Source: Fomes fomentarius
Lineage: Eukaryota; Basidiomycota; Agaricomycetes; Polyporales; Polyporaceae
Length of the DNA stretch: 64,000 nucleotides
Assembly: GCA_022606135.1 (NCBI GenBank)
Contig: JABYQN010000004.1
Span: forward strand, 3,100,001 to 3,164,000
Direction: 5' to 3'
The notes below the pieces were generated by a model, which did not search any database, was not told the origin of the DNA, and was given only the letters and a program-made list of their open reading frames with translations. The position numbers were made by a program, and so were the translations under genes. The first letter of the stretch is position 1, and the number at the start of each line of letters is the position of its first letter. Positions 1 through 64,000 of this stretch are shown in pieces.

Positions 1-470
1 TCGAGAAAGTGGCAGGAGTGAACGAGCGAAGTGCGAAGGAAGAACAAGCCCAGGCGCGATAAGTATCGCACTAAAGAGCACCGCCCTGGCGTCTCATCTC
101 AAATTCAAACGCCTTTGGCCCTCTTGAACGATCACCGCAACTATCACAGGCAGTATTCGCTAACCATGTCCTCCGAATCCTTGAGCGCAGAGGAGAAGCA
201 AGGTCAGTAGTGCCGAGTCGCTCACTGGAGCACTAACGGCGACGTGCGCTTCCAGTCGCTGTCAGGTGTCGGGTCGGATCAACGGGCCGGCAGATTCCTG
301 GGCGGCTATTGAGGATTTCCCTCAATTTACCGTCTGCTTACCACCACGTATGTTCTGTCACGAAGCACAAGGATCGCGCCAGTTGCAATTCACAATACTG
401 CAGCAGGTTTCTGCCGGATTCTACAACTGTGGACGCACTTATCAAACACATGGTAAGTGAGTTCTCAATA
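1..470. repeat. Remnant of an older array unit (unit 0)
   Basis: The first ~125 bases resemble the upstream flank of the F-box genes (compare 5525-5680, 13075-13220, 22955-23110). From about 190 to 310 the sequence resembles the block at 8650-8790, including a GGGTCNACGGGCC-like core at ~270 that recurs at ~8753, ~17443 and ~26367. In complete units these two segments lie about 3.2 kb apart; here they are ~0.2 kb apart, so an internal deletion has removed the exporter part. The F-box gene belonging to this unit would lie left of the window. Confidence 0.6.
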
Positions 471-2224
471 ATGCGTGGTTGAGAGATATATCTTATATGA
501 CAAAGTGACCGAGCTAAGGTCTCCGTCGATGACTATAAACGTCCAGGTAGCTAGTCTTACAGCTCTTTCTGTGGCGCCCAATCTGCTACTGCAAGCTCCT
601 CGGAGTCCATTCAAACGGCGCGGTGATGGAGTTCTGGGTACGCCGTGGCTACCGTTGCGATGTCGGTGCGGATGAACCGGGCGGTGATCGATCGCTCCAT
701 GTCAGCCACCTAGTCCGCTACCGACTAAGACTCAGAGGCTTAGAGTGCGGACGTCGAAATCCACACCATCGCGAAGATGCAGGCGTTGACAATGATCCAT
801 CCGGGTCGACCGCCGAGTGTCCTGTCCAGCGCGAAGACGACGGCGTGCACGATGGACAGTGCGCTTCGATAGAGCATCTTGCATTGGGCTATGCAGGGAT
901 CCGGGCGCCGGATGCCCAACGTTTCGTGAATCAGCTGCGGGCCCACTTTGGTCGACGCGGCGTTTGGTGTGGTGCGTGTGCCAGTGTGTGTGTGCTGCGT
1001 GCGGTCGAACGATGTGGGCGGGCGGTTTGCGGCGGCCCGACGCATGTGCATGCGGGATTTGTAACGCCTCCATTTGGCGGTTGTGAAATCGGCGAAGATG
1101 AATGTTGAAGATGGCTTATCGGTTGTGAGATCGGTGAAGAGGAAGACGGTAGGTTGCTCAGCGGCGCTCTCGGTGTGGCGGCGAACGGATGTCAAGGACA
1201 TGATGATATGCGGGGGTGGACGGTGAGGGTGGAGGTAGGTGCGGAGTGGGTGGATGATGTATTGAGGTACGTAACGCAGTTTGTTACAGAGTATGGTGCG
1301 ATGGTGCTGGCCTCGGTCTCGAGGGAGTCCTTATATACGTTTGTGGGTGTACCGTAATCTTCAATAGGAGCCATAGGATGTCCTTATTCGGAGGCGCATA
1401 TTCAGGGTTCAATGTCGTGTATATCGGGAAGAACGGCTTTCTGGACATGTGCAGTTGTGTTCACAACTAATGATGATGGGGCATCCGTTCGGTGGTGGGA
1501 TCATGGTGATCAAGACCGCTCGGATGGTCGAAGGCTTATAGCATTGTTCTGAATTCGACTGTAGATCGATTGAAGGTGATGTGGGATGTGAAGCGCTCGA
1601 GGGGTTTAGAACGGGTCATCCGCCACTCGGGTCTGACTCTCAGCCCCTGATACATTCCTGACCCGTCGAGAGGTATGCCGCAACATGTGAACCGGTCATG
1701 TCTTGGATGACCATAGATTGGGGGGGAATACCGATTCGACCTCTGCGGAGTTGCTCTCATGCAAGGAGATGTGGTCGTCGCCCTCCCAAACTATTGCATG
1801 AGCATGAGTTGGGTAATGATTGGGTTCGCATTGAGGCGATGCCGTTGACATATAGGAGGTAGCAGTACGGGTTCATCGATGTCGGCGAGTAGCCACTGAC
1901 ATCCAAACTCGGGGTTGGAACGATGGAGGATATTGAACGTTGGCGGCACCTGGTTCACCATCATACCCATCATTTAGGAACTAGAAGCCTACGTCCAGGG
2001 CCAAAGACGGCTGTCCCTCCCTCCAAGTTCAAGTCCGTTCTTGTTTTTGCATTTCCTCTCAATGATCTTGTGGAGCCTGTGCGTGTGGTTCATCACAATC
2101 CTGAACAGGACCATCGGACGTGATAACAAGCGTAGTGTGCTCCGACTTGATGGACATTATCACCACAGAGCAAGTAGGCTTGATGAATGATTTTGGCGAA
2201 CATGCCTTCAGTGTCAATCTGACA
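471..2224. other. Unassigned sequence with one weak minus-strand ORF
   Basis: No recognisable gene. The only candidate is a minus-strand 153-codon ORF from 1201 down to 740. A TATATAAG-like box sits on the minus strand at about 1331-1337, roughly 130 bp before its ATG. The C-terminal third has two hydrophobic stretches, but I do not recognise a family, and shadow ORFs overlap it on the other strand. It may be a chance ORF or a decayed small membrane protein. This sequence is not seen in the later array units. Confidence 0.25.
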
Positions 2225-2690
2225 GTCAGCACGAGATCAAGGAGCACGTCCACTTCGAACATACTGAGGGCGCCAAGTCCTACCTCGACCTCTTCGGCCC
2301 CGGTATCTTCCGTCGTGTCACTCTGGGTGCTTCGCTCCAAATGTGGCCGCAGCGTTCATCATGGTGTACGTCTTCTGGCCATAACTTACTGCCGTCTGCT
2401 CGCATCTCACCTCGCGCGCACAGGTTCTACATTGTCTACGTCTTCCAGGGCGCTGGTCTTTCTGCTTGCTGCGGTAACCTCATCGTGTCATCCGTCCAAT
2501 TCTTCCTCAATGTCGCGCTCACCATTCCCGCGATTATCCACATCGACCGTTGGGGTCATCATCCCATGCTCCTTGCCGGTACCCTGCTCATGGGCTTCTG
2601 GCCTCGTCAGCGGTCTGCAGGGCGGCTTCGGCAAGTGGGATACCGTCGACGGCGACCGTATCTGGCTGATCGGTGTACAGTTCAGTTATC
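2225..2690 (+). pseudogene. MFS sugar transporter relic
   Basis: Three plus-strand frames each give a conserved piece of a fungal sugar:H+ symporter (MFS sugar-transporter family) in the correct order. These are the cytoplasmic loop ending AKSYLDLFGPGIFRRVTLG (about 2270-2330), the TM7-TM8 region with FYIVYVFQGAG and LTIPAIIHIDRWG (about 2425-2555), and the downstream loop VSGLQGGFGKW (about 2610-2645). Frame changes between the blocks and loss of both ends mean it is not a working gene. Only about a quarter of a ~530-residue transporter remains. The relic stops near 2700, where similarity to the array units begins. Confidence 0.8.
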
Positions 2691-3299
2691 TGTGTTGGAC
2701 CTTCGCGTGCAGGCAGCGTACGATCCGGATGTCCGTTAGGGACGCTGCCGTGGCCGTGTCAAAAAGTTCAAGCACGAAGGCTTGCCTCAAGCCTGCGGAC
2801 TGGCCGCGTTCCAGTTGTCCTCTCACTGTCAGGCTGCTCCCTCGAAGACTCGCCGTGTGGACTGAAGTGCGTATGGGTTTCTTCTCTCACTGTCCCCTTT
2901 GTCGCCTCGCCCTCGCTTGTCGTTCCCACTTTTTCGTTCCCGATACACAGTGACGGCGACTCCATTCTCCTACCTCATCAGACGGGCAGTATCGGAGTAA
3001 TGTCGACGTCGCTCATCTCCTTCGTCTCGTGGATCTGGACCCTGAACCTGGGTAGTATCGCCGACGATACATCCAGGTGGATGTGCACGCAACAATCCTG
3101 TCTTCACGCTCTGTCCTCGCAGCTCAGCCTTCACCTTCCAATGTGTTATATCCTTTCCCGTATTTCGACACCACGCACTGCAGACGTGTCCAGCTGGTCC
3201 CTCGCCTTGATAGCTCACTTTCAACTTCGCATATGGCGAGTCAGGTATGTGTTCACATGCGCCTCTCACTTGCACACCCCTCTCACTACATCTTCTCCA

Positions 3300-3960
3300 T
3301 AGTGCGTATGTAGAGGGTGGTCGTAATCTTTATGATAGTAGTGTTCGTAGTAATCGGAGGCTGCACACAAATGAAATGCCATTCAGACGAGGTAGGACCG
3401 TCGGATTGCCAGATGGTTCTCACAGGAGTGATTCTATCAATTGTATCAGACATGGCATGAGTGCTAAGCAATATATACGGGAGAGATACGAGCAATGTAA
3501 ACATCGGTACGAGTCCTGGGGAGTATGGACAGAGAGAAGCAAAGCAAGAAGAGGACATGTAACATAACATGGCTATCGACAGACATCATAGCAAGGTAAG
3601 GGACATACAAGATAGGATTTCAAGGCGGACACCGTATGTCGAGGAAACACGTACATCGTACATGTATGGCACAAAGAGACGTGAGGTGTAACTGAGGGAA
3701 GTCTGGAGGCCATCGAAGAACCTGAAGATATGTGGAAGGAAGGTGACTGCAGAACCTCGGAGCCCCATCAACGGAATGGGAGACTGTGGGATGGAGTGAA
3801 GCATCAATCTGAAATTGGGTTGACTGTAAACTATGCAACGGGTGGATTGTGCTTGGGCGGGCAATGCTGGCTCTGAACCTAGACAACCGGGGTGAGAACT
3901 AGTCAGCTGCGACAACGACGCACATACCATTTTGACCGGAGGACCTAGCGGCGAACTAGA
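3300..3960. other. Region 3' of F-box copy 1
   Basis: Downstream of the minus-strand F-box stop. The segment recurs at about 10930-11500 and 20760-21380, and in rearranged, partly multiplied form at 27840-28720. Short ORFs here are not conserved in frame among copies. It probably holds the 3' UTR and intergenic spacer; no gene recognised. Confidence 0.5.
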
Positions 3961-5532
3961 TTACGATGGAGTACTCAGAGTAGATGAGAGCGAGGGTGCA
4001 GCGGGGCTAGGAGACTGGGAACGCGATGGAGGAAGCGGGATGTTCTCTGCCCCCGGGTTCGATTGGTCTCCGTTGTCCTTGCCTGCACTGTGGTCATTGT
4101 CGGATAGAAGCGCGATATCAGTTGGTGAAGCCTCGTCTTTCCCACCGTCCCGACCGAGAGCCTTGGAAAGATCAGTGTGTGTACACCAGAGAAGGTCCCA
4201 AGCTGCGACGGAAGGTGAGTGTAAAGGTCAGCGAAGGACAGAACAGAAATGCACACCTCGTTCATCGAATAGTATGACATCAATCACAGCGCGCAGGTGG
4301 ACGTGCAAGCGGCTTGCTATCTCTGCTCTCCACCACTTCTCACCGTGCTGTGACCGGTCGTTCTCGTAGATTGTGACAGAAAGAAGACGAAGGGCCGAAA
4401 ATGGGCGGAGGGTGTCTGTCGACTCTCTGCAACCAAGGACGTTGTCCAAGATGCACTCCCTGTTGATGTAATATGCTTCACCTCTGTCATCCGGAAGCAC
4501 CCAGGGATCGAATCTGATAGTGAGTTCTGGGAGACGTGCGCTGAGCGGTGCGGGAAGAGAGCCGAGGAAAGTGAGAAGCGGCTGGATCCGCCAGGCTTCG
4601 GATTCCGTCGCAATCTCAGGCGGATCCCCATGTGACATGCTGCATGTGACTTGCAAGTGCTGCAGCTGCCGAAGTGACTGAAGAAGGCCCATAGTAGTCG
4701 CTATATGCGCTCTCAGTTGGTGACAACTCAGTTTCTCCTATGTCTTACCTGAGATACCGTCTTCCACATCCAATGACAGGTCTGTGATAGAGTCTGGAAA
4801 TAGGAGCGGCGGAAACGTCATGTTTGCAGTCCCACCCTAGCGCATATATCAACTCCTTTGCGTGGTATTGCGATTGGAAATGATGCGACACACCCATAGT
4901 TCAAGTGTTCTCAGATTGGGGAAAGGACACGGTTGATCACGCAGGATAGCGAGAACATTTTCTGGGATATGAACCGTTTCTCTCCGGACGGTCAGCGTAA
5001 GCATCTGCAGCCGTGGAAGAGTGTACAGGAGGCGAAGAATGGAAGCACAGCTGCCCTGCTCGAGCTCCATTGAAAAGTGGGTGAGGCCCCGATTGCGCCA
5101 TGGGTATAGGATGCGATCGGCATATCGGGAGGGGAACACCTCCCACGGAATCTCAAAGAGGTCGACACGGATACAATTCCTGAGCAGTTGGGGGTTGAGC
5201 AACCGAGGAAGCCCCATATACACACGTTTGACCGGAGTAATTTTCACTCCAAAAACGAGGTCGGCCAGGTGTAGTGCGTCGGAGAGCGTCCGTAAAACGA
5301 GGTCGAGCTGGGACACCGAACAGATTTCGATGTCGCAGCAGAGGCTGAGCTGAGAGCGAGGGAGCCAATCGTAGCAGACGACGGCTGTCTGGCACCAAGT
5401 TTGATAGGACGTTCCATGTAGCCAATACTTGTCCGGGTCCTCGTAGCATGCATCGATCACATGCTCACATATTTCGATTGGAAGATGGCTGGTGTCCATG
5501 CCGTGGCGGAGGGGTGTGGATTGGTAGAGCAT
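3961..5532 (-). CDS. F-box/LRR-like protein, array copy 1
   Basis: Four-exon model, complement of 3961-4202, 4257-4700, 4749-4836 and 4894-5532. It gives 1413 nt, 470 residues, no internal stop. Introns are 57, 48 and 54 nt, all GT-AG, and every junction keeps frame. An F-box-like motif lies near the N terminus (LPIEICEHVIDACY, about residues 17-30, then CYDWLPRSQ). The rest has leucine-rich stretches such as LLYTLPRLQMLTLTV and LQSLRQLQHLQV, and an acidic, Ser/Pro-rich tail. Known family role: substrate adaptor of an SCF ubiquitin ligase; the target is unknown. Agaricomycetes carry large expanded families of this kind. The start ATG is shared by all four copies. The splice model is inferred from conservation, not from transcripts. 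Confidence 0.8.
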
Positions 5533-6880
5533 AGAGTGAATGGAAGCAGTGAGCGGGCAAAGTGTACGAAGGCGGGCTCCTGAGGAAGAACAGGCGAGAT
5601 ATTATAAGTCTGAAGTCCAGACGAGTATCGCACGCACTGCCCTTGGCATCTCATCTCAAACTCAAATGCCTTCGGTGCACAGGCACCTTGTAGACGGACG
5701 CCTGGCCTGCCAGTCGCACGACGGCGAACAGAGAGTAAGCAAGAATATTTCCAAAGCCGACCGCCGACTGTTGTCGCCCATGTGCTGACTCGGACATTAC
5801 ACTGATCACCAGGCTTCAAGGCCTACCGATGTCTATCTCGCACTGTCCAGTGTTTGGTGTCCGATACATATCAATTTTATTTTTATCCCGCCCATCTTTC
5901 GACCGAAGATTGTATGTAGATGGGTGCCACATGAACAACGCTTCGCTGTCGCACGATGCACCCAAGAGCACCAGATTGCGGACACGTTGTTCGAGCCCAG
6001 GTTATGTAGAAGCCGTGCATGTGGTTCCTAGTTTATTACTCACAGCTTCGTGGTAGATACGCGGTCATCTCCAAGGTTGAAGAATCAAGACATATTGCTT
6101 CCATGCTGCATAGAACAGCGAGAGCGGTGTGCTGAGCCTGCCCTGGAGGACTAGAACATCGGATGATAGATGACATGTACACTGGAGGTGTCCGAGGCGA
6201 GACTCACTCTGCGGAGTCTGCGCTGTTCATGTTTAGGTTTCGCGTACTTGAGAGACATCGTGAGGATGACATGTGCACTAAAATGGGAATCCAGATATCT
6301 GAAAGCGAATCTTCAAGTTCACTCTCGGCCCCATATCGAACACAACGAATGAATGCACCCTTGCATATAACGCAAATGATCACGACAGTAGCCTAAGGTG
6401 CAAACTGTATGATTCAAGTTATTCCATATGCAACGAACAGCACTGGACGGACGGTAGGAGGCAAGAGGATACTGGAGAAGCTCGAAGACCGTAGCGAACT
6501 GAATCTGGGTATCGTGGGAGTCGCATCCTGTGCTCGGGTAGCAGTCCGTTGTTCCACGCCGACGTGTATCTATGTACATGCCCCCGGACACAGATTGCAG
6601 GTGTGAAAAGTCAACATCAGATGGACACACAGCGTATCGTTGGGAGCGCGATCTCGTACTTGCACACTGGAATGGAGCCTGAGGAGTGCGGTAAGACAGA
6701 GAGAGGCGGGAAGCAAAGGAGCACGGGTCGTACCAGACTGGGAGTCTGGGAGTCAGAGAGGAAGTAGAGAGCAAAACGAGAGGATCGAAAAGCGCGCCCC
6801 GACAGATCAATGCACATCATCGCTGTGCAGATCGAAGTAGCATAGACTGTGAGGTGTAAGGAAGAGGACATGACCGCCAG
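5533..6880. other. Upstream flank of F-box copy 1 and conserved unknown block
   Basis: 5533-5700 is strongly conserved in all four units and probably contains the F-box promoter. About 6150-6850 is shared with 13690-14400 and 23520-24230 but missing from unit 4. A minus-strand ORF of ~160 codons is open in units 1 and 2 (6810 to 6319; 14347 to 13868) but interrupted in unit 3. I do not recognise it and treat it as non-coding. Confidence 0.4.
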
Positions 6881-8520
6881 CGTTCAGGTCGAGGGTCTTG
6901 TCGAGAAAACGCGGAGGACATGCGGCGAGTGTCATGTCGTACACGATGGTGGAGATTGTGAGCCCGAGCACAGTGCCGCTGGGTGAGGGTCTCGAAGAGC
7001 ACGCCGCCGACAGACTGCTCATGCAGGAGGCAGACTTTGGCGACCAAGAGCATGGTGGAGAAGATAAAGTCGGCGCCGAAGACGGAGATGAGAGCGGCGG
7101 CTAAAGGCCCAGTAGGAGGCCGAGGGTACGATGACTGCAAATAGCACGTTTGCAGCTGCCGTAAAGTTCAGCGTCCCGATCGCTGTTGGAAAGGCGCAGG
7201 TGTAGCGTGGCTGAGGGTTTCGGACGGGATGTGGGTGGAGGGTATCAGGTAGAGTTCGGGCCGATGATGTCATGACATTGACGTGCCCAAGTAGGAGCAC
7301 GATGACCACAATGCGCAGCTCGCCGACGACGAACATGGGCAGGGGCTGCACCATCTTTAGGATCGGGCTCAAGCCCTTGGTAGTCTTGGTAGTACAGCTA
7401 GAGCACGGCGAGTGGGCAACACCGCACAAGCACTCGACATGCCAATGACACATACCTGGATCCAAAACGTGATCGAGTTGAGCGAGCACCACTCGAAGAA
7501 CACGATATTGAGCATCGCTGCGAGCTTGCCCCTTGCCCGCATCCAGATTGATACCGGCATGAGCCCAGCCTGGGGCGTCCACCACCACTGGCGAGATGCA
7601 TCGTCCGGATCCGGACTTGAGTGAACGTTAGTGAGTGAGGATGCGTTCCAAAAGGACGAAGAGGACGGCTAAAACGACTCAGACGATGAGTAGCGTAATG
7701 ATATCTGCAGAGCGCGAGTGTCAGCATCAACGATGAATGTCACAGACTTTGCAGGCACGCGAGTCTGCCGTCGCTCAGCACGAACACAACACACGTCAGC
7801 CCTGCAGTGACGAGCAGCAGCGTGCCCAGCCAGTCTACCCGCCTGTCCACCGCGCGATGCGCACGTCAGCACGTCATCTCTGTCTGCGCTCTCGCCAGAG
7901 ACTTGCCTGTCAGTGTAGGGGATGTCCTAGTTGATGGAGAAGACGCCGCTGATGGCGCACAGCGCGCTCGGCCAGGAAGTCGACTACCATGCTCTCGCGA
8001 CCAGTATGAGGTTGGAAGAGATATCCTGCAGCCTGATCGCGCGAGACTACCTTCGTTCCTAATTATTTCTGTGTAAGACGGGAGCGATATTGTTACAAGT
8101 ATGAACTGTTCTCGAGAGCGGACATCGTGAGCAATTGGAAGCTCTCTCAGCATTCTGAACTCGGCGCCGACACTATTTAGTCGTCTAATGTCCCTCAAGG
8201 GTTGTGTGATTATATGCTAGCTGTGCAGCATACGGTACATGACAAATCGAGAGGGGCACTCACAACGATGGGGAGTAAAGTGAATGGACCACAGACGACA
8301 CTCGATATGTGCGCTGCTACTGCCCTATGCCTGCCAGCCAATTCACGTCTTTCTGTTCGAGCCGGAGGGAAGAGGTAACACTGTGTGCGACTAAGACGAT
8401 GAACCAGTGACGGAAATCCTCCTCTGGACCACGAAGGCGAGGGAGGTAGTTTGTGCGCACACTTTGTGAAGGGGAGGAGACGGCGAGACTATGACTGAGG
8501 GACTACGCACAGTCTCACCT
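6880..8520 (-). pseudogene. MFS (DHA2-type) drug exporter relic, unit 1
   Basis: Minus-strand pieces match the intact gene at 31128-33640 in order. The match begins near 8500 with a remnant of the exon after transmembrane helix 2. Next is the segment before LMPVSIWMRARGKLAAML (about 7510-7570), then YYQDYQGLSPILKMVQ (about 7340-7390), FTAAANVLFAVIVPSASYW (about 7110-7170) and CLLHEQSVGGVLFETLTQ (about 6980-7040). The first exons (N terminus, TM1) are absent, and stops and frameshifts break every exon. It cannot encode a transporter. Confidence 0.8.
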
Positions 8521-10450
8521 GGCTGGAAGCAACATATAGGATGTCCACTACCCCGCGTGCGACGTCCCGCAGACCGAGTCACTGCACATGCGACCTCTTG
8601 GGTGTCCTCCTTGAGCGAGAGATGAATGATGGCGGAGGTCAGACAGCAAGCAAGCGGGTCGTCGAGCAGTGCCGAGTTACTGAGCTAACTTGTGGTAGCT
8701 GGCAGTGGGCGCTCTCGGTGCTCAAGCACTCACTCAGACTACTTGCCGGGTCAACGGGCCGACAGTTTCCCGGGCGGCTGTCAAGAACTCAAGCTCAAAT
8801 AGTGAACTTCCTACTTCAAGTTATGCTCAGTGTCTTATGCTACCCTTCCACGGCCGTCTCTTCAGGTTCAGATAGTTCGGCAACAGGCGGTTCTGCGCGA
8901 CACCCTCTCCGCTACGACACCACGCGGCGGGGCTTTTGTCCTCCCTGCTGGTCCGTCCATCTGCCTGCCCCTCGTGGCACATTTTTCGATTACTCCCAAG
9001 AACGACTGGCCCGCTGCACACACATGAGCGGGATCGTAGACGTGCACTGACGACTCCTGGTTTGCCCGTACGTCAACATCTCTCATCTCTTGTACTTCCT
9101 CCACACTGCGTCTTGATTACCCCGCGCCATCATCACTATAACCTCTCGTAAACTCTGTCATATACCAGACACAGAGACCGTGTGACGGCTACGCTGCTCG
9201 TCCCATCCTGCGATCTCCGTGTTGGCCCGGTGTGGTATACACCTCTCAAGACACCTCGACTGCAGACATGCAGTACTGACACAGCTGAGCACGCATATGC
9301 GCTCTTACGTGCCACATCACGCCTTTTCCCGCCGCGGCTTGCACTGCCAAATCTGCAGCCAGAACTGCGAGCCGACGAGATACCGTCCTCACTCCTCATA
9401 CAGCGAACACCATACAGGAAGGACTAGAGCAAGCGAACCCCGCTTTTGCAAGTGAGGAGAGCGCGACGGGTGGAGAGGAGAGCAAGAAGTCATGTCACAG
9501 GTACGTACCACACAGCAGACCCATTTGCCGTATCCGTGTCTCATTCCTAGTCTCGTCTCCCTTCAACTATTCACTCGGATCACCGATCTAGCAGCGCAAT
9601 CATGTCAGTGCAATATGAAACGCGACACAAGGACGAGGAGCACTAAGGTGCGACAAGGACAGAGTGGGTCGCAGAGACGAGTTTGAGTCAGGTGCACACT
9701 AGTGCTTCTGGACATGGCTATCTTTCCTGTCTCCTCGTCTCCTCCCCTCATCCTCCCCCTCCAGGCCGCGGCAAAGTATAGAATGAGTTAGATCAAGGCC
9801 GCTACTGCAAGTAAGCACATACCGTCTCGCGTCGGGCCGCTCCGAGTACGACTCGCACCCAACGCTCCCCTCCAACCTGGAACCGTCCACCGCTCGAGGG
9901 CTCGATTGTTTCTTCATGCTCTACCGTCTGCTCCATTGGCTGCTGCAACATCAACTCGCTCGAGGATCAGACGTATCCCAGGGTGAAACCGCAAGACAGC
10001 AGAAGGAGAACAGCAATCCCATCAGGATGCAGCCCGCGAAGAACGTCCCAGACACCATAGCCGTTCCATCTGATACAACAGACGCAGACCGATGAGGCCA
10101 GTACGCACCACAATGTGATGTGCCGCTCGTAACACTGACAACAACTTCAATATCTACCTGTGCGCACAGCGCTCGCTTTGTTCCGCACTCCACTTAGTGT
10201 CGGCGGATCGCGTTGCTGTAAGTTGAGACGACCGTCTGGCACCCCGGGGACCTCGCGCCGGACGCAGGCCGCAAGAACGACGTACCGGGTAGGGGTCAAG
10301 CTGGAGGGTAGTTGTGGACCCGGAGGTCGTGTATTTGTGTCGACTCAGTCCACCGAGCTGGCTACGCGCCAACACCGAGTCCCTCTCCGAATCTAGACGC
10401 CACTACAGGACATGCTGCTGGAGCCCTCTCGAGTGCTGTGTGATACGTGT
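8521..10450. other. Trailing block of unit 1, unassigned
   Basis: The block recurs at about 17390-19050 and 26280-27750, so it belongs to the array unit. Short frames are conserved on both strands, so strand cannot be judged. On the minus strand near 9960-10110 and 18600-18720 a hydrophobic segment (MGLLFSFCCLAVSP / MGLLFFCVLAIS) is followed by a short loop (LMLQQPMEQ-like), hinting at a decayed membrane protein. No family recognised. Confidence 0.35.
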
Positions 10451-11501
10451 ACAGCTAGCGTACGACTTGGAGGTACCTTAGGGAGATTGTCGTAGCCGCG
10501 TCGAAAGCTTCAAGCGCTGCGGGACCGAAGGTTCGCCTCAAGCCTCCGGACTGGCCGGGTTTCCCACTCCCACTCACTGTCGGGCTGTTATCTCCCGAAG
10601 GCTTGGGCTCGCATCGCAGACCGGCTGGGTTCTCTTCTTGCTCTGTCCCCTTGGTCGCAGTGCTCCCGCTTGTCTTTCGCAGCCCTGCGTTCCTGATACA
10701 CAGCGACGGCGATTCCATTCTCCTACTGCGTCGGACCGGCAATATCGGAGTGTTGTCGGCGTCGCTCAACTCCTCCTTCGTCGAGTCTTGGATTTGGACT
10801 CTGGAACTGAGTAGCATCGCCGACGATACATCCACTGGGCTGGACGTGCACGCAACAGTCCCGTCTTCACTCGCAGCTCCAAAGCCCTCGCAATTGCACA
10901 TCCCTCTCACTACACCTTCTCCATAGTGCGTATCTGGTCGGCATCTTTATGATGTCAGTGTTTGTAGTAGTCAGAGGCTTCAGACAAATGAAACGCCATT
11001 CAGACGAGGTAGAATTGACGGATCGCAAGATGGTTCATTCTCGCAGTGGTTATTCTATCATATGTATCAGACATAGAACGAATGGTGCGAAGTAAGATAT
11101 ACAGGAGGGATACGAGGAATGCAAACATCGGTACGAGTTCGGGGAGTATGGACACAAAGAAGCGAAGGAAGAAGAGGATATGTAACATAACATGACGATC
11201 GACAGACATCATAGCAAGGGAAGGGACGATGGGATATCAAGACGGATACCGTACGTCGAGCAAACACGTACATCGTACATGGATGGCACAAAGAGACGTG
11301 AGGTGTAACTGAGAGAAGTCTGGAGGCCATCGGAAAGGCTGAGCATACAGGGAACGAAACTTGAAGGTGATCGCAGAGCTTCGGAGCACCATCAATGAAA
11401 GGAGAGAATGTGTAGGAAATGCTAGCTCCGAACCTCAACTGGGGTGAGAACTAGTCAGCTGCGACAACGACGGACATACCATTTTGACCGGAGGACCGAG
11501 A

Positions 11502-13080
11502 TTACGACGGAGTACTTGGAGAAGATGGGAGCGAGGGTACAGCGGGGCTAGGAGACTGGGAACGCGAGGGAGGAAGCGGGATGTTCTCTGCCCCCGGGTT
11601 CGATTGGTCTCCGTTGTCGTTGCCTGCATTGTGGACATTGTCGGATAGAAGCGCGTTATCAGTTGGTGAAGCCTCGTCTTTCCCACCGTCCCGACCGAGA
11701 GCCTTGGAAAGATCAGTGTGTGTACACCAGAGAAGGTCCCAAGCTGCGATGGAAGGTGAGTGTAAAGGGTCAGCGAAGGACAAAACAGAAATGCACACCT
11801 CGTTCATCGAATAGTGTGACATGGATCGCAGCACGCAAGTGGAGGTGCAAGCGGCTTGCTATCTCCGCCCTCCACCACTCCTCATCGTACTGTGACAGGT
11901 CATTCTCGCAGATTTCCACAGAAAGAAGACGGAGTGCTGAAAATGCGCGGAGAGTGTCTGTCAACTCTCTGCCACCAAGGACATCGTCCAAGAAGCAGTC
12001 CCTGTTGACGTCATATGCATCACCTCTGTCATCCGGAAGCCACCGGGGAAAGACTGTGATGGTGATTTCTGGGAGACGTGCGCTGAGCCGTGCGGGAAGA
12101 GAGCCGAGGAAAGTGAGAAGCGGTTGGATGCGCCAGGCCTCGGACTCGGTCGCAGCCTCAGGCGGATCCCCATATGACACGTCGCATGTGACATGCAAGT
12201 GCTGCAGCTGCCCAAGCGACTGAAGAAGGCCCATATTAGTCCCTACTTGCAGTCTCAGATGGTGACAACCGAGATTCGTTTATAGTTTACCTGAGATACC
12301 GCGTTCCACATGCAATGTCAGGTGTGTGATAGAGTCTGGAAATAGGAGCGGCGGAAACGTCATGTTTGTTGTCCAACCCTAGCGCATATATCAACAACTT
12401 CTTTGCATGGTATTGCGATTGGAAATGATGCGACACACCCATAGTTCAAGTGTTCTCAGATTGGGGAAAGGGCATGGCTCGTCATGCAATATAGCGAGAA
12501 CATTTTCTGGGATATGAACAGTTTCTCTCCAGGCCATCAGCGTAAGCTTCTGCAGCCGTGGAAGAGTGTACAAAAAGCGAAGAACAGAAGCACAACAGCC
12601 CTGCTCGAGCTCCATTGAAAAGTGGGTGAGGCCCCGATTGCGCCATGGGTATAGGATGCGATCGGCATATCGGGAGGGGAACACCTGCCACGGAATGCCA
12701 AAGAGGTCGACACGGATACAATTCCTGAGCAGTTGGGGATTGAGCAACCGAGGAAACCCCATATACTCGCTTTTGAACGAAGCAATTTTAACTCCAGAAA
12801 CGAGGTCGGCCAGGTTTGGTGTGTCGGAGAGTGTCCGTAACAGGAGGTCGAGCTGGGACGCCGAAAGGATCTCGATGTTGTGGAAGAGATTGAGCTGAGA
12901 GCGAGGGAGCCAATCGTAGCAGACGACGGCTGTCTGGCACCAAGTTCGATAGGACGTTCGATGTAGCCAATCGTATTCGTCTGGGTCGTGGTAGCATGCA
13001 TCGATCACATGCTCACATATCTCGATTGGAAGACGGCTGGTGTGCATGCCATGACGGACGCGTGTGGATTGGTAGAGCAT
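11502..13080 (-). CDS. F-box/LRR-like protein, array copy 2
   Basis: Four-exon model, complement of 11502-11743, 11799-12242, 12291-12378 and 12439-13080. It gives 1416 nt, 471 residues, no internal stop. Introns are 60, 48 and 55 nt with GT-AG ends at the same places as in copy 1. The F-box-like motif LPIEICEHVIDACY is at about residues 17-30. One codon is added after it relative to copy 1 (the DPDEYDW region). The tail is again acidic then Ser/Pro-rich. It differs from copies 1 and 4 at many residues yet stays open, which suggests selection or recent duplication. Probable SCF adaptor; the target cannot be inferred. Confidence 0.8.
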
Positions 13081-14574
13081 AGAGCGAGTGGAAGCAGTGA
13101 GCGCGCAAAGTGTGCGAAGGCGGGCTCCTGAGGAAGACCAGGCGAGATATTATAAGTCTCAAGTCCAGACGAGTATCGCACACACTGCCCTTAGCGTCTC
13201 ATCTCAAACTCAAATGCCTTCGGTGCGCAGGCACCTGGTAGACGGACGCCTGGCCTATCACACGTGCCAGTTGCACGACGGAGCAAGCAAGGTTCCCAAA
13301 GGTGAGTGCCCTCCAAGTTGTCGCCCATGCGCTGACTCGGACATCACAACGCTTCACGACCTGCCGATGTATGTCTCTCTTCAGTGTTTGGTGTGCGGTA
13401 CGTATGAATGCTCTTTTTATCCCGCTCGTCACTCGACCAAAAAGGCGGAATCGTATGTGGATGAGCGCCGCACGAACAAAGTTTCGCTCTCACACGATGC
13501 ACCCAAGAGCATCAGATCGCGGACGCGTTGTTCGAGCCCAGGCTATGCAGAAGCCGTGCATGTGGCCTAGCCTATGACTCACAGCTTCGTGGTAGATATG
13601 CGCTCATTTACAAGGTTGAAGAATCAAGACATCCTGCTTTCATGCTGCCTAGAACAGCGAGAGCGGTGTGCTGAGCCTGCCCTGGAGGACTAGAACATCG
13701 GATGATAATGATAGATGACATGTACACTGGAGGTGTCCGAGGCGGGACTCACTCTGCGGAGTCTGCGCTGTTCATGTTTAGGTTTCACGTACTTGAGAGA
13801 TTGTGAGGATGACATGCCCACTAACATGGGATTCCGTATATCTGAAAGCACATCTTCACGTTCACTCTCAGCCCCAAATCCAACACAGCGTATTGGTTCG
13901 CCTGTGAATATGAGGCAGATATTCGCGACAGTAGCCTAAAGTGTATGTATGGTCGTTCCATATGCAACGAACAACGCTGGACGGACGGTAGGAGGCAGGA
14001 GGACAGTGGAGAAGCTCGAAGAGCATAGCCAACTGACTCTGGGTTACCGGTATCGTGAACGGCGCGTTGCACCCTATGCTCAGGTAGCACTCCGTCATTC
14101 TACGCCGACGTGTATTCATATACATGCCCCCGGACAGAGATTGCAGGCGTGCACAGTCGACATGGGAAGACGGACAGGCAGAATATCGTTCGGAGTGCAT
14201 GCTCGTACTTGTATGTCGGACGGGAAGCTTAAGGAGTGCGGTAAAACAGAGAGAAGCGGGAAGGATAGGAGCACAGGCCGTGCCAAATTGGTAGTCAGAG
14301 AGAAAGTATATGGGACAGTGAGATGGTCGAAAGTGCGCCCTGACCAATAGATATCCATCATCGCTGTACAGAACGAAGTAGCATAGAATGTGAGGGGTAC
14401 GGAAGAGGACATGACCGCCAGAGTTCGCGTCAAGAGAGTCCTGAGTTCAGGACCAGAGAACGTAGAGAACGTACGGGTTCCACTCCAGCGTCGGAGGCGC
14501 AGCTCAGTTCTAGGATGACAGGGTACCATTAGGGAGGGCAGAGTACATCTACCGAGAGCGAGCGGAATGACTAC

Positions 14575-15790
14575 TACTCTGCATCAGGAGTGATAGACAA
14601 GTTGACTCGGTGTTGATCAGTCACAGATATGAGCCACAATGTGATCCCGGCCCACATCGCGTCCTTGGTGGCCTCAGACTGGGCGGCCGGCGCGGAGCCC
14701 CCATCTGCGGCCATCATCCAGACTCGAGTGAAGGAAGTGTTCCAAGAGTACGAAGAGTACGGCGAGGACACCGACGATGAGCAGCATGATGATATCTGCG
14801 GAGTGCGAGGGTCTCCGCTGTCACAGTCTATGAAGGTGCTCGTGAGGTGCACTTAAAGGCGGTCTTCCCCTCATGGTGCTGCCGTCACTCAGCACGAACA
14901 CGACAAACGTCAGTCCAACGATGATGAGCGGCGCACCCAACCAGCCCGTGCTCTCACCCGGGACTTGCCTTTCAGCCAGAGTGTAGTCGATGTCCGGGTC
15001 AATAGAGAAGACGGCGCTGAGCGCACAGCACGCTCAGCCAGGCCAGGAACCAATATGTCGGCTGCCTTGCCCTCGCTGGGTGCGACTACCATGTCAGTAT
15101 AGGAAACGCGCTCGAACGAGAGGGGGACGCACGCGGTGCACTGGCTTAGGAGGCTTGCCGATCGCCATGCCGAAAGGCGCGCCCGCGCTGCGAATGTCAC
15201 GAACGCGATGGAGCGCGTGAACGGTGGCGGACCGTCTGCGCAAGGATGCCTACTTAGCTGGGGAGGCAATGAGGGTGAGCACAGGCACGTTTTTCTCTCT
15301 AGAAGAGGTACGAACAGCATGAGCGATGCACACTACAGCTGGGATTGCCGCGGCGGACCTGATCCAGGCGGGGAGGACGTCGAGGGTGATCTCGTCTGGG
15401 ACGTTGGCAAAACACAGTGATCAAGCGATCTGGGATATGGTGTGCGCGCGCACCTTGTGCGAAGCCGTAGCGGAGGGCGAAGGCGACCATGAGCATGGAA
15501 CTGACGATGAAGGCTAGCTTGCTCCCGTAGAGGGTGTGAGTGAGAGTGCGAGTGTGCTAGCTTTGTGAGACTACGACTGGGGTACGCACAGCTGTATGCA
15601 GCTAAAACTCCTGATCTGTATGTCTCCTCTGCTTCGAGTCTGTTGAATGCTCGTAGCGATTGACTGTACATCTCACCTGGTTGATACTTGAGTTCTCCTA
15701 TTAGCCCCACGTGTGATGTCCCGCGAACAGCGTCATCGCACGTGAGACCTCTTAGATGTCCTGCTTGTGTGAGAGATGAAGGATGGCAGA
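14575..15790 (-). pseudogene. MFS (DHA2-type) drug exporter relic, unit 2
   Basis: Minus-strand fragments match the exporter at 31128-33640. They include FIVSSMLMVAFALRYGFAQ (about 15430-15510), ITLDVLPAW-like sequence (about 15365-15395) and the following exons to about 14740. There a deletion joins the helix after the central loop directly to a C-terminal piece (KDAMWAGITLWLISV, about 14620-14690). The region encoding TM8 to TM12 is missing and several stops are present. First exons also absent. Confidence 0.75.
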
Positions 15791-15865
15791 GGTCGGAAAT
15801 CAAGCAAGTGGGTTGTCGAGCACTGCCGAACTACTGAGCTATACGGTAGATGCAGGCCCTGGCTC

Positions 15866-17381
15866 TGGGGATGGGCAGCGCCCGCCTTAGCGAGCTTAGC
15901 CGGCGTCCGGGCGTCTAGGAGCCGCGTAACACTCGGATAGATGTCAGGACTCTTATCTCCCAAGTGATTACACGGCCCCTCATCGGCATGGAAAAACTCC
16001 GCTCGCTTACGGCGGGACGATGGTACATGGCTTGTACAGCAGATCCCACCTCTTATTCCTCACCATATCATTTATCAAGTTGCGCGATTGATACAGAAGG
16101 ATATATTCTACAACAATGCCTGACCGATTGTCATCATGTGGAATAGCACCGAAGACATGGACGAACAAACATATCGAGCATATAAGCGCGCATTTTGGCC
16201 TCCTGTGCCATGCAGAATGACATCTGAGTCTACATTGTACTACACAAAAATCTTGCAGCAGAAGATGTATCTCATTAATTCATCAGTAAACAAGGATAAT
16301 GGATGCAATTCATCCCTTACTCCTATTCCTACCCCTCTCAGTCTCTCACCAGTACATCGGACGACGGAGCTGTTAAACTTCCGGACTACCAGCTGTGCTC
16401 GGACCGGAGTTGTATACACTTGTTTATGGTCATATGATTAGATAGGCTGTGTTCCTACTTACCATTTATGGTTTTCTTTGTTCTCCTACTGTACTTTCCC
16501 ATGACCATATGGTTACTGTGCATTCCTGTGCGTACCAGTGCGTTCTACACTGCACTGGACTCTTCTAGACCTTATGTCTGACTCATGCTATGACTGTATC
16601 TGACTCATACGCCGATACGGACTCTGACTCATCGTCTTATGGCTACATGTGACTGCTTCATTCGCTGACTCATGGACTCATTCCTCATGTATAAAAGCAG
16701 TCCCTTCTTCGCCTCTGCTCTTCAGTCGTTCGCTCACTGACTGAAGAGTAAGTCTCTTACCTACATATGCTCTACTACTTCTTACTGACTTAGTACTTGT
16801 AGTCCCTCTCTGTTGTGACTTACAGGTACTTCACTATGCAATAGAGTCGTTCGCTCACTGACTGAAGATCCCTCTCTGTTGTGACTTACAGTCGCTCCTC
16901 GCCTTACAGGTTCAGAGTTCATCAGGAGCCTCTCCGAGTCAGGCTGCCTCCACCTGCACTTCGAGGAACCCCAGATTGAAGCCTACAGCAGAGCACCAGA
17001 GGTGCAAATTGAGGAGGCCCAGGCCACAACTACGACGTGAGAGGTGACTACAAACATCATGGAGGCAAGTCCGAGTCCTCATGGCAGGTCTGGCATTGAA
17101 GACTCATGTTCAACGAATGTCCAAGTACCTGCTATGACTTCTATACTCCGGCACATGAATGATTGTTGTGTCTACGTCTAGATGTGGATGTTGCACTTCA
17201 GGAATACTGTTGCGTATCACTGCACAGTGAGGACCGTTGATCCTGGTTGGAGTTTGAACAATGGACCACTGAATCCGGTATATCTCGCTTAGATGTGAGG
17301 AAAGGAGTTATCTCTCCTCGTTTCGTGGGCGCTTGGACCCGTGTGAACTGGACACCGGCTAACGGGCGCTGCCCATCCCCA
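15866..17381. mobile_element. DNA element with inverted termini, 7-bp target duplication
   Basis: The ends are inverted copies of TGGGGATGGGCAGCGCCCG; after an indel the similarity continues for about 15 more bases (TTAGCCGG-like). CTGGCTC flanks both ends (15859-15865 and 17382-17388), a 7-bp target-site duplication. Unit 1 shows the uninterrupted site near 8695-8710. Without the nested solo LTR (16371-16924 plus its 5-bp duplication) the element is about 957 bp. I see no transposase, so it is probably a non-autonomous TIR element. The superfamily is uncertain. Confidence 0.75.
16371..16924 (+). repeat. Solo copia LTR (family 1)
   Basis: 554 bp, TG...CA ends, same length as the LTRs of elements A, B and C and closely similar to them. 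Flanked by a perfect 5-bp duplication GGAGC (16366-16370 and 16925-16929). No internal element sequence is attached, so it arose by LTR-LTR recombination after insertion into the DNA element 15866-17381. It carries the intron-like segment at 16748-16802 and the intronless second copy downstream, as in the other LTRs. Confidence 0.95.
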
Positions 17382-19059
17382 CTGGCTCGCAGTCGCGCTC
17401 TCGTGAAGCTTCAAGCGCTCACTGCGAAGTTGCCGGGTCAATGGCCCGACAGTTTCCTGGGCGGCTGTCAAGCTACTGACTTATGCTCCTAACCTCAGTG
17501 AGTCCACGGCCCTCAGCTCGCTAGCCCGTCTGTGCCGCACTCTCCCCACGACACTGGTGCAGCCGGGTTTGCCATTCTCCCAGTTGGTATTCGAATCCCA
17601 CTCAAGGCTCTTGCCCCTCGCGTCGATCTAGATGCACATTTATTGACTACCCTCACAAACGATTGGCCTGCTGCACACACATGAGCGGTATTGTGGATGT
17701 GCGCTAACGGCTCCTGGAATGCCTGTACATCGACTCTCTACATCTCTTGTACTTCCTCCACACTTCGCCTTGATTGCCTTTCGTCCGCATCACTAACCTC
17801 TCATAATTTCTATCAGATGCCAGACACAGATACCCTTTGACGGCTACGCTGCTCGTCCCTTCGTTCTATCTCCGTTTTCTCGGACGCTGCTGGCTTTCAA
17901 CACTCCTCGACTGCAGACACGTATTATCGACACATCCGAGCACGCATTCGCGTTGTTAAGTGCTCCACATTACGCCTTCCTCCGCCGCGGCTTGCACCCG
18001 AGCATATTGCCAAATATGTGGCCAGATCTGTCCTCCGCGAGCCGAAGCCTCACCATCATCCCTTCTCGTACAGCAAACACCGTCCAGGAAGGACTTGAGT
18101 GAGCGAACCCCGCTTTTGAAAAGTGCCTCAGGGAGAGGGCAAGTGGAGAGGACAGCAAGCGGTCATGTCACAGGTACGTATCGCACAGCAGGCCCATTCG
18201 CCATATCTATATATCATTCTCATCTGCTTTCAACTGTTCACTTAGATGACCAATTTGGCGCCGCAATGATGTGAGCGCAATACGAGACGCGATCCGAGGA
18301 CAAGGAGCACCGAGGTCTGACAAGCACAGAGTGGGTTTGCAGCGCAGAGTTTGAGTCGGGTGCGCAGTGCTTCTGAGACACGACCATCTATCCTCTCTAC
18401 CCCCACTACGCCGCAGGCAAGTATGGAATGGACTAGAACAAGGCCAGTACCAGAATGAACTACATGCCATCTTGCGTCGGGCCCCGGACTCCGAGTCTGA
18501 CTCGCACCCAATGCTCCCCTCCAGCCTAGAACCATCCACCGCTCGAGGGCTTGATCTTGTCTTCAATCTCTACCGCCTGCTCCATTGGCTGCCGTAACAT
18601 CAATTTGATGATCAGATATATCTGAGGTGAAATCGCAAGAACGCAGAAGAACAGTAATCCCATTGGGACGTAGAACGCCCCGGACACAACAGCCATTTCA
18701 ACTGATACAACACACCCAGATCGAGTTAAGCCAGTACGTACCGCAATGTGCTGTGCTGCTCTTAACACTAACAACAGCTTCAACATCTACCCGTGCGCAC
18801 AGCACATACTCGCTCACTTGGTTCGGCACTCTACTCAGTGTCGGCGGATCGCATTGTTCGTGAAGACGACCGTCTGGCGCCCCGGGAACCTCGTGACGCA
18901 TGCAAGAACGACGTACTGGGTAGGGGTCAAGCTAGAGAGTAGTCGTGGACCCCGGGGTCACGTATTTGTGTCGACTCAGTCCACGCTGTGTGAGCTGGTG
19001 ACGCGCCAATGCGGAGTCCCTCTCCGAGTCTCGACGCCACTACAGGACATTGCTTGGAG

Positions 19060-20085
19060 TGGGGACAGGCAGCGCCCGCTAGCCGACGGACAGCTTACTT
19101 AAGAAGATGAGCCTCTGATGGACATTATCTCTCTCGTTGATAAAGGATCATGTCATCTTATCTAGTCTTATCTCTGTCCTGAGTTCGATAACCGAGATGC
19201 AATCAAGAGACTGAGGCCTCACAGATGGTCATGTCCCCCTTACACCATTCATTAGCATTTAATATGCCCTACAGCACTTGTAATCGACCACGGGTGTTCC
19301 CAGGAGCGTCCAGAATATCGATGTTATGCTACGATCAGAATATGGCCATGGCATGTTCACATTCTGGCTGTTCTGCTTGCAGAGCATGGAGCAGTGGCAA
19401 TGCCTCGGGTCGTGCTAGTCGTAGCCCAGCCTCTCCCGCTCGGCTCTTCCAATCAACTTACAGCACGCCCAGGTATTAAGCATAGAAGATAGACCATAAT
19501 GTTAGCGTCATGTCTGCGCATTCTTTCTGTCTCTTGCAAAGGGTAATGCTGTAGGATCCGAAGTAGTGAGCACTATGAGTGCTGCATTCAGACGAGCGCC
19601 TAATGCACCTCTGAGGCGCCTGCCCTTGGAATCGCACTTGACTTGCAGTCCGCCCTTGCTCGAAATCTGCCCAACAAACACATTTGGACGTACTTTTGTA
19701 ACCAAATGCTTGACTTGTTCGGGCTACATTTTTGATTATCCCTCAGTAATGCCTGATTCTCCACCCATGCACCACCAGATGTCCATAAGCCAGTCAACAA
19801 ACACAAAATCGGCTCCGAACGATTTGTTGTAGATCATAGTAAGAAACTATCTGAGGCAATTTGGAGACCGATAAAAGATGATTACGGACTGCAGACATTC
19901 ATACCACCGACATAGTGAACTTCAGCGTCTCTTCCTGGTCTCTCCACCATCTAATCTACAATCTGGGTCATTAGATACGACGGCATATTGGCGGCATCTC
20001 GGCGGCTTCCACTATCTCCCATCAGCGACCAGGAGACGCTGGGCCGCGCGCTAAAGGGCATTTGGCAGAGGGTTGCCGGTCCCCA
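19060..20085. mobile_element. Second DNA element with related termini, 7-bp target duplication
   Basis: Starts TGGGGACAGGCAGCGCCCG, related to the termini of the element at 15866. It ends in an inverted, more diverged copy (TGCCGGTCCCCA). CTTGGAG is duplicated at 19053-19059 and 20086-20092; unit 1 has the empty site near 10410-10420 (GCTGGAGCC). Length 1026 bp. No transposase recognised. A short minus-strand frame near 19740-19840 is open but too short to interpret. Probably non-autonomous. Confidence 0.7.
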
Positions 20086-21379
20086 CTTGGAGCCCTCTCG
20101 AGTGCTGTGCGCCACGTGTACAGCTAGCGTACGGCTCGGGGTACCTCAGGGAGATTGTCGTAGCCGCATCGAAATCTTCGAGTGCAGCGGGACCGAAGGT
20201 TCGCCTCAAGCCTGCGGACTGGTCGGGTTTCCCACTCCTGTTCGTCTCGCAGGCTGGCTGGGCTCCTCTATCGCTCTGTCCCCTTGGTCGCAGTGCCCCC
20301 GCTCGTCTTTCTCAGTCTTGTGTTCTTAATATACAGCGACGGCTCCGGCGGTCGTTGGAAGGATAGTATAGGAATATTGATATTGAGTCGACGATTGAGT
20401 TCATTGCCCTCCCCTGTCTCATGAGTATGTAGGTAGCATCGCCGAGTGATAAATCCACTCCAAAGGATAGGTACATATTAGTCCTGTGTTTATACTTCAT
20501 GCTCGCACCGCAGCCTGCGCATGTTAATGGCTTATGTCACCCCGCACAGCAGTGTTCATACACGCTTTTCGCTTGCGCCTGCACATTTGTGCTTCGTATC
20601 CATCCTCATATGCCAATGGCAGCTTGAAGACATCTTGTGAGGGTGGAAGTTCTTGACATTAACAGTCTTCCTCATGACGCATACGGGGAGTCTTCCCGGT
20701 ATCTTTGGAGAGCATATATCTTCAACAGAAACCAGATCAGGAGCCGGACTCTCGCACGGTGACCAGTGTTGTATGTGTTTAGTGTTTGTTGTATTCGGAG
20801 GCTTCACACCATTCAGACGAGGTAGGATCGTCAGATCGCGAGATGGTTCTGGTAGGAGTTATTCTATCAATTGTATCAGACGTAGAATGAGTGCAAAGCA
20901 ACATATAGGGGAAAGATACTGCATTGAAAACATCGGCACGAGCCCTTGGGAGTATGTACACAGAGACGCGAAGGGGATATGTAACATAACACGACGATGG
21001 ACAGACATCATAGGAAGGTAAGGGACATACAAGACAGGATATCAGGACGGACACTGTACATCGAGCAAACACATATATCGTACATGGCTGGCACAAAGAG
21101 ACGTGAGCTATAGCTGAGAGAGGTGAGGAGGTCATTAGAAAAGCTGAACATATGTGGAAGGTGATAGCAGAACCTCGGAGCCCTATCGATGATATGCGGG
21201 AATGTGGGATGGAGTGAAACGTCAATCTGAAATCGGGTTGACTGTGAAATATGTAACGGGTGAGTTATGCTCTGGCGGGCAATACTGGCTCCGAACCTAG
21301 ACAACTGGAGTGAGAAGTAGTCAGCTGCAACAACGACGCACGTACCATTTTTGACCAGCGGACCCAGCAGCGACCTAGA

Positions 21380-22959
21380 TTACGATGGAATACTCGGATT
21401 AGATGAGAGCGAGGGTGCAGCTGGGCTAGGAGACTGGGAATGCGAGGGAGGAAGCGGGATGTTCTCTGCCCCTGAGCTCGATTGGTCTCCGTTGTCCTCG
21501 CCTGTATCGTCATCATCACTTGATGGAGCCTCGTCCTCCCCATCATCCCAACCGAGAGCCTTGTCAACCTCAGTTGTTGTGCACCAGAGCAGATCCGAAT
21601 CTACAATGGACGGTTGGTGTGAAGGTCCGCGAAGGACGGAACAGAAATGCATACCTTGTCCATCCAATAATGCGACATTGATCGCAGCGCGCAGGTCGAC
21701 GTGCAAGCGGGTCGCTATCTCCGCCCTCCACCACTCCGGGTCGCTATCTCCGCCCTCCACCACTCCTCATCATACTGTGACAGGTCGTTCTCATAAAATT
21801 CGACCAACAGAAGACGGAGGGCTGAAAGCGCGCAGAGACTGTCTATCAACTCGCTGCAACCAAGGACGTTATCCAAGAAGCAGTCCCTGTTGACGTCATA
21901 TGAATATCCCCTGTCATCCGGAAGCTCCAAAGGATGGAACCGAATGGTGACTTGTGGGAGACCTGCGTTGATCTGTGCGGGAAGAGAGCCGAGGAAAGTG
22001 AGAAGGGGCTGGATCCGCCACGCCTCGGACTCGGTCGCAACCTCAGGCGGATCCGCAGCTGACACGTTGCATGCGACAAGCAAGTGCTGCAGTTGTCCAA
22101 GTGACTGAATCAAGCCCATAGTAGTCCCTATATGCGCTCTCAGTTCGTGACAACACAGCTTGTTCTATAGCTTACCTGAGATACCGCGTTCCACATACAA
22201 TCCCAGGTGTGTGATAGAGTCTGGAAATAGGAGCGGCGGAAACGCCATGGACGGAGCCCAATTCTAGCGTACATATCAACACCATTGCATATTATCACAC
22301 TCTGCAATGATGCGACACACCCATAATACAAGCATTCTCAGATTGGTGAAAGGAGAGGGTTGATCATGCAAGAGAGCGAGAACATTTTTGGGGATATGAA
22401 CAGTTTCACTGGCAGCGTCCAGCCTAAGCTTCTGCAGCAGTGGAAGAGTGTACAGGAAGTTAAGAACGGAAGCACAGCAGCCCTGCTCGAGCTCTGTTCC
22501 AAAATGGGTGAGGTCCCGATTGCGCCACGGGTATAGGATGTGATTGGCATATCGAGACGGAAACACCTTCCACGAAATGTGCAAGAGGTCGACGCGGATA
22601 CAATTCCTGAGCAGTTGGGGATTCAGCAACCGGGGAAACCCCATATATTCCCTTTTGACCAGAGCAATTTTCACTCCAAGAACGAGGTCGGCCAGGTGTG
22701 GTGCGTCGGAGAGTGTCCTTAAAAGGAGGTCGAGCTGGGACGCCGAACAGATCTCAATGTCGCGGAAGAGGTTGTGCTGAGTGCGCGGGAGCCAATCGTA
22801 GCAGACGGCGGCCGTCTGGCACCAAGTTCGATAGGACGTTCCATGTAGCCAATTTGTATCCGGTTCCTCGTAGCATGCATCGATCACATGCTCACATATT
22901 TCGATTGGAAGATGGCTGGTGTCCATGCCATGGCGGAGGGGTGTGGATTGGTAGAGCAT
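21380..22959 (-). pseudogene. F-box/LRR-like protein, array copy 3 (broken)
   Basis: Same exon layout as the intact copies: complement of 21380-21600, 21655-22127, 22176-22263 and 22321-22959. Exon 3 is 473 nt instead of 444 because 29 bases (21709-21737) are repeated at once (21738-21766). The 29-nt gain shifts the frame and ends the protein shortly after WWRAEIATR. The rest of exon 3 and exon 4 remain open in their original frame, so this is a single, probably recent lesion. The in-frame ATG at 23076 is upstream of the conserved start and is not used in the other copies. A truncated F-box protein could still be made. Confidence 0.8.
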
Positions 22960-24469
22960 AGAGTGAATGGAAGCAGTGAGCGGGCAAAGTGTACGAAGGC
23001 GGGCTCCTGAGGAAGACCAGGCGAGATACCATAAGTCTGAAGTCCAGACGAGTATCGCACGCACTGCCCTTGGCATCTCATCTCAAACTCAAATGCCTTC
23101 GGTGCACAGGCACCTTGTAGACGGACGCCTGGCCTGCCAGTCGCACGACGGCGAACAGAGAGTAAGCAAGAATGTTTCCAAAGCCGACCGTCGACTGTTG
23201 TCGCCCATGTGCTGACTCGGACATTACACTGATTATCAGGCTTCAAGGCCTACCGATGTCTATCTCGCACTGTCCAGTGTTTGGTGTCCGATACATATCA
23301 ATTTTATTTTTATCCCGCCCATCTTTCGCCCGAAGATTGTATGTAGATGGGTTCCACATGAACAAGGCTTCGCTGTCGCACGATGCACCCAAGAGCATCA
23401 GATCGCGGACACGTTACTCACAGCTTCGTGGTAGATACGCGCCCATCTACAAGGTTCAAGAATCAAGACGTCCTGCTCAACACGAGATGCGTAGAGCCAC
23501 GAGAGCGGCGTACTGAGCCTGCCATGGAGGACTAGAACGGATGATAGATGACAAAAGGGCAGATGACGGTCAGGCTGGAGGCGTCCGAGGTGAGATTCAC
23601 TCTGCGGAGTCTGCGCTGTTCAGGTTTCGCGTACTTGAGAGACATCGTGAGGATGACATGCTCACTAAGATGGGAATCCGGATATCTGGAAGCGAATATT
23701 CAAGTTCACTCTCGGAACCAAATCGAACACAGCAAGTTGGTTCACCTTCGAACACGAGACAAATGATTGCGACAGTAGCCTAAAGGTAAGATATAAGGTT
23801 ATTCCATATGCAATGAAGAACGCTGGATGGACGGTAGGAGGCAAGAGGATACTGGAGATACCCGAACAGTGTAGCGAACTGAGCCTGGGTACCGTGAACG
23901 GTGCACTGTATCCTGTGCTCAGGAAGCACCCCGTTGTTCCACACCGACGCGTATCCATTCACATACATGCCTCCGCACAGAGATTGCAGGGGTGCACAGT
24001 TGAAGAACAGGCAGCGTATCGTAGGAGAGCGTGCTCGTACTTGTACCTTGGGAGGGAGCTTGAGAAGTGCGATAAGACAAAGAGAGGCAGGAAGGAGAGG
24101 AGTGCAAGTGCTAGACTGGCAGTTAAAGAGGAAGTATAGAGCACAGCGAAATGCGCCCCAACGGATAGGTGCACATCATCGCTGTGCAGAACAGAGTAGC
24201 AAGACCGTGAGAGGTACAGGAGAGTCCATGACCGCCAGAGTTCGCATCAAAAGAGAGTCCTGAGTTTAGGACCAGAGAACGGAACGCAGAGGACGTACGG
24301 GTTCCGCTCTTCCGTTTTTCCACTAGTACTATTAACTCCACTGTGAGTCAGATCTCGCGTCGGAGGCGCAGCTCGGTTCTAGGATGACAGGGAACCATTA
24401 GGGAGGGCAGAGTACATCTACCGAGAGCGAACGGAAAGGTAAAACACTCATCAGGAGTAATAGACAAGC

Positions 24470-26230
24470 TTGCTCGGTGTTGCAATCACAGAAATGAGTC
24501 ACATCGCGTCCTTTGTGGCCCCAGACTGGGTGTCCTGCGCAGAGTCCCTGTCTGCGGCCAGCATCGCATCATACGCGATGGTGGAGACCGAGCCCGAACG
24601 CCGTACCGAGCTGGGTGAGGGTGTGGAAGAGGGCGCCGCTGAGGGACTGCTCGTGCGGGAGGCAGAAGTTATCGACGAGGAGCGTGCCGGAGGCGAAGAC
24701 AAAGTCCGCGCTGAAGACGGAGATGATGATAGCGGGAAGCAGAAGGCCCAGTAGGAGGCTGAGGGGACGATGACTGCAAAGGTAACGTTTGCGGCTGCCG
24801 TGAAGAGCGTTCTACTCATTGTCGGAGTGGTGAGGGTTTCGGACGGGACGTGGGTGGGCGGATGCGAGGAAGGTGGAGGGCGTGAGATGCATGAAGGATT
24901 ACATCTCCGCGCCCTATTACGAGCACCATGGACACATTGCACAGCACGCCGACGACTAACATGGGCAGGAGCGGCACCATCATCAGGTTTGGGCTCAAGG
25001 CTTGGTAGTCTTGGTAGTATGACTAGAGCGCTGTGAGTGGGCAACACTGCACAAGCACTCGAGATGAAGATGAATACTTGGATCCAATGAACTACTCAAA
25101 CGAGCATCATTCGAAGCACACGATGATGAGCATCAACCGCGAGCTTTCTTTCCGGATCGACACCGGCAGGGGCGGAGGGGGTGTCCACTGGCAAGACGCA
25201 TCGTCTGGATCCAGACTCGTGTGGAGGAAGCATTCCCAAAGGACGAAGAGCACGGCGAGGACACCAACGATGAGCAGCGCGATGATATCTGCGGAGTGCG
25301 AGGGTCTCCACTGTCACAATCTATGAAGGTGCTCGTGAGGTGCACTTACAGCCGGTCTTCCCTTCATTGAGCGCGGTGCTGCCGTCGCTCGGCACGAACA
25401 CGATGGACTTCGACAGAACGGTGATGAGCGGCGCACCCAACCAGCCCGTGCTCTCACCCGGGACTTGCCTTTCAGCCAGAGTGTAGTCGATGTCCGGGTC
25501 AATAGAGAAGACGCCGCCAAGTGCACAGCGTGCTCAGCCCGGCCAGGAACCAGAACGTCGGCTGCCTTGCCCTCGCTGGGTGCGACTACTATGTCAGTAT
25601 AGGAAACGCGCTCGAACGGGAGGGGAACGCACGCGGTGCGCTGGCTTAGGAGGCCGCGTATGACGTTGCCGATCGTCATACAGAAAGGCGTTCCCGCGCT
25701 GCGAGCGTCGCAAATGCGATGGAGCGCGTGGGCGGCGGCGGACCGTCTGCGCAAGGATGCCTAGCTGAGGACGCAATGAGGGTGAGCACAGGCACGTTCT
25801 TCGCTCTAGATGATACACACTACAGCTGGGATTGCCGCGGCGGACCTGATCCAGGCGCGGAGGATGTCGAGGGTGATCTCGTCTAGGACGTTGGCGAAAC
25901 ACAGTGAGCAAGTGACCTGGGACACAGTGTGCGCGCCCCTTGCGCGAAGCCGCAAGCAAGGGCGAAGGCAACCATGAGCACAGAACCGACAGTGAAGGTC
26001 AGCTTGCGCCCGTAGGTGAAGCTTAAGGATAGTGTGACACTGAGACTGAGGATCTATGCACGATCGTATGCACCTGAGTGCTTCTGTGTCTGTCTCCTGC
26101 TCCACTCTGGATCCCTAGGATACTCATTAGTAACGGTTGACTTACCTGGTTGACACTTGAAGTCATCCGCCCCGCGTGCGATGTGCCGCGAGCAGAGTCA
26201 TCACACGTCGGCCTCTTAGGTGTCGTGCCT
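24470..26230 (-). pseudogene. MFS (DHA2-type) drug exporter relic, unit 3
   Basis: Minus-strand pieces follow the order of the intact gene. They include TLDILRAWIRSAAAIPAVV (about 25810-25870), IIALLIVGVLAVLFVLWE (about 25240-25295), FTAAANVTFAVIVPSASYW (about 24735-24805) and a C-terminal GATKDAM piece (about 24500). In-frame stops and frameshifts are frequent and the first two exons are missing. It is the longest of the three relics but not functional. Confidence 0.8.
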
Positions 26231-27840
26231 GAGCGAGAGGATAGCAGAGGCCGGACAGCAAGCAAGTGGGTCGTCGAGCAGTGCCGAGTTACTGAGCAAG
26301 ATGCAGGTCAATTCGATTAGACGGCAAGCAGCTCGCAGCAGCGCTAGCGCTCACTCAGATTACTTGTCGGGTCAACGGGCCGACAGTTTCCCGGGCGGCT
26401 GTCAAGATGGATTTCCTACTTGTGCTCTCTCATGCGACTAAGTAGTACTTGACCCTTCGCTAGCCCGTCTGTGGCATGCTGTTGACATCTACCCGACAGC
26501 CTTCTCTTCTCAGGTTCAGATAGCTTTGCAACAGTCTTTCTGCGCGACACAATCTCCGCCACGACACTGGCGCGCGGCCACGCTGTTGTCCTCCGAGTCC
26601 CAGTTGGTATTCGAATTCCACTCAAGGCTTTTGCTCCTTGCGTTGGTCTAGATGCACACTCATCGACTACCTCTAGAATGATTGGCCCCCCGTACACACA
26701 TGAGCGGGATTGTGGATGTGCGCTGACGACTCCTGGATCGCCCGTTCGTCAGCCTCTCTCATCTCTTGTACCTCCTCCACACTTCGTCTTGGCCATCATC
26801 ACTGACCTCTCGTGAATTCAATCACATGCCAGACACAGACACTGTGTGACGGCCACGCCGCTCTTCCCGTCCTTGACTCCTTCGATCCCCATGTCGGCCC
26901 AGTGTGGTATACACCTCTCAAGACTCCTCGACTGCAGACATGGAGTATTAACACAGCCGAGGTTGCATTCTCGCTCTTACGTGCTTCACACCACACCTTC
27001 CTCCGCCGCGGCTTGCACAAGAGGATACTGCCAAAAATGCGGCCAGAACTGTCCTCCACGAGCCGACGCGCTACCGTCCTCCCTCCTCATACAGCGAACA
27101 CCGTCCAGGAAGGGCTAGCGTGAGCGGATCTTGTTTTTACAAAGTGCCTTAGGGACGAGTGAGGAGAGCAAGCAGTCATGTCACAGGTACATACCGCACA
27201 GCAGGCCCATTCGCCGTATCCGTATCTCATTCTCATTCTCATATCCTTCACTCGGAGTGAGTGCAATACGAAACGCGACCCAAAGACAAGGAGTGCCAAG
27301 GTATGACAAGCACAGAATGGGTCGCAGCGCGGAGTTTGAGTCAGGTGCGCAGTACTTCTGAGACACGGGCATCGTTCCTCTCTCCTTTCCTCCCCCACTA
27401 GTAGGCCGCAGGGCCGTTACTGGAACTAAGTACGTAGCGTCTCGTGTCAAACCCCCCAGCGCTCGATCTTGTCTTCGCCTGCTCCATTGGCTGCTGCAAT
27501 GTCGACTCTAACACTACACGTAATCGGTGAATAAAGGCGCAAGAAAGCAGAAGGAGAACAGTACGCCCACACCGCAGCAGACGTCCCTAACGCAGCAGCC
27601 GTCTCATCCGATGCAACACGAGCGCAGACCGAGTTAGGTCAGTACGTACCGCAACCCGTCGTGCCGCTGTTAACATTGACGACATCCTCAACATCTACCT
27701 ATATACCGACTCACTTCGTTCTGTCCTCCCCTCAGTGTCGTCGGGTTCTGCATAACGGATCATGGTGTTGAAGGGTGAGACTACTGTCTGGCACCCGCAT
27801 TTCGTAGATCAGGAGTCAAGTGTTGTGCCCAAGCAAGGAC

Positions 27841-28724
27841 TACACGGAGACTAGCATTCCATGTCTCAGTGCTCGCTGTACTCGGAGGCTTCACACAGCC
27901 TGAGAACCGTCTAGATCCAGCTTGGATGAAATCTTGCCATTGATACAGTGACGTCTAATCGTGTGGGCATCGGTTCTACCAGACGACAAATGTACTGGGA
28001 GACGCATATCATATACAGGGGAGATCGAGCAAGGTGGACGGACGGTGGTACGAGTGTTGGAGGATTACGGGTATAGACGCGAACCAAAATGTGACATAAG
28101 AAAGGAATCATACAACAATGCACACGACTATATAGCACGATGATAAACCCGGTTGGCACCTAGGAAGGAATTCGAAACGTAGCGCAACCGAGACAAGATG
28201 CGTACCAAGCATAGCCACAACTATGTCGTACATGCGGACTGATACAAACAGACACTACTCGGAGCTGTTGCTGATACGAGCAGTCCGATGAGGATGGGGT
28301 GTATAGTAGGAGATGACATCAGACAGAACGTGCCAAGAAACAAGACAAATCATACATGATGGAGCACGACTATATAGCACATCCACTCAGGAAGGAAACA
28401 TAAGCCATACGAAACAAGGTTATGTATCATCACAGCGCTGTACGTCAAGCATAGAAGGGTATCGGACATGCAGGCTGGCATAGAGACACGAGCCATGACT
28501 AAAACAAAATTGTCCGAATACCAGAGCAGTACGAGCAGTAGTACCGGACAAGAGCGCATGGTGCAGAACTTGAATGAGGATTCGAGAAGTAAAAAATTGG
28601 GTGGGGTTGCGTTCGGGCAGACAGGATCTAGATATGTCGTCGTAGAGTAAGAAGTAGTCGGTGGCCAAGAAGTCGACGCATGTACCATTTCGACTAGAGG
28701 GCGTTGTGGCGACCGAAATAACAA
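27841..28724. repeat. Diverged short repeats 3' of F-box copy 4
   Basis: This replaces the downstream region of the other units. ACGACTATATAGCAC occurs at about 28125 and again near 28367, with partial similarity before each, as if a ~240-bp segment had been repeated and then diverged. Parts resemble 3480-3600 of unit 1. No gene recognised. Confidence 0.4.
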
Positions 28725-30299
28725 TCAAGAATTCGGAATCGATGGGAGGAGTGAGGGAATGGAGGGTGAAGTAGAGTGAGAGCGTGAGGGAGGAGGCATG
28801 ATCGTCTCGAACTCTGTGGTTGGATGGCTGCTTAGTGTATTGTGGTCATTGCGGGTGTGCAAGTGGCCGTTATCAGTTGACGAAGGCTCGTCCTGCCCAT
28901 CGTCCGAACCGAGAGCCTCGGAAATTTGAGCGCGTGTACACCAGAGAAGGTCGCAATTTTGCGCTGAAAGATTAGTATTCAGGTCAGCGAAGGACGGGAG
29001 AGAGATGCACACCTTGTTTATCAAGCAGTATGACGTCGATCGCAGCGCGCAGATGGACGTGCAAGCGGGTCGCTATCTGCGCCCTCCACCACTTATCATC
29101 ATACTGAGAGAGGCCATTCTCGTAGAGTTTGAGGAAGAGAAGACGGAGTGCTGAGAGCGTGCGGAGAGTGTCTGTCAACTCTCTGCAACCAACGACGCTC
29201 TCCAAGAAGCACTCCCTGGTGACGTCATATGCATAACCTCTGTCATCCGGAAGCAGCACCCAGGGATCGAATCTGATGGTGAGTTCTGGGAGACGTGCGC
29301 TGAGCGGTGCGGGAAGAGAGCCGAGGAAGGTGAGAAGCGGCTGGATGCGCCAGGCCTCGGAGTCCGTCGCAACCTCAGGCGGATCCACAGCTGACGCGTA
29401 GCATGTGACTTGCAAGTGCTGCAGCTGCCGAAGTGACTGAAGGAGGCCCATAGTAGTCCCTATCTGCAGTCTCAGATCGTGACAACCGAGATTCGTCTAT
29501 AGTTTACCTGAGATACCGCGTTCCGCATGCATTGTCAGGTGTGTGATAGAGTCTGGAAATAGGAGCGGCGGAAACGTCATAGTTGCAGTCCAACCCTATA
29601 GCATATCATATATCAACTCCTTTGCGTGGTATTGCGATTTGAAATGATGCGACACACCCATAGTTCAAGTGTTTTCAGATTGGGGAAAGGGCATGGTTGG
29701 TCATGCAAGATAGCGAGAACATTTTCTGGGATATGAACAGTTTTCACCATAGCGTCGAGCGTAAGCTTCTGCAGCAGTGGAAGCGTGTACAAGAAGCGAA
29801 GAATGGAAGCACAGCTGCCCTGCTCGAGCTCTATTGCAAAGTGGGTGATGGCCCGATTGCGCCATGGGTATAGGATGCGATCGGCATATCGAGAGGGGAA
29901 CGCCTGCCACATAATCTCATAGAGGTCCACACGGATACAGTTCCTGAGCAGTTGGGGATTGAGCAACCGAGGAAACGGAATATAGTCGCTTTTGAGCGGA
30001 GCAATTTTCACTCCAACAACGAGGTCGGCCAGGTGTGGTGCGTCGGAGAGAGTGCGTAACAGGAGGTCGAGCTGGGACGCCGAACGGATGTCGATGTCGC
30101 GGAAGAGGTTGAGCTGAGAGCGAGGGAGCCAATCGTAGCAGACGACAGCTGTCTGGCACCAAGTTCGATAGGACGTTCGATGTAGCCAATCGTATCCGTC
30201 TGGGTCGTGGTAGCATGCATCGATCACATGCTCACATATCTCGATTGGAAGACGGCTGTTGTGCATGCGATGACGGACGTGGGTGGATTGGTAGAGCAT
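28725..30299 (-). CDS. F-box/LRR-like protein, array copy 4
   Basis: Four-exon model, complement of 28725-28963, 29013-29459, 29508-29595 and 29658-30299. It gives 1416 nt, 471 residues, no internal stop. Introns are 62, 48 and 49 nt, GT-AG, in the conserved positions. The F-box-like motif is at about residues 17-30. Exon 3 has one extra codon (VLLPDDRG). The C-terminal tail is the most diverged of the set, with an altered Ser/Pro-rich end. It sits about 830 bp from the 3' end of the intact exporter gene; in the other units the gap to the relic is about 1.3 kb. Confidence 0.8.
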
Positions 30300-31127
30300 A
30301 GAGTGAGTGGAAGCAGTGAGCGCGCAAAGTGTGCGAAGGCGGGCTCCTGAGGAAGACCAGGCGAGATATTATAAGTCTCAAGTCCAGACGAGTATCGCAC
30401 ACACTGCCCTTAGCGTCTCATCTCAAACTCAAATGCCTTCGGTACAGGCCCCTCGTAAACAAACACCTGGACTATGTCACTATCACACCTGCCAGCATTC
30501 GCACCACGGCAAACAGTGATGCGGGCCCAGGTGACCACTGCTCGCCGTCTCGGCGGCGTATACACATAGGTCGTGATGATAAGTATCGTTCCTAGGTCAG
30601 AGAGAATACTACTCTATTTAGACAAGCCATACCTAAAGGACGTCTCCACCCCCAGGAGACGACACAGTGTATGTCACATTATCATTGCTGCAGTGGGGAA
30701 AGGTTTGTTACGTACGGTACATGTACGGAGTCGTGATGTGGACGAGTACGGGAATTCTACAGTACTGATATAGGTATAGTCGTCTACAGTGTTGCCGCAG
30801 GGGGTGGTGAACCGTGAAGAGGAAGTTTGATAGCCATAGCGATAGATGAATGTACGGCCCCCGAGCCGAGGGGCGGCGGAATTCAAGCGTCTTTCCTGGG
30901 CTTGTGTTCGTTCAATGATTCAGACAAGAGACGTGCATATATGCAGCCGGCAGGAAGGAGCAGCGACGTTAGTCAGCCGTGCGGACCTGCGTGACAAACG
31001 TATGAGTCAGACATGCGTCTATACATGCATATCGCAAGTAACAAGGTTTAAGCTGCAGCCTCAGCCTCCCACACAACGCACGCGCGCAAGGACAATCGCC
31101 GCACAAGGCCCAGGCCGCAGCAGCGAA
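30300..31127. other. Spacer between F-box copy 4 and exporter gene
   Basis: 30300-30440 matches the F-box upstream flank of the other units. The remainder is unique and lacks the block seen at 6150-6850. No gene recognised. Confidence 0.4.
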
Positions 31128-33640
31128 TCACAAACTCAAACTCAAACTCGGACGGACGGACGAACGAACGAACGAATGACGCACCACGCTATCCTGCCCA
31201 GGACTCTTCTCTCTCTCATCTTCCCGCCCACTTTCTTCTCCTCGAGAATGGGGGCGTGAAATCCGGCCGGTCTCGTGGTCGTGCTCTTTCCTCTCAGCGT
31301 CTTCGCCGCCGTCGCCCTTCTGGTGGCCGACGACGCCGACGCCGCGGAGGAAGAGGATGGCGAGGATCATGCCTGTCGGCCCATGATCAGCATATCAGCA
31401 CACATCCACCAGAGCCCACGACACGACAGGCAAAACCAAAGAAAAAATGACGCACCGACGATACCAAACGCGAACCCGGTCCACATCGCGTCCTTGATCG
31501 CCGCAAACTGCGCCGCGCCCCCGTCCGCGGCGAGCCTCGCGTCGTGCACGATGGTGGAGATCGCGAGCCCGAACGCGGTGCCGAGCTGGGTGAGGGTCTG
31601 GAAGAGCGCACCGCCGACGGACTGCTCGTGCGGGAGGCAGACTTTCGCGACGAAGAGCGTGCCGGAGGCGAAGACAAAGTCGGCGCCGAAGACGGAGATG
31701 ATGGCGGCGGGGAAGCCGAAGGCCCAGTAGGAGGCCGAGGGGACGATGACTGCGAAGAGCACGTTTGCGGCTGCCGTGAAGAGCGTTCCGATCACTGTCG
31801 GAGAGGCGCGGGTGTAGCGTGGCGGAGGGTTTCGGACGGGATGTGGGTGGGTGAATGGTGGAGGGTGTTAGTGAGAGTTTGCAATAGACGGTGGCGTAGA
31901 TGCAGTTGCAGACGCAGACGCAGACGTACCGATGAGGATCACGACGTCGACGCGCCCAATTACGAGCGCGATGACCACATTGCACAGCACGCCGACGACG
32001 AACATGGGCAGCAACCGCACCATCGTCAGGATCGGGCTCAAGCCTTGGTAGTCTTGGTAGTATAGCTAGAGCGCGGCGAGTGGGCTAAGACTGCACAAGG
32101 GACTCGACATGAAGACGCATACCTGGATCCAAAATGTGAACGAGTTGAACGAGCACCACTCGAAGAACACGATGATGAGCATCGCCGCGAGCTTGCCCTT
32201 TGCCCGCAGCCATATCGACACCGGCATGAGCGGAGGGGGCGTCCACCACCGCTGGCGAGACGCATCGTCCGGATCCGGACTCGAGTGGATGTTCTCGAGG
32301 AAGCGTTCCCACAGGATGAAGAGCACAACCAGAACCACGCCGACGATCAGCAGCGCGATAATGTCTGCGAAGCGCGAGGGTCAGCCATTTGCACCAACGA
32401 TGAATGTCCCAGCCTAAGATGAAGGCGCTCGCGAGTCGCACTTACAGCCGGTCTTCCACCCATCGGGCGCGGTACTGCCGTCGCTCAGCACGAACACGAT
32501 GAAAGTCAGCCCAGCGGTGACGAGCAGCGCGCCCAGCCAGTCCACCCGCCTGTCCACCGCGCAATGACTACGTCAGCACATCATCTATGTCTGCGCTCTC
32601 ACCCGGTACTTACTTGTCAGCTAGCGCGTAGGGGATGTCCGGATCGATGGAGAAGAACCCGCCAATCGCGCACAGCGCGCTCAACCCGGCCAAGAACCAG
32701 AACGTCGACCGCCACGTCTCACTGGGTGCGACGATTATGCGATGTGAGCGTAGGGAACGCGCTAGGGTAGGAGGGAGACGCACGCGGTGAGTTGAGTCAG
32801 GACGCCCCCAATGACGTTGCCGATCGCTGCGCCGACGGGGGCGCCCGCTGCGAAGGTCGCAAACGCGATGGAGCGCATGGGCGACGGCGGGAACGTTTGC
32901 GCGAGGATGCCTAGCTGAGGAAACAGCGAGGGTGAGCATAGGCACGGTCTTCTCTCTCTCTCGAACGGAGGTACGAGCAGCATGAGCGATACGCACTGCA
33001 GCTGGGATCGCCGCGGCAGGCCCGATGCCCTGCATCGCGCGGAGGACGTCGAGGGTGATCTCGTCTGAGACATTCGCAAACACAGTGAGTAAGCGTCATG
33101 GGACACGGGACATGGCATGGTGTGCGTGCGCACCTTGTGCGAAGCCGCATCCGAGCGCGAAGGCGACCATGAGCAGCGAGCCGATGATGAACGTCAGCTT
33201 GCGCCCGTAGAGGTCCGCAAGCCTGCCGCAGAAGAGGAAGAGGCAGCCCTAGTAAGCGTGCGAGTGTGAGTGTGAGTGAGATGGGGGCAAGGCAGGAAGC
33301 AAGGACGGACCGAGCTGAGAGAGTACGCGGAGATCGCCCACTGCAGCTTGCTCTCGACGATGTCGAGCTCGTCTCCGATCGTGGGCAGCGCGATGAAGAC
33401 CGCGGTCGTGTTTGCCATCTAGGTAGTTGCCAGCGAGGTCAGCGTGGAGTGTGAGAGCACGAGAGGAGGTGCGGGATTGCGTACGTTCAGTAGCAGTGCC
33501 AAAGTGACGGTGCCGATTAGGACGATGTCTTTGAGCAGGGTCCGCTTCCGCGGTGGGCTCTTTTGACCATCGAGAGCGGACATGCTGTCTTCAGCCACTG
33601 GCTGTGGGGGAGGGGTCGATGTCGTGCTTGTAGAGGACAT
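31128..33640 (-). CDS. MFS drug:H+ antiporter, DHA2-like (14 TM), apparently intact
   Basis: Eleven exons can be joined with ten GT-AG introns, all in frame, giving about 590 residues. Order: Ser/Pro N terminus, TM1 (DIVLIGTVTLALLLN), MANTTAVFIALPTIGDELD, the MFS loop motif GRLADLYGRK, ITLDVLRAMQGIGPAAAIP, and the antiporter motif-C-like APVGAAIGNVIGG. Then come PDGWKTG with IIALLIVGVVLVVLFILWE, TFWIQ, YYQDYQGLSPILTMVRLLP, FTAAANVLFAVIVPSASYW, HEQSVGGALFQTLTQLG, and a charged tail. Family role: plasma- or vacuolar-membrane export of small toxic molecules by proton exchange; the substrate is unknown. It is the only intact member of the array; the relics in units 1-3 descend from the same gene. 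A CT-rich stretch (minus strand) lies about 60-90 bp before the start. Confidence 0.85.
31150..31178. repeat. Short GGAC/GAAC microsatellite
   Basis: Tandem 4-bp units (GGAC then GAAC) within the last exon of the exporter gene. They encode a low-complexity Arg/Ser tail on the minus strand, so tail length may vary among strains. Confidence 0.7.
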
Positions 33641-33698
33641 GGGATGCGGGTCGTGCAGAGTATCGATGTACGGCGTACAAAGATGAGAGTAAGGGTCG

Positions 33699-33804
33699 GG
33701 GGGAGGGAGAGGGAGAGGGAGAGGGAGAGGGACGACGAAAAACGGAAGGCGGCGAGAAGGAGGAGGTTATGAGGACATGCCAGTGCCAGTGCCAGTGCCA
33801 GTGG
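33699..33804. repeat. GGGAGA and CAGTGC tandem repeats upstream of exporter start
   Basis: About five GGGAGA units (33699-33731) and four CAGTGC units (33778-33803). Read on the gene strand, the first is a pyrimidine-rich tract, a common feature of fungal promoters and leaders. It may influence initiation, but this is inference. Confidence 0.6.
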
Positions 33805-34079
33805 TTGGGCATAGCTCGGACTAGAGGTGGACCAGAGGGCTGAGCAAGGATGCGGAGCTGCTGACTTGTCCGTTCGATGGTGGATCCTGCGTCTGTGTCT
33901 GCTTCTGCTTCTGCTTCGATGTGCGCTTGGATGGCATTTGGGGCACCGATAGAGTTTCCGTCCATCGGCGACGCGCGCAACCCACATCCTGACCCGAGCG
34001 CAAGGACGCCAGTGGATGACTGGAGACTTGCTGGATGCTGGCAGGCATTGGACTCGGACATCGTGTTATGAATGCACAG

Positions 34080-34725
34080 CACAGCATCGTGTCCTACTTA
34101 TCAGGGTTACCTGCTATCCTAAGACCCAGACGCACCGGGATGACTTATGAGCGTCGTGTTGATTCCAATCAAGTAGTTAGTAATAGATTTCAAATTGAAC
34201 TTGAAGCTTTGAAGTTCGTTCCCCAGCGTTCACGACAACATGACTAAACAGGCCCAAACAATCACTACTTATCTCGATCACTACATACAGTACACAGACT
34301 CTTCTCCACTGGGCCCCCCTCCTTCCGACGACTCTTCACAGCCTTTAATGCACTCTGCACTCTTTGATGCAACATGTCGGTCTGCCTGACTCGTCGCGGA
34401 ATACTACTTGAGTACTGCTAGTAAGTACTAAGTTACTACAAGTCACCGGAGTAGGGAGGATGGAAACCAAACATAAACTTTCAATCACAATACGAGCGCT
34501 GTCGATGCTGAGAGTCTGTGTCTATTAGTTGTAGTAACATGATACACTAAGTAAGTACTCTACGCCAATGTCAGTGTCTAAACCCAAGTTCCCGCAGTGG
34601 GAAAGTCAAATCAAATCAAGTCAGGTCGCACTCGCATCCACAATCGCTATCCGCCCGAGGCCCTGCAAATCCGAATGAGTCAGTTGAAGCGAACGCGGAA
34701 CCACACAATACGACACCGTTCAGAC
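34080..34725. other. Intergenic region
   Basis: Lies between the start side of the exporter gene and the 3' end of the second exporter pseudogene. Nothing recognised. Confidence 0.4.
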
Positions 34726-36623
34726 TCAAGACCCGTCCAGTCGCTCCACCGCCGACTCTCGACTGGGCCTCTCCTTCTCCTTCAAGCTCTCGGCAGCAGA
34801 CTTAAGTGCTGCACCTTCGACTTGCGCGTTTTCGTCGCCCTTCTGGTGTCCTACGATACCGACTAGGACGCACCGATGAGGATGACGGCGTTGACGTGGC
34901 CAACGACGAGGGCGATGACGACGTTGCATGCGACACCAGTGACAAACATGGGCAGTAGGCGGACCATGGTCAGGATCGGGTTCAGGCCAAGGTAGCTCCG
35001 TGCGTCAGTCCCTCCTTCACGTGAGCAGCGCGTCATGATAGCTCACCTAGATCCAGTAGGTGAACGAGTTGAAGGAACACCACTCGAAGAAGGCGACGAT
35101 GAGCATCACCGCGAGCTTGCCCTTGGAACGCGTCCAGATTGAGACTGGCATGAGCGGCGGGGGCGTCCACCACCACTTGCGCACGGATGCGTCATCGCTT
35201 GCGTGGACGCCCCTCAAGGAAGTGCTCCCAGAGGACGAAGAGGACGAGGAGAAAGATGCCGACGGTGAGCAGCGCGATGATGTCTGCGGGCGAATAGGGT
35301 CAGCGATACGAGTAGAAAGGTCAACAGGTTTGACGTACAGCCAGTTTTCCAGCCATTCGGGGCTACATTCCCGTCGCTCAGGATGAATACGTTAAACGTC
35401 AGTCCGGCCGTGACGGGCAGAGCGCCTATCCAATTCACGCGTCTACATAGAATGGATCACTGTCCATTGCCGGTGAAAGTCATGGTCGACGCACTTGTCT
35501 TCCAGAGCATACGGCACATCCGGGTCGATCGAAATCATCCTACCAAACCCACACAGCACACTCATTCCCGTCAGGAACCAGAAGACCGAGCACCATGTCT
35601 GACTGTAGTGCTGAGTGTCAGTGTGAATCGCAGTCTTCGTCGATCGTTATACGCTGTGAGCTGTGTGAGCATACCGCCGACTGCACTTCCGCACCGATCG
35701 GGGCGCCCGCGCAAAGGCGATGGATCGGATGGGCGACGATGACAAGGCATGTGCCGATATGCCTAGCTAAGGGAACATCAGCAGTCAGGACAAACGGGAG
35801 GATTATGGACAGCAACGGAAAGAGCTAGCCCCACGAACAGGTTAGGACACCTGAGAGTCCACCCGTTACCCTCGGCCGGCACAGTGAGGGCATAGAACGC
35901 GGGGTGAAAATGTGTAGCGCAGGTATGCGCACAACAACGTTTGCAACACATGCGGACAGCATAGAGGGATGACAGGCCGGGAAGCCGGAGGGCGAGAAGA
36001 AAACGTCCTGGACGCCCAAAGTCGTCATACGTCATAGGTCCGGCTCATATCGCAAGGCACGATGTGTTGAGACATTGAACATCTGCCGACTGCACGATGG
36101 GAACAAGGGGAGGAGAGGGAGAAGTTGACGAATGAACTCACCCCAGCTGGGATGGACGCAGCGGGCCCGAGGCCCTGGAGAGCCCGGAGGATGTCGATCG
36201 TGATCTCATCTGAATACGAGAGGATGGGAGAGCGTATGAGATTCAGTTGAATATGATGATGCACCTGTGCGGATGCTCACTTTGTGCGAACCCACTCACG
36301 AGCCCGAATACTCCCATGAACACGCACCCGAGAATGAACGTGTACTTGCGGCCGACGAGGTCCGCGAGCTGACCCATAAAAGCAGGCATCCCTGTTGTGA
36401 TTACAAAGGGGGGTGAGTGTGAGTGTGCGGCGTGCGCATGTCACATAGGGGAGGAACAGGATGATGCATGGGTCGGCGTGGGTGTGTGCACACGAGGGGT
36501 GGAGGAGTGAGAAGGGGTACGTACATTGAGTATAGCCAGAGTAACGGTGCCGATGAGGACGAGGTTCTTGAGCAACGACCGCTCCGGCTGTGTCGTCGTC
36601 TTTTCGGAGAGCGCACTAGACAT
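34726..36623 (-). pseudogene. Second MFS (DHA2-like) exporter, diverged pseudogene
   Basis: A start exon (KNLVLIGTVTLAILN, from 36623) is followed by a long intron-like stretch. The exon coding for the segment after TM1 (equivalent of the exon starting MANTTAVF) is absent. The next exon keeps GQLADLVGRKYTFILGCVF but is out of frame with its own first codons. Later exons are recognisable: EITIDILRALQGLGPAASIP (about 36150-36210), ALPVTAGLTFNVFILSDG (about 35375-35430), PPLMPVSIWTRSKGKLA (about 35115-35165). The glutamine codon expected at the end of the YWI exon is TAG (near 35050). After VILIG a deletion leads straight to a C-terminal VGIVGHQKGDE piece (about 34850). It is clearly a different subfamily from the array exporter. 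Confidence 0.8.
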
Positions 36624-36917
36624 GTCGCCGTCGGGGTGAGGGTGGGTGGAGGAATTGCAAGCAGTGGGTCGAGCAGCAAAGCGAGATTTTGCGCGCGGCC
36701 GTCGCGGGTGAATGTTGACACCGGTCTATGCAGTAATGCTAATGCGCAAGCTCGGCGAAACACTGACAAGTCCCCACTGGAACTCCCAAGGACAGGCGCC
36801 TCGCAGGTTCGGCGCGCAGCCATGTGGACGCCACGCGAGCAAAACGTGCGCGCACGTGGCGTAAACTAGATGACCTGAAACTTGAACTTGATTGTCATCG
36901 CTATCCTTCCGCTTACA
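36624..36917. promoter_or_regulatory. Divergent intergenic region
   Basis: About 290 bp separate the exporter pseudogene start from the Crinkler-like start, on opposite strands. It must contain the Crinkler gene promoter. No clear TATA box seen. Confidence 0.35.
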
Positions 36918-39297
36918 ATGGCCCCCAAGAAATCCCCCAAGAAAATCGAACTTTTCTACCTCTGCCTTGAAGACGACGTCATCAACTCAGTCTCTGTTCT
37001 TCCGAATGCAACCTCGTGGGATATCAAGGAAGCGGTGGAGCTCCAAGAACCACTTTTCCACACGATTTGGCTTGTATGTTTTTCCTGTCACATCCGAACT
37101 GTCTCTTGAGTACACTCACTGAAATGTGTATTGTAGGTTCCACCCAGTAGCATCAAGATAAGCAGAGAAGTGTTTGCTAACCGGTCTTCCGTGCGATCCG
37201 CTCTACGCGAGAAATTCGAGTGTGTCGAAGACCTTGTACGACTGCTGAGCCACAATCATGAGGAATGGCTGAGGCAGGTTCAGGTCGACGAGCTGCATCT
37301 CGTCATAAGACATGGTGAGTCATTATAGAGCTCACTATATTCTGTTTCCTGAATTACGCAGTGCATTATCCCATCATCACATTGTATGACGTGGCAACAC
37401 GGGAGTGTGTCAAGAAGAAAGAAGTCCTCCCTCAAACTATGGTCGAAAATATCCTTCCATCAGGGAAGCAGGATTATAGTGTGTATCGGGTAGGTTTGGG
37501 TTTGATGTCCTGCGATTACCTGTGGCAGGCGCTGACCCTATGTTGGAGTTTCCGGAAGGGACCAAATCGTCGCCCCCCGATGCGCTGAAAGATGCTGTCG
37601 ATTCACACCCTGTATCGACTCTTCAGAAGATCGATCGTGACTTAGACTTGCACTTAGTCTCGCCGTGGGGGTTTGCACGTCAGGAACTGCATTTTGTCAT
37701 CGTTGCTCCTGGTAAGTCGTCTTTACGTATGGCGTTCATTCGCGTTCCAACCCCCCCTCCAAAGACTTTGTGGACGAAGACGAAGACGAGGAGAGAGATA
37801 CGCTGCAAGCTCTTCCGTTCAAGGAACAACGCCTCTGGTACTTCGAGAGTACTCCCCCTGCTGCGCCGTCTTCTCAGGCGCAGAAGTCTCAGTTTCAGAA
37901 GGCGCAGAAGACTAAGGGGCAACGGATCTACTGTGGTCGGCCACACCAACATACGACCCCCCCATCTCTTCTGGACGAGACTCTGTGCCAGCTTCGCTAC
38001 AATATCCAGTCAATCGCCCCCACTCCTAAAGATATCCAGTGTTATGATGCTCTCCGTTTATCAGCCTGCAAGCTCTTCGCAGAGGAGAAATATCGACGGG
38101 AAGAGTTCACGGACATCCTGACAGAAGCAGGCGTTTTCCCTGCACATGCCAGCCGACGTTTCATCGGTTCGACCGATTTCCACGACGATGGTGACATTCG
38201 CGCTCCTTGCTTGGGTGGCAGGGTCATCCTCTATGTACAGGAGATCAAGAATGAGATCGGTACCACCAAAGCCGATCCCTACGTTGAGGCTATCTACTAC
38301 TGGATTGAGAATGTCCGGACTTTCCTCAAGTCGCCTATCGGTCAGGGAGTCAAGGCCGATCAGATCAACTTTCCCGCCGTCCTCGTGCTGCAGTTTGGCA
38401 AGTGTCTCCTTTCTATGATGGACGACTACCATTGATACTCAGCACAGGGCCTTATCTAGCTATCGCTGCTGCAGTGTACGGGCGTGATCCCATCGTCGAA
38501 CACATTGGTTGTGTCTCTCTCCATGCGCATCTCACCAATGACCCAGAGCTTGCAGCTGGAGAGCGGGCCATCGCTGCTCTACGCGTCGCTCTACATTCAC
38601 TGCAGGAGCGCTACCCCGTTATGCCCCCGAACGCGGACCACGCGCCGACTTCCCCTTCCGCAACTTCTACGTGGACGATGGTGGCACTCGACATGAATTC
38701 ACGTATGTGTCCTCGATTGGCGGCAGGAGAGTATTCCGTGTGGTCGAGGACGGAACGCCCTTGTGCGTGAAATTTAGCAAGCGCTACTCCTCCGAAGCAC
38801 ACCAGGTGGCCTGCGATGCCGGCATCGCTCCCGCATTGCGTGCTGTGAACGTTGTCTGTGACTGGATCATGATCGTCATGGATGACATCACGGCAGAATA
38901 CTCCAACACCATGTGGGACTTCAAGTACGGTGGGAAGAAGACGGGGAGGAAGGCGAAGCCGCAGAAGGAACACGCAGCTCAATTACGAGTCAAGCCTGCT
39001 GTGTCGTTGGAAGAGGTACAGAAGCAGGTGGAGGCTATACTGAAAGTCTTACATGCCAAGGGGTGGGTCCATGCGGACGTACGCGACTGCAATGTGCTCA
39101 TGCGCAACGAGGATGCGTCTGCAGAAAAGGCTGACTTCCAGATCGTTGATTGGGACTGGGCCGGCCGCCTGGGCGAGGTCAAGTACCCTCGAGCCATCAA
39201 CAGAGGAGACATTATTCGTCCGCCAAATGCCCTGGCCGGCGAGGCGATCACGGCCGAGGATGATATGTGGATGGCGAGTCAGTTGAGCCGCTACTAA
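36918..39297 (+). CDS. Crinkler-like protein: CRN N-terminus, nuclease-like centre, kinase-like C-terminus (one apparent frameshift)
   Basis: Six exons: 36918-37073, 37137-37314, 37362-37478, 37529-37711, 37765-38397, 38448-39297; about 705 residues. The first ~110 residues resemble the ubiquitin-like Crinkler N-terminal domain (FYLCLEDDVINSVSV; FANRSSVRSALREKF). A PD-(D/E)xK-type nuclease signature follows (VQEIKNEIG near residue 371, then ADPYVEA). The C-terminal domain has kinase hallmarks: VVEDGTPLCVKFSKRY, catalytic loop WVHADVRDCN (HxDxxxxN, near residue 630) and DWDWAG. This architecture belongs to the CRN/CR effector-toxin class known from oomycetes and basidiomycetes, proposed to act in nuclei of competitors or of the cell itself. 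Intron 5 (38398-38447) is GC-AG. A 5-C run at 38624-38628 leaves the kinase one base out of frame, with no intron to absorb it: either a true lesion or a sequence error. Confidence 0.75.
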
Positions 39298-40229
39298 ATT
39301 GTCACACTTTGTACGATACGATATGTCCGAGTGGCCTCTTTCATTGTTACTGTGCGCGACGACGATGCAAAACGAGCCCGCTGTGACCCCTGAAGCTGAT
39401 GGCCTGGCAGCCGCAGCCTCCGTGAGCACATCGCTGTGTCTGAGTGGCGAGTAGGCGTCTGTGCTGCGAAGTGGATGGTTGGGAGCTATGTGCGCGCGCT
39501 GAAGTCTGCGCGGCGCGCCGCCCAGCACCTAGACGACTTGACGTGTCAGACTCGTGGCTATTTGGCCGTGAGCTGGATGTGGCCATTACATTACTGGAAG
39601 TTTAAGTCTAACATCGCAAGATTGCCTTGCTTTGGCTTTTTGTAGTGCACCAGACAGGAAGTCACGGCATAACAGTGTGATTCAGCGTTGTTGCAGACGG
39701 GCACGTCAATCATCATCGGGGCGATTGGTAATATGATAAATGGTGCTGGTTCGATTGAACCGACCTTGAACGAACCGACCTTTAACGGACACGCCTGCGC
39801 GAGTGTATAATATATTGCACATCCACAGATCAGATATGCAGTGGTTACACCGCGTCCTGTGGGCCATGTCATCGGTGGTGACTGTATCTCGCGTGACACT
39901 GATGTCAATCGTCTTCTACATATGCCAGTATTGTATGCAAAATGTCAGTGAGTGCAGGAATGGTATACAAGAGAGCATGCTGCACCCACCATGAGTGTGG
40001 ACAACCTTCTGGTCCGAGGGGACTCATCCATCAGCAAAATTGACGGCACCAGGTAAGTGCAGGTAGTTCAGGTGAGCCCTGGGAGATATGATAAGATAAC
40101 CTCTGGTCTGGCAAGAGTTATGCCAGATCTGTCACCCCTCACCCATGGTGGTGTGAATAGTTCATCACGCACCAGCGATGATTGTTCTCTTACTCATCAG
40201 GAAAAAGCTTTTTGTATGTAGACACTGAC
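39298..40229. other. Intergenic region, nothing recognised
   Basis: No conserved ORF, repeat or RNA gene seen between the Crinkler-like gene and the gypsy LTR. Confidence 0.4.
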
Positions 40230-40605
40230 TGTCACGAACGGGTTTTCAACGCATGTGCGATGCGCGTGTGAAGTGCCCATTGCACGTGACAGCATGGCAA
40301 GGCTGTGGGTGCAATGCACTTATCACTCACACGCACGCTGATGATTGATGTAGATAGCTCACCCCCTGATGTGGTCCTAGATATATAGGATAGGATAGTG
40401 CAAGCCACCTGGAGACACATTTTTGACCTCTTGTCTCCAGGCGAGCCCCCTCATGTATTTGCATTCACATAGTTCTCTCAATAGATGTCTTGTCTCCAGC
40501 CCTTGGTGTCGGGCCTTGCTCCACTTTGCTGCACAAGACTTGTCGACTCATCCCTGCTTGCCTTTCAGATTCCTCCCTACCTTCGCTTGACCCATGGTCG
40601 TGACA
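40230..40605 (+). repeat. Ty3/gypsy 5' LTR
   Basis: 376 bp starting TGTCACGA and ending TCGTGACA, a perfect 8-bp inverted terminal pair. A TATATA box lies at about 40379-40386. Gypsy gag sequence follows downstream. No second copy is in the window, so this rests on the termini and context. Confidence 0.6.
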
Positions 40606-40940
40606 CTAGGTCGAAACTCCTAACCGAGCACTGGTGAGCAATATCTTTACCCCACCCCCCCCTCCACATTCTGGTGTCACAACTCGCTGCACGGGCCTGC
40701 AAGAACTGGACCCACGGTTATCACAAATGCGCGATTGAGGACCAGCACTTTGACACAAACCATAGGCAGTGGTTCATTTGCAAGGCCCAACCATGTAGCA
40801 ACCACTATGAAAACTTCATCGCAACATGGGCAACACCCCACAACAAGCCCACCAAAGCAAACGAAGAGCTGATTTGAGCAAGGATTGAAAACCCGATTCC
40901 TCAACCCCCTCGAGACCCATCATGTCCACTGCTACGGGGT

Positions 40941-42160
40941 GTGGCGGACAGAGCTGCAAGTCAACTGGGCAGTTGCAACCCCACTCCACCCCCTATCTCC
41001 CCATTGCTCTTTCCCGGTCTCAACCTCAAAGTCACAGGCTTTCAAGAACGCACTGCACCTAGATCTCCCACACGGATCATTCTCAATTCACCACCACTGC
41101 TACCGACACAATCCCTGGCACATTCAAACCCACCCTCATCTCCATCCGAACCAACATCGCCAACCATGCCTCCACTGTCTGACTCAATGGTACAGATGCT
41201 TGCACCTGCTGTGTTCAATGGCAAGATGCTGAACCTGCTGGTCAAAGATGCGGCAGTATGGGCCGTTCCATTCTACCCAAGACTTGGGGCCAGTCCACCG
41301 CCATGGTCAATGTTTGACAACTTTGAACGCAACTTTAAGGTGCACTTCTGTCCTGTCGATGATGTCGCAGTGGCTTCCAAGGAGCTGAAGAATTGGGGGT
41401 GTGGGGGGTCATGCCCACGCATGGCGAATCTGCAGGAGTGGATGTTGGAATTACTATGGACTATGGACTATAGACGTGCATTAGGTGCTTATGGGCACAG
41501 CATTTTCCTTGGCTATGTTTCCTTCTTACCTGATATGGTACACTGAATACTGTACTTATATGGTTATCTGTTTTCACTTTGTCCAGTCCATTCTGGTGCA
41601 TTCTACACTGCTCCAGATAGTTCTAGATAGTCTTGGATGCGTCCATGTGACCATCTCTAGTATATTCTACAGCTTTCTCTTTGTTCTGTCTGAGTCATCG
41701 CTCCACCTTTCTTACTCAGCATTGGTTCACTCTGACTCAGACATATCACATGCTCTCCTTTCTGTCACTTACTTATGCAGCTCCTGTACAGTATATAAGG
41801 AGGGACTTTCAGGGCTTCGTCTCCTCAGTCTTTGCTCACTGACTGAGGAGTAAGTACTTTGTTCTACTATATGCTTTATGCTCTTACTTACTTAGTACCT
41901 ATAGCTCGTCTGTCTGAATGTCTACTAGGTACTTATCACTTTATGATTATAGTCTTTGCTCACTGACTGAGGACTTGTCTGTCTGCATGTCTACTAGCTG
42001 TTGCGACTCTTGCCTTCACAGGTTCAGACTTCATCAGTGGATGGCAAAGTTCAATGCTGTGGCAGTGTGCACTACGCTGTCTGATGAGGACAAGCAGATG
42101 CGCTACTGCGACACATTGCTGCATGGTTTATGCCATCAGCTAGCAGTTGCTTCAGGTTGG
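40941..42160 (+). pseudogene. Gypsy gag remnant split by a solo LTR
   Basis: The plus-strand frame from 40941 gives a proline-rich stretch then a retroelement Gag core to NLQEW at about 41440. The frame resumes at 42037 (MAKFNAVAV) after the solo LTR 41443-42036. The two halves meet at the duplicated GTGGA, which codes across the junction. The start is uncertain, since earlier frames also show Gag-like composition. Confidence 0.65.
41443..42036 (+). repeat. Solo LTR of a diverged copia-like family (family 2)
   Basis: 594 bp, TG...CA, flanked by a perfect 5-bp duplication GTGGA (41438-41442 and 42037-42041). It aligns along its length with the 554-bp family 1 LTR but with many differences. 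TATATAA at 41792-41798. Two TGACTCA-type sites (TGAGTCA near 41691-41697, TGACTCA near 41734-41740). It shares the unusual architecture of family 1: a 47-nt sequence split by a 55-nt GT-AG segment (41850-41904), then an unsplit copy at 41951-41997. Confidence 0.9.
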
Positions 42161-43399
42161 TGAGCACCGCAAGTGTGTGGTGTTCACAGTCACCGATATT
42201 GGAGCCGAGGATGTTATCATCAGACTCGACTGGCTGCGCAAGCACAACCCAGACATTGATTGGGACACAGGGACGCTGCACCTGTGAGGGTGTCCAGAGT
42301 CGTGTCATGCACATTAATAGACCTGTAATGCAGGTATGTGCAGACGGTCAGAAGGTGCGAGAGTCCAGTCATGTGGACACAAGGGGAGCCAAGCAGATGG
42401 GATGGAGAGAGGAGGAAAGGGAGAGAGGAGAGGTGACGTAGTCGGACTGCTTGGGATAGGCCCAGAAGTCGAATAGAATTGATGTTGAAGATCACTGAGA
42501 GTGTTGAGAGTTGAGGCCGAGGGTCTGTAGGGTGAGAGTCAAGCATTGAAGGTAGATGGAGAGTGTGTCAAGGATCAAGAGTCGATAGGCACTATTCAAG
42601 GGTCGAGAGTCGGATACGGGGAATACTATCTTCTATCCGAATGTACACTACCACAACTTAAATATCTACAGGAGTCCGAGGCCAAGAGGAGCGATGGAAG
42701 AGACTGGAACAGTGCTGGAATGCCCGGAGTACGGATAAATTGATGTAGATCATAAGCAAATGTAAGCAAGTCATGGTGGCGCAGCTCTTGCAACAGGACA
42801 GGTCTACAGTAACTATTGTATGGAGGGACTATTGGATGGTCTGGCACGGTAGGTAAGAGTATAGCATGTAAGTACTAGTGTGTCCACCGGGGAGAAGAGG
42901 GATACAAGAGCGGGTGGTGGCGGTTTGCTATGGGGGACATCAGGCAAATGTCTGGACTGAGGCTCATCAGCAAGTATGTCGGAAAGAACAGATTGCGCAA
43001 CATGTGAGGCTTGGCAACCGTTGTCGCTGATGTGGAGGCATGTCATGTCGGTGCGGACTGGCTTGGCTCGTGTTGGCGAGATCCCTGGCTCCAGTTTGAG
43101 ACAATTCCTGCAGGCTTAGGGGCTTTGGGGCATTGGTACATTGCATTGGCTTAACGGTGAGTTCGAAGGAGGGTCGGCGAGACATGTTGTCAGTGAGTCA
43201 TGGTGGTACAAGGAAGAGAGGCGATGGCACTTGTTGGCGCATGCTTTGGTTACCAAATGTGGCGAGTGCTTGTGCAGCCGTGCACAATGCACATCAACAT
43301 TGCCTGCTCAGACAGACATGTGTGATATGGGGGTTAGGCCTACGGTGCATCAAAATCTCAAGCAGTGATGGAGGGTCAGGAAGGTGGGTGCGATACATG

Positions 43400-44082
43400 C
43401 AACAGTCATGGTTAAGGAACATGTCGACATGGCTCCCAATACTGAACCAGAGTGGGATGACTCTGAAGATGCACTACTGGCATCTTGGGAAGAGGGATGG
43501 TCGCTCTGTGAAGCACCACAACTGTTTGCTATGGCAGGGTACACCTACTCACAGCAGCTAGCTGAGCAGGAGTATTTGAAGAAGGAGACCTGATCTGCCA
43601 AGGAGATCATTGTGACATGCTACCATCAATACCTACAGGTATCCTCAAAGGACACATCAGAGTGACTCCCGGATCATGGCCTCTATGACCATGCCATCAA
43701 ACCCATACAGGATGCTAAGATGTTTTACTTGCGCGTGTACCCTTTGTCCCCAAATGAACAAGGTGAGCTTAACAAGTTCATTAGCGAGAACCTGGTGAAA
43801 AGTTACATCCACAAGTCAAAATCTCCTATTTCATCTCCATTTGTCTTCATCAAGAAAAAGGATGGCAGTCTGTGACTGGTACAGGACTACTGACGCTTGA
43901 ATGAGATCACTGTGAAGAATTAATATCCAATTCTGCTGGTCTCCAAGCTGGTGGATCGACTCAAGAGTGTGAAGATATTCACAAAGCTGGACATATGCTG
44001 GAGGTACAATAACATTTGAATCAAGACCAGTGACGAGTGGAAGGCTGCGTTTGTGATAAATCGTGGTCTCTTTGAACCAAGT
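43400..44082 (+). pseudogene. Gypsy reverse transcriptase N-terminal remnant
   Basis: Contains the segment from YHQYLQVSSKDTSE through the KKKDGSL motif to WKAAFVINRG, with in-frame stops near 43875, 43893, 43922 and 44018. The polymerase active site is beyond the truncation. Confidence 0.75.
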
Positions 44083-44636
44083 TGATGAACTCTGAACCTG
44101 TAAGGCAAGGAGTGACTGGAAGTCACAACAGAGAGAGATCTTCAGTCAGTGAGTGAACAACTCTATTGCATAGTGAAGTACCTGTAAGTCACAACAAAGA
44201 GAGACTACAAGTACTAAGTCAGTAAGAAGTAGTAGAGCGTATGTAGGTAAGAGACTTACTCTTCAGTCAGTGAGCGAACGACTGAAGAGCAGAGGCGAAG
44301 AAGGGACTGCTTATATACATGAGGGATGAGTCCATGAGTCAGCGGATAAAGCAGTCACATGTAGCCATAAGATGATGAGTCAGAGTCCATATCGGCATAT
44401 GAGTCAGATATAGTCATAGCATGAGTCAGACATTAGGTCTAGAAGAGTCCGGTGCAGTGTAGAATGCACTGGTACGCATAGGAATGCACAGTAACCATAT
44501 GGTCATGGGAAAGTACAGTAGGAGAACAAAGAAAACCATAAATGGTAAGTAGGAACACAGCCTATCTAATCATATGACCATAAACAGGTGTACACAACTC
44601 CGGTCCGAGCACAGCTGGTAGTCCGGAAGTTCAACA
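44083..44636 (-). repeat. Element A 3' LTR (family 1)
   Basis: 554 bp, TG...CA on the minus strand. Compared with the LTRs of B and C it carries numerous transitions, several at CpG. CAAGT precedes it on the plus strand; CAAGT also occurs two bases beyond the right end of the element (50584-50588), a possible but imperfect target duplication. Confidence 0.9.
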
Positions 44637-47268
44637 GCATGTTCTTTGTGAGAGAATCAGCCAACTGATCTGCAGTCGCAACATAGAAGATCTCGACAGA
44701 GCCAGACTCCACTTGTTCACGAATGAAGTGGTAGCGAATCTCTATGTGCTTGGTACGCCGGTCGACTACTGGATTGACTGACAGGAAAATCGAACCCTGG
44801 TTGTCTAGACACATGGGTGTCGGCCTGGTCAAATCATCACCAAGTTCATCGCCGAACGTCCTCAGCCAGATCAACTGACGACAGGTATCAGAGGCCGCTT
44901 TATATTCCGCCTCAGTAGAGGAGAGCGAAATGGTAGGCTGACGCCTCGAAGCCCACGATATAGCACCACCTGCCATCAAGAAGACGAAGCCAGAGGTAGA
45001 ATGCCGATCATCACGGTCTTCGGCCCAATCTGAATCTGAATAGGAGATCAGACCATCATTAGACACTCCCTTGTAGTGCAAGCAATACGCCTTTGTCCCT
45101 TGAAGGTAACACAGGACATACTTCGCATAACTCATGTGCGCCTCAGAGGGATTGGCATTGTACTTCAATAACCATGTGACAGCGAAGGAGATATCAGGAC
45201 GTGTTCTGAGCATGGCGTACAAAAGACTGCCAATGAGACTCTGGTAGTGTTGCCTGAACTGATCGGAAGCTGGTTCGTCGGCACTTGCCAAGACAGCACC
45301 AGCAGGAAGGGGTGTACGTGAGGGTTTACAGTCAGCCATCTGAAAGCGCTCGAGAACAGACTGGATGTACTCTTCCTGGTCGATGTCGATCATACGAGTA
45401 GATCGATCACGAGTGATGCGAAGACCAAGGAAGCGCTGTACAGATCCCAAGTCCGTCATCTTGTACTGCTTAGAAAGCGAACGCTTGACTTGTTTGATGT
45501 GACTAGACTGATTGCCCATCAGAAGTAAATCGTCGACATAAAGAACGACAATCGTGACGTGATCCCCCCCTTGTCGCCGATATACGTAGATCCCAGCATC
45601 AGAATATGTCCGTGTAAATCCCAGATCTAGAAGCGATTGATGGATTTTCGCATTCCACTGACGCGACGCCTGCTTAAGACCATAGATAGCCTTTTTGAGT
45701 AGACAGACATGATCTTCCTTCCCAGGAACGACCCAGCCTTCCGGCTGTTCCATATAAATCTCCTCATCTAGATCGCCATTCAGGAACGCGGTTTTGACAT
45801 CCATTGACTCGATGTCCCAGTCCTCAAGCGCTGCATGCGCGAGTAAATACCGGATAGACTCAAACCGCGCCACTGGAGAGAACGTCTCATGGTAGTCCTC
45901 TCCCCACACCTGAGTGAAACCCTTTGCAACCAGATGAGCCTTGTACCGCCCATCATGTTTGATGTCATAGACCCAGCGGTTAGAGACAACATGCCGGCCC
46001 TTGGGATGAGGAATGAGAACCCAAGTCTTATTCTCCATAAGCGACTCAAATTCTGACTTCTCAGCTCCGCGCCATTTCTCAGCATCAGGTGAGCGCATGG
46101 CTTCCTTATGCAACTGAGGTAAGCCAGCTTTATACTGAGCAGCAGCTAGAAAAGCGAGTATCATCTCCGCTTCGCGCAGATTGCCATCCTTGTCGATCTG
46201 ATTATCAGCACGTGCAGGATCGTCATACACATTGTTATCAGTCCTGTCCTTGTGGGGAATACCAGCTTTTTCGCGACGAGGACGGTCACGAGCAATGCTT
46301 GGTTCATTAGCTCCCACTGGAGGGTGACGACCACGTTTGTGAGGAGGATGAGGAGGAATGACAGGAGGCGGTGTAGGAGGACGTTGCGGAGGAGGAGGAG
46401 GCTCAGCAGGAGCTTCTGCAGGAGGAGCGGGATCAGCATCCGCTGGAGGGTCAGGTTGTGGTGGTTCGAAGATGTTGGGAGGAATGAAAGGGATTGCATC
46501 ATTGGGATCGACCGAATCAGAGTCATCGTTCGAGGAATCATCCGATTGATCATCTGAGAACGGACTGTCGTCCAGGGTAGAAGGACGGTTGCCAGGTAAG
46601 TTACGAGCAGGGAAAGACTCTTCGTCAAATGTTGCATCGCGGGACACGACGATAGAGCGGTTGGCTGGATTCCAAAACCTATACCCCTTGGAACCAGACT
46701 CATACCCAACGAAGATCATCTCGACAGCCTTCTTGTCGAGTTTCCCTTCGCACTTTGCCTTCTGCACATGGACAAAAGCTTTGCACCCAAACACTCTGAA
46801 GTAAGAGACATCCAGAACGGTACCATCCCAAACAGTGATGGGGCACAACCACTTCTGTCGTCGCATAGGTTGACGATTGTAGATATGAACAGCTGCGTCA
46901 AGAGCGAGTTGCCAGAAACCATGACTAAGGCCTGCTTGGTGGAGCATAGACAGAGCCTTTTCAGTAATAGTACGATTCCAGCGCTCAGCACGTCCATTCT
47001 GTTGAGGCGAACCCGGTAGAGTCTTCTGGTGCTCGATACCGTGCGAACGAAGAAGTGTAGAGAACTCGTCTGATGTGTATTCCCCCCCTCGATCTGAGCG
47101 GATCGATTTGATCTTCTTGCCGGTCTGGTTCTCAGCCCATGCCTTATAGTCTTTGAACACTTGGATCGCGTCAGACTTGTGTTTAAGGAAGTAAGCACGA
47201 GCGAGACCAGAATAGTCATCAATAAAACCGGCGAAGTATTTCCAACCTCCGATAGCCTGAGTGCGCAT
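44566..47268 (-). CDS. Copia integrase-RT-RNase H (element A)
   Basis: 900 codons from the first ATG; the open frame extends upstream to the TGA at 47560. The zinc-binding HHCC part of integrase lies in that upstream stretch. Then DDYSG and SDRGGEYTS, SPQQNGRAERWN (D,D-35-E core), a proline-rich linker, RT starting at WVLIPHPKGRHVVSNRW with the active site YVDDLLLMG, and RNase H (SYSDSDWAEDRDDR, SSTEAEYKA). The C-terminal residues differ from B and C: the 70-bp deletion fuses the frame to LTR sequence, so it ends with LTR-coded residues. RNase H carries C-to-T changes that alter conserved arginines (KYVLCYLQG versus KYVLRYLQG). Confidence 0.85.
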   Translation of the reverse strand: MRTQAIGGWKYFAGFIDDYSGLARAYFLKHKSDAIQVFKDYKAWAENQTGKKIKSIRSDRGGEYTSDEFSTLLRSHGIEHQKTLPGSPQQNGRAERWNRTITEKALSMLHQAGLSHGFWQLALDAAVHIYNRQPMRRQKWLCPITVWDGTVLDVSYFRVFGCKAFVHVQKAKCEGKLDKKAVEMIFVGYESGSKGYRFWNPANRSIVVSRDATFDEESFPARNLPGNRPSTLDDSPFSDDQSDDSSNDDSDSVDPNDAIPFIPPNIFEPPQPDPPADADPAPPAEAPAEPPPPPQRPPTPPPVIPPHPPHKRGRHPPVGANEPSIARDRPRREKAGIPHKDRTDNNVYDDPARADNQIDKDGNLREAEMILAFLAAAQYKAGLPQLHKEAMRSPDAEKWRGAEKSEFESLMENKTWVLIPHPKGRHVVSNRWVYDIKHDGRYKAHLVAKGFTQVWGEDYHETFSPVARFESIRYLLAHAALEDWDIESMDVKTAFLNGDLDEEIYMEQPEGWVVPGKEDHVCLLKKAIYGLKQASRQWNAKIHQSLLDLGFTRTYSDAGIYVYRRQGGDHVTIVVLYVDDLLLMGNQSSHIKQVKRSLSKQYKMTDLGSVQRFLGLRITRDRSTRMIDIDQEEYIQSVLERFQMADCKPSRTPLPAGAVLASADEPASDQFRQHYQSLIGSLLYAMLRTRPDISFAVTWLLKYNANPSEAHMSYAKYVLCYLQGTKAYCLHYKGVSNDGLISYSDSDWAEDRDDRHSTSGFVFLMAGGAISWASRRQPTISLSSTEAEYKAASDTCRQLIWLRTFGDELGDDLTRPTPMCLDNQGSIFLSVNPVVDRRTKHIEIRYHFIREQVESGSVEIFYVATADQLADSLTKNMLLNFRTTSCARTGVVYTCLWSYD

Positions 47269-47559
47269 CAGTCCATCGAGGTCCGTATGGACTCGCTCGA
47301 GAACTTCAGTAGCACGCTTCTCAGAAGGTGGAAAGGGGTTACGAGTGGATTTGCCAAAAGCGCATCCATCACACGGTTCTTCGTCTGCAGGATCAACAGC
47401 ATCAACCCCCTTAGTATGCTTAGGAAGGTTGCGCAGAACGTCCTTGCCCGCATGACCAAAGCGATGGTGCCAGGTCTTGAACTTATGGACATTGAGATGG
47501 ACGCGCTTGCTGTTGTGAAGCTCAATAATAGTCCAATAACAATTAGATGAAGGGTTGTA

Positions 47560-48852
47560 TCACACCTCCAGGATCTTATGACCCTTGATATGAATCGTCG
47601 AACCATGTTTGACAGCGCCATCAGGCAGCTTGTCGAAAATGCACATGCACCCATCCCCTTGAAAGAGGGAGTAACCATTGCGCTCAATGGAGCCAGTCGA
47701 GAAGATGTGACCGATGGTGCCTGGTATGTAGTAGATGTGGTTCAGAGTAATTGCTACCTTCTGACCGTCTAACCAGGTTTCTCCAGACAGAGTTCCTTCC
47801 CCAAGTGCCTGAATGACGCTGCTATCACCTTGTCCAGCAGTGTTAAACAGTACAGGCATATCGAAGGGTTGGTACTCAATGAACTCAGAGAGATCACCAG
47901 TGATATGTTGAGAGGCTCCAGAGTCCATCAGCCATGCAGTCCAGTTCACACTGTTTGAGGCCATAGCCTCATTGTAGAAAGAAGCAGCGATGTTAGACGA
48001 ACCAGCTACAAGTACAGATGATACAGACTCGGTAGTGACGTGCGCATGGTTATGAGAAGTGTCCTTGTTCTTTCCCTTGTCCTTATCCTTGTCTTTGTCT
48101 TTCCCTTTACCCTTGCCCTTGCCTTTGGGACACTTCTCAGGGTACTTCTGATAGCAGTTGGACTCATGATGAGAGCCACTCCTGCAATAAGAGCAGGGAC
48201 CCTTGGGCTTCGGCTTGGTCTGGGAGACCTTGTTCGCGGACTGGCCGTTCTTGCGCATGGACTCCTCAGCCAAGGTCTTCGACTGGATGTCATCGAGAGT
48301 GACCTTGTCGAGGTCTGTAGTCGCCATAAGTGCAGAAACCATGGACCGGTACAACTCCAGGATCTTGGACATCAAGAGAAGGGCTTGCATGTTGTCAGAG
48401 AGTGTGACGCCATTGCTACTGATTTCGCGCAGGCGTGTGATAAGACGCACCATCTGATCCTGAAGGGGCTTCTGTTCGTTCATCCGAGGCTCAGCAACGA
48501 GCGACTCGAACAAACCCCAGACGTGGGCACTGTTAGGCTTGCCAAACTTGTTCTGTAACGCTTCCCAGGACTCAGCAGCAGTCATGTCCCTGGGTTGTCC
48601 ACCCGAGACAGGAATCTGAGTGTCCAGAACGTAGTGAAAGTTTGGTGCGACACGCATGTACATCATGCCGCGAGCTTGCCCATCAAGTTTATCCCACTTG
48701 TCCTTGGCAGCTTGCTCAGTAGGACGAGTAGCGCCTTTGACAACACTCCAACAGTCCATGAAGATGAAATAGCCCTTCATCTTGGCAGACCAGTCGTTGT
48801 ACTGATTCGCCGAAGAGAGGACAGGGATAGAGTCGACTTTGATATCTCCCAT
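47560..48852 (-). CDS. Copia gag-protease (element A)
   Basis: 430 codons. Gag core (residues ~1-200) with WSAKMKGYFIFMDCW. CCHC zinc knuckle CSYCRSGSHHESNC near residue 220, then a Lys/Gly/Asp run (KGKGKGKDKDKDK). Aspartic protease active site WLMDSGASQHITGD near residue 314. The frame ends at a TGA exactly in frame with integrase. A P-to-L and an S-to-L change (KILELYRS versus KIPESYRS in B and C) fit CpG transitions. The frame stays open upstream of the ATG in element B, so the true start may be further 5'. Confidence 0.85.
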   Translation of the reverse strand: MGDIKVDSIPVLSSANQYNDWSAKMKGYFIFMDCWSVVKGATRPTEQAAKDKWDKLDGQARGMMYMRVAPNFHYVLDTQIPVSGGQPRDMTAAESWEALQNKFGKPNSAHVWGLFESLVAEPRMNEQKPLQDQMVRLITRLREISSNGVTLSDNMQALLLMSKILELYRSMVSALMATTDLDKVTLDDIQSKTLAEESMRKNGQSANKVSQTKPKPKGPCSYCRSGSHHESNCYQKYPEKCPKGKGKGKGKDKDKDKDKGKNKDTSHNHAHVTTESVSSVLVAGSSNIAASFYNEAMASNSVNWTAWLMDSGASQHITGDLSEFIEYQPFDMPVLFNTAGQGDSSVIQALGEGTLSGETWLDGQKVAITLNHIYYIPGTIGHIFSTGSIERNGYSLFQGDGCMCIFDKLPDGAVKHGSTIHIKGHKILEV

Positions 48853-49761
48853 GATGGATAAGAGGTATTGGGGAGAATCGAGATATTCCTCCTTGAATTC
48901 TAGAGTGAATGTGATAGGCGCGACAGGGGGCGCAGTGACGATAGGAGGAGGAAGATAGACTGGAGGAAGAGGACTTGAATCGACAGGAGGGGAGTTTCCG
49001 AAGAGCGATCGGAGATAGAAATTAGGACGAGACGAGGAGGGCTGTGCGTGAGTTTCTTCCTGAAGATAGGGAAGAGGAACTCCGTGTTGTGGGTCGGTGT
49101 CCTGCTGCCAAGTTGCTGGATATGCCCAGTAGAAGGTCGGTTCGTACGGAAGAGGGAGTTGATTGTAGCGATTGGGACAGAGCTGTACGTCGCACTGGTC
49201 CCACTCCTGCTCTCCGTCGTCGTAGACGTAGTGATAACGATCGACCTGATCGTCTAGATCAAAGAGATGGGGCTGTTCCGAGCAATCAAACGCCGATGCA
49301 GTAGAATGATGTTCTGCAAGTTCAGCGTTGACTTCAGCTTCAGAGTCGGAGCTGAGCTGAGGACTATTGGCAGTAGTAGGTGGCTCCAGTACGATGGTTC
49401 AGAGAAAAACGCGATGATTGACTTGCCACGTGCGAGATCTGGTAGAGAGGAACACCTATTGAGGTGAGCCAGAGGGTCAGGAAGCCGATATTCCCAACAA
49501 TCCAGATAGAAGTCGCCAACTGTGCCCAAGAAAAGCTATACAAGTCTAGGTATCAAAAAGAGTATAGTAAGGAGGGTCCGAACGGTTGTCCTCCGGTCCA
49601 AAGGTGATAACCACCCCGGCTACAACAGCTGGCGGGCGCAAGTGCATGGCCTGGCTGAGGATACTTGAAAACCCGTGTGCTGTGAAAGCACCAAAGGTTG
49701 TACAAAGATACTAGATAGCAACTACTAAAAGCGCTCAGGGCTGCATCACGAGCGCAGTAAA

Positions 49762-50361
49762 TGTTGCGGCGACTTGACGCAGAGCCCCTAGACACTGATC
49801 GGCAGCGATCGATAGGGCGAGGCGGCAAGGAGCCGAAAGGTGGAGGGGAAATGGTAGAGGGGAAGAGAAAGAGAGAGAGAGAGAGGGATGAACTCGACAA
49901 GGACAAAGCAACGACCGGCTCTAAGGCACAAGATCGTCGACAGCTAGTCTTCAAGCACAATGCGACAGACTAGTCCCAGTGACCAAGTTATCTATTAGTA
50001 CGGAGAGTACACATACAGGTGGGGGATTCTACTCACCTAGTCCCAGTGACCAAGAGGTCGAGATGGGGACTAGGGAGGGCGCTAACTGGTCTTATATACT
50101 GCTGGGGAATCAAACAATGCCAAACAGTGATGGGAAGTGAATCATGGGGAGTCACAAGGGTGCGGGAGTCAGAATGAACAAGAATGAGTCATGTGGGAAA
50201 CCGAAGAGAGGGATCAAATCCGAGGAAAGGGTATAGATAAAAGGGGAAGTGGGCAGCTACCAGAGTGACTGGGGTAACAAAGGGTGACAAAGTGTGACAG
50301 AATGGTGATGAAGTGACGAAAAAGAGGTGCTGAAGGAGGCGCTGGTACTGCATCCATGACA
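49762..50361 (-). repeat. Nested solo LTR of an unrelated LTR element
   Basis: 600 bp, minus orientation, starting TGTCATGG and ending CCGCAACA. Flanked by a 5-bp duplication GTAAA (49757-49761 and 50362-50366) and absent from the equivalent place in B and C. TATATAAG on the minus strand at about 50091-50098. Downstream of the TATA an 18-bp sequence (CTTGGTCACTGGGACTAG) occurs twice, at 50054-50037 and 49988-49971. The first copy is followed immediately by a GTGAGT splice-donor-like motif. Confidence 0.85.
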
Positions 50362-50379
50362 GTAAAGTCCCCCTGGCAG

Positions 50380-50581
50380 CAGTCATTCACTCACTGACTG
50401 AAGAGTAAGTCTCTTACCTACATATGCTCTACTACTTCTTACTGACTTAGTACTTGTAGTCTCTCTCTGTTGTGACTTACAGGTACTTCACTATGCGATA
50501 GAGTTGTTCGCTCACTGACTGAAGATCTCTCTCTGTTGTGACTTACAGCCGCTCCTCACCTTACAGGTTCAGAGTTCATCA
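50380..50581 (+). repeat. R-U5 LTR fragment joined to element A in inverse orientation
   Basis: Matches the LTR from about its presumed transcription start (AGTCNTTCNCTCACTG) to its CA end, plus orientation, opposite to the rest of A. It is joined to A internal sequence through a shared CAGT (50380-50383). It replaces the 5' LTR and primer site. Confidence 0.85.
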
Positions 50582-50804
50582 AACAAGTTGTCCAGGAGTG
50601 AGTACATGGGGGACCCAGCCCACCAGAAGTGCTTTGGACACATGCTTCAACACCTTCCTGTTCAATCCCTTCTCACACTCCATGAGTAGCTGTCATAGAA
50701 GAGCCAAGTTATTGTTACAAACAGGCTTAGCGTCTACTCTAGGCGTCTTTCTCTTTCCTTTTACGTCTTGTTTCCTCTTTGAGCTCAACCTCTGTACTAC
50801 TGTT
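50582..50804. other. Spacer between elements A and B
   Basis: 223 bp. Not similar to the other spacers. It may be continuing host or gypsy flank, but the translation does not match RT convincingly. Confidence 0.4.
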
Positions 50805-51358
50805 TGTTGAACTTCCGGACTACCGGCTGTGCTCGGACCGGAGTTGTGTACACTTGTTTATGGTCATATGATTAGATAGGCTGTGTTTCTACTTACCATT
50901 TATGGTTTCCTTTGTTTTTCTACTGTACTTTCCCATGACCATATGGTTACTGTGCATTCCTGTGCGTACCAGTGCGTTCTACACTGCACCGGACTCTTCT
51001 AGACCTTATGTCTGACTCATGCTATGACTGTATCTGACTCATATGCCGATACGGACTCTGACTCATTGTCTTATGGCTACATGTGACTGCTTTATTCGCT
51101 GACTCATGGACTCATCCCTCATGTATATAAGCAGTCCCTTCTTCGCCTCTGCTCTTCAGTCGTTCGCTCACTGACTGAAGAGTAAGTCTCTTACATACAT
51201 ATGCTCTACTACTTCTTACTGACTTAGTACTTGTAGTCCCTCTCTGTTGTGACTTACAGGTACTTCACTATGCAATAGAGTCGTTCGCTCACTGACTGAA
51301 GATCCCTCTCTGTTGTGACTTACAGTCGCTCCTCGCCTTACAGGTTCAGAGTTCATCA
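50805..51358 (+). repeat. Element B 5' LTR
   Basis: 554 bp. Same sub-structure as the 3' LTR: TGACTCA sites, TATATAA at 51124-51130, presumed start near 51158, intron-like segment 51182-51236, unsplit copy 51279-51325. Confidence 0.95.
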
Positions 51359-51382
51359 GGTTATGAGCCCTGCGCTCTAATC
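51359..51382 (+). other. Primer binding site, half initiator tRNA-Met type
   Basis: It begins at the first base after the LTR. The complement contains GCGCAGGGCTCATAACC, which equals the anticodon arm (anticodon CAU) of fungal initiator tRNA-Met as I recall it from yeast, not its 3' CCA end. Drosophila copia and yeast Ty5 prime in this way from a cleaved 5' half-tRNA. Confidence 0.8.
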
Positions 51383-51863
51383 AGTTGCTCCTCTGTCGAC
51401 ACTCTGCGCGCAAACTCTGTTCGTCGACTCTCTGCCCGTGCACTCTCCTCCACTTTCCCTAACTCTTGACTGTGCCCTCCGACACTGCTGCCAGGGGGAC
51501 TTTACTGCGCTCGTGACGCAGCCCTGAGCGCTTTTAGTAGTCGCTATCTAGTATCTCTGTACAACCTTTGGTGCTTTCGCGGCACACGGGTTTTCAAGTA
51601 TCCTCAGCCAGGCCATGCACTTGCGCCCGCCAGCTGTTGTAGCCGGGGTGGTTATCACCTTTGGACCGGAGGACAACCGTTCGGACCCTCCTTACTATAC
51701 TCTTTTTGATACCTAGACTTGTATAGCTTTTCTTGGGCACAGTTGGCGACTTCTATCTGGATTGTTGGGAATATCGGCTTCCTGACCCTCTGGCTCACCT
51801 CAATAGGTGTTCCTCTCTACCAGATCTCGCACGTGGCAAGTCAATCATCGCGTTTTTCTCTGA

Positions 51864-53702
51864 ACCATCGTACTGGAGCCGCCTACTACTGCCAATAGTC
51901 CTCAGCTCAGCTCCGACTCTGAAGCTGAAGTCAACGCTGAACTTGCAGAACATCACTCTACTGCATCAGCGTTTGATTGCTCGGAACAGCCCCATCTCTT
52001 TGATCTAGACGATCAGGTCGATCGTTATCACTACGTCTACGACGACGGAGAGCAGGAGTGGGACCAGTGCGACGTACAGCTCTGTCCCAATCGCTACAAT
52101 CAACTCCCTCTTCCGTACGAACCGACCTTCTACTGGGCATATCCAGCAACTTGGCAGCAGGACACCGACCCACAACACGGAGTTCCTCTTCCCTATCTTC
52201 AGGAAGAAACTCACGCACAGCCCTCCTCGTCTCGTCCTAATTTCTATCTCCGATCGCTCTTCGGAAACTCCCCTCCTGTCGATTCAAGTCCTCTTCCTCC
52301 AGTCTACCTTCCTCCTCCTATCGTCACTGCGCCCCCAGTCGCGCCTATCACATTCACTCTAGACTTCAAGGAGGAATATCTCGATTCTCCCCAATACCTC
52401 TTATCCATCATGGGAGATATCAAAGTCGACTCTATCCCTGTCCTCTCTTCGGCGAATCAGTACAACGACTGGTCTGCCAAGATGAAGGGCTATTTCATCT
52501 TCATGGACTGTTGGAGTGTTGTCAAAGGCGCTACTCGTCCTACTGAGCAAGCTGCCAAGGACAAGTGGGATAAACTTGATGGGCAAGCTCGCGGCATGAT
52601 GTACATGCGTGTCGCACCAAACTTTCACTACGTTCTGGACACTCAGATTCCTGTCTCGGGTGGACAACCCAGGGACATGACTGCTGCTGAGTCCTGGGAA
52701 GCGTTACAGAACAAGTTTGGCAAGCCTAACAGTGCCCACGTCTGGGGTTTGTTCGAGTCGCTCGTTGCTGAGCCTCGGATGAACGAACAGAAGCCCCTTC
52801 AGGATCAGATGATGCGTCTTATCACACGCCTGCGCGAAATTAGTAGCAACGGCGTCACGCTCTCTGACAACATGCAAGCCCTTCTCTTGATGTCCAAGAT
52901 CCCGGAGTCGTACCGGTCCATGGTTTCTGCGCTTATGGCGACCACAGACCTCGACAAGGTCACTCTCGATGACATCCAGTCGAAGACCTTGGCTGAGGAG
53001 TCCATGCGCAAGAACGGCCAGTCCGCGAACAAGGTCTCCCAGACCAAGCCGAAGCCCAAGGGTCCCTGCTCTCATTGCGGAAGTGGCTCTCATCATGAGT
53101 CCAACTGCTATCAGAAGTACCCTGAGAAGCGTCCCAAAGGCAAGGGCAAGGGTAAAGGGAAGGACAAAGACAAGGATAAGGACAAGGGGAAGAATAAGGA
53201 CACTTCTCATAACCATGCGCACGTCACTACCGAGTCTGTATCATCTGTACTTGTAGCCGGTTCGTCTAACATCGCTGCTTCTTTCTACGATGAGGCTATG
53301 GCCTCGAACAGTGTGAACTGGACTGCATGGCTGATGGACTCTGGAGCCTCTCAACATATCACTGGTGATCTCTCTGAGTTCATTGAGTACCAACCCTTCG
53401 ATATGCCTGTACTGTTTAACACTGCTGGACAAGGTGATAGCAGCGTCATTCAGGCACTTGGGGAAGGAACTCTGTCTGGAGAAACCTGGTTAGACGGTCA
53501 GAAGGTAGCAATTACTCTGAACCACATCTACTACATACCAGGCACCATCGGTCACATCTTCTCGACTGGCTCCATTGAGCGCAATGGTTACTCCCTCTTT
53601 CAAGGGGATGGGTGCATGTGCATTTTCGACAAGCTGCCTGATGGCGCTGTCAAACATGGTTCGACGATTCATATCAAGGGTCATAAGATCCTGGAGGTGT
53701 GA
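51864..53702 (+). CDS. Copia gag-protease (element B), with open frame upstream of the ATG
   Basis: The ATG at 52410 gives 430 codons, but the frame is open from 51864 (612 codons). The added N-terminal region is rich in Asp/Glu, Tyr and Pro (DDGEQEWDQCDVQL, PPVYLPPPIVTAPP) and looks protein-coding, although it has no ATG. It could be reached by splicing or by a non-AUG start. Known parts: Gag core, CCHC knuckle CSHCGSGSHHESNC, KGK/KDK run, protease WLMDSGASQHITGD. Ends at TGA 53700-53702, in frame with integrase. Confidence 0.85.
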   Translation, partial: TIVLEPPTTANSPQLSSDSEAEVNAELAEHHSTASAFDCSEQPHLFDLDDQVDRYHYVYDDGEQEWDQCDVQLCPNRYNQLPLPYEPTFYWAYPATWQQDTDPQHGVPLPYLQEETHAQPSSSRPNFYLRSLFGNSPPVDSSPLPPVYLPPPIVTAPPVAPITFTLDFKEEYLDSPQYLLSIMGDIKVDSIPVLSSANQYNDWSAKMKGYFIFMDCWSVVKGATRPTEQAAKDKWDKLDGQARGMMYMRVAPNFHYVLDTQIPVSGGQPRDMTAAESWEALQNKFGKPNSAHVWGLFESLVAEPRMNEQKPLQDQMMRLITRLREISSNGVTLSDNMQALLLMSKIPESYRSMVSALMATTDLDKVTLDDIQSKTLAEESMRKNGQSANKVSQTKPKPKGPCSHCGSGSHHESNCYQKYPEKRPKGKGKGKGKDKDKDKDKGKNKDTSHNHAHVTTESVSSVLVAGSSNIAASFYDEAMASNSVNWTAWLMDSGASQHITGDLSEFIEYQPFDMPVLFNTAGQGDSSVIQALGEGTLSGETWLDGQKVAITLNHIYYIPGTIGHIFSTGSIERNGYSLFQGDGCMCIFDKLPDGAVKHGSTIHIKGHKILEV

Positions 53703-55709
53703 TACAACCCTTCATCTAATTGTTATTGGACTATTATTGAGCTTCACAACAGCAAGCGCGTCCATCTCAATGTCCATAAGTTCAAGACCTGGCACCATCG
53801 CTTTGGTCATGCGGGCAAGGACGTTCTGCGCAACCTTCCTAAGCATACTAAGGGGGTTGATGCTGTTGATCCTGCAGACGAAGAACCGTGTGATGGATGC
53901 GCTTTTGGCAAATCCACTCGTAACCCCTTTCCACCTTCTGAGAAGCGTGCTACTGAAGTTCTCGAGCGAGTCCATACGGACCTCGATGGACTGATGCGCA
54001 CTCAGGCTATCGGAGGTTGGAAATACTTCGCCGGTTTTATTGATGACTATTCTGGTCTCGCTCGTGCTTACTTCCTTAAACACAAGTCTGACGCGATCCA
54101 AGCGTTCAAAGACTATAAGGCATGGGCTGAGAACCAGACCGGCAAGAAGATCAAATCGATCCGCTCAGATCGAGGGGGGGAATACACATCAGACGAGTTC
54201 TCTACACTTCTTCGTTCGCACGGTATCGAGCACCAGAAGACTCTACCGGGTTCGCCTCAACAGAATGGACGTGCTGAGCGCTGGAATCGTACTATTACTG
54301 AAAAGGCTCTGTCTATGCTCCACCAAGCAGGCCTTAGTCATGGTTTCTGGCAACTCGCTCTTGACGCAGCTGTTCATATCTACAATCGTCAACCTATGCG
54401 ACGACAGAAGTGGTTGTGCCCCATCACTGTTTGGGATGGTACCGTTCTGGATGTCTCTTACTTCAGAGTGTTTGGGTGCAAAGCTTTTGTCCATGTGCAG
54501 AAGGCAAAGTGCGAAGGGAAACTCGACAAGAAGGCTGTCGAGATGATCTTCGTTGGGTATGAGTCTGGTTCCAAGGGGTATAGGTTTTGGAATCCAGCCA
54601 ACCGCTCTATCGTCGTGTCCCGCGATGCAACATTTGACGAAGAGTCTTTCCCTGCTCGTAACTTACCTGGCAACCGTCCTTCTACCCTGGACGACAGTCC
54701 GTTCTCAGATGATCAATCGGATGATTCCTCGAACGATGACTCTGATTCGGTCGATCCCAATGATGCAATCCCTTTCATTCCTCCCAACATCTTCGAACCA
54801 CCACAACCTGACCCTCCAGCGGATGCTGATCCCGCTCCTCCTGCAGAAGCTCCTGCTGAGCCTCCTCCTCCTCCGCAACGTCCTCCTACACCGCCTCCTG
54901 TCATTCCTCCTCATCCTCCTCACAAACGTGGTCGTCACCCTCCAGTGGGAGCTAATGAACCAAGCATTGCTCGTGACCGTCCTCGTCGCGAAAAAGCTGG
55001 TATTCCCCACAAGGACAGGACTGATAACAATGTGTATGACGATCCTGCACGTGCTGATAATCAGATCGACAAGGATGGCAATCTGCGCGAAGCGGAGATG
55101 ATACTCGCTTTTCTAGCTGCTGCTCAGTATAAAGCTGGCTTACCTCAGTTGCATAAGGAAGCCATGCGCTCACCTGATGCTGAGAAATGGCGCGGAGCTG
55201 AGAAGTCAGAATTTGAGTCGCTTATGGAGAATAAGACTTGGGTTCTCATTCCTCATCCCAAGGGCCGGCATGTTGTCTCTAACCGCTGGGTCTATGACAT
55301 CAAACATGATGGGCGGTACAAGGCTCATCTGGTTGCAAAGGGTTTCACTCAGGTGTGGGGAGAGGACTACCATGAGACGTTCTCTCCAGTGGCGCGGTTT
55401 GAGTCTATCCGGTATTTACTCGCGCATGCAGCGCTTGAGGACTGGGACATCGAGTCAATGGATGTCAAAACCGCGTTCCTGAATGGCGATCTAGATGAGG
55501 AGATTTATATGGAACAGCCGGAAGGCTGGGTCGTTCCTGGGAAGGAAGATCATGTCTGTCTACTCAAAAAGGCTATCTATGGTCTTAAGCAGGCGTCGCG
55601 TCAGTGGAATGCGAAAATCCATCAATCGCTTCTAGATCTGGGATTTACACGGACATATTCTGATGCTGGGATCTACGTATATCGGCGACAAGGGGGGATC
55701 ACGTCATGA
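53703..55709 (+). CDS. Copia integrase and N-terminal RT (element B)
   Basis: The open frame follows the gag TGA; first ATG at 53994. Integrase zinc domain (WHHRFGHAG, CDGCAFGKS), catalytic core (DDYSG, SDRGGEYTS, QQNGRAERWN), proline-rich linker, then the first half of RT to QGG. The frame ends in a run of six G (55691-55696) where A and C have seven, so the protein stops before the catalytic YVDD. Confidence 0.85.
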   Translation, partial: YNPSSNCYWTIIELHNSKRVHLNVHKFKTWHHRFGHAGKDVLRNLPKHTKGVDAVDPADEEPCDGCAFGKSTRNPFPPSEKRATEVLERVHTDLDGLMRTQAIGGWKYFAGFIDDYSGLARAYFLKHKSDAIQAFKDYKAWAENQTGKKIKSIRSDRGGEYTSDEFSTLLRSHGIEHQKTLPGSPQQNGRAERWNRTITEKALSMLHQAGLSHGFWQLALDAAVHIYNRQPMRRQKWLCPITVWDGTVLDVSYFRVFGCKAFVHVQKAKCEGKLDKKAVEMIFVGYESGSKGYRFWNPANRSIVVSRDATFDEESFPARNLPGNRPSTLDDSPFSDDQSDDSSNDDSDSVDPNDAIPFIPPNIFEPPQPDPPADADPAPPAEAPAEPPPPPQRPPTPPPVIPPHPPHKRGRHPPVGANEPSIARDRPRREKAGIPHKDRTDNNVYDDPARADNQIDKDGNLREAEMILAFLAAAQYKAGLPQLHKEAMRSPDAEKWRGAEKSEFESLMENKTWVLIPHPKGRHVVSNRWVYDIKHDGRYKAHLVAKGFTQVWGEDYHETFSPVARFESIRYLLAHAALEDWDIESMDVKTAFLNGDLDEEIYMEQPEGWVVPGKEDHVCLLKKAIYGLKQASRQWNAKIHQSLLDLGFTRTYSDAGIYVYRRQGGITS

Positions 55710-56683
55710 TTGTCGTTCTTTATGTCGACGATTTACTTCTGATGGGCAATCAGTCTAGTCACATCAAACAAGTCAAGCGTTCGCTTTCTAAGCAGTACAA
55801 GATGACGGACTTGGGATCTGTACAGCGCTTCCTTGGTCTTCGCATCACTCGTGATCGATCCACTCGTATGATCGACATCGACCAGGAAGAGTACATCCAG
55901 TCTGTTCTCGAGCGCTTTCAGATGGCCGACTGTAAACCCTCACGTACACCCCTTCCTGCTGGTGCTGTCTTGGCAAGTGCCGACGAACCAGCTTCCGATC
56001 AGTTCAGGCAACACTACCAGAGTCTCATTGGCAGTCTTTTGTACGCCATGCTCGGAACGCGTCCTGATATCTCCTTCGCTGTCACACGGTTATCGAAGTA
56101 CAATGCCAATCCCTCTGAAGCGCACATGAGTTATGCGAAGTATGTCCTGCGTTACCTTCAAGGGACAAAGGCGTATCGCTTGCGCTACAAGGGAGCGTCT
56201 AATGACGGTCTGATTTCCTATTCGGATTCAGATTGGGCCGAAGACCGTGATGATCGGCATTCTACCTCTGGCTTCGTCTTCTTGATGGCAGGTGGTGCTA
56301 TATCGTGGGCTTCGAGGCGTCAGCCTACCATTTCGCTCTCCTCTACTGAAGCGGAATATAAAGCGGCCTCTGATACCTGTCGTCAGTTGATCTGGCTGAG
56401 GACGTTTGGCGATGAACTTGGTGATGACTTGACCAGGCCGACACCCATGTGTTTAGACAACCAGGGTTCGATTTTCCTGTCAGTCAATCCAGTAGTCGAC
56501 CGGCGTACCAAGCACATAGAGATTCGCTACCACTTCATTCGTGAACAAGTGGAGTCTGGCTCTGTCGAGATCTTCTATGTTGCGACTGCGGATCAGTTGG
56601 CTGATTCTCTCACAAAGAACGTGCCTTATTCCATTTTGGCAAAGTTCGTTGATGAGATCGGTCTTGTTTCCGTTGCATCTTGA
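55706..56683 (+). CDS. Copia RT C-terminal half and RNase H (element B, after frameshift)
   Basis: Begins with VVLYVDDLLLMG, the RT catalytic motif, in the frame left by the G-run deletion. RNase H follows (SYSDSDWAEDRDDRHSTSG, SLSSTEAEYKAASD) and the original C terminus LVSVAS is kept. It joins the preceding ORF only through a 1-nt frameshift: probably a real deletion, possibly a homopolymer sequencing error. Confidence 0.85.
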   Translation: MIVVLYVDDLLLMGNQSSHIKQVKRSLSKQYKMTDLGSVQRFLGLRITRDRSTRMIDIDQEEYIQSVLERFQMADCKPSRTPLPAGAVLASADEPASDQFRQHYQSLIGSLLYAMLGTRPDISFAVTRLSKYNANPSEAHMSYAKYVLRYLQGTKAYRLRYKGASNDGLISYSDSDWAEDRDDRHSTSGFVFLMAGGAISWASRRQPTISLSSTEAEYKAASDTCRQLIWLRTFGDELGDDLTRPTPMCLDNQGSIFLSVNPVVDRRTKHIEIRYHFIREQVESGSVEIFYVATADQLADSLTKNVPYSILAKFVDEIGLVSVAS

Positions 56684-56685
56684 AC

Positions 56686-56694
56686 GAGTGGGAG
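56686..56694 (+). other. Polypurine tract (element B)
   Basis: GAGTGGGAG directly before the 3' LTR, the expected plus-strand primer. Present in C as its complement at 58134-58142, missing in A. Confidence 0.6.
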
Positions 56695-56902
56695 TGTTGA
56701 ACTTCCGGACTACCGGCTGTGCTCGGACCGGAGTTGTGTACACTTGTTTATGGTCATATGATTAGATAGGCTGTGTTTCTACTTACCATTTATGGTTTCC
56801 TTTGTTTTTCTACTGTACTTTCCCATGACCATATGGTTACTGTGCATTCCTGTGCGTACCAGTGCGTTCTACACTGCACCGGACTCTTCTAGACCTTATG
56901 TC

Positions 56903-57020
56903 TGACTCATGCTATGACTGTATCTGACTCATATGCCGATACGGACTCTGACTCATTGTCTTATGGCTACATGTGACTGCTTTATTCGCTGACTCATGGA
57001 CTCATCCCTCATGTATATAA
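56903..57020 (+). promoter_or_regulatory. LTR promoter: four TGACTCA sites and TATA box
   Basis: TGACTCA at 56903-56909, 56925-56931, 56949-56955 and 56990-56996, then TATATAA at 57014-57020. TGACTCA is the binding site of Gcn4/Cpc1- and AP-1-type bZIP activators. Four copies in under 100 bp next to the TATA suggest starvation- or stress-linked transcription. The same sites exist in every family 1 LTR here. Confidence 0.75.
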
Positions 57021-57071
57021 GCAGTCCCTTCTTCGCCTCTGCTCTTCAGTCGTTCGCTCACTGACTGAAGA

Positions 57072-57126
57072 GTAAGTCTCTTACATACATATGCTCTACT
57101 ACTTCTTACTGACTTAGTACTTGTAG
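57072..57126 (+). other. Intron-like segment inside the LTR (R region)
   Basis: 55 nt, GTAAGT donor, TTGTAG acceptor, CTGAC branch-like motif upstream of the acceptor. Its flanking 24 and 23 nt are found joined, without the 55 nt, at 57169-57215. Equivalents: 16748-16802, 51182-51236, 41850-41904 (family 2), and on the minus strand in the LTRs of A and C. Confidence 0.75.
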
Positions 57127-57248
57127 TCCCTCTCTGTTGTGACTTACAGGTACTTCACTATGCAATAGAGTCGTTCGCTCACTGACTGAAGATCCCTCTC
57201 TGTTGTGACTTACAGTCGCTCCTCGCCTTACAGGTTCAGAGTTCATCA

Positions 57249-57579
57249 TGTCGATCGAGTGTGCAAGTTGTCTGAGAGACGTACACCGAAGAGGTGTAGT
57301 CGAGTACTGTGTTAGAAGTCAAGCAGAGGTCGAGGGTTTCGATGGGGAGAAAGCCTCGATTGGAAAAGGAGGTCAAACTGAGGAACACCTCGAGTTTGCC
57401 TATGCTATAAGTACATACATGAGGTACGAGTCACAATGAGTCAGAATGAGTCAGCGCTAGTCAACATGAGTCAGAGCGAGTCATAGTAGGTATGGGTCTA
57501 GGCCTAGTACAGTATGACTCCTACTGAGTCAATGAGACGAGGTAAGCATGATGACGATGTTGGATCGCCGTGAGAACAG
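57249..57579. other. Spacer between B and C with TGAGTCA cluster
   Basis: 331 bp. Four TGAGTCA sites (57437-57443, 57447-57453, 57467-57473, 57525-57531) lie beside a TATAAG-like stretch. Read on the minus strand, the order of sites and TATA resembles an LTR U3, so this may be part of a third, diverged LTR family. If B and C flanks were exchanged by inversion, this piece is the inverted interval. Confidence 0.45.
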
Positions 57580-58133
57580 TGATGAACTCTGAACCTGTAA
57601 GGCGAGGAGCGACTGTAAGTCACAACAGAGAGGGATCTTCAGTCAGTGAGCGAACGACTCTATTGCATAGTGAAGTACCTGTAAGTCACAACAGAGAGGG
57701 ACTACAAGTACTAAGTCAGTAAGAAGTAGTAGAGCATATGTATGTAAGAGACTTACTCTTCAGTCAGTGAGCGAACGACTGAAGAGCAGAGGCGAAGAAG
57801 GGACTGCTTATATACATGAGGGATGAGTCCATGAGTCAGCGAATAAAGCAGTCACATGTAGCCATAAGACAATGAGTCAGAGTCCGTATCGGCATATGAG
57901 TCAGATACAGTCATAGCATGAGTCAGACATAAGGTCTAGAAGAGTCCGGTGCAGTGTAGAACGCACTGGTACGCACAGGAATGCACAGTAACCATATGGT
58001 CATGGGAAAGTACAGTAGAAAAACAAAGGAAACCATAAATGGTAAGTAGAAACACAGCCTATCTAATCATATGACCATAAACAAGTGTACACAACTCCGG
58101 TCCGAGCACAGCCGGTAGTCCGGAAGTTCAACA
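57580..58133 (-). repeat. Element C 3' LTR
   Basis: 554 bp. The base sequence left of it is AACAG; read with the element its 3' flank is CTGTT, identical to the 5' flank of element B. Confidence 0.95.
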
Positions 58134-58144
58134 CTCCCACTCGT

Positions 58145-59884
58145 TCAAGATGCAACGGAAACAAGACCGATCTCATCAACGAACTTTGCCAAAATGGAAT
58201 AAGGCACGTTCTTTGTGAGAGAATCAGCCAACTGATCCGCAGTCGCAACATAGAAGATCTCGACAGAGCCAGACTCCACTTGTTCACGAATGAAGTGGTA
58301 GCGAATCTCTATGTGCTTGGTACGCCGGTCGACTACTGGATTGACTGACAGGAAAATCGAACCCTGGTTGTCTAAACACATGGGTGTCGGCCTGGTCAAG
58401 TCATCACCAAGTTCATCGCCAAACGTCCTCAGCCAGATCAACTGACGACAGGTATCAGAGGCCGCTTTATATTCCGCTTCAGTAGAGGAGAGCGAAATGG
58501 TAGGCTGACGCCTCGAAGCCCACGATATAGCACCACCTGCCATCAAGAAGACGAAGCCAGAGGTAGAATGCCGATCATCACGGTCTTCGGCCCAATCTGA
58601 ATCCGAATAGGAAATCAGACCGTCATTAGACGCTCCCTTGTAGCGCAAGCGATACGCCTTTGTCCCTTGAAGGTAACGCAGGACATACTTCGCATAACTC
58701 ATGTGCGCTTCAGAGGGATTGGCATTGTACTTCGATAACCGTGTGACAGCGAAGGAGATATCAGGACGCGTTCCGAGCATGGCGTACAAAAGACTGCCAA
58801 TGAGACTCTGGTAGTGTTGCCTGAACTGATCGGAAGCTGGTTCGTCGGCACTTGCCAAGACAGCACCAGCAGGAAGGGGTGTACGTGAGGGTTTACAGTC
58901 GGCCATCTGAAAGCGCTCGAGAACAGACTGGATGTACTCTTCCTGGTCGATGTCGATCATACGAGTGGATCGATCACGAGTGATGCGAAGACCAAGGAAG
59001 CGCTGTACAGATCCCAAGTCCGTCATCTTGTACTGCTTAGAAAGCGAACGCTTGACTTGTTTGATGTGACTAGACTGATTGCCCATCAGAAGTAAATCGT
59101 CGACATAAAGAACGACAATCATGACGTGATCCCCCCCTTGTCGCCGATATACGTAGATCCCAGCATCAGAATATGTCCGTGTAAATCCCAGATCTAGAAG
59201 CGATTGATGGATTTTCGCATTCCACTGACGCGACGCCTGCTTAAGACCATAGATAGCCTTTTTGAGTAGACAGACATGATCTTCCTTCCCAGGAACGACC
59301 CAGCCTTCCGGCTGTTCCATATAAATCTCCTCATCTAGATCGCCATTCAGGAACGCGGTTTTGACATCCATTGACTCGATGTCCCAGTCCTCAAGCGCTG
59401 CATGCGCGAGTAAATACCGGATAGACTCAAACCGCGCCACTGGAGAGAACGTCTCATGGTAGTCCTCTCCCCACACCTGAGTGAAACCCTTTGCAACCAG
59501 ATGAGCCTTGTACCGCCCATCATGTTTGATGTCATAGACCCAGCGGTTAGAGACAACATGCCGGCCCTTGGGATGAGGAATGAGAACCCAAGTCTTATTC
59601 TCCATAAGCGACTCAAATTCTGACTTCTCAGCTCCGCGCCATTTCTCAGCATCAGGTGAGCGCATGGCTTCCTTATGCAACTGAGGTAAGCCAGCTTTAT
59701 ACTGAGCAGCAGCTAGAAAAGCGAGTATCATCTCCGCTTCGCGCAGATTGCCATCCTTGTCGATCTGATTATCAGTACGTGCAGGATCGTCATACACGTT
59801 GTTATCAGTCCTGTCCTTGTGAGGAATACCAGCTTTTTCGCGACGAGGACGGTCACGAGCAATGCTTGGTTCATTGGCTCCCAC
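58145..59884 (-). CDS. Copia RT-RNase H (element C)
   Basis: 579 codons from the first ATG after a linker frameshift. Intact RT with YVDDLLLMG and the seven-G run that B has lost; intact RNase H and C terminus. Conserved arginines changed in A are present here. Confidence 0.85.
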   Translation of the reverse strand: MGANEPSIARDRPRREKAGIPHKDRTDNNVYDDPARTDNQIDKDGNLREAEMILAFLAAAQYKAGLPQLHKEAMRSPDAEKWRGAEKSEFESLMENKTWVLIPHPKGRHVVSNRWVYDIKHDGRYKAHLVAKGFTQVWGEDYHETFSPVARFESIRYLLAHAALEDWDIESMDVKTAFLNGDLDEEIYMEQPEGWVVPGKEDHVCLLKKAIYGLKQASRQWNAKIHQSLLDLGFTRTYSDAGIYVYRRQGGDHVMIVVLYVDDLLLMGNQSSHIKQVKRSLSKQYKMTDLGSVQRFLGLRITRDRSTRMIDIDQEEYIQSVLERFQMADCKPSRTPLPAGAVLASADEPASDQFRQHYQSLIGSLLYAMLGTRPDISFAVTRLSKYNANPSEAHMSYAKYVLRYLQGTKAYRLRYKGASNDGLISYSDSDWAEDRDDRHSTSGFVFLMAGGAISWASRRQPTISLSSTEAEYKAASDTCRQLIWLRTFGDELGDDLTRPTPMCLDNQGSIFLSVNPVVDRRTKHIEIRYHFIREQVESGSVEIFYVATADQLADSLTKNVPYSILAKFVDEIGLVSVAS

Positions 59885-61125
59885 TGGAGGGTGACGACCG
59901 CGTTTGTGAGGAGGACGAGGAGGAACGACAGGGGCGGTGTAGGAGGACGTTGTGGAGGAGGAGGAGGCTCAGCAGGAGCTTCTGCAGGAGGAGCGGGATC
60001 AGCATCCGCTGGAGGGTCAGGTTGTGGTGGTTCGAAGATGTTGGGAGGAATGAAAGGGATTGCATCATTGGGATCGACCGAATCAGAGTCATCGTTCGAG
60101 GAATCATCCGATTGATCATCTGAGAACGGACTGTCGTCCAGGGTAGAAGGACGGTTGCCAGGTAAGTTACGAGCAGGGAAAGACTCTTCGTCAAATGTTG
60201 CATCGCGGGACACGACGATAGAGCGGTTGGCTGGATTCCAAAACCTATACCCCTTGGAACCAGACTCATACCCAACGAAGATCATCTCGACAGCCTTCTT
60301 GTCGAGTTTCCCTTCGCACTTTGCCTTCTGCACATGGACAAAAGCTTTGCACCCAAACACTCTGAAGTAAGAGACATCCAGAACGGTACCATCCCAAACA
60401 GTGATGGGGCACAACCACTTCTGTCGTCGCATAGGTTGACGATTGTAGATATGAACAGCTGCGTCAAGAGCGAGTTGCCAGAAACCATGACTAAGGCCTG
60501 CTTGGTGGAGCATAGACAGAGCCTTTTCAGTAATAGTACGATTCCAGCGCTCAGCACGTCCATTCTGTTGAGGCGAACCCGGTAGAGTCTTCTGGTGCTC
60601 GATACCGTGCGAACGAAGAAGTGTAGAGAACTCGTCTGATGTGTATTCCCCCCCTCGATCTGAGCGGATCGATTTGATCTTCTTGCCGGTCTGGTTCTCA
60701 GCCCATGCCTTATAGTCTTTGAACGCTTGGATCGCGTCAGACTTGTGTTTAAGGAAGTAAGCACGAGCGAGACCAGAATAGTCATCAATAAAACCGGCGA
60801 AGTATTTCCAACCTCCGATAGCCTGAGTGCGCATCAGTCCATCGAGGTCCGTATGGACTCGCTCGAGAACTTCAGTAGCACGCTTCTCAGAAGGTGGAAA
60901 GGGGTTACGAGTGGATTTGCCAAAAGCGCATCCATCACACGGTTCTTCGTCTGCAGGATCAACAGCATCAACCCCCTTAGTATGCTTAGGAAGGTTGCGC
61001 AGAACGTCCTTGCCCGCATGACCAAAGCGATGGTGCCAGGTCTTGAACTTATGGACATTGAGATGGACGCGCTTGCTGTTGTGAAGCTCAATAATAGTCC
61101 AATAACAATTAGATGAAGGGTTGTA
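59728..61125 (-). CDS. Copia integrase (element C), frameshifted in the linker
   Basis: Open frame from after the gag TGA; first ATG at 60834. Zinc domain, D,D-35-E core and most of the proline-rich linker are intact. Near 59930 one A is missing relative to A and B (GACAGGGGCGG for GACAGGAGGCGG on the plus strand), so the frame leaves the RT frame within the linker. Confidence 0.85.
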   Translation of the reverse strand, partial: YNPSSNCYWTIIELHNSKRVHLNVHKFKTWHHRFGHAGKDVLRNLPKHTKGVDAVDPADEEPCDGCAFGKSTRNPFPPSEKRATEVLERVHTDLDGLMRTQAIGGWKYFAGFIDDYSGLARAYFLKHKSDAIQAFKDYKAWAENQTGKKIKSIRSDRGGEYTSDEFSTLLRSHGIEHQKTLPGSPQQNGRAERWNRTITEKALSMLHQAGLSHGFWQLALDAAVHIYNRQPMRRQKWLCPITVWDGTVLDVSYFRVFGCKAFVHVQKAKCEGKLDKKAVEMIFVGYESGSKGYRFWNPANRSIVVSRDATFDEESFPARNLPGNRPSTLDDSPFSDDQSDDSSNDDSDSVDPNDAIPFIPPNIFEPPQPDPPADADPAPPAEAPAEPPPPPQRPPTPPLSFLLVLLTNAVVTLQWEPMNQALLVTVLVAKKLVFLTRTGLITTCMTILHVLIIRSTRMAICAKRR

Positions 61126-62418
61126 TCACACCTCCAGGATCTTATGACCCTTGATATGAATCGTCGAACCATGTTTGACAGCGCCATCAGGCAGCTTGTC
61201 GAAAATGCACATGCACCCATCCCCTTGAAAGAGGGAGTAACCATTGCGCTCAATGGAGCCAGTCGAGAAGATGTGACCGATGGTGCCTGGTATGTAGTAG
61301 ATGTGGTTCAGAGTAATTGCTACCTTCTGACCGTCTAACCAGGTTTCTCCAGACAGAGTTCCTTCCCCAAGTGCCTGAATGACGCTGCTATCACCTTGTC
61401 CAGCAGTGTTAAACAGTACAGGCGTATCGAAGGGTTGGTACTCAATGAACTCAGAGAGATCACCAGTGATGTGTTGAGAGGCTCCAAAGTTCATCAGCCA
61501 TGCAGTCCAGTTCACACTGTTTGAGGCCATAGCCTCATTGTAGAAAGAAGCAGCGATGTTAGACGAACCAGCTACAAGTACAGATGATACAGACTCGGTA
61601 GTGACGTGCGCATGGTTATGAGAAGTGTCCTTGTTCTTTCCCTTGTCCTTATCCTTGTCTTTGTCTTTCCCTTTACCCTTGCCCTTGCCTTTGGGACACT
61701 TCTCAGGGTACTTCTGATAGCAGTTGGACTCATGATGAGAGCCACTCCTGCAATAAGAGCAGGGACCCTTGGGCTTCGGCTTGGTCTGGGAGACCTTGTT
61801 CGCAGACTGGCCATTTTTGCGCACGGACTCCTCAGCCAAGGTCTTCGACTGGATGTCATCGAGAGTGACCTTGTCGAGGTCTGTGGTCGCCATAAGCGCA
61901 GAAACCATGGACCGGTACGACTCCGGGATCTTGGACATCAAGAGAAGGGCTTGCATGTTGTCAGAGAGTGTGACGCCATTGCTACTGATTTCGCGCAGGC
62001 GTGTGATAAGACGCACCATCTGATCCTGAAGGGGCTTCTGTTCGTTCATCCGAGGCTCAGCAACGAGCGACTCGAACAAACCCCAGACGTGGGCACTGTT
62101 AGGCTTGCCAAACTTGTTCTGTAACGCTTCCCAGGACTCAGCAGCAGTCATGTCCCTGGGTTGTCCACCCGAGACAGGAATCTGAGTGTCCAGAACGTAG
62201 TGAAAGTTTGGTGCGACACGCATGTACATCATGCCGCGAGCTTGCCCATCAAGTTTATCCCACTTGTCCTTGGCAGCTTGCTCAGTAGGACGAGTAGCGC
62301 CTTTGACAACACTCCAACAGTCCATGAAGATGAAATAGCCCTTCATCTTGGCAGACCAGTCGTTGTACTGATTCGCCGAAGAGAGGACAGGGATAGAGTC
62401 GACTTTGATATCTCCCAT
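61126..62418 (-). CDS. Copia gag-protease (element C), altered protease active site
   Basis: 430 codons, otherwise like A and B. The protease motif reads WLMNFGASQHITGD: the catalytic Asp is Asn and the following Ser is Phe, both through single transitions. The protease should be inactive. Ends with the same in-frame TGA. Confidence 0.85.
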   Translation of the reverse strand: MGDIKVDSIPVLSSANQYNDWSAKMKGYFIFMDCWSVVKGATRPTEQAAKDKWDKLDGQARGMMYMRVAPNFHYVLDTQIPVSGGQPRDMTAAESWEALQNKFGKPNSAHVWGLFESLVAEPRMNEQKPLQDQMVRLITRLREISSNGVTLSDNMQALLLMSKIPESYRSMVSALMATTDLDKVTLDDIQSKTLAEESVRKNGQSANKVSQTKPKPKGPCSYCRSGSHHESNCYQKYPEKCPKGKGKGKGKDKDKDKDKGKNKDTSHNHAHVTTESVSSVLVAGSSNIAASFYNEAMASNSVNWTAWLMNFGASQHITGDLSEFIEYQPFDTPVLFNTAGQGDSSVIQALGEGTLSGETWLDGQKVAITLNHIYYIPGTIGHIFSTGSIERNGYSLFQGDGCMCIFDKLPDGAVKHGSTIHIKGHKILEV

Positions 62419-63446
62419 GATGGATAAGAGGTATTGGGGAGAATCGAGATATTCCTCCTTGAAGTCTAGAGTGAATGTGATAGGCGCGACTGGGGGCGCA
62501 GTGACGATAGGAGGAGGAAGGTAGACTGGAGGAAGAGGACTTGAATCGACAGGAGGGGAGTTTCCGAAGAGCGATCGGAGATAGAAATTAGGACGAGACG
62601 AGGAGGGCTGTGCGTGAGTTTCTTCCTGAAGATAGGGAAGAGGAACTCCGTGTTGTGGGTCGGTGTCCTGCTGCCAAGTTGCTGGATATGCCCAGTAGAA
62701 GGTCGGTTCGTACGGAAGAGGGAGTTGATTGTAGCGATTGGGACAGAGCTGTACGTCGCACTGGTCCCACTCCTGCTCTCCGTCGTCGTAGACGTAGTGA
62801 TAACGATCGACCTGATCGTCTAGATCAAAGAGATGGGGCTGTTCCGAGCAATCAAACGCTGATGCAGTAGAGTGATGTTCTGCAAGTTCAGCGTTGACTT
62901 CAGCTTCAGAGTCGGAGCTGAGCTGAGGACTATTGGCAGTAGTAGGTGGCTCCAGTACGATGGTTCAGAGAAAAACGCGATGATTGACTTGCCACGTGCG
63001 AGATCTGGTAGAGAGGAACACCTATTGAGGTGAGCCAGAAGGTCAGGAAGCCGATATTCCCAACAATCCAGATAGAAGTCGCCAACTGTGCCCAAGAAAA
63101 GCTATACGAGTCTAGGTATCAAAAAAGAGTATAGTAAGGAGGGTCCGAACGGTTGTCCTCCGGTCCAAAGGTGATAACCACCCCGGCTACAACAGCTGGC
63201 GGGCGCAAGTGCGTGGCCTGGCTGAGGATACTTGAAAACCCGTGTGCCGCGAAAGCACCAAAGGTTGTACAGAGATACTAGATAGCGACTACTAAAAGCG
63301 CTCAGGGCTGCGTCACGAGCGCAGTAAAGTCCCCCTGGCAGCAGTGTCGGAGGGCACAGTCAAGAGTTAGGGAAAGTGGAGGAGAGTGCACGGGCAGAGA
63401 GTCGACGAACAGAGTTTGCGCGCAGAGTGTCGACAGAGGAGCAACT

Positions 63447-63470
63447 GATTAGAGCGCAGGGCTCATAACC
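63447..63470 (-). other. Primer binding site (element C)
   Basis: Same sequence as in B, adjacent to the 5' LTR. The plus strand shows GCGCAGGGCTCATAACC ending at 63470. Confidence 0.8.
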
Positions 63471-64000
63471 TGATGAACTCTGAACCTGTAAGGCGAGGAG
63501 CGACTGTAAGTCACAACAGAGAGGGATCTTCAGTCAGTGAGCGAACGACTCTATTGCATAGTGAAGTACCTGTAAGTCACAACAGAGAGGGACTACAAGT
63601 ACTAAGTCAGTAAGAAGTAGTAGAGCATATGTATGTAAGAGACTTACTCTTCAGTCAGTGAGCGAACGACTGAAGAGCAGAGGCGAAGAAGGGACTGCTT
63701 ATATACATGAGGGATGAGTCCATGAGTCAGCGAATAAAGCAGTCACATGTAGCCATAAGACAATGAGTCAGAGTCCGTATCGGCATATGAGTCAGATACA
63801 GTCATAGCATGAGTCAGACATAAGGTCTAGAAGAGTCCGGTGCAGTGTAGAACGCACTGGTACGCACAGGAATGCACAGTAACCATATGGTCATGGGAAA
63901 GTACAGTAGAAAAACAAAGGAAACCATAAATGGTAAGTAGAAACACAGCCTATCTAATCATATGACCATAAACAAGTGTACACAACTCCGGTCCGAGCAC
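63471..64000 (-). repeat. Element C 5' LTR (partial)
   Basis: 530 of an expected 554 bp; cut by the window edge. Same content as the other family 1 LTRs. Confidence 0.95.

Follow-up and report, generated by a model that had tools for sequence, protein, structure and literature searches.

An element that is copied by way of spliced RNA should lose its introns. Intron loss via reverse-transcribed spliced RNA is known from retrogenes and from yeast cDNA recombination, in which the spliced form is written back at exact exon borders. In DIRS elements, with their internal complementary region, and in split-intron retroviral vectors, an internal copy of an end or an asymmetry between the 5' and 3' LTRs rebuilds or rearranges the ends; to our knowledge, neither of these uses a naturally spliced duplicate of R. 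Within Ty1/copia, the copia element of Drosophila uses internal tRNA priming. A survey of fungal Copia elements reports for FunCo1 a classical primer-binding site (PBS) that would pair with the interior of a tRNA, and its main text contains neither "intron" nor "splic" and describes no LTR introns (PMC5445492). For HIV-2/SIV, a functional intron has been described within R-U5 of the leader RNA, with a possible role in packaging (PMC1766366).

We analysed a 64,000-nt stretch of DNA (the window; contig C4) within a single genome of 40.9 Mb and 24 contigs, and found in it LTRs in which an intron-like sequence is accompanied by its joined copy. Where retrogene-type loss removes an intron, here intron-bearing and spliced copies coexist and appear to be renewed together. 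As in HIV-2/SIV, an intron would lie between cap and PBS in an LTR-derived leader, the cap and the splicing being predicted here; unlike HIV-2/SIV, for which the cited passage mentions one intron and no spliced copy, two introns would be present, with the second copy inside the second intron (PMC1766366). By analogy, the HIV-2/SIV R-U5 intron is the nearest known system, which the present LTR would partly resemble in its working without being a member of it. A single-strand-transfer vector (PMC5542766) proved beside the point as a comparison, and no comparable system was found in the parts of the open-access literature searched. The locus holds a copia element that seems to use a splicing-dependent, intron-preserving strand transfer.

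The element and the layout of its LTRs

Features of the window are listed in Table 1. Element 1 belongs to Ty1/copia by its gag and RVT_2 domains (copia-type gag and RVT_2: PF14223, E=5.4e-20; PF07727, E=4.4e-52 and 2e-18), by the order of integrase before reverse transcriptase within one ORF (rve residues 6-88, RVT_2 413-563), and by its identical TG...CA LTRs. With fungal and other Ty1/copia elements it shares Gag, this domain order, the TG...CA LTR and a PBS-like sequence directly after the LTR. That sequence, GGTTATGAGCCCTGCGC, is similar to the complement of an interior part of initiator tRNA-Met; a search for the tRNA gene by a 21-nt pattern, one mismatch allowed, gave 0 matches in the genome. 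The pol frame of the window copy is broken at 53702-53994 and 55706-55709, and RVT_2 resumes in another frame. In a protein search, the nearest named relatives came from the polypores Trametes sanguinea (64%) and Rhodofomes roseus (61%), which makes an agaricomycete fungus the probable host. No relatives in other species were found among the viral contigs searched, and a search of genome contigs returned one distant contig (36% identity), a 5.9-kb contig (L155) of a cyanobacterial MAG that encodes a distant copia-type pol and is probably a eukaryotic contaminant.

Table 1 Coordinates of the features in the window (position 1 is its first nucleotide).
Feature	Position	Strand	Remarks
Further family-1 LTR	16371..16924	+	97.5% identical, layout kept
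Family-2 LTR part	41827..42036	+	same segment order; E1 41827-41849, I1 41850-41904, E2 41905-41928
Family-2 LTR part, continued		+	spacer 41929-41950, E1' 41951-41973, E2' 41974-41997, Y to 42036
Further family-1 LTR	44083..44636	-	95.7% identical, layout kept
Element 1, Ty1/copia	50805-57248	+	LTRs and gag/pol ORFs
5' LTR, element 1	50805..51358	+	layout repeated at 51158-51325, segment coordinates checked
Candidate primer-binding site, GGTTATGAGCCCTGCGC	51359..51375	+	directly after 5' LTR
gag ORF	52410..53702	+	Retrotran_gag_2 and Pol_BBD domains
pol ORF	53994..55709	+	integrase, then first part of RVT_2
ORF with remaining RVT_2	55706..56683	+	different frame
3' LTR, element 1	56695..57248	+	554 bp, TG...CA; 100% identical to 50805-51358
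TATA-like box, TATATAA	57014..57020	+	34 nt before E1; from sequence
Inverted repeat CTCTTC...GAAGAG	57042..57072	+	spans putative cap and first base of I1
E1, putative first exon	57048..57071	+	24 nt; putative cap at first base
I1, intron-like GTAAGT...CTGAC...TAG	57072..57126	+	55 nt
E2, putative second exon	57127..57149	+	23 nt, ends CAG before GTACTT
Spacer	57150-57168	+	19 nt
I2, putative second intron GTACTT...CTGAC...TTACAG	57150..57215	+	66 nt; holds spacer and copy 2
E1', second copy of E1	57169..57192	+	identical to E1
E2', second copy of E2	57193..57215	+	identical to E2, joined to E1' without I1; end is the putative I2 3' splice site
Y, rest of LTR (U5) to CA	57216..57248	+	
3' LTR, inverted element 2	57580..58133	-	100% identical
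5' LTR, element 2	63471..64000	-	cut by window end

The original prediction described an LTR in which 24 nt, a 55-nt segment and 23 nt are followed 19 nt later by the same 24 and 23 nt joined; this layout was reproduced to the base, with the GTAAGT donor, the TAG acceptor and a CTGAC that leaves 13 nt to the end of the segment. As claimed, the AGTCG at which the layout begins is also 34 nt away from the TATATAA box, counted from its first T, and this distance together with the border of the duplicate in both LTR families places the putative cap at AGTC. The layout is observed also in the 5' LTR and in inverted element 2. A scan of 340,175 bases on both strands (the window and loci over 1 kb) for an exon, a GT..AG segment of 40-95 nt, an exon and then the joined exons gave 113 matches, overlapping loci being counted repeatedly. 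Since all but one of the 113 fell within the two LTR families, the exception having 5 mismatches in 28, the layout is not a product of chance.

The target-site flanks, CTGTT/TGTCG for element 1 and TGTCG/CTGTT for element 2, pair only if the 331-bp spacer between the inverted elements (57249-57579) is taken as inverted, and turning it round yields two clean 5-bp target duplications. The spacer looks to have been inverted by recombination between the 3' LTRs of the two elements.

Splice-type signals in two LTR families

Elements were compared after segmentation of 93 LTRs (60 of family 1, 33 of family 2). The very diverged L099 and L024, which has no I2, were dropped and LTR pairs were merged, leaving 47 family-1 and 31 family-2 elements; L107 and L108/L109 failed the selection patterns and are absent from these counts. 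Genome-wide, sites matching E1 plus the donor with at most two mismatches number 199.

I1 is 55 nt long in 47/47 family-1 and 28/31 family-2 elements. It starts with GTAAGT in 46/47 and 29/31 and ends with TAG in 46/47 and 31/31, respectively, and across both families GT stands at its start in 78/78 and AG at its end in 77/78. CTGAC is found within I1 in 42/47 family-1 and 0/31 family-2 elements, 30 of the latter having CTTAC instead. As a yardstick, a 60-nt gap in a tubulin gene of the same genome (GTAAGT...CTGAC+13 nt...CAG) agrees with family-1 I1 in its donor and in the distance of 13 nt left after CTGAC, and a second tubulin-match gap measures 61 nt (GTGAGT...CAG). With GT..AG borders, a length usual for fungi and a branch-like site matching host introns, I1 has the features of a spliceosomal intron and may well act as one. 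The contrary outcome considered alongside the original prediction, that the 55 nt are a later insertion unrelated to splice sites, was looked for and is not what these LTRs present: the length and the GT..AG borders of I1 are kept.

In the window element, E1+E2+Y equals E1'+E2'+Y letter for letter. Because copy 2 runs straight into Y, the 66-nt I2 would also be missing from the captured RNA, so that two introns are needed rather than one. We had considered the 19-nt spacer as a GT..AG mini-intron and dropped it: the final G occurs in just 6/47 family-1 elements, five of the six in the window, and 38/47 read CAATAT. As the spacer reads GT..AG only through this rare G, the 66 nt make the better second intron. 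I2 starts with GTACTT in 45/47 family-1 and 31/31 family-2 elements and ends with TTACAG in 46/47 of the former and TACTAG in 31/31 of the latter. Inside it, a CTGAC lies within E1' (47/47 and 29/31, respectively) and a pyrimidine-rich stretch lies in E2'; its GT..AG borders and branch-like site are likewise those expected of a spliceosomal intron.

The presence of the layout in both families is observed directly. An alignment of typed family strings gave identical columns between families 1 and 2 at 21/24 in E1, 44/58 in I1, 17/26 in E2, 16/23 in the spacer and 31/39 in Y. In the window copy of family 2 (41827-42036), E1 and E1' agree exactly and E2 and E2' differ at 2/24 sites. E2 has thus diverged between the families (17/26 columns), yet copy 2 follows copy 1 within each.

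Coupling of the two copies and a possible strand transfer

Copy 1 and copy 2 covary within family-1 elements. E2 equals E2' in 37/47, with 21 differences (mean 0.45 per element) against a shuffled mean of 59.7, and 0 of 10,000 shuffles, in which kinship among elements was ignored, gave a value as low. In family 2, E2 equals E2' in 11/31, with 35 differences (mean 1.13) against 37.7, which was not significant in the shuffle test (2677/10,000). For E1, in which variation at sites 10-24 is understated because this stretch served as a search pattern, the copies are equal in only 18/47 family-1 elements (47 differences, mean 1.00, against 54.9; 186/10,000) and in 26/31 family-2 elements (mean 0.19; 324/10,000). 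Masking of CpG columns left 29 differences against 67.8 in family 1 (0/10,000) and 10 against 11.9 in family 2 (296/10,000). The whole of E1E2 matches E1'E2' exactly in 17/47 and 8/31 elements. At site 3 of family-1 E2, which is not a CpG, the twin position in E2' is T/T in 24 elements, C/C in 21 and discordant in 1 and 1 (p=3.7e-11), a link stronger than that to a neighbouring site of the same exon (the next strongest, 2.7e-6) and than those to the I1, spacer and Y columns with at least four variants. A 1-nt deletion giving a 22-nt E2 is mirrored in E2' in L031 and L102, and private changes are mirrored between copies in L015 (E2) and L062 (E1). Variation in family 2 is mostly at CpG, and coupling within that family is weak.

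Where the two copies differ, the changes cluster at CpG and are C-to-T or G-to-A, at E1 sites 4, 5, 8 and 9 in family 1; in family 2 the CpG differences fall at E2 sites 3, 4 and 12-14, a pattern as after cytosine methylation.

Both between the two diverged families and among the subfamilies of family 1, copy 2 changes along with copy 1, which points to repeated renewal, and from these sequences copy 2 has probably been rewritten repeatedly rather than captured once. The original prediction saw in copy 2 the spliced 5' end of a transcript, captured in the LTR by strand transfer. This core claim is supported and gives the best account of the data, the cap and the splicing being putative, with two modifications: two introns would be needed instead of one, and copy 2 does not look like the product of one event.

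We consider it likely that the LTR holds two short spliceosomal introns and that spliced strong-stop cDNA lands on E1'E2'Y of an unspliced 3' LTR, by which the introns would be restored. The leader would run cap-E1-I1-E2-I2-Y-PBS, with I2 holding the spliced exons E1'E2' directly before Y. Transcription driven by the TATA box would begin at E1, and the 5' end of the RNA would be spliced to E1-E2-Y with PBS, gag and pol retained. Minus-strand strong-stop DNA copied from this RNA would be Y-E2-E1, 80 nt, able to pair with E1 of the unspliced 3' LTR over 24 nt only and with E1'E2'Y over the full 80 nt. Extension from E1' would then copy the spacer, E2, I1, E1 and U3. Landing on E1'E2'Y would mean that in each cycle the 3' LTR supplies both introns anew and the spliced exons serve to rewrite E1'E2', so that the copy 2 of a daughter element would be cDNA of the spliced exons of its parent. 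The 3' LTR copy would have to escape splicing, or else the spliced products would have to be lost; the absence of I1-only losses described below agrees with this and is not evidence by itself.

That copy 2 was captured once, as spliced cDNA or by duplication, and that gene conversion, or recombination among genomic or cDNA copies, has preserved the likeness of the two copies ever since, with no need of splicing in every cycle, strikes us as unlikely, though it deserves some weight. Conversion can take place between direct repeats that lie 121 bp apart, the LTRs without introns or without I2 bear witness to recombination or loss at E1/E1' and E2/E2', and mixing of subfamilies is seen at the level of elements (e.g. 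L088, L030). Tracts of 23-24 nt would nevertheless need frequent conversion while the 55-nt difference stayed put, and the splice-type borders are exact in both families despite an E2 identical at only 17/26 columns.

The introns might instead be spliced for expression only, copy 2 being a repeat that parallel selection keeps for promoter function or RNA structure and not a landing site. ATG occurs in the spliced leader E1-E2-Y of 0/47 family-1 elements, in I1 of 46/47 and in the spacer of 45/47, so that splicing could plausibly be of use in itself; the PBS just downstream, however, contains an ATG anyway, and E2 diverges between families yet is mirrored within them, whereas a common function would hold E2 constant. 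We regard this explanation as very improbable. An origin that involves no splicing, by tandem duplication of E1E2 followed by a 55-nt insertion into the first copy with a coincidental GT..AG, would yield the same letters in a single LTR, but nearly every element of either family has an I1 of 55 nt bounded by GT..AG, it is left unexplained why the spacer starts with GTACTT and why copy 2 lacks the two pieces, and the copies covary; we find it scarcely credible.

The favoured account, landing of spliced strong-stop cDNA on E1'E2'Y, can be extended, more tentatively and at less than even confidence, to a self-renewing, splicing-dependent strand transfer in which I2 carries a pre-spliced landing pad, E1E2 acts as master and E1'E2' is rewritten in each cycle, and in which the U3 inverted repeat may hide the donor and so confine splicing to the 5' copy. 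This repeat would be present in the RNA of the 3' LTR and absent from the capped 5' RNA. Predicted local folds favour the U3 hairpin in both families (-14.8 vs -6.4 and -17.3 vs -8.9 kcal/mol), and the inverted repeat shows one compensatory change (CTCTTC/GAAGAG to CTCCTC/GAGGAG). In longer predicted folds, the mean accessibility of the family-1 donor goes from 0.50 to 0.46 with 10 nt of U3 and to 0.13-0.26 with 20-120 nt, and that of family 2 does not fall (0.02 to 0.09-0.21). Donor masking by the U3 hairpin was not established.

If true, this would be a simple sequence device letting an LTR retrotransposon splice its genomic RNA yet pass on its introns, and a record of splicing and strand transfer left in genomic DNA. 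The E1/E1' and E2/E2' pairs would, should the account hold, form a built-in clock of renewal versus decay.

LTRs without introns and other variants

The genome-wide comparison of LTRs proposed with the original prediction turned up forms without introns and forms without I2, but none without I1 alone. Intronless U3-E1-E2-Y was found in 12 LTRs (10 of 12 and 2 of 2 matches in two pattern searches) and loss of I2 in 15 (10 of 22 and 5 of 5); loss of I1 alone occurred at 0/53 joined sites in family 1 and 0/5 in family 2. A clean loss of I1 alone is expected from splicing only. The intronless and I2-lost LTRs are such as splicing and landing on E1 would leave, and most of them can be explained by deletion between direct repeats.

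One element on contig C18 combines an intronless 5' LTR with a 23-nt E2 (L101) and a 3' LTR whose E2 and E2' are both of the 22-nt form (L102), and the U3 regions of these two LTRs differ at 1/63 positions. Given this mismatch in E2 and the near-identical U3, L101 was not made by deletion within an LTR of the L102 type, and its E2-Y part came from another template without I1 and I2. A spliced, co-packaged RNA would be the simplest source, and gene conversion from another LTR could be an alternative.

A PBS-like sequence follows 6/10 family-1 intronless LTRs versus 17/57 intact ones (p=0.08; 3 of the 60 intact LTRs were too short for a call). Five element pairs have an intronless 5' and an intact 3' LTR and two the reverse (L105/L107; L112/L034, family 2), the U3 regions of L105 and L107 differing so that their status as a single element is uncertain. 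The argument that an excess of intron loss in 5' LTRs proves spliced templates was set aside, this p value and these pair counts being suggestive only.

At 50381-50581 (region 50340-50581) lies a fragment of R-U5 without U3 that begins at base 1 of E1; ahead of it stand 25 nt that match the leader of the element in inverted orientation, with 3 mismatches. The fragment is a single case and resembles what an aberrant strong-stop product would leave.

In L108 and L109 (C13:82.4k and 88.3k), which belong to one element as its two LTRs, E1' is followed by two E2 units in a head-to-tail row, the first of 22 nt and the second of 23 nt, and then by Y; these LTRs were the sole two matches in a search for this E2-E2 pattern. 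A splice-type junction would fit here, but duplication with a 2-nt microhomology is equally adequate, and the candidate was not retained. The 5' LTR L107 (C1:3730k) has several single-base deletions in a short stretch, from assembly error or decay. In some family-1 LTRs (L007, L018, L019/L063, L021-L023, L058, L080 and L081), E2' and Y are separated by an insert of 10 nt (TGACTTACAG) or of 13 nt (TTGTGACTTACAG).
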